Shown: piece by piece, positions 1 to 53,823 of the stretch
Numbering within the stretch: position 1 is the first letter of the stretch
Layout: each line of letters opens with the position of its first letter
DNA from: Tabrizicola sp.
GTDB taxonomy: Bacteria > Pseudomonadota > Alphaproteobacteria > Rhodobacterales > Rhodobacteraceae
NCBI RefSeq assembly: GCF_016792905.1
Contig: NZ_JAEULP010000054.1
Span: 1-53,823 of the forward strand
DNA length: 53,823 nucleotides
Direction: 5' to 3'
Notes under the pieces: generated by a model
The model's database searches: none
Seen by the model: the letters and a program-made list of their open reading frames with translations, nothing else
What the model was told of the DNA's origin: nothing
Program-made: the position numbers and the translations under genes

Positions 1-84
1 GCGCCCGGCGGTTTCGCACGACCCGGAGCGAACAACGATCCGGCATATGCTGAACGGGGATCTTTGAAGTGGATTGACTTGATA

Positions 85-101
85 GCTCCGGCCAACGGAG
101 C
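85..101 (+). other. Small stem-loop upstream of the recombinase
   Basis: A perfect 6-bp inverted repeat (GCTCCG, loop GCCAA, CGGAGC) lies just before the recombinase dyad. No U-run follows, so it is not a classical terminator. Its role is unknown; it could belong to the 3' region of a gene left of the window. Confidence 0.35.
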
Positions 102-105
102 GACG

Positions 106-145
106 TGTACAGAACTGCGCAACGAACGTTAGGCAGTTTTGAACA
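106..145. promoter_or_regulatory. 40-bp dyad in front of the serine recombinase gene (possible res subsite or operator)
   Basis: Left arm TGTACAGAACTGC (106-118) and right arm GCAGTTTTGAACA (133-145, reverse complement TGTTCAAAACTGC) match at 11 of 13 positions around a 14-bp spacer. Resolvases of this family bind imperfect 12-bp half-sites beside their own gene, so the location fits an autoregulatory or crossover site. That function is inferred; the arms do not match a resolvase consensus I know. Confidence 0.45.
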
Positions 146-155
146 GGGGGTGGAG

Positions 156-836
156 ATGGCGGCAGGACAGCGGCTGGTGGCCTACGAGCGGGTCTCGACG
201 GCGCGGCAGGGAGCGAGCGGGCTAGGTCTCGAGGCACAGCGCAAGGTGATTGAGGACTTTGCAGTCTCCCGCGGCGCTGAGGTCCTGGCGCGGTTCACTG
301 AAGTCGAGAGTGGGCGCAAGGCGGATCGGCCGGAGCTTGCGAAAGCGCTGCACCTCGCGAAGGTCACGGGCGCGACGCTGGTGATCGCCAAGCTGGATCG
401 ACTGAGCCGGAATGCGGCGTTCCTCCTCGCCATGCGCGACAGCGGGGTGCGGTTCGTGGCCGTGGACATGCCCGAGGCGAATGACCTGACCGTGGGTATC
501 ATGGCATTGGTCGCCCAGGCCGAGCGGGAGGCAATCTCCCGGAGGACCAAGGAGGCGCTGGCAGTGGCCAAGGCGCGTGGAGTGAAGCTCGGGAACCCAA
601 ATGGGGCCGAGAGCCTGCGGCGGGCCGGGAAAGGCGGTGCGGCTCTCCGAGAGGCCGTGTCTGCCAACGCTGCAGTCTTCTCTGCAGACCTGGCACCAGT
701 GCTCGCGGATATCCGGGCCGAAGGACATACTTCGCTGCGAGCGATTGCTGCCGAGCTTACTGCCCGGGGGATAAGGACGCGGCGGGGCGGTCGTTGGAGC
801 GTGGGTAATGTCGGCCGACTGCTCCATCGCCGGTGA
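156..836 (+). CDS. Serine recombinase / resolvase family protein
   Basis: A site-specific DNA recombinase of the resolvase/invertase superfamily, 226 aa. The N-terminal catalytic domain begins YERVSTARQ with the nucleophile serine at residue 14. It continues through KLDRLSRN and a helix-E region (QAEREAISRRTKEA) that carries the DNA-contacting arginines. The C-terminus (HTSLRAIAAEL, TRRGGRWS, VGRLLHR) is a recombinase-type DNA-binding segment, slightly longer than the helix-turn-helix of classical Tn3 resolvases (about 185 aa in total). I chose the ATG at 156 because GGGGGTGGAG precedes it; an in-frame GTG at 105 would put coding sequence across the 40-bp dyad. No transposase is next to it inside the window. 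It may be a stand-alone resolvase of a mobile element or plasmid and marks the left edge of an accessory region. Confidence 0.85.
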   Translation: MAAGQRLVAYERVSTARQGASGLGLEAQRKVIEDFAVSRGAEVLARFTEVESGRKADRPELAKALHLAKVTGATLVIAKLDRLSRNAAFLLAMRDSGVRFVAVDMPEANDLTVGIMALVAQAEREAISRRTKEALAVAKARGVKLGNPNGAESLRRAGKGGAALREAVSANAAVFSADLAPVLADIRAEGHTSLRAIAAELTARGIRTRRGGRWSVGNVGRLLHRR

Positions 837-1177
837 CAGCTCCCGGCCCAAAGCGGACGGTCGTGGCAAGACAGCCAGTAGCAGCATTTGCAGGTCGACT
901 TTCTCCAATTACCTATCTCTCTCTCTCGGCTGTAGATCGTCCGAATGTCCGGCTGTCGCCAACAGGCCACGAAGAACTCAGCACGCCCAGCCCCGTACTT
1001 ACGGGCGCACGCCGCTGTGATACCAACGAATTTAGCCCGCGCAATCGCGAAAGAAAGAGGCGGCAGCGCTCCTCGCATCGTTAGTAAATAGAAGGATTTT
1101 AAGAACAAATTTCTGGCTTCAGCAGCCCCAAAGTATGGTCGCTCTCAGTAAGTTTGGCACCAATGATGGGGGATCAT
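837..1177. other. Intergenic stretch between recombinase and creatinase, no gene supported
   Basis: Short open frames occur on both strands but none has a ribosome binding site with recognisable protein sequence. A CT-rich run (about 913-937) and an A/T-rich segment (about 1080-1110) are the only visible features. The creatinase promoter is expected in the A/T-rich part, but I could not assign convincing -35/-10 boxes. Confidence 0.5.
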
Positions 1178-2392
1178 ATGACCGAAGACATGTTGCACGT
1201 GATGGAGTGGCACAACGGGGACAAGGAATATTCGCCCTTCTCCGAAGCCGAGATGAAGCGCCGTCAGGATGACGTGCGCGGATGGATGGCGAAGAACAAC
1301 GTCGATGCGGCGCTGTTCACGTCCTACCATTGCATCAACTACTATTCCGGCTGGCTCTACTGCTACTTCGGCCGCAAGTACGGCATGGTAATCACCCAGG
1401 ACAACGCCACCACGATCTCGGCGGGGATCGACGGCGGGCAGCCCTGGCGGCGCAGCTTCGGCAACAACATCACCTACACCGACTGGCGGCGCGACAACTT
1501 CTACCGCGCGGTGCGCCAGCTGACCCCCGGCGTCAAGCGGCTGGGGATCGAGTTCGACCACGTGCACCTCGACTACCGCAAGGCGCTGGAAGCGGCGTTG
1601 CCGGGGGTGGAGTTCGTGGACATCGGCCAGCCCTCGATGTGGATGCGGTCGATCAAGTCGGCCGAGGAGCACAAGCTGATCCGCACCGGCGCGCGCATCT
1701 GCGACGTGGGGGGCTGGGCCGTGGCTGGTGCGGTCAAGGCGGGCGTGCCGGAGCACGAGGTCGCCATCGCCGGCACCAACGCGATGATCCGCGAGATCGC
1801 GGCCTCCTTCCCGTTCGTGGAACTGATGGACACCTGGACTTGGTTCCAGTCGGGCATCAACACCGACGGCGCGCACAACCCGGTGACCAACAAGAAGATC
1901 AGGTCGGGCGAGATCCTGTCCTTGAACACCTTCCCGATGATCTTCGGCTATTACACCGCGCTGGAGCGGACGTTGTTCTGCGACCACGTCGATGACGCAA
2001 GCCTGGATATCTGGGAGAAGAACGTCGCCGTCCACCGCCGGGGCCTCGAACTCATCAAGCCCGGCGCCAAGTGCAACGAGATCGCGCTGGAACTGAACGA
2101 CATGTACCGCCAGTGGGACCTCTTGAAATACCGCTCCTTCGGCTACGGCCATTCCTTCGGAGTCCTGTCGCACTACTACGGCCGCGAGGCTGGGGTGGAA
2201 CTGCGCGAAGACATCGAGACGGAACTGAAGCCGGGCATGGTCGTGTCGATGGAGCCGATGGTCATGCTGCCGGAAGGCACGCCGGGCGCGGGCGGCTACC
2301 GTGAGCACGACATCCTAATCGTGACCGAGACCGGTGCCGAGAACATCACCGGCTTCCCCTTCGGCCCCGAGCACAACATCATCAAGAACTGA
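1178..2392 (+). CDS. Creatinase (creatine amidinohydrolase, EC 3.5.3.3)
   Basis: Hydrolyses creatine to sarcosine and urea; a cytoplasmic homodimer of the M24 'pita-bread' fold. The 404-aa protein matches my recollection of Pseudomonas creatinase closely over its length. It keeps the stretches IDGGQPWRR, MRSIKSAEEH, DTWTWFQSGINTDGAHNP with the catalytic histidine (H233 here, H232 in P. putida), ALERT (E263), FGYGHSFG and VSMEPM (E359). Metal ligands of M24 metallopeptidases are not needed in creatinase. The ATG at 1178 is preceded by GGGGGA four bases upstream; a TTG at 1154 in the same frame is less likely. The gene faces creatininase across paired terminators, so it has its own promoter. 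With creatininase and the importer downstream it forms a creatinine-to-sarcosine route. Confidence 0.93.
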   Translation: MTEDMLHVMEWHNGDKEYSPFSEAEMKRRQDDVRGWMAKNNVDAALFTSYHCINYYSGWLYCYFGRKYGMVITQDNATTISAGIDGGQPWRRSFGNNITYTDWRRDNFYRAVRQLTPGVKRLGIEFDHVHLDYRKALEAALPGVEFVDIGQPSMWMRSIKSAEEHKLIRTGARICDVGGWAVAGAVKAGVPEHEVAIAGTNAMIREIAASFPFVELMDTWTWFQSGINTDGAHNPVTNKKIRSGEILSLNTFPMIFGYYTALERTLFCDHVDDASLDIWEKNVAVHRRGLELIKPGAKCNEIALELNDMYRQWDLLKYRSFGYGHSFGVLSHYYGREAGVELREDIETELKPGMVVSMEPMVMLPEGTPGAGGYREHDILIVTETGAENITGFPFGPEHNIIKN

Positions 2393-2411
2393 TCTTGGAC
2401 GGGAGCTGTCT

Positions 2412-2444
2412 AAAGGGGCCGGATTTCCGGCCCCTTTTCTATTT
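2412..2444 (+). terminator. Rho-independent terminator of the creatinase gene
   Basis: The stem AAAGGGGCCGG/CCGGCCCCTTT around a short ATTT-type loop is followed by TTCTATTT. It sits 20 bases after the creatinase stop codon. Confidence 0.88.
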
Positions 2445-2465
2445 GTGACGTTCAGACCTGGCATG

Positions 2466-2489
2466 AAAAAAGGGGGGCCGAGGCCCCCC
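2466..2489 (-). terminator. Rho-independent terminator of the creatininase gene
   Basis: Read on the minus strand, GGGGGGC and GCCCCCC form a stem around a 4-base loop, followed by a run of six T. It lies 23 bases beyond the creatininase stop codon and completes a back-to-back terminator pair for the convergent genes. Confidence 0.88.
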
Positions 2490-2512
2490 GAGGTCACCAG
2501 GAAGAAGATGGT

Positions 2513-3289
2513 TCAGGCAAACTCGGTCCGCAGCGCCTCGACGATGCCCTTGGTGCAGACCTCCAGCAGGATCTGTCCTTTTTCCGTCGAGGCGTCCTTG
2601 GGCGACGACAGCGTGCCGGAGCAGGGGGTCCATTCGGGCTTGACCGGATAGACGTCATAGGGCGGGAAGGTCGCGGCGGGGTGGTCCACGGCGCGGTCGA
2701 GGTGGACGTGCTGGGGGTAAAGCGCCAGCATCAGTGACGTTTCCAGCACCCCGCCGTGTTCGACGTCCCAGCCGGGGAAGCCGTTGGGGTAAAGCTGCGC
2801 GATGGCCTCCTTGTGGACGAAGTCCCAGTAGGAGAGGACCACGACTTTCAGATCGGTGATCCCGTCCCAGCGCAACTCGCGCAGGGCGAGGTCGATGCCT
2901 TCGATGATGAACCAGGAATTCTCGAAATGGCCGTTCACCAGGCAGATCTTGCGCACGCCGTGCCGGGCGAACTCCTTCACCACGTCCTTCAGCGCCGCGA
3001 CGAGCGTGGCGCCGTCCAGGCTGGTGGTGCCGGGCAGGTGGTTGCCGCCACCGGATTTCTGGTGCGACTTGTAACCGTAGGTGAAGGCGGGCGCGACCAG
3101 GGCGCCGATCTGCGGGGCCACGCGCTTGGCGAATTCGGTCGGCAGCAGCACATCGACATGCAGCGGCATGTGGTGGCCGTGCTGTTCCATCGACCCCAGC
3201 GGGATCAGGATCGGGGTCCCGCCGTCGCGGACGGCCGCATGGTAGTCCGGCCAGGTCAGTTCCGAGGCGAAGGCTGTTTCGTGTTTCAT
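2513..3289 (-). CDS. crnA: Creatininase (creatinine amidohydrolase, EC 3.5.2.10)
   Basis: Opens the creatinine ring reversibly to give creatine; a cytoplasmic, binuclear metal (Zn/Mn) enzyme. The 258-aa protein keeps the family's metal ligands. GSMEQHGHH supplies E35 and H37, LHVDVLLP supplies D46, and VNGHFENS supplies H121 and E123. The signatures KSGGGNHLPGTTSLDG and VVLSYWDFV agree with creatininase proper and not the mycofactocin or formamide-hydrolase branches of the same superfamily. The ATG at 3289 aligns with the known N-terminus (ELTW motif near residue 10); 17 further upstream codons are open but look like leader. It is transcribed divergently from a LysR gene and convergently with creatinase, so the two catabolic genes are separate transcription units. 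Confidence 0.93.
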   Translation of the reverse strand: MKHETAFASELTWPDYHAAVRDGGTPILIPLGSMEQHGHHMPLHVDVLLPTEFAKRVAPQIGALVAPAFTYGYKSHQKSGGGNHLPGTTSLDGATLVAALKDVVKEFARHGVRKICLVNGHFENSWFIIEGIDLALRELRWDGITDLKVVVLSYWDFVHKEAIAQLYPNGFPGWDVEHGGVLETSLMLALYPQHVHLDRAVDHPAATFPPYDVYPVKPEWTPCSGTLSSPKDASTEKGQILLEVCTKGIVEALRTEFA

Positions 3290-3310
3290 GGGCCAAAACC
3301 TGAGTAAGGG

Positions 3311-3344
3311 TTGGCCAAAATTACGTTGCCTTAGCTGCATAAGG
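3311..3344. promoter_or_regulatory. Divergent control region of creatininase and LysR gene, with two palindromes
   Basis: Within the 96-bp divergent intergenic region lie a TTGGCCAA palindrome (3311-3318) and CCTTA-N6-TAAGG (3329-3344). An extra TAAGG occurs at 3305-3309. The second dyad has the T...A-centred layout expected of a LysR-type binding site. Placement between the regulator and its presumed target supports an operator role; this is inference. Confidence 0.5.
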
Positions 3345-3385
3345 AAAATAGATAGTCACAATGGTTCCATTGCCGGAGCAAATTC

Positions 3386-4279
3386 TTGGCGCTGCTGACC
3401 AACCTTCCGACCGACCTGTTGCGTACGTTCATCGCCGTTGTCGAACTTGGGGGCCATTCGAAAGCGGGGGCGGTGCTGGGGCGCAGCCAGCCCGCCATCT
3501 CTTTGCAGATCCGCCGACTGGAAGAGCTGGTCCGCACGCCGCTTCTGATGCAGGAGGGCCGGGCGATCCACACCACGCCCGCGGGCGAGGCGCTGCTGTC
3601 CTACGCGCGCGAGATGGTGCGGATAAACGACGAGGCGGTGCGATACTTCCACCGGTCGGACATGCAAGGCGTGCTTCGGATCGGCCTGCCGACCGATTAT
3701 GCCGTCGCCTTCCTGCAGAACACCCTGACCACGTTCCTGCGCCAGAACGCGGATGTCGAACTGGAAATTCACTGCGACCTTTCCCGCGAACTGCACCAGC
3801 ACCTACGCTCGGATGACTTGGACATCATCGTGGCCACCATGCCCTCGGCCCGGATGCCCTACCTGTCGCGCGCCTGGGTTGAGCAGCCGATCTGGGCCGC
3901 CGCCGAGTCGCTGAAGCTGTCGCATGCTCGGCCCGTGCCGCTCGGCGCGCATCTGGAAGGCTGTGACTACCGAACCCGCATGATCGAGGCCCTGGACGCC
4001 GCAGAACGGCGCTGGCGCATCGTGTATACCGGCCCGGGCATCTCTGGTTTGCAGAACGCGGTGCTGAACGGGCTCTGCGTCACGGCCCTGACGCGGGCCA
4101 CCATGATGCCCGGCATGCGCGAGTTGCAGCAGGAAGAGGGCTTCCCGAAGCTGGAACCCCTGCGCATCGGGCTTTTCTACAAGCATCCGCGGCTCTCCCC
4201 GGCGGGTTTGCAACTGGTCAGCGACCTGGTGGCGGGGCTGGAAAGCGTCGGTTCCGGCGTCCGTCCGGTGCCGGGGTGA
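3386..4279 (+). CDS. LysR-family transcriptional regulator, probable regulator of creatinine catabolism
   Basis: A 297-aa LysR-type regulator. Its N-terminal winged helix-turn-helix (residues about 8-65) includes the DNA-reading stretch GRSQPAISLQIRRLE. The substrate-binding domain follows, with a VLRIGLPTDYA start typical of the effector domain. Translation probably begins at the TTG at 3386, nine bases after GGAG, because the helix-turn-helix begins almost immediately and no ATG fits. It is divergent from creatininase, with a 96-bp shared control region, and lies upstream of the importer genes. Control of one or both is the usual arrangement for this family. The effector (creatinine, creatine or sarcosine) cannot be deduced from sequence. 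Confidence 0.88.
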   Translation: MALLTNLPTDLLRTFIAVVELGGHSKAGAVLGRSQPAISLQIRRLEELVRTPLLMQEGRAIHTTPAGEALLSYAREMVRINDEAVRYFHRSDMQGVLRIGLPTDYAVAFLQNTLTTFLRQNADVELEIHCDLSRELHQHLRSDDLDIIVATMPSARMPYLSRAWVEQPIWAAAESLKLSHARPVPLGAHLEGCDYRTRMIEALDAAERRWRIVYTGPGISGLQNAVLNGLCVTALTRATMMPGMRELQQEEGFPKLEPLRIGLFYKHPRLSPAGLQLVSDLVAGLESVGSGVRPVPG

Positions 4280-4362
4280 TGTATTTCCGGGCAGCATAAC
4301 GGGCGCTTATCAAGGGATTTCAAGAACCGATTTTGTGCGGGCGCGCTGATCCCCTAACGTCG

Positions 4363-4379
4363 CGGCAATGACATTGCCG
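4363..4379. promoter_or_regulatory. Perfect inverted repeat upstream of the importer operon
   Basis: CGGCAAT-GAC-ATTGCCG is a perfect 7-bp repeat with a 3-bp spacer, 27 bases before the ATG of the substrate-binding protein. It could be an operator or a leader hairpin; no T-run follows, so termination is unlikely. Confidence 0.45.
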
Positions 4380-4405
4380 ACATAACGACAACGGGGACAA
4401 CGAAC

Positions 4406-5527
4406 ATGACCAAGATCGATACCGCGATGGGTCTTTCCCGCCGCTCGCTGCTTGCCTCGGGTGCCGCACTTCTGGCGACGCCCATGCTGTCGCGCCGTGC
4501 CTTCGCAGCGCCGACCGAGCTGACGATGCTCGCCTGGTACGGCCATGCCGAGCCGGACATCGTTACCGAGTTCGAGGCCGAGAACAACGTCAAGTTCATC
4601 CCGAAATACTACACTGGCGGCGACAACATGCTGGGCCTGATCTCGCAATCGCCGCCCGGCACCTTCGACGTGATCCTGTCGGACGCCGAATATGTTCAGG
4701 CCCTGAACGCGGCCGGCTATGTCGAGGAGCTGGACCCCGCCGACTATGCGCTGGACGACTATTTCCCCGAGTTCCAGCAGTTCCCGGGCAACTGGCAGGA
4801 CGGCAAGCTCTTCTCGCTCGTCACCCGTTTCGGCTTCCTGGGCGTGGCCTACAACACCGACGCCCTGACCGAGGCGGAAGCGGCCAACTACAACGTCTTT
4901 TGGGACCCGAAGCTAACCGGCAAGGTCGGGCATTTCGACTGGCACCTGCCGAACCTGGGGCAGATGAGCCTGTTGAACGGCAATGCCAATCCCTATGACA
5001 TCGACGAAGCCGCCTGGGCCGGCGTTCAGGAAAAGACCATGTCGCTGCGGCCGCAGGTGGGCGGGTTCTTCGACTATGGCGGGACCTTCTCGTCCCTGAA
5101 CGACGGGCAGATGCTGGCCTTCTGCGGGATCGGCGACTGGATCACCGGCGTATTGGAGAAGAACGGCGCCAAGGTGAAGTCGGTCATCCCGGAACAGGGC
5201 GGGCTGCAGTGGTCGGAATGCTTCTCGATCGGCAAGGGCTCGGCCAAGGCGGACCTGGCGAAGAAGTGGATCCAGTACATCACCTCGGCCAAGGGGCAGG
5301 CCAAGTCGGCCCAGATGGCGGCCTATCCGGCGCTGATCCCGAACGCGAAGGGCTGGGAGGTCCTGCAGGCCGAGAACCCCGACGAGGCCAAGCGTCAGGG
5401 CATGACCAAGGACGCAGGCAACGCGATGGACATGATCCGCGCCGGTCGCATCAAGTTCCGCGAATGGCCGATCCAGCAGGATCTGGAGACCTGGAACGAC
5501 TTCTGGTCGGAATACAAAGGCGCCTGA
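4406..5527 (+). CDS. ABC transporter substrate-binding protein, PotD/PotF-like, with Tat-type signal
   Basis: Periplasmic solute-binding protein (family 1, spermidine/putrescine-type), 373 aa. The N-terminus carries a twin-arginine signal (LSRRSLLASGAALL) and a probable cleavage after RRAFA near residue 33. The mature part begins PTELTMLAWYG and keeps the cluster-D polyamine fold (FDVILSDAEYV, GVAYNTD). It is first in a four-gene importer operon and is followed by an intercistronic hairpin that would favour excess of the binding protein. Polyamine-type binding proteins recognise small cationic compounds. Its position between the creatinine genes and a sarcosine/betaine-type regulator suggests creatinine or creatine as ligand, but the ligand is inferred from context only. 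Confidence 0.88.
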   Translation: MTKIDTAMGLSRRSLLASGAALLATPMLSRRAFAAPTELTMLAWYGHAEPDIVTEFEAENNVKFIPKYYTGGDNMLGLISQSPPGTFDVILSDAEYVQALNAAGYVEELDPADYALDDYFPEFQQFPGNWQDGKLFSLVTRFGFLGVAYNTDALTEAEAANYNVFWDPKLTGKVGHFDWHLPNLGQMSLLNGNANPYDIDEAAWAGVQEKTMSLRPQVGGFFDYGGTFSSLNDGQMLAFCGIGDWITGVLEKNGAKVKSVIPEQGGLQWSECFSIGKGSAKADLAKKWIQYITSAKGQAKSAQMAAYPALIPNAKGWEVLQAENPDEAKRQGMTKDAGNAMDMIRAGRIKFREWPIQQDLETWNDFWSEYKGA

Positions 5528-5550
5528 GCCGAGAGGCTTCCAAAGACTGT

Positions 5551-5572
5551 GGGCCGGTTCCCATGCCGGCCC
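5551..5572 (+). terminator. Intercistronic hairpin after the substrate-binding protein gene
   Basis: GGGCCGG and CCGGCCC pair around TTCCCATG, with no U-run. Such structures between a binding-protein gene and its permease genes usually stabilise the upstream message or cause partial termination. Confidence 0.6.
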
Positions 5573-5601
5573 GCACCCCATAAGCCGGAGTGCGCCCGCC
5601 A

Positions 5602-6447
5602 ATGCGACGCCCGATTTCCCTCTACGGCCTGACCTTCTCGCTGCCGCTGTTGATCTGGCAGGTGCTGTTCTTCGTCTTTCCGCTGCTGTTCCTGGTCGCG
5701 CTGTCCTTCTGGACGGTGAAGAACTTCGTGATGTCGCCGGATTTCGACGCGGTCAACTGGACCACGATGTACGACCGCGCGGTCTTCTGGCAGGCCTACG
5801 GGACGACGCTTGCCCTTGCGGCGGCCGCGTCAGTCCTGACCAGCGTGCTGGCTTTCCCGGCGTCCTACGCCATCGCGTTCAAGATGTCCGAGACCACCCG
5901 GCGCTGGGCGGTGTTCCTGATGGTGATCCCGTTCTTCACGAGCTACCTCGTCCGAGTCTATTCCTGGCAGATCTTTCTGTCCGACAACGGCATCATCAAC
6001 GTCATCCTCGGCGGGATCGGCCTTGGCCCCTACCAGATGCTGAACACCGTCGGCGCCACGATGATCGGCTACCTGACGCTGGCTTTCCCGCTGGTGGTTC
6101 TGCTGCAACTGTTCAGTCTGGTCTTCATCGACCGCACCCTGATCGAGGCCGCACACAACATGCGCTGCGGGCGGTTGCGCACGGTGTTCGAGGTTATCAT
6201 CCCCTCGGCCCGCACCGGATTGGTGATCGCCGCGCTCTTCTGCTTCATCCTGGCCTTCGGCGATTTCGTCAGCCCGGTCTACCTGGGCGGGGGGGAGCCG
6301 ACGACGCTGTCGATCCTGATCACCGACACCACGAAATCCGGCCAGCAATGGCCCCGCGCGGCGGTCATCGCGCTGACCATGATCGGCACGCTGATGGTCG
6401 TGGCCTTCGCCGCCGTCAAATTCGCCTATAAGGGGAAGTCAAAATGA
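5602..6447 (+). CDS. ABC transporter permease, PotB-like
   Basis: Inner-membrane subunit of the polyamine-type importer, 281 aa from the ATG at 5602. It has six predicted hydrophobic segments: FSLPLLIWQVLFFVFPLLFL early, then regions near residues 70-95, 105-130, 145-175, 200-225 and 250-275. The EAA-like cytoplasmic loop is seen at LIEAAHNMRCGRLRTVFEVIIPSA and couples to the ATPase. GGAG at 5587-5590 serves either the ATG at 5602 or the GTG at 5590. The stop overlaps the next permease start (ATGA), so the two permeases are translationally coupled. Confidence 0.88.
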   Translation: MRRPISLYGLTFSLPLLIWQVLFFVFPLLFLVALSFWTVKNFVMSPDFDAVNWTTMYDRAVFWQAYGTTLALAAAASVLTSVLAFPASYAIAFKMSETTRRWAVFLMVIPFFTSYLVRVYSWQIFLSDNGIINVILGGIGLGPYQMLNTVGATMIGYLTLAFPLVVLLQLFSLVFIDRTLIEAAHNMRCGRLRTVFEVIIPSARTGLVIAALFCFILAFGDFVSPVYLGGGEPTTLSILITDTTKSGQQWPRAAVIALTMIGTLMVVAFAAVKFAYKGKSK

Positions 6448-7265
6448 GCGGCTCCGCCGATCTGAACCGCAGCCGCAGCGTGGACTGGGCGCTGATGCTG
6501 TATGTCGTCCTGGCCTATGCCTTCGTCTTCGCCCCCATCGCGGCAAGCTTCGTCTTCAGCTTCAACTCGGACCGCTTCCCGTCGATCCCCCTCGGCGAGT
6601 TCTCCCTGGACTGGTACCGCGCCGTGGCGACGGACCCACTGGTCTGGGAAGGCGCGCGGAATACGCTGTTCGTGGGTGTGATCGTGGGTGTGGTCTCGAC
6701 CGCGCTGGGGTTCGGGGCGGCCTATACGGACTACCGCTACAAGTTCGCGGGCAAGCAGGTCTACCTGGCACTTGCACTGCTGCCGCCGACGATCCCGGTC
6801 ATCATCCTTGGCCTGGCGATGCTGGCCTACCTGTCCCGCATCAACCTGTCGGGCAATGCGTTGTCGGTCATCATCTCCCACGTCGTCGTCTGCGCGCCCT
6901 TTGCGATGGCGATCATCCGGCTGCGCCTCAGCCAGATGGACCCCGCGCTGGAGCCCGCCGCCTGGAACCTGGGCGCGTCGGAATGGATGGCGATGCGCCA
7001 TGTGATCGTGCCCTTCTGCGCGCCAGCGATCCTGGGGGCCCTTTTCATCACGATGGCGGTTTCGTTCGACGAATTCGCCGTGGCCTGGTTCGTCTCGGGC
7101 CTGAACGAGACCCTGCCGGTCAAGGTCCTGGGCTTCCTGCAAGGCCAGGTCAGCCCGCGGATCAACGCGATCGGCACCTTCGTCTTCATCCTTTCCATGA
7201 CGCTTGTGATCCTGGCGCAGCTTCTGCTGTCGGGCCGCGGCGCCAAGCTCGCCGACAAGGAGTGA
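6444..7265 (+). CDS. ABC transporter permease, PotC-like
   Basis: Second membrane subunit of the same importer, 273 aa. Hydrophobic segments begin with YVVLAYAFVFAPIAASFVF. The EAA-type loop (PALEPAAWNLGASEWMAMRHVIVP) lies near residues 170-193, the standard position for PotC-type proteins. The ATG overlaps the stop of the preceding permease by four bases, and the ATPase gene begins four bases after its own stop. This tight packing means the three genes are made in fixed ratio. Confidence 0.88.
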   Translation: MSGSADLNRSRSVDWALMLYVVLAYAFVFAPIAASFVFSFNSDRFPSIPLGEFSLDWYRAVATDPLVWEGARNTLFVGVIVGVVSTALGFGAAYTDYRYKFAGKQVYLALALLPPTIPVIILGLAMLAYLSRINLSGNALSVIISHVVVCAPFAMAIIRLRLSQMDPALEPAAWNLGASEWMAMRHVIVPFCAPAILGALFITMAVSFDEFAVAWFVSGLNETLPVKVLGFLQGQVSPRINAIGTFVFILSMTLVILAQLLLSGRGAKLADKE

Positions 7266-7269
7266 CCCC

Positions 7270-8349
7270 ATGAGCCGCGACATCCTGGTTTCCTTCGAAG
7301 GCGTGGTCAAAAGCTTCGGCAATTTCATTGCCGTCCAGAAGCTGGACTTCGAGATCAAGAAGGGCGAGTTCTTGGCAATCATGGGGTCCTCCGGCTGCGG
7401 CAAGACCACGACGCTGCGGATGCTCGCCGGTCTGGAAGCGCCGACCAAGGGCGTGATCCGACTGTCGGGCAAGCCGATCAACGACCTGCCGACCTGGAGC
7501 CGCGACACTCCGATGGTCTGGCAGAGCCTTGCGCTCTTTCCATTCCTGAACGTCATCGAGAATGTCGAATTCGCGCTGAAGATGCGCGGCGTCGGCAAAG
7601 CCGAACGACGGCGGCGGGCCGAGCAATGGCTGGACCGGATGCAGATCACCGAGTTCGCTGACCGCAACATCAGCCAATTGTCCGGCGGCCAGCGGCAGCG
7701 CGTGGCGCTGGCGCGGTCGCTGGTGGTCGAGCCGGAGATCCTCCTTCTGGACGAACCCCTGTCAGCGCTGGATGCCGCGCTAAAGGTGCGGATGCAGTCG
7801 GTGCTGAAGAACCTGCAACGCGAAACCGGGATCACCTTTGTTTACGTCACGCACAGCCAGTCCGAAGCCTTCTCGATGGCCGACCGAGTGGTGATCATGA
7901 GCCGGGGCAAGATCGAGCAGATCGGGACCCCCCAGGAAATCTACCGCACGCCCCGCACCCGCTTCGTCGCCGATTTCCTCGGCTCGTCAAACCTTTTCTC
8001 GGGACAGGTGCGGTCCGGCACCTCCGGCTTTGAGCTTGACACGCCCATGGGCCCGCTGCGCCTTGCTGCGCCCGCCGCGAGCGGAGAGTCCGCGACCCTA
8101 ACCGTACTGGATACCCAGACCCACCTCAGCACCACGGCCCCCGCCGGGAATGTCAACTTCGTCCCCGTCAAGGTCATCGGCGAGGAGTTCGTCGGTGCCA
8201 CCGCCACGGTTTATCTTGAGACCGCACAAGGCCAGGAAATCCGGGTCCAGAAGGGCCATGACGAACTGGCCGGCCTGCCCTTGGCCATCGGACAGCCGCT
8301 TTACGCCTGGTGGAACCCGGAAGACGGCCATCTAGTCCGCGAAAGCTAG
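7270..8349 (+). CDS. ABC transporter ATP-binding protein, PotA-like
   Basis: Energising subunit of the importer, 359 aa. The nucleotide-binding domain holds Walker A GSSGCGKTT, signature [14 protein letters not shown], Walker B ILLLDEPLSALD and the switch histidine in VTHSQSEA. In that last motif the usual Asp after His is Ser, a mild departure. A C-terminal TOBE-type domain (about residues 245-355) follows, as in polyamine and sulfate importers. It is the last gene of the operon. Confidence 0.9.
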   Translation: MSRDILVSFEGVVKSFGNFIAVQKLDFEIKKGEFLAIMGSSGCGKTTTLRMLAGLEAPTKGVIRLSGKPINDLPTWSRDTPMVWQSLALFPFLNVIENVEFALKMRGVGKAERRRRAEQWLDRMQITEFADRNISQLSGGQRQRVALARSLVVEPEILLLDEPLSALDAALKVRMQSVLKNLQRETGITFVYVTHSQSEAFSMADRVVIMSRGKIEQIGTPQEIYRTPRTRFVADFLGSSNLFSGQVRSGTSGFELDTPMGPLRLAAPAASGESATLTVLDTQTHLSTTAPAGNVNFVPVKVIGEEFVGATATVYLETAQGQEIRVQKGHDELAGLPLAIGQPLYAWWNPEDGHLVRES

Positions 8350-8422
8350 CGCCGGCCCGATGCTCTATCCTTTCTATCACGCACGTCTGCAGCCCGTTTT
8401 CCTGAACTCCCGGAGATCCGAA

Positions 8423-8557
8423 ATGAGTATCGTCCTGTTTCACGGTGGAGGCCTGTCGAAGCAACAGATGGACGGTCTCGCACTTACGCCGAAACGATGG
8501 CGGTTCGTGCTGCCGGGCTGGGCCAGCCGGTTCTTCCGACGTCACCATTTGAAGTGA
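8423..8557 (+). CDS. Possible small basic protein of 44 aa
   Basis: An ATG seven bases after GGAG opens a 44-codon frame ending 16 bases before the next gene. The product is short and basic, begins MSIVLFHGGG and ends RFFRRHHLK. I recognise no family. It could be a true small protein, a leader peptide for the regulator downstream, or chance; the good ribosome binding site is the only positive sign. Confidence 0.3.
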   Translation: MSIVLFHGGGLSKQQMDGLALTPKRWRFVLPGWASRFFRRHHLK

Positions 8558-8573
8558 TGATCCGAGCGCCAAG

Positions 8574-9593
8574 ATGAGCATCCACGCTAAGGGAAATCGT
8601 TTCGACCCTGCGACGCCGGTCATCCCCCGAGGGGTGGCCTTCCTGCGCCTGCCCGGCGCCGTCACCACACGGCATTTCGCCTTCCTCGCGCTGCCGCGCT
8701 TCACGCTTCTGGCTTTCAGCTCGGCCATCGAACCGTTGCGCATCGCGAACCAGCTGACGCAGCAGCCGCTTTACAGCTGGAGCCTGCTCAGCGCGGACGG
8801 CGCGCCGGTGGAAAGCTCTGCCGGGATACGGGTCGAGGTCGACCGCGGGCTCGCCCCCTTGGGACGCGATGCAACCGTCGTCGTCTGTTCAGGCACCGAC
8901 GCATCCCAGGCCGCCGACCTCGGCGTCCTATCTTGGCTTCGAAGCCACCAGCGTATCGGGGGACGGATCGGGGCCATCTGCACCGGCGCCTATACGCTTG
9001 CGCGGGCCGGGCTGCTTGGCGGTCACTCACCCGCTGTCCATTGGGAGAACCAGCCAGCCTTTCGGGAACTGTTCGATGTCGAGCCGCTTCAGCAGATTTA
9101 CTCAATCGGCCCCAAGCACTTTTCCTGCGCTGGCGGCGAGGCGGGCGTCGACATGATGCTTGCGCTCATTGCGAAGGATTACGGCGACCGGCTGGCCGAT
9201 GCAGTGGCCGAGATGTGCCTGCATTTTCGTCGTCGAGAAGCAAGCGTTACGCAGAAGGCGATCTATCCGACTGCGATGGGAGTCCGGCATCCCGGCATCG
9301 CAAAGGTCATAAGCGTGATGAAGGCCAACATCGCGACGCCTCTCGATCAGGGAGAGCTTGCGGACATCTTTGGTCGGACCACACGCCATCTTGAGCGGAC
9401 GTTCAAGTCGATCATGCAGGAGACACCCAAGAGCTATTACCTTGGACTACGCTTGGAAGAGGCGCGGAACCTCCTTTCGGAAACACAACTATCAATCTTG
9501 GAGGTTGCGGTTGCGACTGGCTTCAACTCGCGATCGAGCTTTTCGAAGGCCTATAAGGCGCGCTATGGAAAGAGCCCGTCCAATATTTCGTGA
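8574..9593 (+). CDS. GlxA-type AraC-family regulator (GATase1 domain plus AraC helix-turn-helix)
   Basis: A 339-aa transcription regulator. Residues about 33-205 form a DJ-1/PfpI-like GATase1 domain, with the nucleophile-elbow equivalent GAICTGAYTLARAG. Residues about 240-335 form the AraC DNA-binding domain, with LADIFGRTTRHLERTFK and VAVATGFNSRSSFSKAYKARYGKSP. Known members of this architecture include GbdR (glycine betaine), SouR (sarcosine), CdhR (carnitine) and ArgR (arginine). Because creatinase yields sarcosine, a SouR-like role next to the creatinine importer is reasonable, but it is inference. A second paralogue lies at 49861-50811 next to a betaine importer. Confidence 0.87.
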   Translation: MSIHAKGNRFDPATPVIPRGVAFLRLPGAVTTRHFAFLALPRFTLLAFSSAIEPLRIANQLTQQPLYSWSLLSADGAPVESSAGIRVEVDRGLAPLGRDATVVVCSGTDASQAADLGVLSWLRSHQRIGGRIGAICTGAYTLARAGLLGGHSPAVHWENQPAFRELFDVEPLQQIYSIGPKHFSCAGGEAGVDMMLALIAKDYGDRLADAVAEMCLHFRRREASVTQKAIYPTAMGVRHPGIAKVISVMKANIATPLDQGELADIFGRTTRHLERTFKSIMQETPKSYYLGLRLEEARNLLSETQLSILEVAVATGFNSRSSFSKAYKARYGKSPSNIS

Positions 9594-9700
9594 GCCGGCA
9601 ACCTGTCGGGACCCTCGAACACATTCGTTGGCCGCCGGAAACTGCAGCGCCGCCAAATTCTTTCCATTCTAAGAACTGCCTGAAGTCGGTCAAGCGCAAG

Positions 9701-9733
9701 CGGACTTTGTCCATTTTCGCAAAGGTCCGTTTT
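9701..9733 (+). terminator. Candidate terminator after the GlxA-type regulator
   Basis: CGGACTTTG and CAAAGGTCCG pair with one bulge around a 10-base loop and are followed by TTTT. It lies about 108 bases beyond the stop codon, in the convergent gap with the LysR gene. Confidence 0.5.
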
Positions 9734-9847
9734 GCGACCGTTCGCGAGTAAGAGGCCGATTATCCATCCGGACCTAAGCCGCCGTTGGTCACTCCTGTTC
9801 GAATGACCGCTCCCCGCCCTTCGGTCCTCGCCGCCACTCTAAAGCTA

Positions 9848-10771
9848 TCAGATGCCAACGACCTCGCTACCTTCGCCTTTAACGGTCTCGTGGATCCAGT
9901 CGCTGAATGCGCGTATGGCAGGGCGGTTTTCGGCGGCTTCTGGGTAGAACAGCGCAATCAGCTTCGCCGCTCTCACGCGAAAATCGAAAAGCCGCACTAA
10001 CCTACCAGCGCGGATATCCTGTTCCACCAACGAGCGCATGGCGATGCCGACGCCCTGGCCCTGCATCGCCGCCTCGATCATCATATAGGCGCGCGAGAAG
10101 GACAGCGCCCGTTGCGCCGAGAGGGGGGCGAGGTTTAGAGCGGCCAGCCACTCCTCCCAACTGGCTCCGAAATCGAGGCCCTCCAGCGTGGTGTGCAGGA
10201 TAGGTCGGCCCGACAGATCCTCGGCGCAGCGGATAGGTTGGACGTCCTGGGCCATCCCGGGGGTGCAAATCGGCCAAATCTCATCCTGCAACAGGATTTC
10301 CTGACAGATGCCTGACTGCCGCTCGCGAACGAAGCTGATAGCAATGTCGACGCCGTTGATCACAACGTCGTCGAGGCTGACATAGGAAAGAAGCCGGACC
10401 TCGATATTGGGATGCATGTTGCAGAACTGCCTGAGCCGCGGCGCAAGCCACTTGGCCCCAAAGGAGGGCAACGATCCGATCACCAGCCTGCCCGAAATGT
10501 CGCCGGAGCGGATATTGTCCAGGACGCCCTCAATATTCATAAGTGACTTGCGCACCACCCCGGCAAGCGCCGCACCTTCACGCGACAGGACTAGCCGGCT
10601 GTTCATCCGATGGAACAACTGCGCGCCAAGCTGACTTTCCAGCTGGCTAATCTGCTGGCTGACGGCGCTGCGCGTCAGGAAGAGCTCATCCGCGGCCTTG
10701 GTGAAACTCAGGTAGCGCGAGGCGACCTCGAAGGTTCGCAGCGCGGTCAGCGACAGATGCCGAAGCGACAT
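9848..10771 (-). CDS. LysR-family regulator (GcvA/TrpI-like), divergent from the PfkB cluster
   Basis: A 307-aa LysR-type regulator. The N-terminus (MSLRHLSLTALRTFEVASR) and the helix-turn-helix LTRSAVSQQISQLESQLG place it near the GcvA-like group. The effector domain (about residues 95-295) follows. The ATG at 10771 is preceded on the minus strand by AAAGGGTGGCC; 43 further upstream codons are open but run through the control region and are rejected. It is transcribed away from the PfkB kinase across 232 bp that contain a textbook LysR binding motif. Control of the operon at 11004-18197 is therefore likely. Confidence 0.88.
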   Translation of the reverse strand: MSLRHLSLTALRTFEVASRYLSFTKAADELFLTRSAVSQQISQLESQLGAQLFHRMNSRLVLSREGAALAGVVRKSLMNIEGVLDNIRSGDISGRLVIGSLPSFGAKWLAPRLRQFCNMHPNIEVRLLSYVSLDDVVINGVDIAISFVRERQSGICQEILLQDEIWPICTPGMAQDVQPIRCAEDLSGRPILHTTLEGLDFGASWEEWLAALNLAPLSAQRALSFSRAYMMIEAAMQGQGVGIAMRSLVEQDIRAGRLVRLFDFRVRAAKLIALFYPEAAENRPAIRAFSDWIHETVKGEGSEVVGI

Positions 10772-10880
10772 GGCCACCCTTTCTGACACGGTGTTAACAA
10801 TAATCCTAGACAGCGACGGGGTTCCCGTCCAGCCCAAGCCACGCCGGCCGAACCTTGGCCAAGGCCAGCCCTTCGTACTC

Positions 10881-10895
10881 GTTAGCTTGACTAAC
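10881..10895. promoter_or_regulatory. LysR-type operator GTTAG-N5-CTAAC
   Basis: A perfect inverted repeat whose inner part TTAG-N5-CTAA has the canonical T-N11-A geometry. A further half-site AGTTAGG lies a few bases downstream (about 10902-10908). Position between the divergent LysR and PfkB genes supports regulator binding. Confidence 0.65.
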
Positions 10896-11003
10896 GGCAA
10901 CAGTTAGGTCTTCGCGCTTGTTGCAATCAGCCGGGGGCTGCAAAGTCGGACGAAGAACTGAAGGGCTGCCTGGTGAAAAGGTGGCCGATCGCATGAGGGA
11001 TGA

Positions 11004-11975
11004 ATGCCCAACACCGTAATTAGCGACGGCACCATGGTGTTCTTCGGAAGCCATGCCGTCGATCACTACCTGCTCTGCAGGGCTTGGCCAAACGAGGGCC
11101 AGAAAATCAATGCCGAGCCGACGGGGAGGGTATATGGCGGCATGATCCCAAATGCGGCGACCATCTTTGCGGGTTACGGCGCCCCGCCTATGCTGATGGG
11201 ACCGCTGGCGGACGACGAGGATGCTGATCCCATCTTGGCCGAGCTGGCCCAGGCCGGCATCGACACCCGAAACATCCGCCGCGCGCCCGGGTTCCGTAAC
11301 TCCTATGCCTACAATTTCCTGACCGAGGTCAATCCGGATGAAAAGACGCTTGTCATCGTCGATCCTGGCTATGACTTCGATCCGACCACGGCCGAGAGGG
11401 CAGTGCTGACGGGGGCGAAATTCATCTATTCGACCATCGCCCATCTGCGCCGGATCGTGGGTATCCAAGGTGTGCTGGCCGAGGCGCACGCCCGGGGGGC
11501 GCGGCTTTTCATCGACGTCGAGGCAGAATCCTTCCGTTCGGCCGAGGAAGACTGGTGGGCCTTTTCGGCAGCCGACTTCCTATCGTTCAACGAGGAAAGT
11601 CTTGACAAGTTCCGCGGTACGAAATCCGCAGAGGCGGCGATTGCCGACCTCCTTGCAGCGTCTGGTGCCGAGATCGTCACAACCCTCGGCAAGGGCGGCT
11701 GCGAGGTCGTTTCGCCGACGGGGCGCTGGAGGACGGCTGGGCTCCGAGTGGCAACCGTCGATCCTCTTGGCGCAGGCGATACGTTCAACGCGACATATCT
11801 ATTCGGCCGCAGTCAGGGCTGGTCCATCGAGGATTCGGCGCGCTTCGCCAATCTCGCTGCAGCCCGTTCGACCACCATGACCGGCCCCCGCAGCGGGCGC
11901 GCGACGGTCGGGACTGTGATGGAGTTCTTGGAACATCTCAAACAAACAGGCGCTGCCGCTGCCTGTCCAGCCTGA
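11004..11975 (+). CDS. PfkB/ribokinase-family carbohydrate kinase
   Basis: An ATP-dependent sugar (or nucleoside) kinase of the ribokinase superfamily, 323 aa. It has the family glycine-rich N-terminal lid region (GRVYGGMIPNAATIFAGYG) and the C-terminal signature DPLGAGDTFNAT with the catalytic Asp in GAGD. The phosphate acceptor is not predictable from sequence; ribose, nucleosides and inositols are all used in this superfamily. GAGGGA lies just before the ATG. It is the first gene of a run that continues with a polyamine-type importer, RbsD, an AllA-like cupin and a BtpA/SgcQ protein, pointing to a ribose-like moiety. Confidence 0.85.
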   Translation: MPNTVISDGTMVFFGSHAVDHYLLCRAWPNEGQKINAEPTGRVYGGMIPNAATIFAGYGAPPMLMGPLADDEDADPILAELAQAGIDTRNIRRAPGFRNSYAYNFLTEVNPDEKTLVIVDPGYDFDPTTAERAVLTGAKFIYSTIAHLRRIVGIQGVLAEAHARGARLFIDVEAESFRSAEEDWWAFSAADFLSFNEESLDKFRGTKSAEAAIADLLAASGAEIVTTLGKGGCEVVSPTGRWRTAGLRVATVDPLGAGDTFNATYLFGRSQGWSIEDSARFANLAAARSTTMTGPRSGRATVGTVMEFLEHLKQTGAAAACPA

Positions 11976-12016
11976 CTAGGGCGGCTCATTCAAGCAAACA
12001 GGGAAAGGTATACTAC

Positions 12017-13135
12017 ATGAAGAAGACATCTGTTTTGTCGACGGGGGTGGCTTTCGCCGCTCTAATCGCGACGACCGGCCTAGTCCGCGCTGACGAAGTG
12101 AACGTCACATCGACCGGTGGAGCCTACCAGCGCAGCCAGGAGATGGGGTATGGCGAAGCCTATGAAAAGCTTGGCCACACGATCAACTGGAACGTCTATT
12201 CCGGCGGCCTTGGCGAAATCCGCACACAGGTGGATTCGGGCAATGTCATCTGGGACATCGTCGATGTGAACAGCGCCGAGGCCAATACCGGCTGCGCCGA
12301 GGGCATCTTCGAGAAGATCGATCTGGCCGAGGTCACCGAACCCGCTCCCGATGGCACCACGTTGGACGACTACCAGGTCCAGAGGACCAACGACTGTTCG
12401 GTCGGCACCGTGGTCTACTCTTGGGGGTTCGCCTTCAACAATACCGTGTTTACCGGAGATCAGCCGGCCAAGGTCGCCGATTACTTCGACACCGCGCGGT
12501 TTCCTGGCAAGCGCGGGATCTGGAGCAGCCCGACCCAGGCCATCGAACTGGCGCTGATGGCCGATGGCGTGGCCCCCGGGGATGTCTACAGCTATCTGGA
12601 AGAATCGGGCGATGTCGGAGTGGACCGGGCGCTGGCCAAGCTAAAGTCGCTGCATGACGATCCGAATGGCGGTCTGGTGTTCTGGACTGGCGGAGCCGAG
12701 CCCCCAGAACTGCTGGCCAAGGGCGAGGTCGTCATGTCCACCGGATGGAGCGGTCGCTTCTTCAACGCTGTCGTGACGGAAAACGCCCCGATCACTCAGG
12801 TTTGGGACGGGCAGATCATGGATTTCCAGAACTTCGCGGTGATCAAGGGCACCCCCAATCTGGAGGCGGCAAAAGCCTTCCTGAAATTCGCCACTGCGAC
12901 CGACAACATCGCCGAAACTGCCCGCTACATTCCCTATGCGCCTTGGCGAAAATCGGCAGTGGACAAGATCCTGGCGAATGAGCCCTGGTCCGAAGACGGC
13001 AAGACCTCGGTGGGGCCGTTCCTGTCGACCGCGCCAGATAACATGGCCAACTACCTCGAGATGGGTGTCGACTACTGGCAGAACCATCAGGACGAGGTGA
13101 CCGAGCGCTGGACCGCCTGGAAAGCCGGCCTCTGA
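12017..13135 (+). CDS. ABC transporter substrate-binding protein, PotD-like
   Basis: Periplasmic binding protein of the polyamine type, 372 aa. A Sec signal peptide (MKKTSVLSTGVAFAALIATT, cleavage after VRA near residue 25) precedes a mature start DEVNVTSTGGAYQ. Fold markers include WDIVDVNSAEA and GFAFNNTVF. The closing segment (YWQNHQDEVTERWTAWKAGL) is typical of this branch. It is distinct from the Tat-exported paralogue at 4406. It is followed by a stable intercistronic hairpin and then two permeases. The ligand is unknown; this branch often binds small charged organic compounds. Confidence 0.87.
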   Translation: MKKTSVLSTGVAFAALIATTGLVRADEVNVTSTGGAYQRSQEMGYGEAYEKLGHTINWNVYSGGLGEIRTQVDSGNVIWDIVDVNSAEANTGCAEGIFEKIDLAEVTEPAPDGTTLDDYQVQRTNDCSVGTVVYSWGFAFNNTVFTGDQPAKVADYFDTARFPGKRGIWSSPTQAIELALMADGVAPGDVYSYLEESGDVGVDRALAKLKSLHDDPNGGLVFWTGGAEPPELLAKGEVVMSTGWSGRFFNAVVTENAPITQVWDGQIMDFQNFAVIKGTPNLEAAKAFLKFATATDNIAETARYIPYAPWRKSAVDKILANEPWSEDGKTSVGPFLSTAPDNMANYLEMGVDYWQNHQDEVTERWTAWKAGL

Positions 13136-13148
13136 CCTTAACGGGGCT

Positions 13149-13168
13149 GGGGCGGAGCAATCCGCCCC
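13149..13168 (+). terminator. Intercistronic GNRA-loop hairpin after the binding protein gene
   Basis: GGGGCGGA and TCCGCCCC form a perfect 8-bp stem closed by GCAA, a GNRA tetraloop. There is no U-run. It sits at the same relative place as the hairpin in the creatinine importer operon and likely stabilises the upstream message. Confidence 0.62.
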
Positions 13169-13198
13169 GCCGCCACCCAATCCCCCCGGGAGCGTCCC

Positions 13199-14413
13199 AT
13201 GACCGCACGCCCTTTTCAGACGGCAAGGACCTGGCGCCCAACGCGAGCCTCGGTCATAGGCCTTGGCCTGATCGCACCGCTTGCCCTGCTGGTTCTGGCC
13301 TTTCTGGTCCTGCCGCTTTTCCGCTTCGCCTACCTCAGCGTCGACAACCGAGCCATCGCGCAGGTGTTGTCGCTGACAGCGCAGGCGATGCGCGACCATC
13401 CGGTCGAGGGAGTGCCGGACGATGCGGTTTTCGCCGCCTTCCAGCAGGACCTGGCCCGAGACCCCGAGGGCGTGGCCAAACTTGCAGCAAGACTGAACTT
13501 TTTCGAGGGCGGCTTGAACAGCTTGCTCCGCAAGACCAGCGCCCAGATGGCGACCATCCCGCCGAATCGGGCCGGTTTCATGGCCTTCGACAAGCGCTGG
13601 GGCGAGGAAAAGACTTGGCGCGCCATCGGCTTAGCGACGCATCCCGTCATTCCCGAATACTATCTGAATGCGCTCGACCTGCGCACCGACGAGCCGTCCC
13701 GGCTGCTTTCGATCGAGCCGAAGCCCGAGGGCCAGAGGATCTACTTGCGGCTCTGGGCGCGCACCATCATGGTGGCCTTGTTCGTGGTCAGCGTATGCAC
13801 TCTGGTCGGATATCCGATCGCGCATTTCCTTTCACGCTCCAAGGGCATGGTATTCACCCTTGCCATGGGGCTGGTGATGCTGCCTTTCTGGACGCCGCTT
13901 CTCGCCCGCATCGCCAGCTGGAAGGTGCTGCTGGAATCGAACGGGGTGATCAACAGCCTGCTGGTCGCCAGCGGTCTGGTCAGCGAAGCGGGGCGCCCGC
14001 AGCTTCTGAATAATCTCTTTGCCACCGTGTTGGTCATGTCCTATGTCCTGCTGCCCTATGCGATCCTTCCAACCTATGCGGTGATGAAGCGCGTGCAGCC
14101 CTCACTCTTCAGCGCGGCGCTGACGCTAGGAGCCACCCCGGTCCGGGCTTTCTTCACCGTCTACCTGCCTCAGACGCTGCCGGGCGTGCTGGCCGGCGGC
14201 ATCCTGATTTTCGTGCTGTCCTTCGGCTTCTACCTGACACCGGAACTTGTGGGCGGCCCCAGCGGCAGTCTCATCGGCAACATGATCGCCTACAACTTCT
14301 CGCGCTCGCTCAACTGGGGCCTGGCCGGAGCCCTCTCGACCATGTTGCTCATTGTCATCGCAGCCGCAGCCCTGCTGCTGCGCGCCGTGTCGCTGAAGCC
14401 TTCGGCAAGATAG
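13199..14413 (+). CDS. ABC transporter permease, PotB-like, with long insert after the first membrane helix
   Basis: Inner-membrane importer subunit, 404 aa, about 110-120 residues longer than ordinary PotB. After the first hydrophobic helix (about residues 20-45) there is a hydrophilic stretch to about residue 180, before the next helix (TIMVALFVVSVCTLVGYPIAHFL). By topology the insert should lie in the periplasm. The conserved loop PSLFSAALTLGATPVRAFF is in the usual position. Long PotB variants of this kind recur in alphaproteobacteria. The extra domain may contact the binding protein. Confidence 0.85.
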   Translation: MTARPFQTARTWRPTRASVIGLGLIAPLALLVLAFLVLPLFRFAYLSVDNRAIAQVLSLTAQAMRDHPVEGVPDDAVFAAFQQDLARDPEGVAKLAARLNFFEGGLNSLLRKTSAQMATIPPNRAGFMAFDKRWGEEKTWRAIGLATHPVIPEYYLNALDLRTDEPSRLLSIEPKPEGQRIYLRLWARTIMVALFVVSVCTLVGYPIAHFLSRSKGMVFTLAMGLVMLPFWTPLLARIASWKVLLESNGVINSLLVASGLVSEAGRPQLLNNLFATVLVMSYVLLPYAILPTYAVMKRVQPSLFSAALTLGATPVRAFFTVYLPQTLPGVLAGGILIFVLSFGFYLTPELVGGPSGSLIGNMIAYNFSRSLNWGLAGALSTMLLIVIAAAALLLRAVSLKPSAR

Positions 14414-14423
14414 GGGAAGCACG

Positions 14424-15239
14424 ATGAACCAATTCGTTAAGCTCTGGGTCATCGTCGGCCTTGCCTTTCTGGCGTTGCCGCTTCTAGTCATCGTCCCGCT
14501 GTCGTTCACTTCGGGCCACTACATGGTCTACACACCCGAAATGCTGGCGCTGGAGCCCGATGCCTATTCGGCCCGCTGGTATTCCGAGGTGCTCCACGAC
14601 CGCGACTGGATGCTGGCCCTGAGGAACAGCTTGATCATCGGCCTGTCGGCAGCAGCGCTTTCTACGGTCCTAGGCACATTGGCTGCCCTGGGCTTGTCGC
14701 GGTCGGGAACGCCGGGGCGCAATGTCTGGACGGCGCTGATCCTGCTGCCGCAGATCGTGCCGATCGTTGTGACGGCTGGGGGCATCTACTCCGCCTTTTC
14801 CGACCTGAACCTGATCGGCACCTATGCCGGAGTCATCATCGCCCATACGGTTCTGGCGGCTCCCGTCGCCGTGATCACAATCCGCGCCAGCCTCGAAAGG
14901 TTCGACTGGAACCTCCTCGCAGCCTCCTCAACGCTCGGCGCGGGGCCCTTGCTGACCTTCTGGAAGGTCACGCTGCCGCTGATCCGGCCCGCGATTGTCG
15001 CCGGGGCGATCTTTGCCTTCGCCACCTCGCTGGACGAAGTGGTGGTGATCCAGTTCATCGGCTCCTACGACCAGAAGACGGTGCCGATCCAGATGCTCAT
15101 CGGCCTGCGCGAACACCTTAGTCCGGCCATCCTGGCCGTCGCCAGCATGCTTGTCTGCTTCGCATTGTCGATCCTTGTGCTCAGCGAATTGATGCGCCGC
15201 CGCAGCGAGATCTATGCCCGAAAAACTACCAAGACCTGA
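14424..15239 (+). CDS. ABC transporter permease, PotC-like
   Basis: Second membrane subunit, 271 aa. Hydrophobic segments start at LWVIVGLAFLALPLLVIVP. The EAA-type loop is FDWNLLAASSTLGAGPLLTFWKVTLP around residues 155-180. It starts 10 bases after the preceding permease and ends 40 bases before the chosen rbsD start. Translation of the whole stretch is probably coupled. Confidence 0.86.
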   Translation: MNQFVKLWVIVGLAFLALPLLVIVPLSFTSGHYMVYTPEMLALEPDAYSARWYSEVLHDRDWMLALRNSLIIGLSAAALSTVLGTLAALGLSRSGTPGRNVWTALILLPQIVPIVVTAGGIYSAFSDLNLIGTYAGVIIAHTVLAAPVAVITIRASLERFDWNLLAASSTLGAGPLLTFWKVTLPLIRPAIVAGAIFAFATSLDEVVVIQFIGSYDQKTVPIQMLIGLREHLSPAILAVASMLVCFALSILVLSELMRRRSEIYARKTTKT

Positions 15240-15279
15240 CGGCGCCCTGAACGCGCCCCTGCCCAAGGAAAGAACTCCA

Positions 15280-15717
15280 ATGCGCAAAGGCACATTGCTC
15301 AACGGCCCGCTCACCGCGCTCGTCGGCGATCTGGGTCACTCAGACAAGATCATGATCGTAGATGCCGGTTGGCCGATCCCGGCCGACCTACGTCTGGATC
15401 TGTGCCTGACCCACGGCATCCCTCGCCTGACGCAGGTGTTCGCCACCGTGGCGCAGGAACTGTCGATCGAGCGCGTCATCATTGATGCCGAAATGCAGAA
15501 GCACGGCCCCGAGGTCCACTCCGAAGTGCTGCGCATCATCGCAGCCGCCGGGCAGGATCAGGGCGAAGCGATCACCATCGATTACGAACCGCATGACACC
15601 TTCAAGCACCATGCCAGGTCGGTGAAAGGCATCGTGCGCAGCGGCGAATGCATCCCCTACTGCAACCTGGTCATCGTTGCCGGGCTGGCGTTCACGCCGC
15701 GGGATCGCAGGCCATGA
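15280..15717 (+). CDS. rbsD: D-ribose pyranase, RbsD family
   Basis: Interconverts beta-pyranose and furanose forms of ribose (RbsD/FucU fold); cytoplasmic, usually a ring-shaped oligomer. The 145-aa protein matches RbsD from the start (MRKGTLLNG, LGHSDKIMIVDAGWPIP) to the C-terminal active-site region (DTFKHHARSVKGIVRSGE, PYCNLVIVAG). The catalytic His of LGH and the Tyr/Asn of PYCN are present. I chose the ATG at 15280 after AAGGA, because the open frame further upstream overlaps the permease. The presence of a pyranase implies that a free, ribose-like sugar is released or imported. Its stop overlaps the next start by four bases. Confidence 0.87.
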   Translation: MRKGTLLNGPLTALVGDLGHSDKIMIVDAGWPIPADLRLDLCLTHGIPRLTQVFATVAQELSIERVIIDAEMQKHGPEVHSEVLRIIAAAGQDQGEAITIDYEPHDTFKHHARSVKGIVRSGECIPYCNLVIVAGLAFTPRDRRP

Positions 15718-16262
15718 TCGGAGTCCGCGACATCGGCATCGAGCCGTTGACGGCGTCGGCCGCCGCCGATTTCGGCGCAGCCGTCCTGCCCGACCCCGCC
15801 CGACCGACCAGCACGGGCCCGTGGTGGGCCTGCTGTGAGGGCTGCGTCGGCCTCGGTGACGGGCAGCAATGGCTGGGCTTCGTGCAGGCCGGGGCCGCCC
15901 CGCCCGAGGTGACCGAGATGGAGCGTGAACCGGGAACCGAACTTGTGATCCCGGTCGCGGGGGAAATCGTGCAGATTGTGGCGCACGGGCTGCGCGATGC
16001 GGCGGGCGTTGATCGCCCGGACGGCCGCACCGCCCGTGCCTTCGTCCTGCGGCCGGGGCAGGCGCTGATGATAAACCCTGGGGTCTGGCACGCCGCCGCC
16101 TTCGGCCTGAGCGCCTCGGCTGCGTATTTCTACATCGCCCGACGCCGCAAGGCCGAAGACAGCGAAGGCCGTGGAGGCTGGGTCGCGCTGGCCGAAGGGC
16201 AGGTGCTGCATCCCGGTCCGGGGCGAATGGAGGCAGGTCAGCGGATGGGTGATCGGGAATGA
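15714..16262 (+). CDS. AllA-like cupin (ureidoglycolate lyase family)
   Basis: A 182-aa protein of the ureidoglycolate lyase/AllA-type cupin family. The central IPVAGEIVQIVA strand, FVLRPGQALMINPGVWHAAAF and the following Tyr-rich strand correspond to the cupin barrel, with the GVWH motif typical of AllA. True AllA releases urea from ureidoglycolate. Here no allantoin genes are near and identity with AllA looks low, so a related C-N lyase or isomerase step is possible. It overlaps rbsD upstream and the ATPase gene downstream by four bases each, so it is an integral member of the operon. Confidence 0.68.
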   Translation: MIGVRDIGIEPLTASAAADFGAAVLPDPARPTSTGPWWACCEGCVGLGDGQQWLGFVQAGAAPPEVTEMEREPGTELVIPVAGEIVQIVAHGLRDAAGVDRPDGRTARAFVLRPGQALMINPGVWHAAAFGLSASAAYFYIARRRKAEDSEGRGGWVALAEGQVLHPGPGRMEAGQRMGDRE

Positions 16263-17341
16263 CTGACGACATCATCGGCCGGTATGAGAACGTATCGAAA
16301 TTCTACGGCAGTATGGCCGTGGTGAAGAACCTCAATCTCGACATCCGGCGAGGCGAATTCCTGTCGTTGCTGGGACCTTCCGGCTCGGGGAAGACCACTA
16401 CGCTGATGATGCTGGCGGGGCTGCAATCGCCCAGCAGCGGGCATATCTTCCTGAACGGCCGCCCCATCGAGACGACCCCGCCTCATCGCAGGAACATTGG
16501 CGTAGTGTTCCAGAACTATGCGCTGTTCCCGCATATGACGATAGCCGAGAATTTGGCCTACCCGTTGAAGGCGCGGCGGATGGCCAGGGCCGACATCGCG
16601 CAACGTGTGCAGCGCGGGCTGGAGATGGTGAAGCTTCAGCCGCTGGCCCAGCGTCGCCCTACCGAACTGTCGGGTGGCCAGCAGCAGCGCGTGGCGCTGG
16701 CCCGCGCGCTGGTCTTCGAGCCGAGCATCGTGCTGCTGGACGAGCCCCTGGGTGCGCTCGACCGCCAGCTGCGCGAGACCATGCAGCTGGAGTTGAAGCA
16801 GCTTCACCGCGAGACCGGGGTGACCATGGTCTACGTCACCCACGATCAGGCCGAGGCGATGACCATGTCCGACCGCGTGGCGGTCTTTAACGATGGCAAG
16901 CTGCTGCAATGCGCCCCGCCGCCCGAGATCTACGACCGGCCGACCAGCGCCTTCGTTGCCGAATTCGTGGGCGAGAGCAACCGTCTGAGTGGTGCGGTCG
17001 CCGCTGTGGACGAAGGGGGCTGCACCGTCACGACTGATGCCGGGATCGCAATTCGCACCCGTCCGCAGCCGGGGCTTCAGCGGGGTCAGGCGGTGTTCGT
17101 CTACCTTCGGCCGGAACGGATTCTGGTCGGCGGCGCTGCTGCCGCCTGCGAAAACCGCCATGAAGCCCCCATCGCCGACGCGATCTTCCTCGGCGACCAT
17201 ACCCGCCTGCGGATTGAACTGCCCGGCAATCGCGACTTCACCATCAAGCAGAACTTCTTCGGCGAGACCCGGCCTCCAGACCTCGGCGACCGCATCGTCT
17301 TCGGCTGGACGGCCGAGGCACCGCAGGTCGTGCCCGTCTAG
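16259..17341 (+). CDS. ABC transporter ATP-binding protein, PotA-like
   Basis: Energising subunit for the importer encoded at 12017-15239, 360 aa. Motifs: Walker A GPSGSGKTTT, signature LSGGQQQRVALARA, Walker B IVLLDEPLGALD, switch THDQAEA. A TOBE-type C-terminal domain (about residues 240-358) follows. Its gene is separated from the permeases by rbsD and the AllA-like gene. This is unusual and suggests that transport and catabolic enzymes are co-produced. Confidence 0.9.
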   Translation: MTDDIIGRYENVSKFYGSMAVVKNLNLDIRRGEFLSLLGPSGSGKTTTLMMLAGLQSPSSGHIFLNGRPIETTPPHRRNIGVVFQNYALFPHMTIAENLAYPLKARRMARADIAQRVQRGLEMVKLQPLAQRRPTELSGGQQQRVALARALVFEPSIVLLDEPLGALDRQLRETMQLELKQLHRETGVTMVYVTHDQAEAMTMSDRVAVFNDGKLLQCAPPPEIYDRPTSAFVAEFVGESNRLSGAVAAVDEGGCTVTTDAGIAIRTRPQPGLQRGQAVFVYLRPERILVGGAAAACENRHEAPIADAIFLGDHTRLRIELPGNRDFTIKQNFFGETRPPDLGDRIVFGWTAEAPQVVPV

Positions 17342-17423
17342 GGCCAGCCGCCCCGAAATCCCCCGCTCCGCCGCCGATCCCGTGGGCGGTCGGGTGAACT
17401 TTTGCCGCTGACTTCAGGAACGA

Positions 17424-18197
17424 ATGGAACTCGAAATGAACAGGACGGACTTCCACAAGCTTTTCAAATCACCCGGCCCGGTGGTGCTGCCGGTGGTGCA
17501 TGTGCTGGACCACGCACAGACGGCCCGCAACGTCAGGATCGCGCTTCACGCCGGCGCCCCCGGGGTGCTGCTGATCAATCACGACATCACGGTCGAGGAA
17601 TTTCTCCCGGTCATACGCTCGATCCGCCAGCAGTTTCCGGCCTGCTGGATCGGGGTCAACTTCCTGGCTGTCACTGGCCTGGAGGCGTTCCCCATCCTGG
17701 GCGGCCTGCAACGTGAGGGGATCGCCGTCGACGCCTACTGGGCCGACGATGCCCGGATCGACGAAAGTCGCACCGCCGACGACCAGCCCGAGGCCGCCGC
17801 CATCGCAGAGTCTCGCCACCGCTCCGGCTGGACCGGCCTTTATCTTGGCGGCACCTGTTTCAAAAAGCAGCGAGAGGTCGCGCCCGAGCATCACGAGGTT
17901 TCCGCCGCCATCGCCGCACGTTGGATGGATGTCGTGACAACGTCGGGTATCGCGACCGGCCATGCGCCGGAGTTGCAGAAGGTTGAAACCTTCCGGCGCG
18001 GCGTGGGCGATGCGGCGCTGGCGCTGGCCTCGGGCCTGACGCCCGAGAACGCGCATGTCTTCGCAAGCCTGATCGACTGTTTCATCATCGGCACCGGGAT
18101 CAATCACCCCGGCGATTTCCACAACTTCGATCCCGCGAAGCTGGAGCGCCTGTTGGCCTTTGTGCGTGGACAGGGTGAGTGCTGTGACGCGCGATAA
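17424..18197 (+). CDS. BtpA/SgcQ-family TIM-barrel protein
   Basis: A 257-aa protein of the BtpA/SgcQ family, a (beta/alpha)8 barrel related to phosphoribosyl-binding enzymes such as TrpF. Visible family parts are the N-terminal VVLPVVHVLDHAQTARNVRI, the mid-barrel VVTTSGIATGHAPELQKVE, and the C-terminal phosphate-site pattern ALASGLTPENAHVFA...CFIIGTGI. SgcQ lies in the E. coli sgc pentose/pentitol-like cluster, and BtpA was linked to photosystem I assembly. No enzymatic reaction is firmly assigned to the family. In this operon a sugar-phosphate or N-ribosyl cleavage or isomerase step after the PfkB kinase is plausible. The ATG at 17424 follows AGGAA closely; the in-frame ATG at 17436 is also possible. 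Confidence 0.72.
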   Translation: MELEMNRTDFHKLFKSPGPVVLPVVHVLDHAQTARNVRIALHAGAPGVLLINHDITVEEFLPVIRSIRQQFPACWIGVNFLAVTGLEAFPILGGLQREGIAVDAYWADDARIDESRTADDQPEAAAIAESRHRSGWTGLYLGGTCFKKQREVAPEHHEVSAAIAARWMDVVTTSGIATGHAPELQKVETFRRGVGDAALALASGLTPENAHVFASLIDCFIIGTGINHPGDFHNFDPAKLERLLAFVRGQGECCDAR

Positions 18198-18818
18198 ATC
18201 GTCGATCTTATGCAAGTGACCAACCCTGTAGGTGTTGTCAGATGAACTTCGCTTGCCGCATGACAGGCCGCTCCGCTAGCTTGCTGCGTGACCAAACGCT
18301 CCCCTTTCCGCTTCTTCAGGACGAGCCCGGAGAGAATCCGCCTCGCGGTGATGCTCCACATCCGCTTCCCACTGTCACTGCGCTAGGTCGAGGATCTGCT
18401 CCATGAGCGCGGCATCGAGATCAGCCACAAGCCGGTGCGGTACTGGTCCGGGCCGCGCAATTCGAACAGAACTTGCTGCTTCTAAACTGACCCGGGTTAG
18501 ATCTTAGTCGCGATTGTATCGGATGGGATTCGAACACGCACTCGGTCGTAGTGAAAACAATGACTTAGGAACTGGAGAAGGTTGGATATCAGACCCATCC
18601 TCTCCTGCGACTGGGCGTGAAGCGACGCGCCGATGATGGTCAGGCCGCTGATGGCGACCGCGAGGAGGCCGGAAAGCCTGCTCTGCGCGGCGAGAGTCGC
18701 CACAATCAGCCAGATGCGCAGGGTCGGATTGCGTGAAGCGGTCATGACCGGGGCTCGCTACCATGTGCCCTTGGCATGCGAAAGGCTCCCTGTGCTTCTG
18801 CCGCTGCGGCCGGATCCG
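18198..18818. other. Gene-poor scar region with IS remnant
   Basis: This 621-bp stretch holds an IS6-type transposase fragment (18288-18485) and otherwise no supported gene. A minus-strand frame at 18497-18745 encodes an 82-aa sequence with a hydrophobic centre but has no ribosome binding site and no recognisable family. The region separates the two catabolic clusters on the left from housekeeping genes on the right. Confidence 0.6.
18288..18485 (+). pseudogene. Decayed IS6-family transposase, N-terminal fragment
   Basis: Reading from the GTG at 18288 gives the IS6 transposase N-terminus: a KRSPFRFF start, SPERIRLAVMLHIRFPLSLR, then a TAG stop at 18384. After the stop VEDLLHERGIEISHKPVRYW follows in the same frame, and then the frame is lost. 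IS6 transposases have the equivalent pattern FPLSYRDVEELLAERGIDVSHETVRRW. The DDE catalytic core is absent, so the element is dead. It marks a past insertion or deletion at the edge of the accessory region. Confidence 0.8.
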
Positions 18819-19778
18819 TCAGCCGGCAAACCGGTCGAGCAGGGGACGGTTTGCGGGATCGGGTCTGCCGTAGCTGACGATCACCACGTCCATCTCGACG
18901 GTCTGCCAAGTTTCAAGGGCTGTAGCCATTGCGGCGGAAATCCAGGAGGACGGATTGCCGAACGCCCCCCCACCCAGCCGGGTCAGGAACAGCCGCGGAG
19001 CGCCAAGCGCATGGGCGGCTCCGAAGGTGGCAAGGTAGGCTGCCTCCAGCACAAGCCGGGCAAAGGGCTCCCAGTCGTCGATTGGGTCAAGGGAATAGGC
19101 AATCGGCAGGGCCGAAGCATAGACCTGATGCACCAGATGCCCGGCACCGGGCAGCGTGACCTCAGTTCCCGCCTGGACCCCGACCCGCAGCAGATTCCGT
19201 AGCCGGGACCGATCCGCCTCACCGATCCGGATGGACCCAAGCCCGCCGGGATGCGGCCTCACATAGCCGTTCACCATCGACCACAGTCGGCCCTGCGCAT
19301 TGCCAAGCGCCGCGCCAAGATCGGCCAGCATGTCCAGCTGGTGCGCCGCGCTTTGCCCGATCCGGTTGCCCACCGGCACAAAGTAGTTCCGGTAGATCGT
19401 CCCCGCCGCGCAGGCCATGGCACAGGCCGGGCCTTGTGTCTGGTCTGTCTCATATCGCGCAATCCCGTCCTCGGGCGTGACCATCGGTCCGATCATTTCC
19501 AGCAGGTTGAACTGCGAGGCCACCTGGAACACCGCCCCCGCATTGCCTGGGTCGGCATGCAACGCCTTCACGTCGGCGACGACCTCGCGCAGCCGGAGCC
19601 GGACAGGTCCGGTTGGTGGTGCCGGAAGCTCCGCCAGCGCCGGTGTGGTCAGCCGACCCGCCACCAACCGCCGTCCGCTTGTGCGCAGGACAAGCTCGGC
19701 GCCGTCCTGCAGGATTCCTGCCCGAACCACGTCGAGTCGATCGCTTGGCAATCCCGTCAATGCGCTGAACCAGTCCAT
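18819..19778 (-). CDS. Conserved macrodomain-like protein of unknown function
   Basis: A 319-aa soluble protein divergent from leuC. Recognisable conserved stretches are GAVFQVASQFNLLEM (residues about 90-105), YETDQTQGPACAMA, GTIYRNYFV, VHQVYASALPIAY, LEAAYLATFGAAH and LTRLGGGAFGNPSSW. The paired GG-x-FGN and VIVSYG elements recall the ADP-ribose-binding loops of macrodomains. A nucleotide- or ADP-ribose-related role is therefore possible, but I do not know a demonstrated function. The ATG at 19778 has GGGAGAGG a few bases upstream on the minus strand. A much longer open frame that continues antisense through leuC is a GC-codon artefact and is not used. Confidence 0.75.
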   Translation of the reverse strand: MDWFSALTGLPSDRLDVVRAGILQDGAELVLRTSGRRLVAGRLTTPALAELPAPPTGPVRLRLREVVADVKALHADPGNAGAVFQVASQFNLLEMIGPMVTPEDGIARYETDQTQGPACAMACAAGTIYRNYFVPVGNRIGQSAAHQLDMLADLGAALGNAQGRLWSMVNGYVRPHPGGLGSIRIGEADRSRLRNLLRVGVQAGTEVTLPGAGHLVHQVYASALPIAYSLDPIDDWEPFARLVLEAAYLATFGAAHALGAPRLFLTRLGGGAFGNPSSWISAAMATALETWQTVEMDVVIVSYGRPDPANRPLLDRFAG

Positions 19779-19818
19779 CAAACCTCTCCCACCGCCACGA
19801 TGAACCCGCCTTTTTGCG

Positions 19819-19847
19819 TTGCCGAACGGCAGATTCGGGCCTATATC
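19819..19847 (+). promoter_or_regulatory. Candidate sigma-70 promoter of leuC
   Basis: TTGCCG (19819-19824) and TATATC (19842-19847) are separated by exactly 17 bases. Transcription would start near 19854, about 156 bases before the leuC start codon. Confidence 0.5.
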
Positions 19848-19853
19848 GCCCCC

Positions 19854-19946
19854 ATGCACGGGTTCATCTACTTCAACATCACCGATCACGCGCGGCTTCC
19901 GGCCCGTTTCTTCGGCATGACCCGCTCGATCCTCGCCCGCGTCTGA
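19854..19946 (+). CDS. Possible 30-aa upstream reading frame in the leuC leader
   Basis: A 31-codon frame beginning MHGFIYFNITDH and ending ILARV starts at the expected transcription start of the leuC promoter, so it could be read as a leaderless message. It ends 63 bases before leuC. It contains only two leucine codons (Leu-15, Leu-27), so it is not a standard leucine attenuator peptide. Reality is uncertain. Confidence 0.3.
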   Translation: MHGFIYFNITDHARLPARFFGMTRSILARV

Positions 19947-20009
19947 CGCGCCACGCGCGACCCGACGACCCTTTCCAAAGCCATCCCGAACCACAGACAG
20001 GTGAGAGCC

Positions 20010-21428
20010 ATGACCGCTCCGCGTACCCTCTATGACAAGATCTGGGACGATCACGTCGTCCACCAGGCCGAGGACGGCACCTGCCTCCTCTACATCGACC
20101 GCCACCTTGTCCACGAAGTGACCAGTCCGCAAGCCTTCGAGGGGCTCAGGATGACCGGCCGCAAGGTCCGCGCGCCGGAGAAGACCATCGCCGTGCCGGA
20201 CCACAACGTGCCGACGACGCTCGACCGCGCCAATGCCGCGACGATGACCGAGGACAGCCGTATCCAGGTGGCCGCCCTCGACAAGAACGCCAAGGACTTC
20301 GGGATAAATTACTACCCGGTCTCCGACATCCGCCAGGGCATCGTCCACATCGTCGGCCCCGAACAGGGCTGGACTCTGCCGGGGATGACCGTGGTCTGCG
20401 GTGACAGCCACACCGCCACCCATGGCGCCTTCGGCTCGCTCGCCCACGGGATCGGCACGTCGGAGGTCGAGCATGTCCTTGCCACCCAGACGCTGATCCA
20501 GCGCAAGGGCAAGAACATGAAGGTCGAGATCACCGGGTCCCTGCGCCCCGGTGTCACGGCCAAGGACATCACCCTGTCGGTCATTGGTGCCACCGGCACG
20601 GCGGGCGGCACCGGTTATGTCATCGAATACTGCGGCCAGGCGATCCGCGAGCTGTCGATGGAAGGCCGGATGACGGTCTGCAACATGGCCATCGAGGGCG
20701 GTGCCCGCGCGGGCCTGATCGCGCCGGACGAGAAGACCTTCGCCTATGTCATGGGCCGCCCGCATGCCCCGAAGGGGGCGAAGTGGGAGGCCGCGCTCGC
20801 CTACTGGAAGACCCTCTTCACCGATGAGGGCGCGCATTTCGACAAGGTCGTCACGATCAAGGGCGAGGACATCGCCCCCGTCGTCACCTGGGGCACCTCG
20901 CCCGAGGACGTGCTGCCGATCACCGGCACCGTCCCGGCGCCGGACAGCTTCTCCGGCGGCAAGGTCGACGCGGCCAGGCGCTCCCTCGACTACATGGGCC
21001 TGACCGCTGGCCAGAAGCTGACCGACATCGCCATCGACACCGTCTTCATCGGCTCCTGCACCAATGGCCGGATCGAGGACCTGCGGGCAGCTGCCGCCAT
21101 CCTGAAGGGCAGGAAGATCGCCGTGAAACGCGCGATGGTGGTCCCGGGCTCGGGCCTCGTCCGCGCCCAGGCGGAAGAAGAGGGCCTGGCCCAGATCTTC
21201 ATCGACGCGGGCTTCGAATGGCGGCTCGCGGGCTGCTCGATGTGCCTGGCGATGAACCCCGACCAGCTTGCGCCGGGCGAACGCTGTGCGGCCACCTCGA
21301 ACCGCAACTTCGAGGGCCGCCAGGGTCGCGGCGGCCGCACGCACCTGATGTCGCCCGCCATGGCGGCCGCAGCGGCGATCACCGGCCACCTGACCGATGT
21401 CCGCGAACTGATGGGCGAGACGGTCTGA
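20010..21428 (+). CDS. leuC: 3-isopropylmalate dehydratase large subunit
   Basis: Catalytic [4Fe-4S] subunit of isopropylmalate isomerase (leucine biosynthesis); works with LeuD. The 472-aa protein has the normal length. It keeps the aconitase-family iron-sulfur cysteines in [11 protein letters not shown] and [14 protein letters not shown]. Other landmarks are [24 protein letters not shown] and the [11 protein letters not shown] segment. ATG at 20010 follows AGGTGAGAG; the in-frame GTG at 20001 overlaps that ribosome site. The stop codon overlaps the start of a glycosyltransferase gene (TGATG), which separates it from leuD. Confidence 0.96.
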
Positions 21429-22756
21429 TGACCGAGCCGGCATCCTCCAGGGATGTCGTCCCCAGCGGGGCCGCGCGTCGGCCCCGCGTGCTGGTCGTTG
21501 CCGAGGCCGCGAACCCGGAGTGGGTTTCGGTCCCACTGATCGGCTGGTCCCTGACCGAGGCCCTGCGCGAGGTGGCCGATGTCCATCTTGTCACCCAGGT
21601 GCGCAACCGCGACGCCATCCTGCGCAAGGGATGGGTCGAGGGCCAGGATTTCACCGCGATCGACACCGAAGCCATCGCCGCCCCGGCCTGGAAGCTTTCC
21701 CAGATTCTGCGCATGGGCGAAAGCCGGGGCTGGACCATCGTTCAGGCCATCAGCAGCCTGACCTACCCCTGGTTCGAGCGGAAGATCTGGCAGCAGTTCG
21801 GTCCCGCCCTCAGGCGCGGCGACTATGATCTTGTCCACCGCATCACACCCCTGTCGCCCGCCGCCAGCGGCCCGCTTGCCGCGAATTGCCGCAAGGCGGG
21901 CGTACCTGTCGTCCTCGGCCCCATGAATGGCGGCGTGCCCTGGCCCAAGGGGTTCGAGGCAGAGCAGCGCCAGGAAGGCGAATGGCTTTCGCGCTTGCGC
22001 GGGCTTCTCAAGGTCTTCCCCGGCCGGAACGCCATGCTGAACGCCTGCGACGCCATCCTCTATGCCTCGCGCTTCACCCGGCGCGACATTCCCGAACGGC
22101 TCGCCGACCGGTGCATCTACCTCCCCGAGAACGCCATCGATCCGACCCGTTTCTTCCGGGAAGCCAGTCCCGAGCCCGGTACCCTGAAAGCCTGCTTCAT
22201 CGGCCGCTTCGTGCCGTTGAAGGGTCTCTCCATGCTGATCGAGGCGGCGCGGCCCCTGCTGGAAACCGGGAAGATGGAATTGCACCTCGTCGGCGACGGT
22301 CCCCTGACGCCCGCCCTGAAGGATCAGGCGAAAGGCCTGACCGGCATCACCTTCCACGGCTGGCTCAAGCACGAACAAGTGCAGGACGTCGCGGCACGCT
22401 GCCATGTCCTTGCCTTTCCCTCGATCCGTGAATTCGGCGGCGGCGCCGTGCTGGAAGGCATGGCGCTGGGCCTTGCGCCGCTGGTTGTCGACTATGGCGG
22501 TCCCGCAGACCTCGTGACGCCGGACGTAGGCATCAAGGTGCCGCTGACCACGCGCGAGGGCACCACGCTCGCCCTGCGGCAGGCCCTGGAAACCCTGGCT
22601 GCCGATCCCGCGGAGACAGCCCGCATGGGCAAGGCGGCCCGGCAGCGCGTCGCCGACCATTTCACCTGGTCGCGCCGCGCCGCGCACCTGTCCCAGGTCT
22701 ACGACTGGGTCCTCGGTCGCCGCCCGACCCGCCCCGAACCGATCAAGCACCCCTGA
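21428..22756 (+). CDS. GT4-family glycosyltransferase inserted between leuC and leuD
   Basis: A 442-aa GT-B fold glycosyltransferase. The N-terminal acceptor domain includes [20 protein letters not shown] and [15 protein letters not shown]. The C-terminal nucleotide-sugar domain has [27 protein letters not shown] and the [19 protein letters not shown] segment that holds the family EX7E-type glutamates. It presumably adds a sugar to a surface polysaccharide or lipid; donor and acceptor are unknown. Its start overlaps the leuC stop and leuD begins 20 bases after it, so it is co-transcribed with leucine genes although functionally unrelated. Confidence 0.88.
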
Positions 22757-22776
22757 CAGTCAGCAAGGCAGACCCC

Positions 22777-23382
22777 ATGGACAAATTCACCACCCTCACC
22801 GGCGTCGCGGCCCCGATGCCGCTTGTGAACATCGACACCGACATGATCATCCCGAAGCAGTTCCTGAAGACCATCCAGCGCTCGGGCCTTGGAAAGAACC
22901 TGTTCGACGAGATGCGCTACACCCAGGACGGCCAGGAAATCCCGGAGTTCGTGCTCAACCAGCCCGCCTACCGCAAGGCCGAGATCATCGTCGCCGGTGA
23001 CAACTTCGGCTGCGGCTCCTCGCGCGAACATGCGCCCTGGGCGCTTCTCGACTTCGGCATCCGCTGCGTGATCTCCACCAGCTTCGCCGACATCTTCTTC
23101 AACAACTGCTTCAAGAACGGCATCCTGCCGGTCGTGCTGCCGCAAGAGGCGATCGACGTGCTGATGGACGATGCCCGCAAGGGGGCGAATGCCCGGATCA
23201 CGGTGGACCTGGAAAGCCAGACCGTCACCGCCTCGGACGGCACCTCGTTCCATTTCGAGGTCGATGCCTTCAAGAAGCACTGCCTGATGAATGGTCTCGA
23301 CGACATCGGCCTGACCATGGAAAAGGCCAGCGCCATCGACAGCTTCGAGAAGAAGAACGCCACGCTCCGCCCCTGGGCCTGA
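22777..23382 (+). CDS. leuD: 3-isopropylmalate dehydratase small subunit
   Basis: Swivelling-domain partner of LeuC, 201 aa, the usual length. Hallmarks are [15 protein letters not shown] near the start, the loop [17 protein letters not shown] that binds substrate, and [18 protein letters not shown]. It ends with an aconitase-C-type helix ([20 protein letters not shown]). It is the third gene in the leuC-glycosyltransferase-leuD unit; leuB is not within the window downstream. Confidence 0.96.
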
Positions 23383-23420
23383 CCGGCCTTTCTGCCTGCT
23401 TTCACCTGGCACCAAATATC

Positions 23421-23451
23421 CTGCGGGGGTTTGGGGGTGCAAAACCCCCAA
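23421..23451. repeat. GC-rich palindromic intergenic element after leuD
   Basis: TTGGGGG and CCCCCAA pair around TGCAAAA, preceded by ATATCCTGCGGGGG. This composition is familiar to me from intergenic palindromes of Rhodobacterales. It may also slow or end transcription after leuD, though no U-run follows. A second small hairpin (GGCCGCAGGCC, about 23467-23477) stands nearby. Confidence 0.45.
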
Positions 23452-23677
23452 CGCCCGAGCCGGTTGGCCGCAGGCCGGAGGCGAGACAAAAGGCTTGCGC
23501 GGCACGCGCTCAACTTGAAAACCGCCCCCACCCGCGACCCGTTACGAAATCGTAAACGCCCGCGACCAACCCCTTGAAATCACTTGCGCCAGAGCCCCTG
23601 TCCACTGTGGACAGCCCGACCCTTGCCGCCCCGCCCAGCCCGCGCTACCCTCGCGCCGACCCATCCCGGAGGACCCC

Positions 23678-24139
23678 ATGCACCTGATCGAGAAACGCCT
23701 CGCCGACCTCGGCGTCACCCTCCCCGACGCCCCCGCTCCGGCGGCGAACTACGTCCCCTTCGTCCAGGTCGGGACCCTCGTCCACGTCTCCGGCCAGATC
23801 AGCCAGAACGAGGCGGGCCTGATCAAGGGCAAGCTCGGCGAGGACCTGAGCTTCGAACAGGGCGCCGAGGCCGCCAAACGCTGCGCGATCTCGCTTCTTG
23901 CCCAGTTGAAGAAGGCTCTCGGCGGCGACTGGGACCGGCTGGACCGGGCAGTGAAGTTGGTGGGCTTCGTGAACTCCACCCCCGACTTCACCGACCAGCC
24001 CAAGGTGATCAACGGCGCCTCGGACTTCCTCGTGGCCGTTCTTGGCGATGCCGGTCGCCACGCCCGATCTGCCGTCTCCGCCGTGTCGCTGCCCCTTGGC
24101 GTGGCGGTGGAAATCGAGGCGATCTTCGCGCTGAAATGA
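23678..24139 (+). CDS. RidA/YjgF-family protein
   Basis: A 153-aa member of the RidA superfamily, the enamine/imine deaminases that remove reactive 2-aminoacrylate and related metabolites. The YjgF/chorismate-mutase-like fold shows in TLVHVSGQISQNEAGL, VKLVGFVNSTPDFTDQPKVINGASDFL and the C-terminal VEIEAIFAL. At about 150 residues it belongs to the longer subgroup of the superfamily. The archetypal active-site Arg of FIADMNDFA..R-type RidA is not clearly in place, so the precise activity is open. It is followed by a GDPD gene 10 bases later. Confidence 0.88.
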   Translation: MHLIEKRLADLGVTLPDAPAPAANYVPFVQVGTLVHVSGQISQNEAGLIKGKLGEDLSFEQGAEAAKRCAISLLAQLKKALGGDWDRLDRAVKLVGFVNSTPDFTDQPKVINGASDFLVAVLGDAGRHARSAVSAVSLPLGVAVEIEAIFALK

Positions 24140-24149
24140 CCCTTCCCAG

Positions 24150-24923
24150 ATGACCCGCGTTCCCCTGCCCGAGAGCTTCCTCCGCCTGCCGATCACCCAC
24201 CGCGCCCTGCACGACCGGGCGGCGGGGCGGATCGAAAACTCGCCCGCCGCGATCCGGGCGGCAGTGGCGGCGGGTTACGGGATCGAGGTCGACCTCCAGC
24301 TCTCGTCGGACGGAGTGCCGATGGTCTTTCACGACGAGGTGTTGGACCGCCTGACCGACCAGACCGGCCCGGTCAACGTCCGAACTGCCGTAGACCTGGG
24401 CCACATCCGTTTGACGGGGTCGACCGACACCATCCCGACGCTTGCCGAGGTGCTGGCGTTGATCGGGGGACAGGTGCCCCTCCTCATCGAGATCAAGGAC
24501 CAGAGCCTTGTCATGGGCCCGACCGATGGCAGGCTGGAAGCCGCGACCGCTAAGGCACTGGAGGGTTACAGGGGAGACGTCGCGCTGATGTCCTTCAACC
24601 CGGCCTCGGTCGCCCATCTGGCCCGCCTTGCCCCCGACCTGCCCCGCGGGATCACCACCTCGGCCTATGACCCGGACGACTGGGCGCCCATGCCCGCCGA
24701 CATGTGCGCGCATTTCCGGGCGATCCCGGATTATGACTCGACGGGGTCAAGCTTCATCAGCCACGAGGCGCCCGACCTTGCCCGCCCCCGGGTGGCCGAG
24801 CTGAAGGCCCAAGGCGCCCGGGTGCTGTGCTGGACGATCCGTTCGCCCGAACAAGAAGCGGAAGCGCGGAAGCATGCCGACAATGTGACCTTCGAGGGAT
24901 ACCGGGCCGAGCTTCCGGCTTGA
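24150..24923 (+). CDS. Glycerophosphodiester phosphodiesterase family protein
   Basis: Hydrolyses glycerophosphodiesters to glycerol-3-phosphate and an alcohol; a TIM-barrel metal-dependent enzyme. The 257-aa protein has the family's catalytic pair: the early His-Arg (THRALHDR, residues 17-24) and EVDLQLSSDGVPMVFHDEVL with the metal-binding Glu/Asp and the second catalytic His. LLIEIKDQS supplies a third metal ligand. There is no signal peptide, so it is cytoplasmic, unlike GlpQ. It lies close behind RidA and probably in the same unit. Confidence 0.9.
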   Translation: MTRVPLPESFLRLPITHRALHDRAAGRIENSPAAIRAAVAAGYGIEVDLQLSSDGVPMVFHDEVLDRLTDQTGPVNVRTAVDLGHIRLTGSTDTIPTLAEVLALIGGQVPLLIEIKDQSLVMGPTDGRLEAATAKALEGYRGDVALMSFNPASVAHLARLAPDLPRGITTSAYDPDDWAPMPADMCAHFRAIPDYDSTGSSFISHEAPDLARPRVAELKAQGARVLCWTIRSPEQEAEARKHADNVTFEGYRAELPA

Positions 24924-24969
24924 CCTTTAGCTCCGGTCCGCCACTTTCCTTCCGACCCCGAGGGCATGA

Positions 24970-26127
24970 ATGGCCGACCTGACCCTGCACGAAAGCCTGT
25001 CCGAGATTCCCGCCGCCGAGTGGGATGCCGTTTCCGCCCCGGAACAGGCCGAAGGGCGGCCCCTCGACCCCTTCACCACCCATCGCTTCCTGTCGGCGCT
25101 GGATCTTTCGGGCTCCACCGGCAAGGGCACGGGCTGGCAGGCGCGGCCTCTGGTCTTGCGCGAGGGGGGAAAACTGGTTGCGGCGACTCCGCTTTACGTC
25201 AAGTCCAACAGCCAGGGCGAATACATCTTCGACCACGGCTGGGCCGACGCGCTGGAGCGGGCCGGGGGGAGGTATTACCCAAAGCTGCAGATCGCCGTCC
25301 CCTTCACCCCCGCCACCGGAAGGCGCTTTCTGGGAGCAGACGAACATCGGGATACCCTGTGGCAGGCGGCCATCGGGATCGCGGCGCAGAACCGGCTGTC
25401 CTCGCTGCACGCGACCTTCTGCACGGGCGACGAGGCCGAGGCTCTGGCGGGGGTGGAAGGCACGCTGCACCGCGTCACCCAGCAGTTCCACTGGCAGAAC
25501 CGGGGCTACGGCAGCTTCGACGACTTCCTGTCAGACCTCTCCAGTCGCAAGCGCAAGATGATCCGCAAGGAGCGCGAGACGGCGCGGGCCAGCAGTCTGG
25601 CGATCCGCGCGCTGACCGGGGACGAGATCGAACCCGCGCATTGGGATGCGATCTGGGCCTTCTACCAGGACACCGGAAGCCGCAAATGGGGCCACCCCTA
25701 CCTCACCCGCGATGCCTTCACCCGCTTGCACCAGACCATGCGCAACGACATCCTGCTGATCCTTGCCTTCGACGGAGCCCGTCCGGTGGCAGGCGCACTG
25801 AACTTCATCGGTCGCGACACGCTTTACGGCCGCTACTGGGGCTGCGTCGAGGACCATCCCTGCCTGCATTTCGAGCTGTGCTACTATCAGGCCATCGACT
25901 GGGCGATCACCCACGATCTGCAACGAGTCGAGGCCGGGGCGCAGGGCGAACACAAGCTGGCGCGCGGCTACCTGCCGGTCGAGACCCATTCGCTGCACTG
26001 GATTGCGGAACCCTCTTTCCGCAAGGCCGTTGACCGCTATCTGCAAGCAGAACGTCGCGCGGTGGACGAGGAGATCGAGGTGTTGACCGCCTACGGGCCC
26101 TTCCGCAAGCACGAGGGGCGGGAGTAG
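24970..26127 (+). CDS. FemAB/GNAT-like N-acyltransferase family protein (COG3146 type)
   Basis: A 385-aa protein of the conserved family often labelled 'GNAT family N-acetyltransferase' or 'peptidogalycan biosynthesis protein'. Typical parts are AEWDAVSAPEQAEGRPLDPFTTHRFL-type N-terminus, PLYVKSNSQGEYIFDHGW, QNRGYGSFDDFL, LSSRKRKMIRKERE, and the C-terminal acyltransferase block with GRDTLYGRYWG, LHFELCYYQAIDWAI and GAQGEHKLARGYLPVETHS. The substrate is not established for the family. It follows the GDPD gene by 46 bases. Confidence 0.83.
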   Translation: MADLTLHESLSEIPAAEWDAVSAPEQAEGRPLDPFTTHRFLSALDLSGSTGKGTGWQARPLVLREGGKLVAATPLYVKSNSQGEYIFDHGWADALERAGGRYYPKLQIAVPFTPATGRRFLGADEHRDTLWQAAIGIAAQNRLSSLHATFCTGDEAEALAGVEGTLHRVTQQFHWQNRGYGSFDDFLSDLSSRKRKMIRKERETARASSLAIRALTGDEIEPAHWDAIWAFYQDTGSRKWGHPYLTRDAFTRLHQTMRNDILLILAFDGARPVAGALNFIGRDTLYGRYWGCVEDHPCLHFELCYYQAIDWAITHDLQRVEAGAQGEHKLARGYLPVETHSLHWIAEPSFRKAVDRYLQAERRAVDEEIEVLTAYGPFRKHEGRE

Positions 26128-26151
26128 GCTGAGGCAAAGGAGGACCTGGCC

Positions 26152-26763
26152 ATGCTGACTTTCTATACCAACCCGATGTCGCGCGGCCGGATCGCCCGCT
26201 GGGCGCTTGAGGAAGTTGGCCAGCCCTATGACACGGTGGCGCTGGAATACTACACCACGATGAAGGCGCCGAAGTATCTGGCGGTGAATCCGATGGGCAA
26301 GGTTCCTGCGATTGTCCACGACGGCAAGGTCGTGACCGAGGTGGCGGCGATCTGCACCTATCTGGCGCTGACCTTTCCTGAAGCGGGGCTGATGGCCGTG
26401 GACAAGGCGGCCTTCTTCCGCTGGATGTTCTTTGCCGCTGGACCGCTGGAGCAGGCGGTGGTCAACATGGGCTTTGGCTGGAAGACCAGCGGCCCGCAGG
26501 AAAAGCGGCGGGCGGGGTATGGCGACCTGGCAGACGTGCTCTCGGCACTGACCGGGCATCTGGAAAAGAACGACTACATCGCTGATGGCCGGTTCACCGC
26601 CGCGGATGTCTATGTCGGCAGCCAGATCGGCTGGGGGATGCAGTTCGGTGGCATCCCTGCAAGCGACACGCTGGCCGCCTATTGGGCGCGGCTGAAGGAC
26701 CGTCCCGCGCTTCTCGCGGCGAATGCCAAGGACAATGCCCTGATCCCGGAGGCCACGACATGA
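26152..26763 (+). CDS. Glutathione S-transferase family protein
   Basis: A 203-aa GST. The N-terminal thioredoxin-like domain (residues 1-77) contains NPMSRGRIARWALEE, where Ser-9 could be the thiolate-activating residue. It also holds NPMGKVPAIV and the TEVAAICTYLA stretch that contacts the gamma-glutamyl part of glutathione. The all-helical C-terminal domain has the N-capping motif FTAADVYVG. A very strong ribosome site (AAAGGAGG) precedes the ATG. Its stop overlaps the next start (ATGA), coupling it to the pterin dehydratase. Confidence 0.88.
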   Translation: MLTFYTNPMSRGRIARWALEEVGQPYDTVALEYYTTMKAPKYLAVNPMGKVPAIVHDGKVVTEVAAICTYLALTFPEAGLMAVDKAAFFRWMFFAAGPLEQAVVNMGFGWKTSGPQEKRRAGYGDLADVLSALTGHLEKNDYIADGRFTAADVYVGSQIGWGMQFGGIPASDTLAAYWARLKDRPALLAANAKDNALIPEATT

Positions 26764-27125
26764 CACCCCTTCTCCCCGAAGCCGACCGCAAGGCCGGGTT
26801 GCCGCCGCTGGCCGAAACCGGCTGGGCCGCCGTGCCCGGCAAGGACGCGATCCGCAAGGTCTGGAAGTTCCGTAACTTCTCCGAGGCCTGGGGCTTCATG
26901 TCCCGCGCGGCGCTGGCGGCGGACAAGGCGAACCACCACCCGGACTGGACCAACCGCTACAACGTGGTGGACGTGACGCTGACCACCCATTCCGCCAAGG
27001 GCCTGACGCAGCTGGACATTGACCTGGCCAAAGCGATGGACAGGCTGGCGCCCGATACCGAGATCGAGCGCAACCATGGCGAGCCGGTGAGCTGCCTGTG
27101 CGAGTTGCACGCCAGGAAGGCGTGA
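26760..27125 (+). CDS. 4a-hydroxytetrahydrobiopterin dehydratase (pterin-4a-carbinolamine dehydratase)
   Basis: Dehydrates pterin-4a-carbinolamine to recycle the pterin cofactor of aromatic amino-acid hydroxylases (PhhB/DCoH family). The 121-aa protein is slightly longer than the usual 95-118. It has the family motif around ANHHPDWTNRYNVVDVTLTTHS, with the catalytic paired His near residue 60 and second His near residue 80. It overlaps the GST gene by four bases. No phenylalanine hydroxylase is present in the window. Confidence 0.9.
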   Translation: MTPLLPEADRKAGLPPLAETGWAAVPGKDAIRKVWKFRNFSEAWGFMSRAALAADKANHHPDWTNRYNVVDVTLTTHSAKGLTQLDIDLAKAMDRLAPDTEIERNHGEPVSCLCELHARKA

Positions 27126-27137
27126 CCGGCGTGCAGC

Positions 27138-27764
27138 CTAGAGCAGCCCCGCCATCCGCGCCCCGGTCAGAAGGTCCGGCGCAAGGTGATGCGCCCAGCG
27201 GCCCCGGCTGGGGACGACATCGGGAACCTGCACCACCACGCAGCCCGCCCGATGGGCGGCTTCCGCCCCGGTCTCGCTGTCCTCGAACACAAGACAGCGG
27301 GCGGGCGCGACGCCAAACAGCGACGCGGCCAGCAGGTAGGGCTCGGGGTCGGGCTTCGCGGCGCGGACGTCGTCCAGCGTGACGACATGGGTGAAAGCCT
27401 CGGCGATCCCGGCGATCCCAAGCTTGCGGTGCGCGCCAACCCGGCCGGTCGAGGTCACGATGGCCAAGGGGGCTGAAAGTGCGGGCAGCAGGTCGAGGGC
27501 GCCAGGCTTGAGCGCAAGGCCTGCATCGACGCCATCGTTGAACCCCTGGCGCCAGTGCATGTTGACGGCGTCGAGGTCGACCTCCGGCAGGGCAGCCCGA
27601 ATGATGCGGGCGGCAGTGGGTTCGTCCTTGCCGACCAGGCCATGCATGAAGGCTTCGTCCACCGCGTGCCCATGGGCGCGAAAAGCCGCCAGTCCGGTGA
27701 CAAGGGCGATGCTTTCGGTGTCGATCAGCGTGCCGTCGAGGTCGAAGAGAATGGCGTCGTACAT
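27138..27764 (-). CDS. HAD-family phosphatase (phosphoglycolate phosphatase/beta-phosphoglucomutase-like)
   Basis: A 208-aa haloacid dehalogenase-type hydrolase. Motif I is LFDLDGTLIDTES with nucleophile Asp. The helical cap follows, then motif II at AIVTSTGR, motif III Lys in RAAKPDPEPY and motif IV in CLVFEDSETG. Substrate is unknown; this subgroup acts on small phosphosugars or phosphoglycolate. The ATG at 27764 follows GGAGG on the minus strand. It sits 28 bases downstream of the CpdB-like gene in the same direction, which hints at a shared role in nucleotide or sugar-phosphate salvage. Confidence 0.88.
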   Translation of the reverse strand: MYDAILFDLDGTLIDTESIALVTGLAAFRAHGHAVDEAFMHGLVGKDEPTAARIIRAALPEVDLDAVNMHWRQGFNDGVDAGLALKPGALDLLPALSAPLAIVTSTGRVGAHRKLGIAGIAEAFTHVVTLDDVRAAKPDPEPYLLAASLFGVAPARCLVFEDSETGAEAAHRAGCVVVQVPDVVPSRGRWAHHLAPDLLTGARMAGLL

Positions 27765-27792
27765 CTGGGCCTCCGCGCGGAGGCATAGCCGA

Positions 27793-29754
27793 TCACAGGT
27801 GCAGCCGGTAGTGGGTAAAGCCCTCGGCATCGCGCCCGAGTGGAACCGGGCGGAAGGCCGCAATGTCGTCAAGATGCACGGGGGAGGCGTCTCCGGCTGT
27901 GATCGAGACCGTGGTGCCGGGCATCGGCAGGAAATGCCAGTTGCGGTGCGGTGCTGCCCCGACACTGCCCTTGCGCTGGATATGTTCGGAGAAGACCGAC
28001 TGCACCCGTGTGCCATCGGTAAACACGACCTGCAGCGCGGCGGCGGGGTCCTGCAGGCGCGCGCGGCCTGCGCGGTGGTTGTTGGTCACCAGCAGGAATT
28101 CCGCCGCGGGGTCGACTGGGCGCCCATTGTATCGCAGTCCGGCGATCCGTCGCGCGCCGGGATTGATCAGCCGTCCCTGCACGTCGAATCGCGAAGGTTG
28201 GCTAAGGTCTATGGCGTAGGAAAGCTGCGGAATGCTCTCGAAGACGAAGGCCGGTACCCCGTCGTCGCGCAGTGGGGAATCGATCGACCCGGGTGCGATC
28301 TGGCGGAAGACAGCGGTTGCGCGCTCCAGCCACTCGGTCAGTTCCGCCCCGGTCAGGAGAAGCGTGACGAGCGTGTTCGGAAATGGGTAGAGATCGGAAA
28401 GGTTGCGCATCCGCAGCGGACCCGCGGCGATGTCGGTGAAGTTCGCCGGGCCACCCCGCCCCCCGGCGCGGAACGGCGAGGCGGAGGACAGCAGCGGCAA
28501 CCCCGCCCAACTGGTATCGGCCAGGGCGGTGCGGACGTGATCGGCCTTGGCCTCGGCAATCAGCTGAAGCGAGGCCGAGGGCGCGACGATTGCAAAGTGG
28601 CTGTGCAGCGGGACGGTGGTTTCGCCTAACTGCCGCCGCGACCAGGCGAGCGTCGCACGGTGATCCGGCGCCAGTATGTGCTGCAAGGCCGGGGCGGGCA
28701 GGGTCTTGTCGGGGTTGCGCTGGCCGATGCGGGCGGAGGAGGCCACGACATGCCAACGACGCTGTCCGGTGGTCCGGCGTTCAAGCTGCAGGTCGATGAT
28801 CCCGACATGGTTGGCCGAATGTCCCGGCATCACCGCGGGCTTGCCGGCAAGGCGACCCTGGACCGGATCGACCTCGGGCGAAGCGGCAAACCCGGGGCCG
28901 GGAAACACCAGGTGGCTGTGGCCAGCGATGACTGCGTCGATCTCGGGCAGGGCGGCAAGGGCGGTGGCGGCGTTTTCCGAACCGTATTCCGGGTCGATCT
29001 CGCCGATGCCGGAGTGGGCGAGTGCGACGATGATGTCAGCCCCCTGCGCCCGCAGCCGGGGCAGCCAGGCGCGGGCGGCGGCAAGGATATCGCGGGTGTG
29101 GACCTTGCCGCCTGACGAGTCCCTGTCCCATTCCGCGACCTGCGGCGGGGCGAAGCCGATCACGCCGATGCGCAACAGATGCGCGCGACCCTCGTGATCG
29201 AAGATCTGGCGGCGCAGGATGGTAAAGGGCGGCAACAGGGTTTCGTCACGTGCCGGGCTTGGGCCGAGCCGCGTTGCGACATTGGCCGAGACGACGGGAA
29301 ATGCCGCGTCGGCCAGAACATCGGACAGGAAGCGCAGGCCATAGTCGAATTCGTGGTTGCCAAGCGTGGCCGCGTCGTAGCCGAGCGTGTTGAAGGCGGT
29401 AATAACCGGGTGCGCCCGGCGCCGCCGCGCCGCCGCCACATAATCCGCCAGCGGGTTGCCTTGCAGGAAGTCGCCATTGTCGAACAGAAGGCAATTGCGC
29501 GTTTCGCCCCGGGCCGTGGCGATCTGCTGTGCGATTGCGCCCAGCCCGAGGTTGGAGTTCGGCCGGTTGGCGCAATAATCATAGGGCATTATGCTGGCGT
29601 GCAGGTCGCTGGTTGCAATCAGCCGCAACGAGGCGAGCGTGCGCCGCGACGTCACGGCGGAGCTTGCCGCTTCGGCAAGAGGCGTTGTCGAGCCGTTCTC
29701 TGGCTCTTTCCGGGTCAGCGACCCTGCAACCGACACGACAGGGGGGCGATACAT
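27793..29754 (-). CDS. cpdB: 2',3'-cyclic-nucleotide 2'-phosphodiesterase/3'-nucleotidase (CpdB-like), without obvious signal peptide
   Basis: A 653-aa two-domain nucleotidase. The N-terminal metallophosphatase domain carries TSDLH (DxH), FDNGDFLQGNPLADY (GD), LGNHEFDYG (GNHE), ALAHSG and IAGHSHLVFPG (GHxH), the full set of dinuclear metal ligands. The 5'-nucleotidase C-terminal domain spans about residues 370-600 with NLSDLYPFPNTLV. CpdB enzymes are normally periplasmic, yet the first 40 residues contain no hydrophobic stretch; an isolated SRRTLASL stands just before the catalytic domain. Either the protein is cytoplasmic or the signal has been lost. GGAAG precedes the ATG. A HAD phosphatase follows in the same direction. 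Confidence 0.88.
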   Translation of the reverse strand: MYRPPVVSVAGSLTRKEPENGSTTPLAEAASSAVTSRRTLASLRLIATSDLHASIMPYDYCANRPNSNLGLGAIAQQIATARGETRNCLLFDNGDFLQGNPLADYVAAARRRRAHPVITAFNTLGYDAATLGNHEFDYGLRFLSDVLADAAFPVVSANVATRLGPSPARDETLLPPFTILRRQIFDHEGRAHLLRIGVIGFAPPQVAEWDRDSSGGKVHTRDILAAARAWLPRLRAQGADIIVALAHSGIGEIDPEYGSENAATALAALPEIDAVIAGHSHLVFPGPGFAASPEVDPVQGRLAGKPAVMPGHSANHVGIIDLQLERRTTGQRRWHVVASSARIGQRNPDKTLPAPALQHILAPDHRATLAWSRRQLGETTVPLHSHFAIVAPSASLQLIAEAKADHVRTALADTSWAGLPLLSSASPFRAGGRGGPANFTDIAAGPLRMRNLSDLYPFPNTLVTLLLTGAELTEWLERATAVFRQIAPGSIDSPLRDDGVPAFVFESIPQLSYAIDLSQPSRFDVQGRLINPGARRIAGLRYNGRPVDPAAEFLLVTNNHRAGRARLQDPAAALQVVFTDGTRVQSVFSEHIQRKGSVGAAPHRNWHFLPMPGTTVSITAGDASPVHLDDIAAFRPVPLGRDAEGFTHYRLHL

Positions 29755-29975
29755 CGAACTTCCACTGACCTGAGCAAACCGCTACGACCCGACAACACAC
29801 AGAAAACGCACAGCTTATACGCGAGTTGTTTATCGTTTGGGTTGTGTCAATGTTGTGGCGAATTATCGTTATTCGCGCGGAGGTTGCGGAATTGCGAAAG
29901 GTCGGCAATTGCCATTGGCTGTGAGGCAGCGAAGCTTGTAATTCGTCGGAACAATTCAGGGAAAGCGGGTTCGGC

Positions 29976-30926
29976 ATGCGGATTGCAGAAACAGTAACCT
30001 TTGGCGGATCCGGCCTGGACCGCCATGCCCAACTGCGACGGGATGTCACGGGACTGGCCGAGGCCTTGGCGAGAGGCACGATCCTGCCCGTCTGGCGTGG
30101 CAAGCCTCTCTTGTCCGAGGACCGGCCCGTCTGGGTTCCGGCGGGCCATCCGATCCTTGCCCAGGCGGAACCGCCGGTCTTTCTGGGGATGGACGAGGGC
30201 GTGCCCCGCTTTGCCGCCGATCTGTCGGACTGGTCGCCCGAGGCTGGTGCCGCCGCGCCCGAGATGGGGCTTTTCGACCAGACGGTGCAGCGCCACCCTG
30301 CCATGGCAGGAGGCGAGGGCTTTGGCGAGCTGCGCGGCGTGATGGCACTTCTGTCCCAGCGCGAGGCTGAGCTGGTGGCGACGGCCAAGGCGCTCTTGCA
30401 GTGGCACCGCAGCCACGGATTCTGTGCCGCCTGCGGCGCGAAGTCCGACATGGTGCAGGGAGGATGGCAGCGGTCCTGTCCGTCCTGTGCAGCGCAACAT
30501 TTCCCGCGCACCGATCCGGTCGTCATCATGTTGGTCACGCGCGGAAACTCGGTACTGCTCGGCCGGAGTCCCGGCTGGCCGGAAGGGATGTTTTCGCTCC
30601 TTGCAGGCTTCGTCGAGCCCGGTGAAACGATCGAGGCCGCCGTCCGCCGCGAGGTGCAGGAGGAGACCGGGGTCCGCTGTGGCGCCGTGTCCTACCTGGC
30701 CAGCCAGCCCTGGCCTTTCCCCGCCTCGCTGATGATCGGCGCGCAGACCGAGGCGACGAGCGACGAGATCGCGATCGACCCGGACGAGCTGGAACGGGCC
30801 CTGTGGGTCACTCGGGAAGAACTGGTGCAGGTCTTCGCCGGGCGGCATCCGGCCATCAGGCCCAGCCGCAACGGGGCCATTGCGCATTTCATTCTGCGAA
30901 ACTGGCTTGCGGACCGGCTTGATTGA
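29976..30926 (+). CDS. nudC: NAD(+)/NADH diphosphatase NudC
   Basis: Cleaves NAD(H) to NMN(H) and AMP and can remove NAD caps from RNA. The 316-aa protein has the NudC order: an N-terminal domain to about residue 140, then a zinc ribbon with two Cys pairs (CAACG and CPSC), then the Nudix hydrolase domain. The Nudix box GFVEPGETIEAAVRREVQEE runs straight into TGV, with the catalytic glutamates in REVQEE. The NudC-specific SQPWPFPASLM follows. It is divergent from the CpdB-like nucleotidase across an A/T-rich 221-bp region. Confidence 0.93.
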   Translation: MRIAETVTFGGSGLDRHAQLRRDVTGLAEALARGTILPVWRGKPLLSEDRPVWVPAGHPILAQAEPPVFLGMDEGVPRFAADLSDWSPEAGAAAPEMGLFDQTVQRHPAMAGGEGFGELRGVMALLSQREAELVATAKALLQWHRSHGFCAACGAKSDMVQGGWQRSCPSCAAQHFPRTDPVVIMLVTRGNSVLLGRSPGWPEGMFSLLAGFVEPGETIEAAVRREVQEETGVRCGAVSYLASQPWPFPASLMIGAQTEATSDEIAIDPDELERALWVTREELVQVFAGRHPAIRPSRNGAIAHFILRNWLADRLD

Positions 30927-30982
30927 CCTGAACTTCCTGCTATCCGGGTGGCGCGGCCCGCCTTTCAACCTGTGGAGCACCG

Positions 30983-31450
30983 ATGAAGCTGACGGCAAAG
31001 ACCGATCTTGAGGTTCCGGCGGCCTTCGTCTTCGCCACGCTCCTCGACCATGCGTCCTGGGAACGCGAGGCAATCCGCAACGGGGCGGAGGTCGACCGAC
31101 CGGTGGGCGGGCCGGACAGCGGCGTCGGGGCGGAATGGCGGATCCGGGGACATTTCCGCGGCAAGGCGCGCAAGGTGCTGATCCGGGTCGAGGATCTGAA
31201 GCCGGACCACAGCCTTGGCCTGCTGATCGACAGCCCCTCGATCGAGGGCAATTCCCGTATCGAAGTCACGGTGCTGTCGCCGCGTCGGAGCCGGGTGCGC
31301 GTAGACCTGGAGGTCAAGCCCAAGACGCTGGCGGCGCGGCTCTTCATCAACACGATGCGGCTGGCCAAGGGCCGGGTGCAGGCCAGGTTCGAAAAGGGCC
31401 TGGTCCAGCTGGGCGCGCGGATCAAGGATCGCTACGACCGCCAGGCCTGA
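30983..31450 (+). CDS. SRPBCC-family (START/Bet v1-like) protein
   Basis: A 155-aa soluble protein of the SRPBCC lipid/ligand-binding superfamily. The alternating start MKLTAKTDLEVPAAFVFATLLDHASWE and the strand series WRIRGHFRGKARKVLIRVEDL and EVTVLSPRRSRVRVDLEV fit the helix-grip fold. The closing amphipathic helix is AKGRVQARFEKGLVQLG. Ligand and role are unknown. GGAG precedes the ATG. Its end faces the pheA stop with a 2-bp gap. Confidence 0.8.
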   Translation: MKLTAKTDLEVPAAFVFATLLDHASWEREAIRNGAEVDRPVGGPDSGVGAEWRIRGHFRGKARKVLIRVEDLKPDHSLGLLIDSPSIEGNSRIEVTVLSPRRSRVRVDLEVKPKTLAARLFINTMRLAKGRVQARFEKGLVQLGARIKDRYDRQA

Positions 31451-31452
31451 TC

Positions 31453-32286
31453 CTAGCCGCGCTCACGGTCGGCGGGGTAGACGCCCAGGATGCCGACTTC
31501 GGTGGTGAAGTAGCGCAGTTCTTCCAGCGCCAGGGCGACATTGGCGTCGTCGGGGTGGCCTTCGATGTCGGCATAGAATTCCGTTGCGGTGAAGGTGCCG
31601 CCGACCATGTAGCTTTCCAGCTTGGTCATGTTGATGCCGTTGGTCGCAAATCCACCCAAGGCCTTGTACAGCGCCGCCGGAATGTTGCGGACCCGAAAGG
31701 TGAAGGTGGTGATCATCTTCCCCGTGCCGCGCCGGGCCAGATCCAGGTCGCGCGACATCACCAGGAAGCGGGTGGTGTTGTTGGCCTGGTCCTCGATGTG
31801 GCGGGCCAGCACGTCCAGCCCGTAGATTTCCGCTGCCAACTCGCTGGCCAAAGCGGAGCGGGACTTGTCCCCGGCCTCGGCCACCTCGCGCGCGGCGCGG
31901 GCGTTGTCGGAGCTGACCTTGCCGCGGATGCCATGCGCCTTCAGGAAACCCGCGCATTGCGGCAGGATCACCACATGGCCGTGCGCCTCCTTCACATCCC
32001 CGACCTTTGCGCCCGGCACGCCGAGCAGGTTCACATGCACCCGGACGAAGGCCTCGTCGATGATGTGCAGGCCGGATTTCGGCAGAAGCGAATGCACGTC
32101 GGCCACCCGGCCATAGGTCGAATTCTCGACCGCGAGCATGCCAAGGTCGACCTCGCCCTTCGCGACCTTGTCGACGACTTCCTCGAAAGTGGTGCTGGGG
32201 ACCGCCTCGAAATCCGGGCGCGACTGCTGGCAGGCCTGGTGCGAATAGGCCCCAAGTTCCCCCTGAAACGCGATGCGCCCCGCCAT
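31453..32286 (-). CDS. pheA: Prephenate dehydratase
   Basis: Converts prephenate to phenylpyruvate in phenylalanine biosynthesis. The 277-aa monofunctional protein lacks the chorismate mutase domain. The catalytic lobes show AFQGELGAYSHQA at the start, LAVENSTYGRVADV, and NNTTRFLVMSRD with the catalytic Thr of TTRF. The C-terminal ACT domain (about residues 195-270) has GALYKAL-type NIPAALYKALGGFA, NMTKLESYMVGGTF and ATEFYADIEGH for feedback control by phenylalanine. The ATG at 32286 with GGGGAGAGGG upstream is preferred over 11 further open codons. Confidence 0.95.
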   Translation of the reverse strand: MAGRIAFQGELGAYSHQACQQSRPDFEAVPSTTFEEVVDKVAKGEVDLGMLAVENSTYGRVADVHSLLPKSGLHIIDEAFVRVHVNLLGVPGAKVGDVKEAHGHVVILPQCAGFLKAHGIRGKVSSDNARAAREVAEAGDKSRSALASELAAEIYGLDVLARHIEDQANNTTRFLVMSRDLDLARRGTGKMITTFTFRVRNIPAALYKALGGFATNGINMTKLESYMVGGTFTATEFYADIEGHPDDANVALALEELRYFTTEVGILGVYPADRERG

Positions 32287-32406
32287 TCCGCCCTCTCCCC
32301 TGTCGAAAACCTGCCCCAAGGGCGTTTCGCCGCGCGTCTACACCTTGAAACCAACCGTTGGAAGCGGATAGATACCGCGCGACACGAGACCCCAGATAGG
32401 TGAACC

Positions 32407-32940
32407 ATGTTCGACACGATGACGATGACCAAGACGGTGGGCGCGGTGTGCGGGTCGCTTCTGGTGCTGATGCTGGTGGGCTGGGCCGGCAATTCGCTCT
32501 ACACCGTCGGCGCCGCGCATCATGGCGAACATGCCGAGGGCGAGTTGACCCAGGCCTACACGATCGACACGGGCGAAGCGGCGGCCCCGGCCGAAGGCGG
32601 CGGCGAGACGGTGGATGTCGCCGCTCTCCTGGCGGCGGGCGATGCGGCAGCGGGCGAGGCTGTCTTCAAGAAATGCGGCTCGTGCCACAAGCTGGACGGA
32701 ACCAGCAAGACCGCGCCGCATCTGAACGGCGTGGTTGGCCGCAATCACGCTTCGGTTGGGGACTTTGAATACTCCGAAGCCATGGCCGCCAAATCGGGCG
32801 AGCCCTGGACCCCGGAAGCGATCTTCGCCTTCCTGGAGAACCCGAAGAAGGTGATCCCCGGCACCAAGATGGCTTTCGCGGGCCTGCCGAAACCGGAAGA
32901 CCGCGCGAACGTGATCGCCTTCCTGACGACCAAGCCCTGA
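32407..32940 (+). CDS. Membrane-anchored cytochrome c of the CycM/c552 type
   Basis: An electron carrier, probably between the bc1 complex and terminal oxidases. The 177-aa protein has an uncleaved N-terminal membrane anchor (about residues 10-32, VGAVCGSLLVLMLVGWAG). A flexible Ala/Gly/Glu-rich linker to about residue 75 follows, then a class I cytochrome c domain. The heme-binding motif is CGSCH, the family motif TAPHLNGVVGR follows, and the axial Met is in GTKMAFAGL. The anchored form resembles CycM of Bradyrhizobium/cytochrome c-y-like proteins. It is divergent from pheA and followed by a strong terminator. Confidence 0.9.
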   Translation: MFDTMTMTKTVGAVCGSLLVLMLVGWAGNSLYTVGAAHHGEHAEGELTQAYTIDTGEAAAPAEGGGETVDVAALLAAGDAAAGEAVFKKCGSCHKLDGTSKTAPHLNGVVGRNHASVGDFEYSEAMAAKSGEPWTPEAIFAFLENPKKVIPGTKMAFAGLPKPEDRANVIAFLTTKP

Positions 32941-32964
32941 ACATCCGGTGCATCGGAAAGCTGC

Positions 32965-32993
32965 AAAGCCGCCCCCCCAGGGCGGCTTTTCCT
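32965..32993 (+). terminator. Rho-independent terminator after the cytochrome c gene
   Basis: AAAGCCGCCC and GGGCGGCTTT pair around a short C-rich loop and are followed by TTCCTTT, 25 bases after the stop codon. Confidence 0.9.
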
Positions 32994-33094
32994 TTGCGCT
33001 CACGCAAACGCGCGCGCAATCGCGGCTTGTTGCCTCGACAAAGCGCGGTTTAGCATAAATGAATGATGCTGGTGGCGAGCAGGGAGGCTGGCGG

Positions 33095-35011
33095 ATGCGG
33101 ACAGAGAAGCGGGCGGCGGCACGGACGACAGCGGCGCGGTTCAATCTTGTGCCTCTGGCTGCCACCGGGGCGCTGATCCTGGCCCTTGTTGCACTGGCTC
33201 TGCCGGTCCGGGCAGAGACCGTGATCAAGTCGCACGGCATTTCCACCTTCGGTGACCTGAAGCTTCCCGCCGATTTCGCGCATCTGCCCTATGTGAACCC
33301 CGACGCGCCCAAGGGAGGCGAGATCAGCGAGTGGTCCCCCGGCAGCTTTGACAGCTTCAACCCCTATGCCATCGCGGGCAACGCCGCCGCCCTATCCTCG
33401 ATCTTCTACGAATCTATCCTGACTGGCACGCTGGACGACGTCAGCGCCGCCTACTGCCTGCTCTGCGAGACGATGGAGTATCCCGAGGACCGCTCCTGGG
33501 TGATCTTCAACCTGCGCAAGGATGTGAAATTCTCCGACGGCAGCCCGTTCACGGCCGAGGATGTGCTTTTCAGCTATGAGCTGTTTCGCGACAAGGGCAT
33601 CCCGGAATACCGCAGCGTGGCGAACGGCAAGTACCAGTCGGTCGAGGTGCTTGACCCGTACCGCATCAAGTTCACCTTCACCCCCGGAACGTCCTTCCGC
33701 GACATGCCCGCCCAGGCCGGCGGTTCGCCGATCTTCTCGAAGAAGGATTACGAGGAGCACCACCGCGACCTGGAAAAATCCGGCCTTGAACCCTTCATCG
33801 GCACAGGGCCGTACGTTCTGGACAGCTTCAAACCCGGCCAGCAGATCATCTACAAGCGCAACCCGGATTACTGGGGTGAAAAGCACCCGCTGAACATCGG
33901 CCAGAACAACTTCGACCGCATCCGCATCGAGTATTTCGGCGACGACAACGCCGCGATGGAGGCTTTCAAGGCGGGGGTCTACACCTTCCGGACCGAAGCC
34001 GATTCCAAGCGCTGGTCCAGCAATTACGATTTCCCGGCGATCGCGGCCGGCGACGTCCTCAAGGAAGTGATCCCATCGGGCGATATTGCCGGTGGCCAGT
34101 CGATCATCTTCAACCTGCGCCGCGCCCAGTTCCAGGATCCGCGTGTGCGTGAGGCGCTTGGGCTGGTGTTCAATTTCGAGTGGTCGAACAAAGCACTGTT
34201 CTACGGGCTGCTGACCCGGATCAACTCGATCTGGGAGAACTCCGAAATGGCGGCGACGGGAACGCCTACGCCCGAGGAAACGGCCATCCTCAGGCCCCTG
34301 GTCGATGAAGGCCTGCTCCCGGCCAGCATCCTGACGGATGAGGTGCCGATGGCCTCGGTCTCCTCCGACGCCAACAACCTGGACCGCAAGAACCTGCGCA
34401 AGGCCTCGGCCCTTCTGGACGAGGCGGGATGGACCGTGGGCGATGACGGGATGCGCCACAACGCCAAGGGCGAGAAACTTCGGATGGAGATGGTTCATGT
34501 CCGCACCGACCTTCTCCCGGTGATGAACGCCTATGTCGAAAACCTGCGCGCGCTGGGCGTCGACGCCAGCTTCGACATCATCGACGACCCGCAGCTGCAG
34601 GAACGGGCCAGCCCGCCGGTCTTCGACTTCGATGCCCTGCCGACAACCGTGGTCAACGGTGGTCTTGAGCCGGGCAGCGTGCTGAAACAGGCCTGGGCCT
34701 CGGTCGCCAAGGACAATTCCAGCCGCAACCGGATGGGCTATGCCAATCCGGCGGTGGACAAACTCTTGGACCTGGTCGAGGGGGCGAAAAGCCGCGAGGA
34801 ACTGACGACGGCAGTGAAGGCGCTGGACCGCGTGCTGCGGTCGGAATTCGTGATCGTCCCGCGCTACTACAAGAAGGACAACTGGGTCGCCTACTACAAC
34901 ATGTACGAACACCCGGCGACCTTGCCCCCATATGGGCTGGGCGAACTGTCGATCTGGTGGTACAACGCCGAAAAAGCCGACGCGCTGAAGGCCAAGGGTG
35001 CGTTGAAGTAA
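33095..35011 (+). CDS. yejA: Peptide ABC transporter substrate-binding protein, YejA-like
   Basis: Periplasmic family 5 solute-binding protein for oligopeptides (and microcin C in E. coli), 638 aa. A signal peptide with basic N-region and hydrophobic core ([19 protein letters not shown]) ends at PVRAE. YejA-type markers include the [20 protein letters not shown] start, [34 protein letters not shown] and the C-terminal [11 protein letters not shown]. The ATG at 33095 with AGGGAGG seven bases upstream is favoured over an ATG at 33059 that lacks a ribosome site. It heads yejABEF. Confidence 0.92.
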
Positions 35012-35030
35012 CCAAAGACGGGCAGGGACC

Positions 35031-36173
35031 TTGGGCGCCTATATCCTCCGCAGGCTGCTGCTGGTGATCCCCACGCTGTTCGGCGTGATGGTCATCAACT
35101 TCGCACTGGTCCAATTTGTGCCCGGCGGGCCGATCCAGCAGATCCAGGCCCGGTTCGAGGGCGAGGGGGATTCGATCCAGAACCTCTCGGGAACCGAAGG
35201 CGCCGGGGTGCAGGAGCAAGACTCGGGCTATGTCGGCGCGCGCGGCCTGCCCCCCGAGTTCCTGGCCAAGCTTGAGGTCCAGTTCGGCTTTTCCCGCATC
35301 GTCTGCGACAAGGGCTTCACGGGCGAGCCCTCGCTGAAGGCCCCCGAATGCCGGAAAGAGGCGATCCCGGCGCTGGAACGCTTCTTCATCATGATGGGCA
35401 AGTATCTGCGCTTCGACTTCGGCGAGAGCTACTTCCAATCGAAGTCGGTCGTCGACCTGGTGATCGAGAAGATGCCGGTTTCCATCACCCTCGGCCTCTG
35501 GTCGACGCTGATCGCCTATCTGGTCTCGATCCCGTTGGGCATCCGCAAGGCGGTGCGTGACGGCTCGCATTTCGACACCTGGACCTCGGGCATAATTATC
35601 GCGGCCTATGCGATCCCCGGCTTCCTGTTCGCGATCCTCTTGATGGTGGTCTTCGCGGGCGGGTCCTACTACCAATGGTTCCCACTGCGCGGGCTGACCA
35701 GCGACAACTGGGCCAGCCTCAGCCCTTGGGGCAAGATCGTGGACTACCTCTGGCACATCACCCTGCCGGTGACGGCGCAGCTGATCTCCTCCTTTGCAGT
35801 GCTGACGCTGCTGACCAAGAACAGCTTCCTGGACGAGATCAAGAAGCAGTACGTGATGACCGCCCGCGCCAAGGGCCTGTCCGAGGGCCGGGTGCTTTAC
35901 GGCCATGTGTTCCGCAACGCCATGCTGATCGTGATTGCGGGCTTCCCGGGGCTGTTCATTTCTGTGTTCTTCAGTGGCAGCCTGATCATCGAGATGATCT
36001 TCTCGCTCGATGGCCTGGGCCTCTTGGGCTACCGTTCCATTGTCGAGCGCGACTATCCGGTGATCTTCGGAACACTGTTCGCATTCGGCTTGATCGGCTT
36101 GATCGTGGGCATCATTTCCGACCTGACCTATGTCCTGGTTGACCCGCGCATCGACTTCGAGAGGCGCGATTGA
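35031..36173 (+). CDS. yejB: Peptide ABC transporter permease, YejB-like
   Basis: Inner-membrane subunit, 380 aa. The N-terminus [33 protein letters not shown] is the standard OppB/DppB/YejB start. A large periplasmic loop follows (to about residue 155), as in YejB and not DppB. The conserved loop [24 protein letters not shown] contacts the ATPase. Translation appears to begin at TTG 35031, four bases after AGGGACC is complete. Its stop overlaps the yejE start (TGATG). Confidence 0.92.
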
Positions 36174-37282
36174 TGGCGCTCTCCTCGCTCAACCAGCGCC
36201 GCTGGAAGAACTTCAAGGCCAACCGCCGGGCCTACTGGTCGCTGTGGCTTTTCCTTGTCCTCTACGGCATTTCGCTCTGCGCAGAGCTTGTGGCCAATGA
36301 ACGGCCCGTTCTGGTGAAGTACGACGGCGGTTATTACATGCCGATCTTCAAGTTTTATCCCGAAGTCGCGTTCGGAGGCGACTTGCGGACCGAGGCCGAC
36401 TATTCCACCGACGAGGTGCAGTGTCTGATCGTCGCCGGAGCCTCGCAGGATTGCTGGGATGATCCGACGGGCATCAGGTCGGAAGTCGAGACGAAGGGCA
36501 CCGCGGCCGGAAAGCCTGTCAACTCCGGATGGATCGTCTGGCCGCTGATCCCATATTCCTACACGACCATCGTCGACACCGGCGGTATCGCGCCCAGCCC
36601 TCCATCCGGGCAGAACTGGCTGGGCACTGACGATACCTCGCGCGATGTTCTTGCCCGCGTGATCTATGGCTTCCGCCTTTCAGTGACCTTCGCCCTTGTG
36701 GTCGTGGCGCTGACGACGGTCATCGGTGTTATCGCCGGGGCGGTCCAGGGATACTTCGGCGGGCTGACCGACCTTCTGATGCAGCGCTTCATTGAGATAT
36801 GGGGCGCGGTCCCCGACCTTTATGTGATCATCATCCTGACGGCGATCCTTGGCAAAAGCGTCTGGCTTCTTCTGGTCTTGATGGTGCTGTTCGGCTGGAT
36901 CGGCAGGGTGGGCGTGATCCGCGCCGAATTCCTGCGCGCCCGCAACTTCGAATATGTCCGGGCCGCAAAAGCGCTTGGTGTTTCCGACTGGCGCATCATG
37001 ACCCGACATCTCTTGCCGAACGCGATGGTGGCGACACTGACACTGCTACCCTTCGCGATCACCGGCACCATCGGAGCGCTTGCCGGCCTCGACTACATCG
37101 GTTTCGGCCTTCCTGCCGACCAGCCCTCTCTCGGCGCCCTCACCCGCCAGGCGCAACAGAACCTCCAGGCCCCGCACCTGGCCTTTGTCGCCTTCTTCAC
37201 CTTCGCCATCATGCTCTCGCTTCTGGTCTTCATCTTCGAAGGCGTCCGCGATGCCTTCGACCCGAGGAAGACGTTCCGATGA
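36173..37282 (+). CDS. yejE: Peptide ABC transporter permease, YejE-like
   Basis: Second membrane subunit, 369 aa from the ATG that overlaps the yejB stop. It has the OppC-type N-terminal helix (YWSLWLFLVLYGISLCAELV), a long periplasmic segment, and NWLGTDDTSRDVLARVIYG before the core helices. The ATPase-contact loop is FEYVRAAKALGVSDWRIMTRHLLPNA. Length and layout agree with YejE. Confidence 0.92.
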   Translation: MALSSLNQRRWKNFKANRRAYWSLWLFLVLYGISLCAELVANERPVLVKYDGGYYMPIFKFYPEVAFGGDLRTEADYSTDEVQCLIVAGASQDCWDDPTGIRSEVETKGTAAGKPVNSGWIVWPLIPYSYTTIVDTGGIAPSPPSGQNWLGTDDTSRDVLARVIYGFRLSVTFALVVVALTTVIGVIAGAVQGYFGGLTDLLMQRFIEIWGAVPDLYVIIILTAILGKSVWLLLVLMVLFGWIGRVGVIRAEFLRARNFEYVRAAKALGVSDWRIMTRHLLPNAMVATLTLLPFAITGTIGALAGLDYIGFGLPADQPSLGALTRQAQQNLQAPHLAFVAFFTFAIMLSLLVFIFEGVRDAFDPRKTFR

Positions 37283-37292
37283 GGCGAGGCAG

Positions 37293-38876
37293 ATGAGCGT
37301 TCTCCAGGTCGACAACCTGTCCGTCACCTTCCGCCAGGACGGGCGGCTGATCCCGGCGGTGAAGGGCGTGTCCTTCACAATCGACAAGGGCGAGACCGTC
37401 GCGTTGGTCGGCGAAAGTGGTTCGGGCAAGTCGGTGACGGCGCTGTCGACTGTCGGCCTTCTGGGCGACAACGCCAGCGTCACCGGATCCGTCACCTATC
37501 GCGGGACGCAGATGGTGGGCGCCAGCGAGCGCGCCCTGCGCAAGGTGCGCGGCAACGACATCAGCTTCATCTTCCAGGAGCCGATGACCAGCCTGAATCC
37601 CCTGCACACCATCGAGAAGCAGATGGCCGAAAGTCTGGCCCTGCACCAGGGCCTGACCGGCGACAGGGCCCGCGCCCGGATCATCGAGCTTCTGGGCAAG
37701 GTAGGCATCCGCGACGCGGAAAGCCGCCTCGGCGCCTATCCGCACCAGCTGTCCGGCGGGCAGCGCCAGCGGGTCATGATCGCAATGGCGCTGGCCAACG
37801 GGCCGGAACTGCTGGTGGCCGACGAACCCACAACGGCACTGGACGTCACCATCCAGGCGCAGATCCTCGACCTCCTGGCCGACCTCAAGCGGTCCGAGGG
37901 GCTTAGCCTTCTTTTCATCACCCATGACCTTGGCATCGTCCGCCGTATCGCCGACCGGGTCTGCGTCATGCAGGGCGGCGAGATCGTCGAGCAAGGCCCG
38001 GCGACCGAGCTCTTCGCCAACCCTCAGCATCCCTACACCCGCAAGCTGCTTGCCGCCGAACAGAGGGGTGGCCCCGGCCCGGTCGCCCCCAACGCGCCCG
38101 AGATCGTGCGGACGGAAGACCTGCGCATCTGGTTCCCGATCCACAAGGGCCTCCTGCGCAAGACCGTGGGCCATGTGAAGGCCGTCAACGATGCGACCCT
38201 GTCGGTCCGGGCGGGAGAAACCCTTGGCATCGTAGGTGAAAGCGGATCGGGCAAGACCACGCTGGCGCTGGCGATAATGCGGCTGATCCCCAGCACCGGG
38301 AAGATCGCCTTCATCGGCCAGGACATCCAGGGCCGCGCCCGCGCCGCGCTGCGCCCGCTCCGACGCGAGATGCAGGTGGTTTTCCAGGACCCCTACGGCA
38401 GCCTTTCCCCCCGGATGACGGTCGAGGAGATCATCGCCGAAGGCCTTGGCGTCCATGGGCTGGAGCCCGGTCGGAACCGGACCGAAATGGTGGCCGACAT
38501 CATGCGCGAAACCGGTCTCGACCCTGCCACGATGGGCCGCTACCCGCATGAATTCTCCGGCGGCCAGCGCCAGCGCATTGCCATTGCCCGCGCCATGATC
38601 CTGCGCCCGAAACTGGTGGTCCTGGACGAGCCGACCTCGGCGCTGGACATGACAGTGCAGGTCCAGATCGTCGAGCTTCTGCGCGAGCTGCAACGGAGAT
38701 GGGGGCTCGCTTACATCTTCATCAGCCATGACCTGCGGGTGATCCGGGCGATGGCGCACAAGGTCATGGTGATGCAGGCGGGTGATGTGGTGGAATCCGG
38801 CGATTGCGAGGCCGTGTTTACCAGGCCGCAATCCCCCTATACCAAAGCTCTGATGGCTGCCGCCTTCGGAGACTGA
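37293..38876 (+). CDS. yejF: Peptide ABC transporter ATP-binding protein with two ATPase domains, YejF-like
   Basis: Fused double ATPase, 527 aa. The first domain has Walker [13 protein letters not shown], signature [15 protein letters not shown] and Walker [13 protein letters not shown]. The second has [27 protein letters not shown] and [12 protein letters not shown]. It powers YejBE. The start at 37293 is 10 bases after the yejE stop and begins with the normal [13 protein letters not shown]; open codons further upstream overlap yejE and are not used. Confidence 0.93.
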
Positions 38877-38877
38877 A

Positions 38878-40101
38878 GTGAAGCTTGTCTTCGTCCACCA
38901 GAATTTCCCCGGCCAGTTCCTGCACCTCGCGCCCGAGATGCAGCGCCGGGGCCATGATGTGCGGGCGATCACCGAGGCGGCAAACAAGGTCAGTGCCGAC
39001 GTGCCGATCCTGCGCTACACACATGCCGCGCAAGAGGTTGACCCGAAGGCCACCCGTCTGGGCCGCAACTTCACCACGATGAGCGACCGCGGCGTCAGCG
39101 TCGCCCGCTTTTGCCAGCGGCTGCGCGCCGAGGGCTATGTCCCCGACGTGATCTACGGCCATTCCGGCTGGGGAGAGACGTTGTTTCTCAAGGAGGTCTG
39201 GCCCGAAGCAAAGCTTCTGGTCTTCGCCGAGTTCTACTATCGCGGCCGGGGGGCCGACAGCGACTTCGATTCCGAGTTTCAGGTTGCGGGCTTCGACCAG
39301 ACGATGATCGCACAGTCCCGCGCCGCCTATCTCGCACAGGCGTTGGTTCATGCCGACAAGGGCGTTTCGCCGACCGAATGGCAGGCCAGCACGCATCCGC
39401 CGCTGCTGCGCAGCCAGCTGGAGGTGATCTTCGACGGGGTGGACTGCGATCGGCTTGCCCCGAACCCCGATGCCCGTTTTGCCCTGCCGGATGGAACGGA
39501 GCTGAAGCCGGGCGACGAGGTGCTGACCTTCGTCAACCGCAACCTCGAACCCTATCGCGGCTACCACATCTTCATGCGCGCCTTGCCACAGGTGCTGGCT
39601 GCCCGTCCGGGGGCCCGGGTGGTGATCGTCGGCGGCGACGAAGTCAGCTATGGAAGCAAGCCGAAGGATGGCGGAAGCTGGAAAGACCTGATTCTGAACG
39701 AGGTGAAGGATCGGCTGGACCTGTCCCGCGTGCATTTCACCGGCAAGCTGCCCTATGACCGGCTGGTCGACCTGATCCATGTCAGCCGCGTGCATGCCTA
39801 TCTGACTTATCCCTTCGTCCTCTCCTGGTCGATGGTCGAGACGATGGCGGCTGGAACGCTGGTCATCGGCTCGAACACCGCGCCGGTGGCCGAAATGATC
39901 GAGGACGGAGTAACCGGCAGGCTGGTCGACTTCTTTGACGTTCCGGCCTGGTCTGCGGCGCTGACCGATGCGCTCGCCCGGCCCGAGGCCTATCTGGGCA
40001 TGCGGGACGCGGCCCGGCGCATGGTGCGCGAGCGGTACGACCTGCGCTCGGTCTGCCTGCCGAGGCAGGTGGAGCTGTTGACCCGGCTAGAGCGCAGCTG
40101 A
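38878..40101 (+). CDS. GT4-family glycosyltransferase
   Basis: A 407-aa GT-B glycosyltransferase. The start MKLVFVHQNFPGQF with HLAPEMQRRGHDVRAI is typical of a widespread GT4 subgroup. The donor domain has LTFVNRNLEPYRGYHIFMRAL, VVIVGGDEVSYG, FTGKLPYDRLVDLIHVSRVH and the closing WSMVETMAAGTLVIGS. It begins with GTG one base after the yejF stop and may be translated by coupling. Its target glycan is unknown and it has no evident link with peptide transport. Confidence 0.88.
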   Translation: MKLVFVHQNFPGQFLHLAPEMQRRGHDVRAITEAANKVSADVPILRYTHAAQEVDPKATRLGRNFTTMSDRGVSVARFCQRLRAEGYVPDVIYGHSGWGETLFLKEVWPEAKLLVFAEFYYRGRGADSDFDSEFQVAGFDQTMIAQSRAAYLAQALVHADKGVSPTEWQASTHPPLLRSQLEVIFDGVDCDRLAPNPDARFALPDGTELKPGDEVLTFVNRNLEPYRGYHIFMRALPQVLAARPGARVVIVGGDEVSYGSKPKDGGSWKDLILNEVKDRLDLSRVHFTGKLPYDRLVDLIHVSRVHAYLTYPFVLSWSMVETMAAGTLVIGSNTAPVAEMIEDGVTGRLVDFFDVPAWSAALTDALARPEAYLGMRDAARRMVRERYDLRSVCLPRQVELLTRLERS

Positions 40102-40116
40102 GACGGCGTCGCCGGT

Positions 40117-41472
40117 TCAGATTGCCGAGGAATGCTTGGCCTTCTCGCTGTCATAGGCGTCGAAGGCGCGTGCGATCATCCGGGTCAGCGGGCGTGCGCG
40201 GTCGGGGATGACGAAGCCCTCCTCCGTCACCCGGACCATGTCGCCGAAGGTTTCCGCTGCCCGCTGGAACAGGGCGTCCAGCCGCGCCGGGCTGACTTGA
40301 TGATCGGCCAGGAGTTCGGCCCGTGACACGCGGAAGTCGCACATCAGCGCCTCGATGATCCGGGCGCGCAGCAGGTCCTCGCCCTGGAACCTGTGGCCCT
40401 TGTGGGTCGAGAAACGGCCATCGCGGATCGCCTTGGTATGCGCCGCCGTGGCCGAGGCGTTCTGCGCGAACCCCTGCGGGAAGCGGCTGATCGACGAAGC
40501 CCCCAGCCCGATCAGCGCCGGGGCGGTATCGTCGGTATAGCCCTGGAAGTTGCGTCGCAGCGTGCCCGCCTTCAACGCCTTCGCCATGCCGTCTTCGGGC
40601 TTGGCGAAATGGTCGATCCCGACCTCGACATAGCCATCCCACAGGAACAGCTGCCGCGCGGTTTCGAACAGGTCCAGCCGCTCCTCGGGCGTCGGCATCG
40701 CGTCCGAGGGAATCATCTGTTGCCGCCTGCTCATCCACGGCACATGCGCATAGCCGTAAAGCGCCACCCGGTCGGGCGACAGCGTCAGAAGCTTCTGCAC
40801 CGAATCGGAAATCCGCGGCCCCGTCTGGAACGGCAGGCCGTACAGGATGTCGGCGTTCAGGCTGGCCACCCCCCGGTCCCGGATCCGTTCGGCCACGTCG
40901 CGCGTCAGTTGATAGCTCTGCTCGCGCCCGATCGCCTTCTGGATCATCGGGTCAAAGTCCTGCACCCCGATCGAGGCGCGGTTCATTCCTGCTGCCGCCA
41001 GCGCATCCAGACGGGCGTCGTCAATCTCGTTCGGGTCGATCTCGACCGAGAACTCGCCTGCGGCAGCCATCGGCGCCACGGCGAAAATGGCGTCCGCCAG
41101 CCCGCGCATGAGGTCGGGCGACAGAAGTGTCGGCGTGCCGCCGCCCCAGTGCAGGCGGCTCAGGCTCACGCCGCGCGGCAGGTGGCGGCGCAACAGGGCA
41201 AGCTCGGCCTTCAGGGTCTCGACATAGGCGATGACCGGCTCGTCGCTGGTGGTGCCTTGCGTGCGGCAGGCGCAGAACCAGCACAGGCGGCGGCAAAAGG
41301 GGACGTGAATGTACAGTGACACTTCACTGTTTTCGGGAAGCGCCTCGATCCACTGGACAAAATCGGATGGCCCGACATCGGCCGCAAAATGCGGTGCAGT
41401 CGGGTAGGAGGTGTAGCGCGGAACACGCGCGTCAAATAGCCCGAGGCGAGCGAGTTGCGGGTCATGTGTCAT
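40117..41472 (-). CDS. hemN: Oxygen-independent coproporphyrinogen III oxidase (coproporphyrinogen dehydrogenase)
   Basis: Radical-SAM enzyme of anaerobic heme and bacteriochlorophyll synthesis. It decarboxylates coproporphyrinogen III to protoporphyrinogen IX. The 451-aa protein carries the [4Fe-4S] motif in FCRRLCWFCAC (C-x3-C-x2-C) after YIHVP, the SAM-binding LHWGGGTPTLL, IDPNEIDD and the HemN C-terminal domain. The conserved N-terminal VPRYTSYPTAPHF is characteristic. The ATG at 41472 is preferred to 14 further open codons that would run into the control region. It is divergent from fnrL, with an FNR box between them, and so probably is induced at low oxygen. Confidence 0.94.
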   Translation of the reverse strand: MTHDPQLARLGLFDARVPRYTSYPTAPHFAADVGPSDFVQWIEALPENSEVSLYIHVPFCRRLCWFCACRTQGTTSDEPVIAYVETLKAELALLRRHLPRGVSLSRLHWGGGTPTLLSPDLMRGLADAIFAVAPMAAAGEFSVEIDPNEIDDARLDALAAAGMNRASIGVQDFDPMIQKAIGREQSYQLTRDVAERIRDRGVASLNADILYGLPFQTGPRISDSVQKLLTLSPDRVALYGYAHVPWMSRRQQMIPSDAMPTPEERLDLFETARQLFLWDGYVEVGIDHFAKPEDGMAKALKAGTLRRNFQGYTDDTAPALIGLGASSISRFPQGFAQNASATAAHTKAIRDGRFSTHKGHRFQGEDLLRARIIEALMCDFRVSRAELLADHQVSPARLDALFQRAAETFGDMVRVTEEGFVIPDRARPLTRMIARAFDAYDSEKAKHSSAI

Positions 41473-41507
41473 GCGGGTAGACTTGCCATTCGACACCGCT
41501 TGTCGCC

Positions 41508-41521
41508 TTGACACAAATCAA
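41508..41521. promoter_or_regulatory. FNR/FnrL binding site between hemN and fnrL
   Basis: TTGACACAAATCAA matches the FNR consensus TTGAT-N4-ATCAA except for one base (C for T). It is centred about 42 bases before the hemN start and 24 bases before the fnrL start. This suits activation of hemN and autoregulation of fnrL, the arrangement known in Rhodobacter. Confidence 0.85.
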
Positions 41522-41538
41522 CCCAGCGGAAAGCCCGG

Positions 41539-42276
41539 ATGCAGGATCACTTTGCACACATCCAGTGTGGCGACTGTCCCATACGCCATCGTGCGGTCTG
41601 TGCCCGTTGCGATGCGGACGAACTTCAGAAGCTGGAGCAGATCAAGTATTACCGCAGCTTCCAGGCCGGGCAGACCATCATCTGGTCCGGCGACCGGATG
41701 GAATTCGTGGGCTCCGTCGTCACCGGCATCGCCTCGCTGACGCAGACGATGGAAGACGGCCGCCGTCAAATGGTGGGGCTGCTGCTTCCCTCGGACTTTG
41801 TGGGCCGGCCCGGCCGCCCAACCGCCGCCTTCGACGTGACCGCGACGACCGATGTGGTCATGTGCTGCTTCCGCAAGAAGCCCTTCGAAGAGATGATGTC
41901 AACGACCCCGCATATCGCGCAGCGCCTGCTGGAGATGACACTCGACGAACTTGACGCCGCGCGGGAATGGATGCTGCTCCTCGGTCGCAAGACCGCGCGT
42001 GAGAAGATCGCCTCGCTGATTTCCATCATCGCCCGGCGCGATGCCGCGCTTCACCTGCGGAAGAAGACGGGCGCATTGTCGGTCGACCTGCCGCTGACGC
42101 GCGAGGAGATGGCGGACTACCTGGGCCTGACGCTGGAAACCGTCAGCCGCCAGATTTCTGCGCTGAAGAAGGACGGAGTGATCAGCCTGGAAGGCAACCG
42201 CCACGTCCAGATCCCTGACATGGACCGGCTTCTGGAAGAGGCTGGCGACGACAGCGACGGCGGCATGCTGGTCTGA
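41539..42276 (+). CDS. fnrL: FNR-type oxygen-responsive regulator FnrL
   Basis: CRP/FNR-family activator for low-oxygen genes, 245 aa. Cluster-binding cysteines stand at C10, C13, C21 and C24 near the N-terminus (CGDCPIRHRAVCARC). A fourth ligand is likely among C109/C110 (VVMCCF). The cyclic-nucleotide-like domain, long dimer helix and helix-turn-helix follow. The recognition helix LTLETVSRQISAL has the E-x2-SR pattern of FNR. It is divergent from hemN across a 66-bp region with an FNR box. A missing ATG alternative is not needed; the start fits the cysteine motif position. Confidence 0.94.
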   Translation: MQDHFAHIQCGDCPIRHRAVCARCDADELQKLEQIKYYRSFQAGQTIIWSGDRMEFVGSVVTGIASLTQTMEDGRRQMVGLLLPSDFVGRPGRPTAAFDVTATTDVVMCCFRKKPFEEMMSTTPHIAQRLLEMTLDELDAAREWMLLLGRKTAREKIASLISIIARRDAALHLRKKTGALSVDLPLTREEMADYLGLTLETVSRQISALKKDGVISLEGNRHVQIPDMDRLLEEAGDDSDGGMLV

Positions 42277-42369
42277 TCCGAATCAATCCGGTCCCGCGAC
42301 AGCGGTGCGCATCACTTTGCCGCTTCCCGGACCAGTCGTTTCCGCGCCTGTGCAGGCCAGATACTAATA

Positions 42370-42388
42370 TGATGCAAAATGATACATC
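42370..42388 (+). promoter_or_regulatory. Copy 1 of the TGATGCNNAATGNNNCA motif (upstream of the PanB-like gene)
   Basis: TGATGCAAAATGATACATC, about 85 bases before the start codon. GATG and CATC at the ends are inverted. Near-identical copies precede lacI and the oxygenase genes, making it a likely LacI-family operator. Confidence 0.6.
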
Positions 42389-42473
42389 CATGCGGCATCT
42401 TGCGCGATTGAAGTTGTCTCCTGCCTCCCATGCCGATTAGCCGGGGACATCCGCAAAAGGAGGGCCGCCGATC

Positions 42474-43262
42474 ATGCCGAAAACTACCGTCGCCACACTT
42501 CTGCAACAGAAGAGCGCGCGAAAATGGGTGCAGGTCCATGTCGACACCGCCGCCGAGGCCGCGGCCGCCGAAGCCGCCGAGATCGTGATCCTGTCCTGCG
42601 AGGCCGACCACACCCTGCCGGGCATCCGCGCTGCCGCGCCCTCGGCGCTGATTTCCGCCGGGATGCCGCATGGCTCCTCTGCCACGCCGGACGAGGCCGT
42701 CCGTGCCGGGTTCGACGCCCTGCGCCGGGGGGCGGATGCCATTTACTGCTCGCACTCCCCCCGCTTCATCGAGGCCATGGCACGAGAGGGCATCCCGGTG
42801 ACGGGACATGTCGGACTGGTGCCGAACCTTGCCGCCTGGACCGGGTTTCGCGCCATCGGGCGGACCGCGAAAGAGGCGCTGACCGTGCTTCGGAAGGCGA
42901 AGGACATCGAAAATGCCGGGGCGGCCTTCGTCGAGGTCGAGGTGGTTCCGGTCCAACTTGCCGACCATATCACCCGGATGACGCCGATGATCACCATGGG
43001 CATGGGCTGCGGTTCAGTCTGCGACACGCAGTACCTGTTTTCCAGCGATGTGCTGGGTACCAACACCGGCCACTATCCGCGCCACTCCAAACGCTACGCT
43101 GATTTCGCCGCTATCGAGGCAGAACTGCAGGCCAAGCGGGTTGCGGCCTTCCAGGACTTTGTCGAGGACGTCACCCGGTCGCGCTATCCGGAGCGTCGGC
43201 ACGAGGTCTGGATGGATGAGGCCGAGGCCGAAGCCTTCGCCAAGGGGTCAGCGTCACTCTGA
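42474..43262 (+). CDS. Divergent ketopantoate hydroxymethyltransferase (PanB)-like protein
   Basis: A 262-aa TIM-barrel protein of the PanB/phosphoenolpyruvate-mutase superfamily. The C-terminal half is PanB-like: IPVTGHVGLVPN, AFVEVEVVPVQLADHIT with the PanB base-type Glu (EVEVVP), and ITMGMGCGSVCDTQYLFSSDVLG. The expected metal ligands differ, however. PanB's ADMPF is SAGMPH (residues 61-66) and its KLEGG is YCSHS (91-95). Classical Mg-dependent hydroxymethyl transfer to ketoisovalerate is therefore doubtful. AAGGAGG lies ten bases before the ATG. It is followed by a LacI gene and shares an operator-like motif with it. It may carry out an aldol or C-C lyase reaction in a sugar-derived pathway; this is inference. 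Confidence 0.7.
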   Translation: MPKTTVATLLQQKSARKWVQVHVDTAAEAAAAEAAEIVILSCEADHTLPGIRAAAPSALISAGMPHGSSATPDEAVRAGFDALRRGADAIYCSHSPRFIEAMAREGIPVTGHVGLVPNLAAWTGFRAIGRTAKEALTVLRKAKDIENAGAAFVEVEVVPVQLADHITRMTPMITMGMGCGSVCDTQYLFSSDVLGTNTGHYPRHSKRYADFAAIEAELQAKRVAAFQDFVEDVTRSRYPERRHEVWMDEAEAEAFAKGSASL

Positions 43263-43294
43263 CCCCTTGCCAGCGGCGGCGTCCTGCGGCAGCG

Positions 43295-43330
43295 TGATGC
43301 GAAATGCCTCACTCTGCAAGGATGCATCAT
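43295..43330 (+). promoter_or_regulatory. Copy 2 of the motif plus GATGCATC palindrome at the lacI start
   Basis: TGATGCGAAATGCCTCA (43295-43311) matches the shared motif. GATGCATC (43321-43328) abuts the lacI ATG and overlaps its ribosome site. Binding there would block the regulator's own expression. Confidence 0.6.
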
Positions 43331-44327
43331 GCGCCGCGTCACCGTTGCCGACATCATGCGCGAAACCGGCCTGTCCCGGGCGACCGTGGACCGGGCGCTC
43401 AACGGGCGCGGTCGGGTACATGACCGCACCCGCCTGGTCGTTGAAGAGACGCTGCGCAAGCTGATGTCACCCGGCGCCGAGGGTCCGGCGCGGCCAGTTG
43501 CCGCCGACATTGCGCTTCGCGTCGGCAAGGGCATGATGGGGCAGATGCGCGCCGCCTGGGAGGCCAGCGGCGCGAAGGGGGCGTTCCATGACCTTCACAT
43601 GGCGGATGATGTCGCCGTGCTGCGCAGCGTCGAGGCGCTGTGCCGTGACACCTCGCGCCCGCTGATCGTGACGGCCAAGACATCCGACCGGCTGACCGCC
43701 GTCCTTGCGGCCGCCCGGGCGAAGGGCAAGCGGATCATCGCCATGATCTCGGATCAGGCTTCTCCGGTGCGGGATGCCTTCGTCGGGCTGGACGACCGCG
43801 CCGCAGGGCAGACGGCGGCATTCCTGATCGGCCGCATGCTGGGCGACCGGCCGACCACGGTGGGCGTGGTGCTGGGCAGCCCGGCATTTCGCAACCACGA
43901 AGACCGGGAAATCGGTTTTCGCTCCGGTCTCCGGGCGAATTTTCCGAAGGTGGTGATTTCGGGCGAGGCGCAGGGCGAAGACAGCGCCGACCTGACCCGG
44001 AATGCAGTCAACCGGCTCCTGCGTGACCAGCCGGCGCTTGGGGCGATCTACAACGTCGGTGGCGGCAACATGGGGCTGGTCGAAGCCCTGCGCGCCGCGG
44101 GCCGGGCCTCGGACATGCTGGTCGTCGGGCATGAGGTAAACCCGGTTACGACACCCCTTCTGCGCGCCGGGGCGATGGATTTTGCCATCGCGGGTGATCC
44201 GGCGAATCTGCTGTCCAACGCGCTGGCTCTGGCCGGAGATCCCGATCTGGCCAGATCGGGGGCCGAGCGGCATCTGGAGTTCGGCATCTACACCCGGTTC
44301 AATCTGCCCGGCTTCGGCGCGGCATGA
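43329..44327 (+). CDS. LacI-family transcriptional regulator
   Basis: A 332-aa repressor-type regulator. The N-terminal helix-turn-helix and hinge ([23 protein letters not shown]) are canonical LacI. A periplasmic-binding-protein-like effector domain (about residues 60-320) follows, with DDRAAGQTAAFLIGRMLG and the ligand-cleft element YNVGGGNMGLVEAL. Such regulators sense sugars or cyclitols. The same ligand class is expected for the CUT2 importer encoded 2 kb downstream. The ATG is directly joined to a GATGCATC palindrome, so autorepression is likely. Confidence 0.92.
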   Translation: MRRVTVADIMRETGLSRATVDRALNGRGRVHDRTRLVVEETLRKLMSPGAEGPARPVAADIALRVGKGMMGQMRAAWEASGAKGAFHDLHMADDVAVLRSVEALCRDTSRPLIVTAKTSDRLTAVLAAARAKGKRIIAMISDQASPVRDAFVGLDDRAAGQTAAFLIGRMLGDRPTTVGVVLGSPAFRNHEDREIGFRSGLRANFPKVVISGEAQGEDSADLTRNAVNRLLRDQPALGAIYNVGGGNMGLVEALRAAGRASDMLVVGHEVNPVTTPLLRAGAMDFAIAGDPANLLSNALALAGDPDLARSGAERHLEFGIYTRFNLPGFGAA

Positions 44328-44715
44328 CCTGTCCGCGACGAATCGCCGCGCACTCCGCCGAAACGCGCGGCGAGGTCGCCTTGTCAGTTTGCATCATTGC
44401 TTTGCCCCTGCCGGGTCCGTCCCCGGGTCGATGGCAGGAAAAGATGCATAATGACGCAGACACTGATGCGAAATGCAGAAATGTATTGCGCTAACAGTAA
44501 GGCCGCCGTCAGGGTGCCTCTCACGACAGCACCTTCTGTCGGGGAGGCTTGGTCTGCGTCGGGGGAGAGAGCGCAGGCTCCTAGGAAATGGATGGGCACC
44601 CGCGACCGCGCCTGGCGCGCCCGGTGCCCGGATGGCAGCTTCCTCCCAAGGAAGTTCTCCCAGCAACCTGCGGTCGGGCGGCCTCCGCCCGGCCGGATTT
44701 CAAAGGATGGCAGCG
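44328..44715 (+). promoter_or_regulatory. Long control and leader region of the oxygenase genes: three motif copies and a run of hairpins
   Basis: Motif copies are at 44390-44400 (reverse strand, TGATGCAAACTG), 44443-44459 (GATGCATAATGACGCAG) and 44464-44480 (TGATGCGAAATGCAGAA). Between about 44515 and 44695 five stems follow in series. They are CGACAG/CTGTCG inside CCTC/GAGG; CTGCG/CGCAG; GGGCACC/GGTGCCC enclosing GCGC-CTG-GCGC; CTTCC/GGAAG; and GGGCGG/CCGCCC. No known riboswitch core was recognised. An open frame runs through it from 44473 but has no protein-like start. Confidence 0.55.
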
Positions 44716-45735
44716 ATGGACGACCTGAAGTACGGCACCCGCGACAAGCGCGGAAACTGGACCCCGAACAAACCCGCGGGCACCGCGCCGCTGTTCGTCT
44801 TCCCTCCGCAACCGTTGGCCCTGCTGAAATGGCTGCCGAGCTACTTCCTGCCCTACAACGCGCTCTTCTTCCTTTCGGCGCTGGCCTGGTGGGCCTGGGT
44901 CATCCCGTCGGTCGAAGTGATGCAAACGCTCGCCTGGGGCTGGGTCCTTTGGCTGTTCGCCGTGAACGCTGTCGCTGTCTTCCTGTGGTATTCCGCCTTC
45001 GAGTTGCACCTCTACATCCGCCGCGCACAAGGCAACCGCTTCAAGTACAACGGCAAGTTCCCCGCCGACACGCCCTCGGACGTGTTCTGGTTCAAGAGCC
45101 AGAACCTCGACAACTTCCTGCGCGGGTTCCTGTCGGGCGTGCCAATCTGGACCGGGCTCCAGGTGCTGGTCCTGTGGTGCTACGCCAACGGCATCGGCAA
45201 CTGGGTCACGTTTGCCGACCATCCGGTCTGGCTGGTCTTCCTGTGCCTGATCGTCCCGGTGATCCACGAGTTTCACTTCTACTGCATCCACCGGCTGATC
45301 CATGTGCCGATCCTCTACAAGTGGGTGCATTCGGTGCATCACAACTCGATCAACCCCTCGCCATGGTCCAGCCTGTCGATGCACCCGGTCGAGCATCTGG
45401 CCTACTTCTCGACCATCCTTTACCACCTGATCCTGCCCTCGAACCCGCTGATTGCGCTGTATCAGCTGCACTATGCCGGGTTTGGTGCGGTGCCCGGTCA
45501 TGTGGGCTTCGACAAGGTGGAGCTGACCGAGGACACGGGCATCGATAGCCATGCCTTCATCCATTACCTTCACCACAAGTATTTCGAGGTGAACTACGGT
45601 GACGGCTTGATCCCGATCGATAAATGGACGGGCACCTTCCATGATGGCACCAAAGAGGCCGACGAACGAATGAAGGAACGCTATCGCCAGAAGAAAGAGC
45701 GTCTGAACGCCCGCAAGACCACCCCGGCCGAATGA
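44716..45735 (+). CDS. Sterol desaturase/fatty-acid hydroxylase superfamily di-iron oxygenase (MocD-like role)
   Basis: An integral-membrane hydroxylase, 339 aa, with about four to five hydrophobic segments (first at about residues 30-60). The histidine boxes that hold the di-iron centre are all present: HEFHFYCIHRLIH, HSVHHNS and HYLHHKY. Further landmarks are WSSLSMHPVEH and GFDKVELTEDTGIDSHAF. Members insert oxygen into C-H bonds of lipids or small molecules and need an electron donor; the next gene encodes a Rieske ferredoxin. In rhizopine catabolism the analogous pair is MocD/MocE. AAAGGA before the ATG at 44716 favours that start over ATG 44707. Confidence 0.87.
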   Translation: MDDLKYGTRDKRGNWTPNKPAGTAPLFVFPPQPLALLKWLPSYFLPYNALFFLSALAWWAWVIPSVEVMQTLAWGWVLWLFAVNAVAVFLWYSAFELHLYIRRAQGNRFKYNGKFPADTPSDVFWFKSQNLDNFLRGFLSGVPIWTGLQVLVLWCYANGIGNWVTFADHPVWLVFLCLIVPVIHEFHFYCIHRLIHVPILYKWVHSVHHNSINPSPWSSLSMHPVEHLAYFSTILYHLILPSNPLIALYQLHYAGFGAVPGHVGFDKVELTEDTGIDSHAFIHYLHHKYFEVNYGDGLIPIDKWTGTFHDGTKEADERMKERYRQKKERLNARKTTPAE

Positions 45736-45755
45736 CCACCCGAGAAGGACAAGAC

Positions 45756-46064
45756 ATGCCCTGGATCGACGCCTGCTCGACCGACGATATCCCTGCCGAA
45801 GACGTGATCCGTTTCGATCATGGCGGCCGGACCTTCATCATCGTTCGCAACCATGCTGACGAGTATTTCTGCGCGGACGGCCTCTGCACGCATGAGGAAA
45901 TCCATCTCTGCGAAGGCCTGGTGATGGAGGGCACCATCGAATGCCCGAAGCATTCGTCGATCTTCAACCTGGCGACGGGCGAGGTCGAGACGCCCCCCGC
46001 CTGCGAGAATCTGCGGACCTACGGGACGCGAGTCGAGAATGGCCGGGTCATGGTGAACCTGTAG
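45756..46064 (+). CDS. Rieske-type [2Fe-2S] ferredoxin, MocE family
   Basis: A 102-aa Rieske ferredoxin that should deliver electrons to the upstream oxygenase. The cluster ligands are C44-x-H46 (CTH) and C63-x2-H66 (CPKH). The start PWIDACSTDDIPAEDVIRFDHGGRTF and the DEYFCADGLCTHEE context are those of the MocE family. No ferredoxin reductase (MocF) gene is adjacent. The ATG at 45756 follows AAGGA; an ATG at 45732 overlapping the preceding stop is an alternative. Either way it is co-transcribed with the oxygenase. Confidence 0.9.
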   Translation: MPWIDACSTDDIPAEDVIRFDHGGRTFIIVRNHADEYFCADGLCTHEEIHLCEGLVMEGTIECPKHSSIFNLATGEVETPPACENLRTYGTRVENGRVMVNL

Positions 46065-46245
46065 CGCATCACAAGCGACAATCCCTCCAACGAATCTGAA
46101 GACAGACACCTGACTCTGCTGCAAATTCGTGGGGGATCGAATAGCATGGACATAAATCATAGAATCTGATTAATTGACGCCCAGCCAGGAGAGGACGACC
46201 GGAATCGGTCGTCGGCCGCGTCGAGAAGGGGGAGGAACACAGCCA

Positions 46246-47772
46246 ATGCCGGGAGAGCCCGAAGCCAGACGGCCCGTGATCGAGATGCTCGGGATCGAGA
46301 AATCCTTCCCCGGCGTCCGGGCCCTGCACAACGTGCGGTTCGACCTGTTCCCCGGCGAAGTCCATGCCCTGATGGGCGAGAACGGGGCGGGCAAGTCGAC
46401 GCTGATGAAGATCCTCACCGGGGTCTACCAGCCCGATGCGGGCGAGATCCGGGTGGACGACGAACCCGCCGTGTTGCCCGGTCCGCAGGCGGCACAAGCG
46501 CGCGGGATCAGCATCATCCATCAGGAGCTGTTCCTGATGAACCACCTGACCGCCGCCCAGAACATCTTCATCGGTCGCGAGCCGCGCAAGGCGTTCAACC
46601 TCTTCGTCGACGAAGACCAGATGAAGCGCGACGCGGCCGCGATCTTCAAGCGGATGAAGATCGGCATCGACCCGGGCGCCGAGGTCGGGCACATGACCGT
46701 CGCCCGCCAGCAGCTGGTGGAAATCGCCAAGGCCCTGTCCTACAACGCCCGCGTCCTGGTGATGGACGAACCGACCAGCGCCCTGAACGAGACCGAAGTC
46801 GAGCACCTGTTCGCGGTGATCGAGGACCTCAAGGCCAATGGCGTCGGCATCGTCTACATCACCCACAAGATGGACGAGGTGAAGCGCATCGCCGACCGCG
46901 TCACCGTGATGCGCGACGGCCAGTACATCGACACGTTGCCCGCCGCCGCGACGCCGATGTCGAAGATCATCCAGATGATGGTCGGGCGCGAGCTTGCCGA
47001 CCAGCACCGGGCGACCGGCCATGGCACGACCGAGGAAGTTCTGCGGGTCGAGGGGCTGAACCGCGGCCACGTCATAAAGAACGTCAGCTTCACGCTGCAC
47101 AAGGGCGAGATCCTGGGCTTTGCCGGCCTGATGGGGGCGGGCCGGACCGAGGTCGCCCGCGCGGTCTTCGGCGCCGACCCCATCGACAGCGGCTCGATCC
47201 GCATCCATGGGCGCGAGACTCGCGTTGCCACGCCGGCCGACGCGGTGGCGAACGGCATCGCCTACCTGTCCGAGGACCGCAAGCATTTCGGACTCGTGAC
47301 GGGCATGTCGGTTCGCGACAACATCACCATGGCCAGCTGGCGCCGCTACATCTCTGGCCGCGTCTTCATGCGGGATGCGGCGATGGATGCGGTCGCCAAG
47401 GAATATGTCGCAAAGCTGCGGGTCAAGACCCCCTCGGTCGACCAGGTCACCCGGCTTCTGTCCGGCGGCAACCAGCAGAAGGTCGTCATCGGCAAATGGC
47501 TCTTGCGCGACTGCGACATCCTGATCTTCGACGAACCGACACGCGGCATCGACATCGGCGCCAAGGCCGAAATCTACCGCCTGCTGGAGGAACTGGCCGC
47601 GCAGGGCAAGTCGATCATCGTCATTTCATCCGAACTGCCCGAGGTGCTGCGCCTGTCGCACCGCATCGCGGTCATGTGCGAAGGCCGGATTACCGGCGAA
47701 CTCGACGGGCGCACCGCCACCCAGGAAGACATCATGACGCTGGCGACCCAGCGCAACGCCACAGCGGCCTGA
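46246..47772 (+). CDS. Sugar ABC transporter ATP-binding protein (CUT2, RbsA-like)
   Basis: A fused double ATPase of the CUT2 family, 508 aa, for import of monosaccharides or cyclitols. The first domain has Walker [15 protein letters not shown], the FFPGVRAL-like start [11 protein letters not shown], and [13 protein letters not shown]. The second half has the degenerate P-loop [28 protein letters not shown] and [21 protein letters not shown], all typical of RbsA. The ATG at 46246 is preceded by GGGGGAGGAA. A 181-bp gap from the ferredoxin gene suggests a separate promoter. Confidence 0.93.
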
Positions 47773-47787
47773 ACAGGAGACGCCAGA

Positions 47788-48792
47788 ATGTCCGATACAA
47801 CCATGGACAAATCGGGGACCGGCAAGCCGGGCTTCCTGTCCGCAGCCACCCTGCAGAAGGCCGTCGCCTTCGTCGTGCTCATCGCGCTGGTGCTGTTCTT
47901 CTCGATCTTCGCGAACAACTTCGCGACCGGGGCGAACGCCGTCGGCATCATGCAGGCGACTGCGGTCAACGGTGTCCTCGGCGTCGCCGTGACCTTCGTC
48001 ATCATCTCGGGCGGGATCGACCTGTCCGTCGGCACGATGATGACCCTGACCGCGGTCACGGCGGGCCTTGTCCTGACGAACCTCGGCATGCCCTTGCCCA
48101 TCGGCATCCTTGCGGCCATCGCGGCCGGGGCCTTCATGGGTGCTGTCTCGGGCGTCGTCATTGCCAAGCTGAAGATTCCGCCGTTCATCGCCACGCTCGG
48201 CATGATGCAGATCGCCCGTGGCCTTGCCTTGGTCTTCTCGGGGGCGAAGCCGATCTATTTCAACGATACGCCCAGCTACAGCCTGCTGTCCCCGGAAAGC
48301 ACGATCTCCAAGCTTATCCCGGGGGTCGAAATCCCGAACGGCGTCATGATCATGTTCATCGTCGCGATCATCGCCTCGATTGTCTTGAACCGCACGATCA
48401 TCGGCCGGATGATCTTTGCGCTGGGCTCGAACGAAGAGGCCGCGCGGCTGTCCGGGATCAACATCGACAACTGGAAGATCCTGACCTACGCGATCTGCGG
48501 CGGGATCTGCGGCATCGCCGGGCTGATCGTTTCGTCGCGCCTGAACTCGGCGCAGCCGGCGCTGGGGCTTGGCTATGAACTTGATGCCATCGCGGCGGTC
48601 GTCATCGGCGGTACCTCGCTGGCAGGCGGGCGCGGCACGGTCATGGGCACCATCATCGGCGCCTTCATCATGAGCGTATTGACGAACGGCCTCCGCGTGA
48701 TGGGCGTTCTGGAAGAATGGAAGATCGTCGTGACCGGTGTGATCATCATCGTCGCCGTGTTCATCGACATCGTCCTGCGGAAGCGGGCCTAA
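47788..48792 (+). CDS. Sugar ABC transporter permease (CUT2, RbsC-like)
   Basis: Membrane subunit of the CUT2 importer, 334 aa. It has about eight to ten hydrophobic segments, beginning at AVAFVVLIALVLFFSIFA. Family motifs: TFVIISGGIDLSVGTMMTL in the first half, FIATLGMMQIARGLALVFSG in the middle and AAVVIGGTSLAGGRGTVMGT near the end. AGGAG stands before the ATG, 15 bases after the ATPase gene. Confidence 0.93.
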   Translation: MSDTTMDKSGTGKPGFLSAATLQKAVAFVVLIALVLFFSIFANNFATGANAVGIMQATAVNGVLGVAVTFVIISGGIDLSVGTMMTLTAVTAGLVLTNLGMPLPIGILAAIAAGAFMGAVSGVVIAKLKIPPFIATLGMMQIARGLALVFSGAKPIYFNDTPSYSLLSPESTISKLIPGVEIPNGVMIMFIVAIIASIVLNRTIIGRMIFALGSNEEAARLSGINIDNWKILTYAICGGICGIAGLIVSSRLNSAQPALGLGYELDAIAAVVIGGTSLAGGRGTVMGTIIGAFIMSVLTNGLRVMGVLEEWKIVVTGVIIIVAVFIDIVLRKRA

Positions 48793-48878
48793 GCAGGAGG
48801 AGCAACACCTGCCAGGCACCACTGACGTGACGACCCGGATGCGCAGACCGCACCGGACTAACCCAAAGGGAGTGAGAA

Positions 48879-49808
48879 ATGAAGAAGACCCTCATGACTT
48901 CGGCACTGGCCCTCGGCCTTGCCTTCGGCGCGGCGCCGAGCTTCGCCGAAACCTATTTCCCGATCATCGCCAAGGGCTTCAGCCACCAGTTCTGGCAGGC
49001 CGTGAAGGCGGGTGCCGAAGAGGCTGCCGCGCGCAATGGCGTGACGATCACCTTCGAGGGCCCGAACACCGAGGCCGAGATCGACAAGCAGACCGACATC
49101 CTGAACGCTGCCATCGCCAAGAATCCGCAGGGCCTGGGCTTTGCCGCGCTCGACAGCCAGGCGCAGGTTCCGGCGCTGCAAAAGGCCGCCGATGCGGGCA
49201 TTCCGATCGTCGCCTTCGACTCGGGCGTCGAATCCGACCTGCCGCTGACCACCTGCACCACCGACAACGTCGCGGCAGCGGCGGCAGCGGCGGATGGGCT
49301 GGCCAAGGCCATCGGTGAAGAGGGTAAGGTTGCGGCGGTGATCCACGACCAGACCTCGGCCACCGGGATCGGGCGTCACGACGGCTTCGTGAACCGGATC
49401 AAGGAAGCCTATCCGAAAATCGAGATCGTCGACGTCCAGTACGCGAACGACGCTGTGAAGGCGACCGACACGATCAAGGCGATGCTCCAGGCGAACCCCG
49501 ACATCAAGGGCTTCTTTGCCTCGAACGAAGGTGCCGCCATCGGCCTTTCGGTCGCGATCAAGGAATCGGGCGCCAACATCGTCGGGGTCGGGTTCGACTC
49601 GGGCAAGAGCCAGAAGGATGCCATCATGGAGGGCACCCTGATCGGCTCCATCACCCAGAACCCGGTCGGCATCGGCCAGTGCGTCGTCGACAGCCTGGTG
49701 AAGGCGCTGGCGGGCGAAACCCTGCCCAAGGTCATCGACACCGGCTTCTACTGGTACGACAAGACCAACATGACCGACCCGAAAATCGCGGCGGTCCTGT
49801 ACGACTGA
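48879..49808 (+). CDS. Sugar ABC transporter substrate-binding protein (CUT2, RbsB/MocB-like)
   Basis: Periplasmic binding protein, 309 aa. The signal peptide MKKTLMTSALALGLAFGAAP ends at SFAE. The type I fold follows: IAKGFSHQFWQAVKAGAEEAA, GPNTEAEIDKQTDILNAAIA, IPIVAFDSGVES and FFASNEGAAIGLSVAIKESG. This resembles ribose-, inositol- and rhizopine-binding proteins. The Phe/Trp residues of KGFSHQFWQ are in the usual ligand-stacking position. AAAGGGAG precedes the ATG. It closes the importer operon and is followed by a hairpin terminator. Confidence 0.92.
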   Translation: MKKTLMTSALALGLAFGAAPSFAETYFPIIAKGFSHQFWQAVKAGAEEAAARNGVTITFEGPNTEAEIDKQTDILNAAIAKNPQGLGFAALDSQAQVPALQKAADAGIPIVAFDSGVESDLPLTTCTTDNVAAAAAAADGLAKAIGEEGKVAAVIHDQTSATGIGRHDGFVNRIKEAYPKIEIVDVQYANDAVKATDTIKAMLQANPDIKGFFASNEGAAIGLSVAIKESGANIVGVGFDSGKSQKDAIMEGTLIGSITQNPVGIGQCVVDSLVKALAGETLPKVIDTGFYWYDKTNMTDPKIAAVLYD

Positions 49809-49817
49809 TCCTTGCGC

Positions 49818-49855
49818 GCACCCCTCCTCCGGCCAAACCGGGGGAGGGTCCCTTT
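49818..49855 (+). terminator. Terminator-like hairpin after the sugar-binding protein gene
   Basis: CCCCTCCTCCGG and CCGGGGGAGGG form a long stem around CCAAA with small mismatches, followed by TCCCTTT. It lies between convergent genes and may serve both strands. Confidence 0.7.
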
Positions 49856-49860
49856 GCCGG

Positions 49861-50811
49861 TCAGCCGATCTTTGCGCGCTGGACCAGGGGCGAGCGGCCG
49901 AAATGGCTGCGGAAAACTTTCGAGAAATGCGATGTCGACTGGAACCCGCAGGCCATGGCGATTTCCGTCACCGATTGCTCGGTCTGCACCAGCAGATTCT
50001 GAGCCCGGTTCAGGCGCATCTCCATGAAATAGTGCTTTGGGGTGGAGTTCAGGTAGCGTGCGAACAGCCGTTCCAGCTGCCGGGTCGATATGCCCAGCTC
50101 CTCGGCGATCAGACTGGGGGATTCCGGGGTCTCGATGCTGGTTTCCATGATCGCGATGGCGCGCTTCAGGTGCTCGTTGCGCATCCCGTGCCGAGACTGC
50201 ACCGATACCCGCTGCGCCGCCGTGCCTTCGCGCACGGCATTGTAGACCATCTGGTCCGCGACTTCGGTCGCCAGGTCCTGCCCGTGCGCCTTGCCGATCA
50301 GGTGCAGCATCAGGTCCGCCGCCGCCGTTCCGCCCGAGGCGGTGATGATCTTCTCCCGCGCGACAAAGACATTGCGCACCAGGCGGACGTCCGGGAACTC
50401 CTCTGTGAAAAGGTCGTGCCAGGCCCAGTGGACCGCCGTCTCCACCCCGTCCAGAAACCCGGCCTTCGCCAGCACATAGGCCCCCGAGCAGATCGCACCC
50501 AGGGGCGTGCCCGACGCCCGTTCGCGCCGCAACCAGTTCAGCACGGGCGCGGTGGTGTGGGATTGCACATCGACACCCGAAATCACGAACAGCCGGTCGG
50601 CATGATGCGTGGGTTCCAGTCCCGCCTCGGTCAGCGTGACCGAACCGTTCGAGCAGGTGGCCGTCTTGCCGTCCGCGCTGGCCAGGGTCCAGCGGTAAAG
50701 CGGCCGACCCGAGACCAGGTTGGCGATCCGCAGCGGTTCCAGCGCACAGGAAAAGGCGATGTGGGTGAACTCGGGCAGCAGGAAGAAGGTGAAATGCTGG
50801 GTCTCGCTCAT
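49861..50811 (-). CDS. GlxA-type AraC-family regulator, GbdR-like
   Basis: A 316-aa regulator with an N-terminal GATase1/PfpI-like domain (residues about 8-185, elbow GAICSGAYVLAKAG). The C-terminal AraC domain has IAEELGISTRQLERLFARYL and IAMACGFQSTSHFSKVFRSHFGRSP. GbdR of Pseudomonas, of the same architecture, activates glycine betaine catabolism. The gene is directly downstream of a betaine-type importer in the same orientation, so a GbdR-like function fits. ATG 50811 is chosen; a GTG at 50820 is in frame. A strong terminator separates it from proX, so read-through or a very short promoter must supply it. Confidence 0.87.
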   Translation of the reverse strand: MSETQHFTFFLLPEFTHIAFSCALEPLRIANLVSGRPLYRWTLASADGKTATCSNGSVTLTEAGLEPTHHADRLFVISGVDVQSHTTAPVLNWLRRERASGTPLGAICSGAYVLAKAGFLDGVETAVHWAWHDLFTEEFPDVRLVRNVFVAREKIITASGGTAAADLMLHLIGKAHGQDLATEVADQMVYNAVREGTAAQRVSVQSRHGMRNEHLKRAIAIMETSIETPESPSLIAEELGISTRQLERLFARYLNSTPKHYFMEMRLNRAQNLLVQTEQSVTEIAMACGFQSTSHFSKVFRSHFGRSPLVQRAKIG

Positions 50812-50828
50812 GTCTCGCACCCTACATG

Positions 50829-50856
50829 CAAAAGGGCCGCCCCGGAAGGCGGCCCC
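50829..50856 (-). terminator. Rho-independent terminator after proX
   Basis: On the minus strand GGGCCGCC and GGCGGCCC pair around a 6-base loop and are followed by TTTTG. It lies 21 bases beyond the proX stop and just 18 bases before the regulator's start codon. Confidence 0.87.
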
Positions 50857-50876
50857 TCCCGTTCATCTGTCAGGCA

Positions 50877-51860
50877 TCAGTTCGCCGCAGCGCGGGCCGC
50901 AGCCAGCCAGGAGTCGTATTCGGCCTGGTGGGCGGCGATCCATTCGTCGGCATGGCGCTTCAGGTCCTCGGGCTTGTCCTCGCCCTTGGAGATGCGCAGC
51001 GCTTCGGCCGAGACGTCGTTGATGTCGATCTTCGCCGCTTCGAACAGGGCCTTGGCCGCCGGATTCGCTTCGAGGAAGTCGTTGCGGGCGACCACGCGGA
51101 TCGAGTCGACGGCAAAGCCCAGGTTCTTGCCGTTGAACTCGGTGTTCGCGGTCGCGCCATCGGGCAGCGGGGTGCCCGCCGGAACCGACAGCCATTCCGC
51201 ATCCTTGCCCGGGACCAGCTCACCGGCGACCCAGTACGGGACCCAGGTATAGTAGAGGATCGACCCGCCGTTGTCCTTCCGCGCCATCGCGTCGGCGATC
51301 ATCGCCGGATATGCACCCTGGTTGTGGGTGACGGTGTCGCGCAGCCCCAGCGCGTCGAGATGCGTCTCGATCACCCGCTCGCAGCCCCAGCCGGGGATGC
51401 AGCCCGCAAGGTCGGCCTTGCCGTCGCCATCGGCGTCGAAGCGCTTGGCCACTTCGGGATCCTTCAGCATCGACAGGTCGGTGACGCCTGCGTCATAGCT
51501 GGCCTTGTCGACCATGTAGCCCTGGATCGCGCCGTCGATCAGCGTGCCGACCTTCGACATCACCGCATCGCCGCCCGCTTCCTGGAAGAAGGCGTCGTGC
51601 AGCACGTCCCAGCTCACCGCCATGAAGTCGGCGTCGCCCGCGCCCACGGCGAGGTGCATAGTCTGGTATTCCGCTTCGTTCGGCGTGGCGATGGTATAGC
51701 CCAGGTCCTCCAGCGCCTTGAACAGGATCAGGTGCTGCATGTGCTCTTCGATCTGCGTCGGCATGATCGGGCGAACGGTCACGCCCTCGCCGGGCTTGTC
51801 ATTTGCAAAGGCGGGGACGGCAAGCGCCAGCGCCAGGGCCGTAGTTGCGAATAGTTTCAT
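50877..51860 (-). CDS. proX: Glycine betaine/proline betaine ABC transporter substrate-binding protein
   Basis: Periplasmic quaternary-amine binding protein, 327 aa. The signal peptide (MKLFATTALALALAVPAFA) is followed by NDKPGEGVTVRPIMPTQ. The ProX-type fold shows AGDADFMAVSWDVLH, CIPGWGCERVIETHLDALGL and YYTWVPYWVAGEL. The last supplies Trp/Tyr residues suited to an aromatic box around trimethylammonium groups. It is the third gene of proVWX, 21 bases after proW. Regulation could be osmotic, or catabolic through the GbdR-like gene that follows. Confidence 0.92.
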   Translation of the reverse strand: MKLFATTALALALAVPAFANDKPGEGVTVRPIMPTQIEEHMQHLILFKALEDLGYTIATPNEAEYQTMHLAVGAGDADFMAVSWDVLHDAFFQEAGGDAVMSKVGTLIDGAIQGYMVDKASYDAGVTDLSMLKDPEVAKRFDADGDGKADLAGCIPGWGCERVIETHLDALGLRDTVTHNQGAYPAMIADAMARKDNGGSILYYTWVPYWVAGELVPGKDAEWLSVPAGTPLPDGATANTEFNGKNLGFAVDSIRVVARNDFLEANPAAKALFEAAKIDINDVSAEALRISKGEDKPEDLKRHADEWIAAHQAEYDSWLAAARAAAN

Positions 51861-51881
51861 CAGGTGTCTCCCAGTTGGTTG

Positions 51882-52820
51882 TCAGGTGGTCTTCTTGAAC
51901 ATGGCAGTGATCAGGCCCACCGGCCCGGTCTCCCACCAATGGCGATGCCCGCGGTCCCGGCCCGACCGGCCAAGCCCTTGGGTGATCCTGTCCAGCACGA
52001 TGGCCAGCATCACGATGCCCAGGCCGCCGACGATGGCCTTGCCCGCATCCAGCCGCCCCATCGCCCGCAGCACTTCGTTCCCCAGCCCCTTGACCGAGAT
52101 CATCGAGGCGATGACCACCATCGACAGGGACAGCATGATCGTCTGGTTCAGCCCGGCAAGGATCGTCGGCGTCGCCAGCGGCAGCTCGACCTTGCGCAGG
52201 ATCTGCCCCGGGCTGGCGCCGAACGCCCGCGCCGCCTCGACCACCGACGGGTTCACCCCCCGGATGCCCAGCGAGGTCAGCCGCACCAGCGGCGGCAGGG
52301 CGAAGATGATCGTCACGATCACGCCCGAGACATTGCCGATCCCGATCATCATCACCACCGGCACCAGGTAGACGAAGGCCGGGATGGTTTGCATCGTGTC
52401 CAGCACCGGACGGATGAAGCCCTCGAACCGGTCACTCTTGCCCGCCAGGATCCCCAGCGGCAGGCCGATGACCACGCAGAGGATGACCGATGCCGCCACA
52501 ATCGCCAGCGTCGTCATCGCCAGCCCCCAGGCCTCGGGTGCCAACAGCCCCAGGATCACCAGGCAGGCCCCGACAACGATGGCCCCGCGCCGCCCCGCCG
52601 CCTGCCAGGCGATCAGCACCAGTGCCACCAGCATCACCACCGGCGGCGTCGCCTGCAGCGCGCTCTCGATGCCGACGATCACCGTCTCGAAGAACTGCTT
52701 GATCGGCTGGATCATCTCGCGGTGCGAGATCGCCCAATGCTTGATCCCGTCGGCCCAGGTCGCGATCCCGAGGTCGACCGAGGCGAAGGGGTTCAGCCAG
52801 TTGAAACCTTCGTCTGCCAT
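51882..52820 (-). CDS. proW: Glycine betaine/proline betaine ABC transporter permease
   Basis: Inner-membrane subunit, 312 aa. The N-terminal extension (FNWLNPFASVDLGIATWAD) precedes helices and is typical of ProW. Membrane segments start around residue 60. The conserved MQTIPAFVYLVPVVMMIGIGNV and the coupling loop NPSVVEAARAFGASPGQILRKVELPLA are present. Its ATG overlaps the proV stop by bases shared in ATGA, so expression is coupled. Confidence 0.93.
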   Translation of the reverse strand: MADEGFNWLNPFASVDLGIATWADGIKHWAISHREMIQPIKQFFETVIVGIESALQATPPVVMLVALVLIAWQAAGRRGAIVVGACLVILGLLAPEAWGLAMTTLAIVAASVILCVVIGLPLGILAGKSDRFEGFIRPVLDTMQTIPAFVYLVPVVMMIGIGNVSGVIVTIIFALPPLVRLTSLGIRGVNPSVVEAARAFGASPGQILRKVELPLATPTILAGLNQTIMLSLSMVVIASMISVKGLGNEVLRAMGRLDAGKAIVGGLGIVMLAIVLDRITQGLGRSGRDRGHRHWWETGPVGLITAMFKKTT

Positions 52821-53823
52821 CAGGCTGCCCTCTCTTCGTCGCGTCCCTGGATGCCGCGCAGAAGCGCGCGCTTCGTCACCACCCCGACCGGCTGGCCCTC
52901 CGCCGCGATCAGGATCGGGTGGTCGGTGCCAACCGCGAGGTCCACCAGTTCGTTCAGGTTCATTTCCGGCCTGCCCATCGGCCAGCCGCCGGTATCCTGC
53001 GGCCCCTGCGCCTGCACATAGGCACCGAAGGGCTGCATGATCCGCGCTGCCGTCACCAGGTCCAGCTTGGAAATCCCGGCCACGAAGTCGGCCACATAGT
53101 CGTCGGCGGGCTTGGTGACGATCTCTTCCGGCGTGCCGATCTGCACCAGGACGCCATCTTTCATGATGGCAATCCGGTCGCCGATGCGGATCGCCTCGTC
53201 CAGGTCATGCGTGATGAAGACGGTCGTCTTGTGCAGCTCTGCCGACAGATCCATGAACGTGCCCTGCAACTGCCGCCGGATCAGCGGGTCCAATGCGCTG
53301 AAGGGCTCGTCCATCAGCAGGATCGTCGGGTCCGCCGCCAGCGCCCGCGCCAGGCCGACCCGCTGCTGCATGCCCCCCGACAGCTCATCCGGGTATTTCC
53401 GGTCCCAGCCCGTCAGGTCCACCATGTCGATGGCCTTGGCCGCGACCTTGGCGCGTTCCGCCTCCGACACCCCCCGCACTTCCAGCGAGAACGCCACGTT
53501 GTCCCGCACCGTCCGGTGCGGCATCAGCGCCATCGACTGGAACACCATGCCGATCTTTTCGGCGCGCAAGCGGCGCAGCGCCTCGGCACCCATCGCGTTG
53601 ACGTTCTGGCCCTCGATATAGACCGTGCCCGAGGTCGGCTCGATCAGCCGGTTGATATGACGGATCAGGGTGGATTTGCCCGACCCCGACAATCCCATGA
53701 TGCAGAAGATCTCGCCCCGGCCCACGCTGAAGCTTGCGTCCTGCACGCCAACGACACAGTCGAACTCCTCGCGGATCGCCTTTTTCGACAGACCCTTGGC
53801 GCGCACGGCCTCCATCGCCTGCC
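52820..53823 (-). CDS. proV: Glycine betaine/proline betaine ABC transporter ATP-binding protein, 5' end beyond the window
   Basis: ATPase of the betaine importer, of which 331-333 residues are visible. Walker A is GLSGSGKSTLI, signature ELSGGMQQRVGLARAL, Walker B ILLMDEPFSALD, switch THDLDEA. The C-terminal CBS-type pair (about residues 245-325) includes VDLAVGTDHPILIAAEG and VGVVTKRALLRGI; in OpuA/ProV these sense ionic strength. An ATG occurs at 53815, but the frame stays open to the window edge. ProV proteins normally have about 20-25 residues before the KGLSKK-like segment, so the true start is probably outside. Confidence 0.93.
   Translation of the reverse strand, partial: QAMEAVRAKGLSKKAIREEFDCVVGVQDASFSVGRGEIFCIMGLSGSGKSTLIRHINRLIEPTSGTVYIEGQNVNAMGAEALRRLRAEKIGMVFQSMALMPHRTVRDNVAFSLEVRGVSEAERAKVAAKAIDMVDLTGWDRKYPDELSGGMQQRVGLARALAADPTILLMDEPFSALDPLIRRQLQGTFMDLSAELHKTTVFITHDLDEAIRIGDRIAIMKDGVLVQIGTPEEIVTKPADDYVADFVAGISKLDLVTAARIMQPFGAYVQAQGPQDTGGWPMGRPEMNLNELVDLAVGTDHPILIAAEGQPVGVVTKRALLRGIQGRDEERAA

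Follow-up and report, generated by a model that had tools for sequence, protein, structure and literature searches.

The gene block studied here most closely resembles rhizopine catabolism, encoded by mocCABR-mocDEF in Rhizobium and Sinorhizobium, in which MocDEF is held to hydroxylate the methyl group of 3-O-methyl-scyllo-inosamine. Shared elements are a MocE-type ferredoxin, a membrane di-iron oxygenase, a periplasmic sugar-binding importer and the inositol pathway. By family and histidine motifs, the oxygenase of the block belongs with the alkylglycerol monooxygenase/sterol C4-methyl oxidase/sphingolipid hydroxylase group (PF04116), members of which cleave ether bonds oxidatively, but it differs from them by its sugar-importer context and its Rieske ferredoxin partner. 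Homologues of FixV, a LacI/GalR protein of Mesorhizobium loti, are encoded divergently from mocD operons, in some instances alongside an AP_endonuc_2 protein, and an inositol derivative may be what they sense, according to PMC3538637, a paper that does not mention panB. The regulator of our block shares the LacI/GalR family with FixV and an oxygenase-operon context with the FixV homologues; FixV itself activates nifA2. Canonical PanB (ketopantoate hydroxymethyltransferase) carries out one-carbon chemistry with methylene-tetrahydrofolate (methylene-THF), according to PMC7770189. The formaldehyde-activating enzyme Fae performs the job that we propose below for a PanB-like protein, the transfer of formaldehyde to a pterin carrier; in PMC7073904 it acts on tetrahydromethanopterin, and a variant using THF is mentioned there as no more than possible, whereas THF is the carrier proposed here. 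The rhizopine papers examined mention neither panB, purU, hydroxymethyltransferase, deformylase nor folate, and among the matches listed from the literature searched, which included few subscription journals, no paper described a PanB-like protein that takes part in the catabolism of rhizopine or methyl-inositols.

We recovered the seven genes of the sequence-only reading by open reading frame and profile searches, all on one strand of the window, i.e., the whole stretch of 53,823 nucleotides analyzed (Table 1). The LacI helix-turn-helix of the regulator scored slightly below the Pfam cut-off (25.9 versus 27 bits). The ferredoxin exceeded the curated MocE cut-off (136.15 bits) and the oxygenase that of PF04116 (FA_hydroxylase; 66.5 versus 31 bits), in agreement with its earlier assignment to the sterol-desaturase group. 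Its histidine clusters were invariant across 17 aligned sequences, and its reading frame is open upstream of the probable start (MDD) indicated by the starts of homologues. A fold search with the oxygenase model (mean pLDDT 67.9) gave no match at E ≤ 0.001. The two-domain ATPase, the BPD_transp_2 permease and the Peripla_BP_4 binding protein together make up a CUT2 sugar ABC importer. None of the curated models reached its cut-off with the binding protein, the best being D-allose (119.9 bits, cut-off 335); the rhizopine-binding model NF052284 gave 76.0 bits for a cut-off of 420.

Table 1. Genes and operator-like sites of the block (positions in the window).
Feature	Position	Strand	Support	Remark
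Operator-like site upstream of PanB-like gene	42370..42382	+	motif scan	
PanB-like protein	42474..43262	+	PF02548, E 2.4e-38	proposed transferase of C1 (hydroxymethyl/formaldehyde) to tetrahydrofolate
Operator-like site upstream of lacI	43295..43307	+	motif scan	
LacI/GalR-family regulator	43329..44327	+	Peripla_BP_4, E 4.7e-30	
Operator-like site upstream of oxygenase	44384..44396	-	motif scan	1 mismatch
Operator-like site upstream of oxygenase	44464..44476	+	motif scan	
PF04116 membrane di-iron hydroxylase	44716..45735	+		proposed oxidative demethylase; stop 45735
MocE-family Rieske [2Fe-2S] ferredoxin	45756..46064	+	TIGR02377, 144.6 bits	
CUT2/ribose-type ABC ATPase	46246..47772	+	two ABC domains	start 46246 likely, judged from the sequence
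Ribose-type permease (BPD_transp_2)	47788..48792	+	profile match	
Periplasmic sugar-binding protein (Peripla_BP_4)	48879..49808	+	profile match	

The block departs from the rhizopine system in several respects. Its oxygenase belongs to PF04116 and not, as MocD, to PF00487, its regulator is of the LacI type with no MocR model match among the block proteins, and its binding protein lies far below the rhizopine cut-off. It also lacks the MocF reductase, MocA and MocC, and the earlier remark that no reductase or inosamine dehydrogenase was present is correct for the block; the nearest MocF-type ferredoxin reductase of the genome (43%) is encoded on another contig (C80).

Gemmobacter straminiformis (locus L064) keeps the gene order of the entire block, at 58–89% identity per gene; thus the block is not an assembly accident. 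The motif TGATGCRAAATGM, which was picked after inspection of the sequence, matched four times in 53.8 kb with at most one mismatch (0.20 expected; four matches attained in 0/100 shuffles). All matches sit in the three gaps before the PanB-like, LacI and oxygenase genes; none precedes the importer. The full motif was absent from the relatives' loci L064, L055 and L062; only its core TGCATCAT/ATGATGCA recurred, between lacI and the oxygenase gene of L064.

The oxygenase/MocE pair forms a system of Alphaproteobacteria that is patchy in distribution and often located on plasmids, with at least six oxygenase loci of the same kind in the window genome. It occurs with LacI regulators and sugar-type importers and, in sister clusters, with inositol dehydrogenase. 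Within 4 kb of the oxygenase, we found a LacI gene in 13/18 cases and a sugar-type permease in 11/18, versus 0/20 controls for both. The sequence-only reading had proposed that the genes would be only neighbors if the pair were conserved elsewhere without importer and regulator. On pSymA of Sinorhizobium meliloti ml66, such a pair does occur whose annotation shows no sugar importer in the 9 kb to either side, while LacI and permease genes are enriched relative to the controls; we conclude that the association is genuine, yet modular. The S. meliloti pair would suit an ordinary sugar importer lying by chance beside a lipid-metabolism oxygenase, an explanation to which we give hardly any credence, as it is largely refuted already by this enrichment, by the conservation of the entire block in Gemmobacter and by the operator-like sites common to block genes, even with none before the importer. 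Sister loci combine the same kind of oxygenase with MocE, with binding proteins that match the rhizopine model best, although below its cut-off, and with an IolG above the equivalog cut-off; one such cluster with inositol dehydrogenase (L053) is in the window genome itself. Together with the MocR loci described below, these sister loci lend support to the earlier suggestion of a rhizopine-related import-and-oxidize system for O-methylated sugars or cyclitols.

The PanB-like protein is a novel component of the block and is not the pantothenate PanB. It shares with PanB its fold, two retained residues and its annotation, relatives carrying the database label 3-methyl-2-oxobutanoate hydroxymethyltransferase. 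The predicted fold (pLDDT 94.4) is that of PanB, to which the 28 best Foldseek and the six best VIA matches all belong. However, the protein failed the curated PanB cut-offs (TIGR00222, 102.5 versus 207.55 bits; NF001452, 122.3 versus 272 bits), fell outside the canonical PanB clade and is encoded near an oxygenase gene. Of D84, K112 and E114 (E. coli numbering), all are retained in 32/32 canonical PanB and none in any of 91 PanB-like sequences (identical sequences collapsed, one short fragment dropped and the second, distant PanB homologue of L082 excluded); we take D84 and E114 to be Mg ligands in PanB. The window protein has G63, Y91 and S93 at these positions. In contrast, H136 (H112 in the window protein) was kept in 91/91 and E181 (E156) in 90/91; for D45, where the alignment is ambiguous and shifts by one to two residues, we make no claim either way. 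A role in pantothenate synthesis was rejected on cut-offs, residue losses, clade and gene context.

Of the relatives, 62/80 (62/65 outside Verrucomicrobia and Planctomycetes) have a membrane di-iron oxygenase gene at most 3 kb from the PanB-like gene, whereas none of 20 canonical PanB controls, drawn from a phylum-wide sample, has one within either 3 or 9 kb. The best-scoring PanB was used for each locus, and genes of unannotated loci were called by a custom script rather than a standard gene finder. These relatives were the best 80 of 248 and favor the clade of the window, because they were sought with two conserved peptides taken from a query (A2) that was derived from oxygenase- or MocE-linked proteins. 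In an even class sample (385 genomes scored; 21 with a PanB-like match above 200 bits in a list read by eye, the next at 145.7), the 20 regions taken, covering 21 of 23 such places outside the window genome, included an oxygenase within 9 kb in only eight cases; of the 12 others, ten were deeper-branch sequences and two (L203 and L204) close relatives. The 15 loci of Verrucomicrobia and Planctomycetes exhibited the same residue changes without an oxygenase nearby, and together with one Woeseiaceae locus they displayed no conserved neighborhood (56 of 105 listed neighbors scanned; commonest families 2/56). The adjacency is seen in rhizobia, Rhodobacterales and SAR11 and involves PF04116 as well as PF00487 oxygenases. 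Two SAR11 loci adjoin carnitine-dehydrogenase-, dioxygenase- or Rieske-oxygenase-like genes, and the substrate class may therefore extend beyond cyclitols. Plasmid records matching the PanB-like protein at E ≤ 1e-20 numbered 285, true PanB possibly included. One PanB-like frame, in S. meliloti BL225C, was shortened.

The PanB-like protein could instead take no part in C1 chemistry, being a passenger or serving to regulate or stabilize the oxygenase. The shortened frame would fit this, as would the 25/115 oxygenase loci on hand that lack the gene, two of which (L049 and L051) are truncated where their contigs end, the L051 cluster having a PanB-like gene beyond its end. We nevertheless consider it improbable, given the 49/262 positions invariant across ten divergent PanB-like sequences and the adjacency maintained from rhizobia to SAR11.

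Folate genes point to the chemistry of the protein. In rhizopine-type loci with MocR, the order mocD-mocE-mocF-PanB-like-purU was observed in 6/6 loci taken from 14 records at ≥80% identity (24 records overall), which extends the likeness with the rhizopine system to a PanB-like gene that immediately follows mocDEF and is accompanied by purU. PurU or FolD genes were near 14/90 oxygenase loci with a PanB-like gene versus 0/25 lacking one (Fisher p 0.038, with no correction for kinship; MocR was the reason for taking six of the 14, 13/14 are MocD-type, and the 25 include the truncated L049 and L051). They thus accompany only part of the family, most loci having no folate gene nearby. PurU was not found in the window genome, whose assembly is 93% complete (the best match reached 79.5 bits for a cut-off of 285.95), and was rejected as a universal partner. 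This genome has a glutathione-dependent formaldehyde dehydrogenase, which scored 602.4 bits against a cut-off of 543.95, and only one of the 25 oxygenase loci without a PanB-like gene had a formaldehyde gene of the kinds sought (FrmA; BLAST or annotation).

Because the FolD and PurU neighbors indicate one-carbon chemistry, the C–C cleavage first attributed to the PanB-like protein is disfavored and probably wrong. As an alternative that we consider unlikely, such cleavage would accompany the oxidative demethylation, the protein acting on the carbon skeleton, by retro-aldol or as a lyase/isomerase on an inosose or keto-sugar. After PanB, its fold is indeed nearest to the PEP mutase/isocitrate lyase group of C–C bond enzymes, Gfo/Idh dehydrogenases and TIM-barrel isomerases often accompany it, and its Verrucomicrobia and Planctomycetes members have no oxygenase neighbors; yet the acidic D84 and E114 are gone in 91/91, the gene sits between mocDEF and purU in all six MocR loci taken, and it adjoins oxygenases of two families. 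The chemistry nearest to canonical PanB would be a C-demethylation of compounds such as laminitol or mytilitol, the oxygenase producing C–CH2OH, IolG a neighboring ketone and the PanB-like protein, as PanB reversed, passing the hydroxymethyl group to THF. IolG in sister clusters and the FolD/PurU neighbors are compatible with such a route, which we judge very improbable since the rhizopine-type loci, where the methyl is on oxygen, have the PanB-like gene nonetheless, and no dehydrogenase was identified in a compact Pararhizobium gene run.

The explanation we prefer, at about even chances, is the import of a methyl-cyclitol or methyl-sugar, its oxidative demethylation and the passage of the C1 unit to THF by the PanB-like protein. 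The substrate would enter via the ribose-type importer under LacI control, and the PF04116 enzyme, with electrons from MocE and an unlinked NADH:ferredoxin reductase, would hydroxylate its methyl group; the gene context supports demethylation as the probable reaction here. The R–O–CH2OH hemiacetal, or formaldehyde shed from it, would then reach the PanB-like protein, whose proposed function is to load the C1 unit onto THF as 5,10-methylene-THF. FolD would convert the latter to 10-formyl-THF, from which PurU may free formate in some relatives, whereas in the window genome, with no PurU found, serine synthesis or a reversed Fhs reaction may be the sink. Once demethylated, the inositol or sugar would proceed to IolG-type or sugar catabolism. 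More tentatively, and at somewhat less than even chances, we suggest that the whole PanB-like family derives from PanB and loads formaldehyde-level carbon onto THF, as a dedicated counterpart of Fae and an overlooked step of the rhizopine pathway common to rhizobia, Rhodobacterales and SAR11, serving two families of membrane di-iron demethylases.

If true, a natural PanB relative loading C1 onto THF would answer an old question of one-carbon metabolism, and the vitamin-synthesis label of many rhizobial plasmid genes would be corrected. It would also complete the rhizopine pathway of plant–microbe signaling, fill a gap in the bacterial consumption of methylated sugar alcohols and help to account for the use of methylated cyclitols by soil and marine bacteria.

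The gene set described in the sequence-only reading was confirmed: seven genes follow one another in the order PanB-like gene, LacI-type regulator, PF04116 hydroxylase, MocE-family Rieske ferredoxin and full ribose-type ABC importer, and this order was recovered unchanged in Gemmobacter straminiformis (locus L064) with 58-89% identity. The four matches to a motif picked post hoc all fell in the three gaps 5' of the PanB-like, lacI and oxygenase genes, none of them before the importer. In a profile search, the binding protein scored below every curated cut-off. Upstream of the block were FnrL (465.1 bits for a cut-off of 300) and a HemN-like ORF identified by eye; the AraC-type regulator downstream had GbdR as its nearest model, with a score under the GbdR cut-off. 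We saw no reason to count these genes, or the adjoining glycine-betaine importer, as part of the block.

The close oxygenase clade (at least 45% identity) was present in 14 of the 292 genomes of the Rhodobacterales sample, with no match in the four sampled congeners, a patchy spread that suggests horizontal gain. Both plasmid-borne and chromosomal relatives (L065, L069) occur, the former coming from a plasmid collection and giving no gauge of plasmid preference. Within 4 kb of 18 oxygenases from the 14 genomes, we counted LacI at 13, a sugar-type binding protein and a permease at 11 each, MocE at five and a PanB-like gene at two, versus none of each at 20 control loci. Sister clusters also encoded IolG (424.8 and 432.5 bits for a cut-off of 355), Gfo/Idh dehydrogenases and AP_endonuc_2 isomerases; their binding proteins matched the rhizopine model best, with 151.8 and 143.7 bits, short of the 420 that it requires. 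The DUF4432 protein found beside some MocD/MocE pairs, whose PF14486 profile match was checked in L119 only, is perhaps a sugar-handling partner.

Features of the block, its surroundings and related clusters
Feature	Location	Remarks
Seven-gene block	window:42474-49808	+ strand
AraC-type regulator, ProX-type glycine-betaine importer	window:49861-53815	downstream, opposite strand to block
Second MocD/MocE locus of the C27 replicon	L270:8847-16743 (contig C27)	LacI, importer, 2-hydroxyacid dehydrogenase, DUF4432-like (by eye); PanB-like gene absent
DUF4432 protein (PF14486)	L119:7306-8430	directly 5' of MocD/MocE; lookalikes by eye in L105, L270
PanB-like frame, S. meliloti BL225C	L266:12832-13365	shorter than in relatives
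Clusters of Gemmobacter fulvus p3, Neotabrizicola shimadae, Paracoccus yeei, Jiella pelagia		examples
Cluster of Rhizobium sp. ACO-34A		annotated rhizopine-binding protein
Clusters of Bradyrhizobium sp. 155, Mesorhizobium sp. 131-2-5		ribokinase-family gene, PanB-like, oxygenase, Rieske protein, reductase

The Tabrizicola genome (3.79 Mb in 91 contigs) contains at least six oxygenase loci of this kind. The hydroxylase has four copies (contigs C50, C49, C27 and C39), the other three being 59-65% identical to that of the window, and the C39 copy had none of the companion kinds within 4 kb. Contig C43 carries a MocD-type FA_desaturase together with MocE and a PanB-like gene; four PF02548 proteins were found, one of them canonical. 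One cluster is divided between the two ends of C27 (106,982 bases; L051, L053): the genes for the hydroxylase, the binding protein and the permease lie at one end, those for MocE, the isomerase, the PanB-like protein and IolG at the other. C27 is therefore a probable circular plasmid.

Of 80 PanB-like loci (the best 80 of 248 relatives), 62 had a membrane di-iron oxygenase, from one family or the other, within 3 kb, versus 0 of 20 canonical PanB loci within 9 kb. The 18 others comprised 15 from Verrucomicrobia/Planctomycetes, one from Woeseiaceae with a PhyH dioxygenase, L143 with a MocD-type gene 5.5 kb off, and L088, a Rhizobiales contig with a cut PurU immediately downstream and no oxygenase in the upstream 10 kb. 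In an even class sample, 8 of 20 PanB-like loci had an oxygenase within 9 kb, three of them from SAR11; ten of the 12 misses (L211, L213-L221) belonged to deeper branches and two (L203, L204) were close relatives, L203 having MocE, IolG and PurU with no oxygenase over 19 kb. PurU and FolD lay within 3 kb in eight and three, respectively, of the best 80 loci. One or the other accompanied 14 of 90 oxygenase loci with a PanB-like gene versus 0 of 25 without, two of the latter truncated at contig ends (p 0.038, ignoring kinship and fetch choice).

Rhizopine catabolism reportedly includes a demethylation step. The locus of Rhizobium lentis p4 runs MocR (740 bits for a cut-off of 650), iolE (395.8 for 290), two Gfo/Idh genes and a binding-protein gene, followed by mocD, mocE, mocF, PanB-like and purU; for its binding protein, the rhizopine-binding model gave no match at E<=1e-20. 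Five further MocR loci showed this order (Phyllobacterium zundukense, S. meliloti BL225C and RCAM1115, R. indicum and S. kummerowiae), and three of these six loci (L264, L265, L268) had a FolD match after the run. In the accessible parts of two reports, 3-O-methyl-scyllo-inosamine is one of the rhizopines and mocDEF, with a rhizopine-inducible promoter, takes part in their catabolism; those parts make no mention of panB, purU, hydroxymethyltransferase, deformylase or folate (PMC10107442, PMC6668481). Rhizobial LacI regulators adjoining mocDEF are described, in the portion available, as FixV homologues and possible sensors of an inositol derivative (PMC3538637). According to excerpts of another study, pinitol was the highest-concentration component measured in Mimosa root exudate, in which R. 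mesoamericanum increased its mocDEF homologues 1.5-2.1 fold, as well as a mocB-like importer and iol genes, which its authors read as rhizopine use (PMC5789663). To us, putative use of pinitol itself seems the simpler reading.

The best supported prediction for the block is that its importer would take up the substrate, that the di-iron enzyme and MocE would demethylate it oxidatively and that the product would enter inositol-type or sugar catabolism. The ferredoxin reductase would be shared; the top candidate is on contig C80, among genes without visible link. A rhizopine-related import-and-oxidise system, as proposed earlier, was retained; the C-C cleavage then assigned to the PanB-like protein was not, since the FolD and PurU neighbours indicate one-carbon chemistry. 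We infer a putative transfer of a C1 unit onto THF by this protein because canonical PanB itself performs C1 chemistry, FolD/PurU accompany the PanB-like genes, the PanB-like gene sits right behind that of the predicted demethylase, and one PanB-less cluster has a glutathione-dependent formaldehyde dehydrogenase in place of the PanB-like protein. PurU was not found in the Tabrizicola genome, where Fhs and glutathione-dependent formaldehyde dehydrogenase are present, so that its C1 sink would be unlike the rhizobial one.

In Pelagibacteraceae (L079-L084, L205-L207), a MocD-like FA_desaturase adjoins the PanB-like gene. Beside this pair, the two scanned SAR11 loci (L080, L081) had either carnitine-dehydrogenase-like and gamma-butyrobetaine-dioxygenase-like genes, both scoring below their cut-offs, or a Rieske oxygenase, suggesting that N-methyl compounds may also be used. 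The PanB-like proteins of Verrucomicrobia/Planctomycetes share the family's loss of D84, K112 and E114 (E. coli PanB numbering) and lack oxygenase neighbours, so that part of the family may have another role; we found no common neighbourhood for them (L087, L089-L097, L102-L104, L107, L110). A deeper branch (L182, L184-L190, L211) mostly has S, M and Q at positions 84, 112 and 114, with no oxygenase neighbours in the fetched regions; within this branch, genome G502 carries four copies of the PanB-like gene, of which two are adjacent. A third alphaproteobacterial PanB group (L194-L202), possibly a further set of repurposed proteins, keeps K112 and has S/C/A at 84 and Q at 114. As a system, the block is a variant of the known rhizopine-type oxidation, and its PanB-like component may represent a new, predicted enzyme activity.
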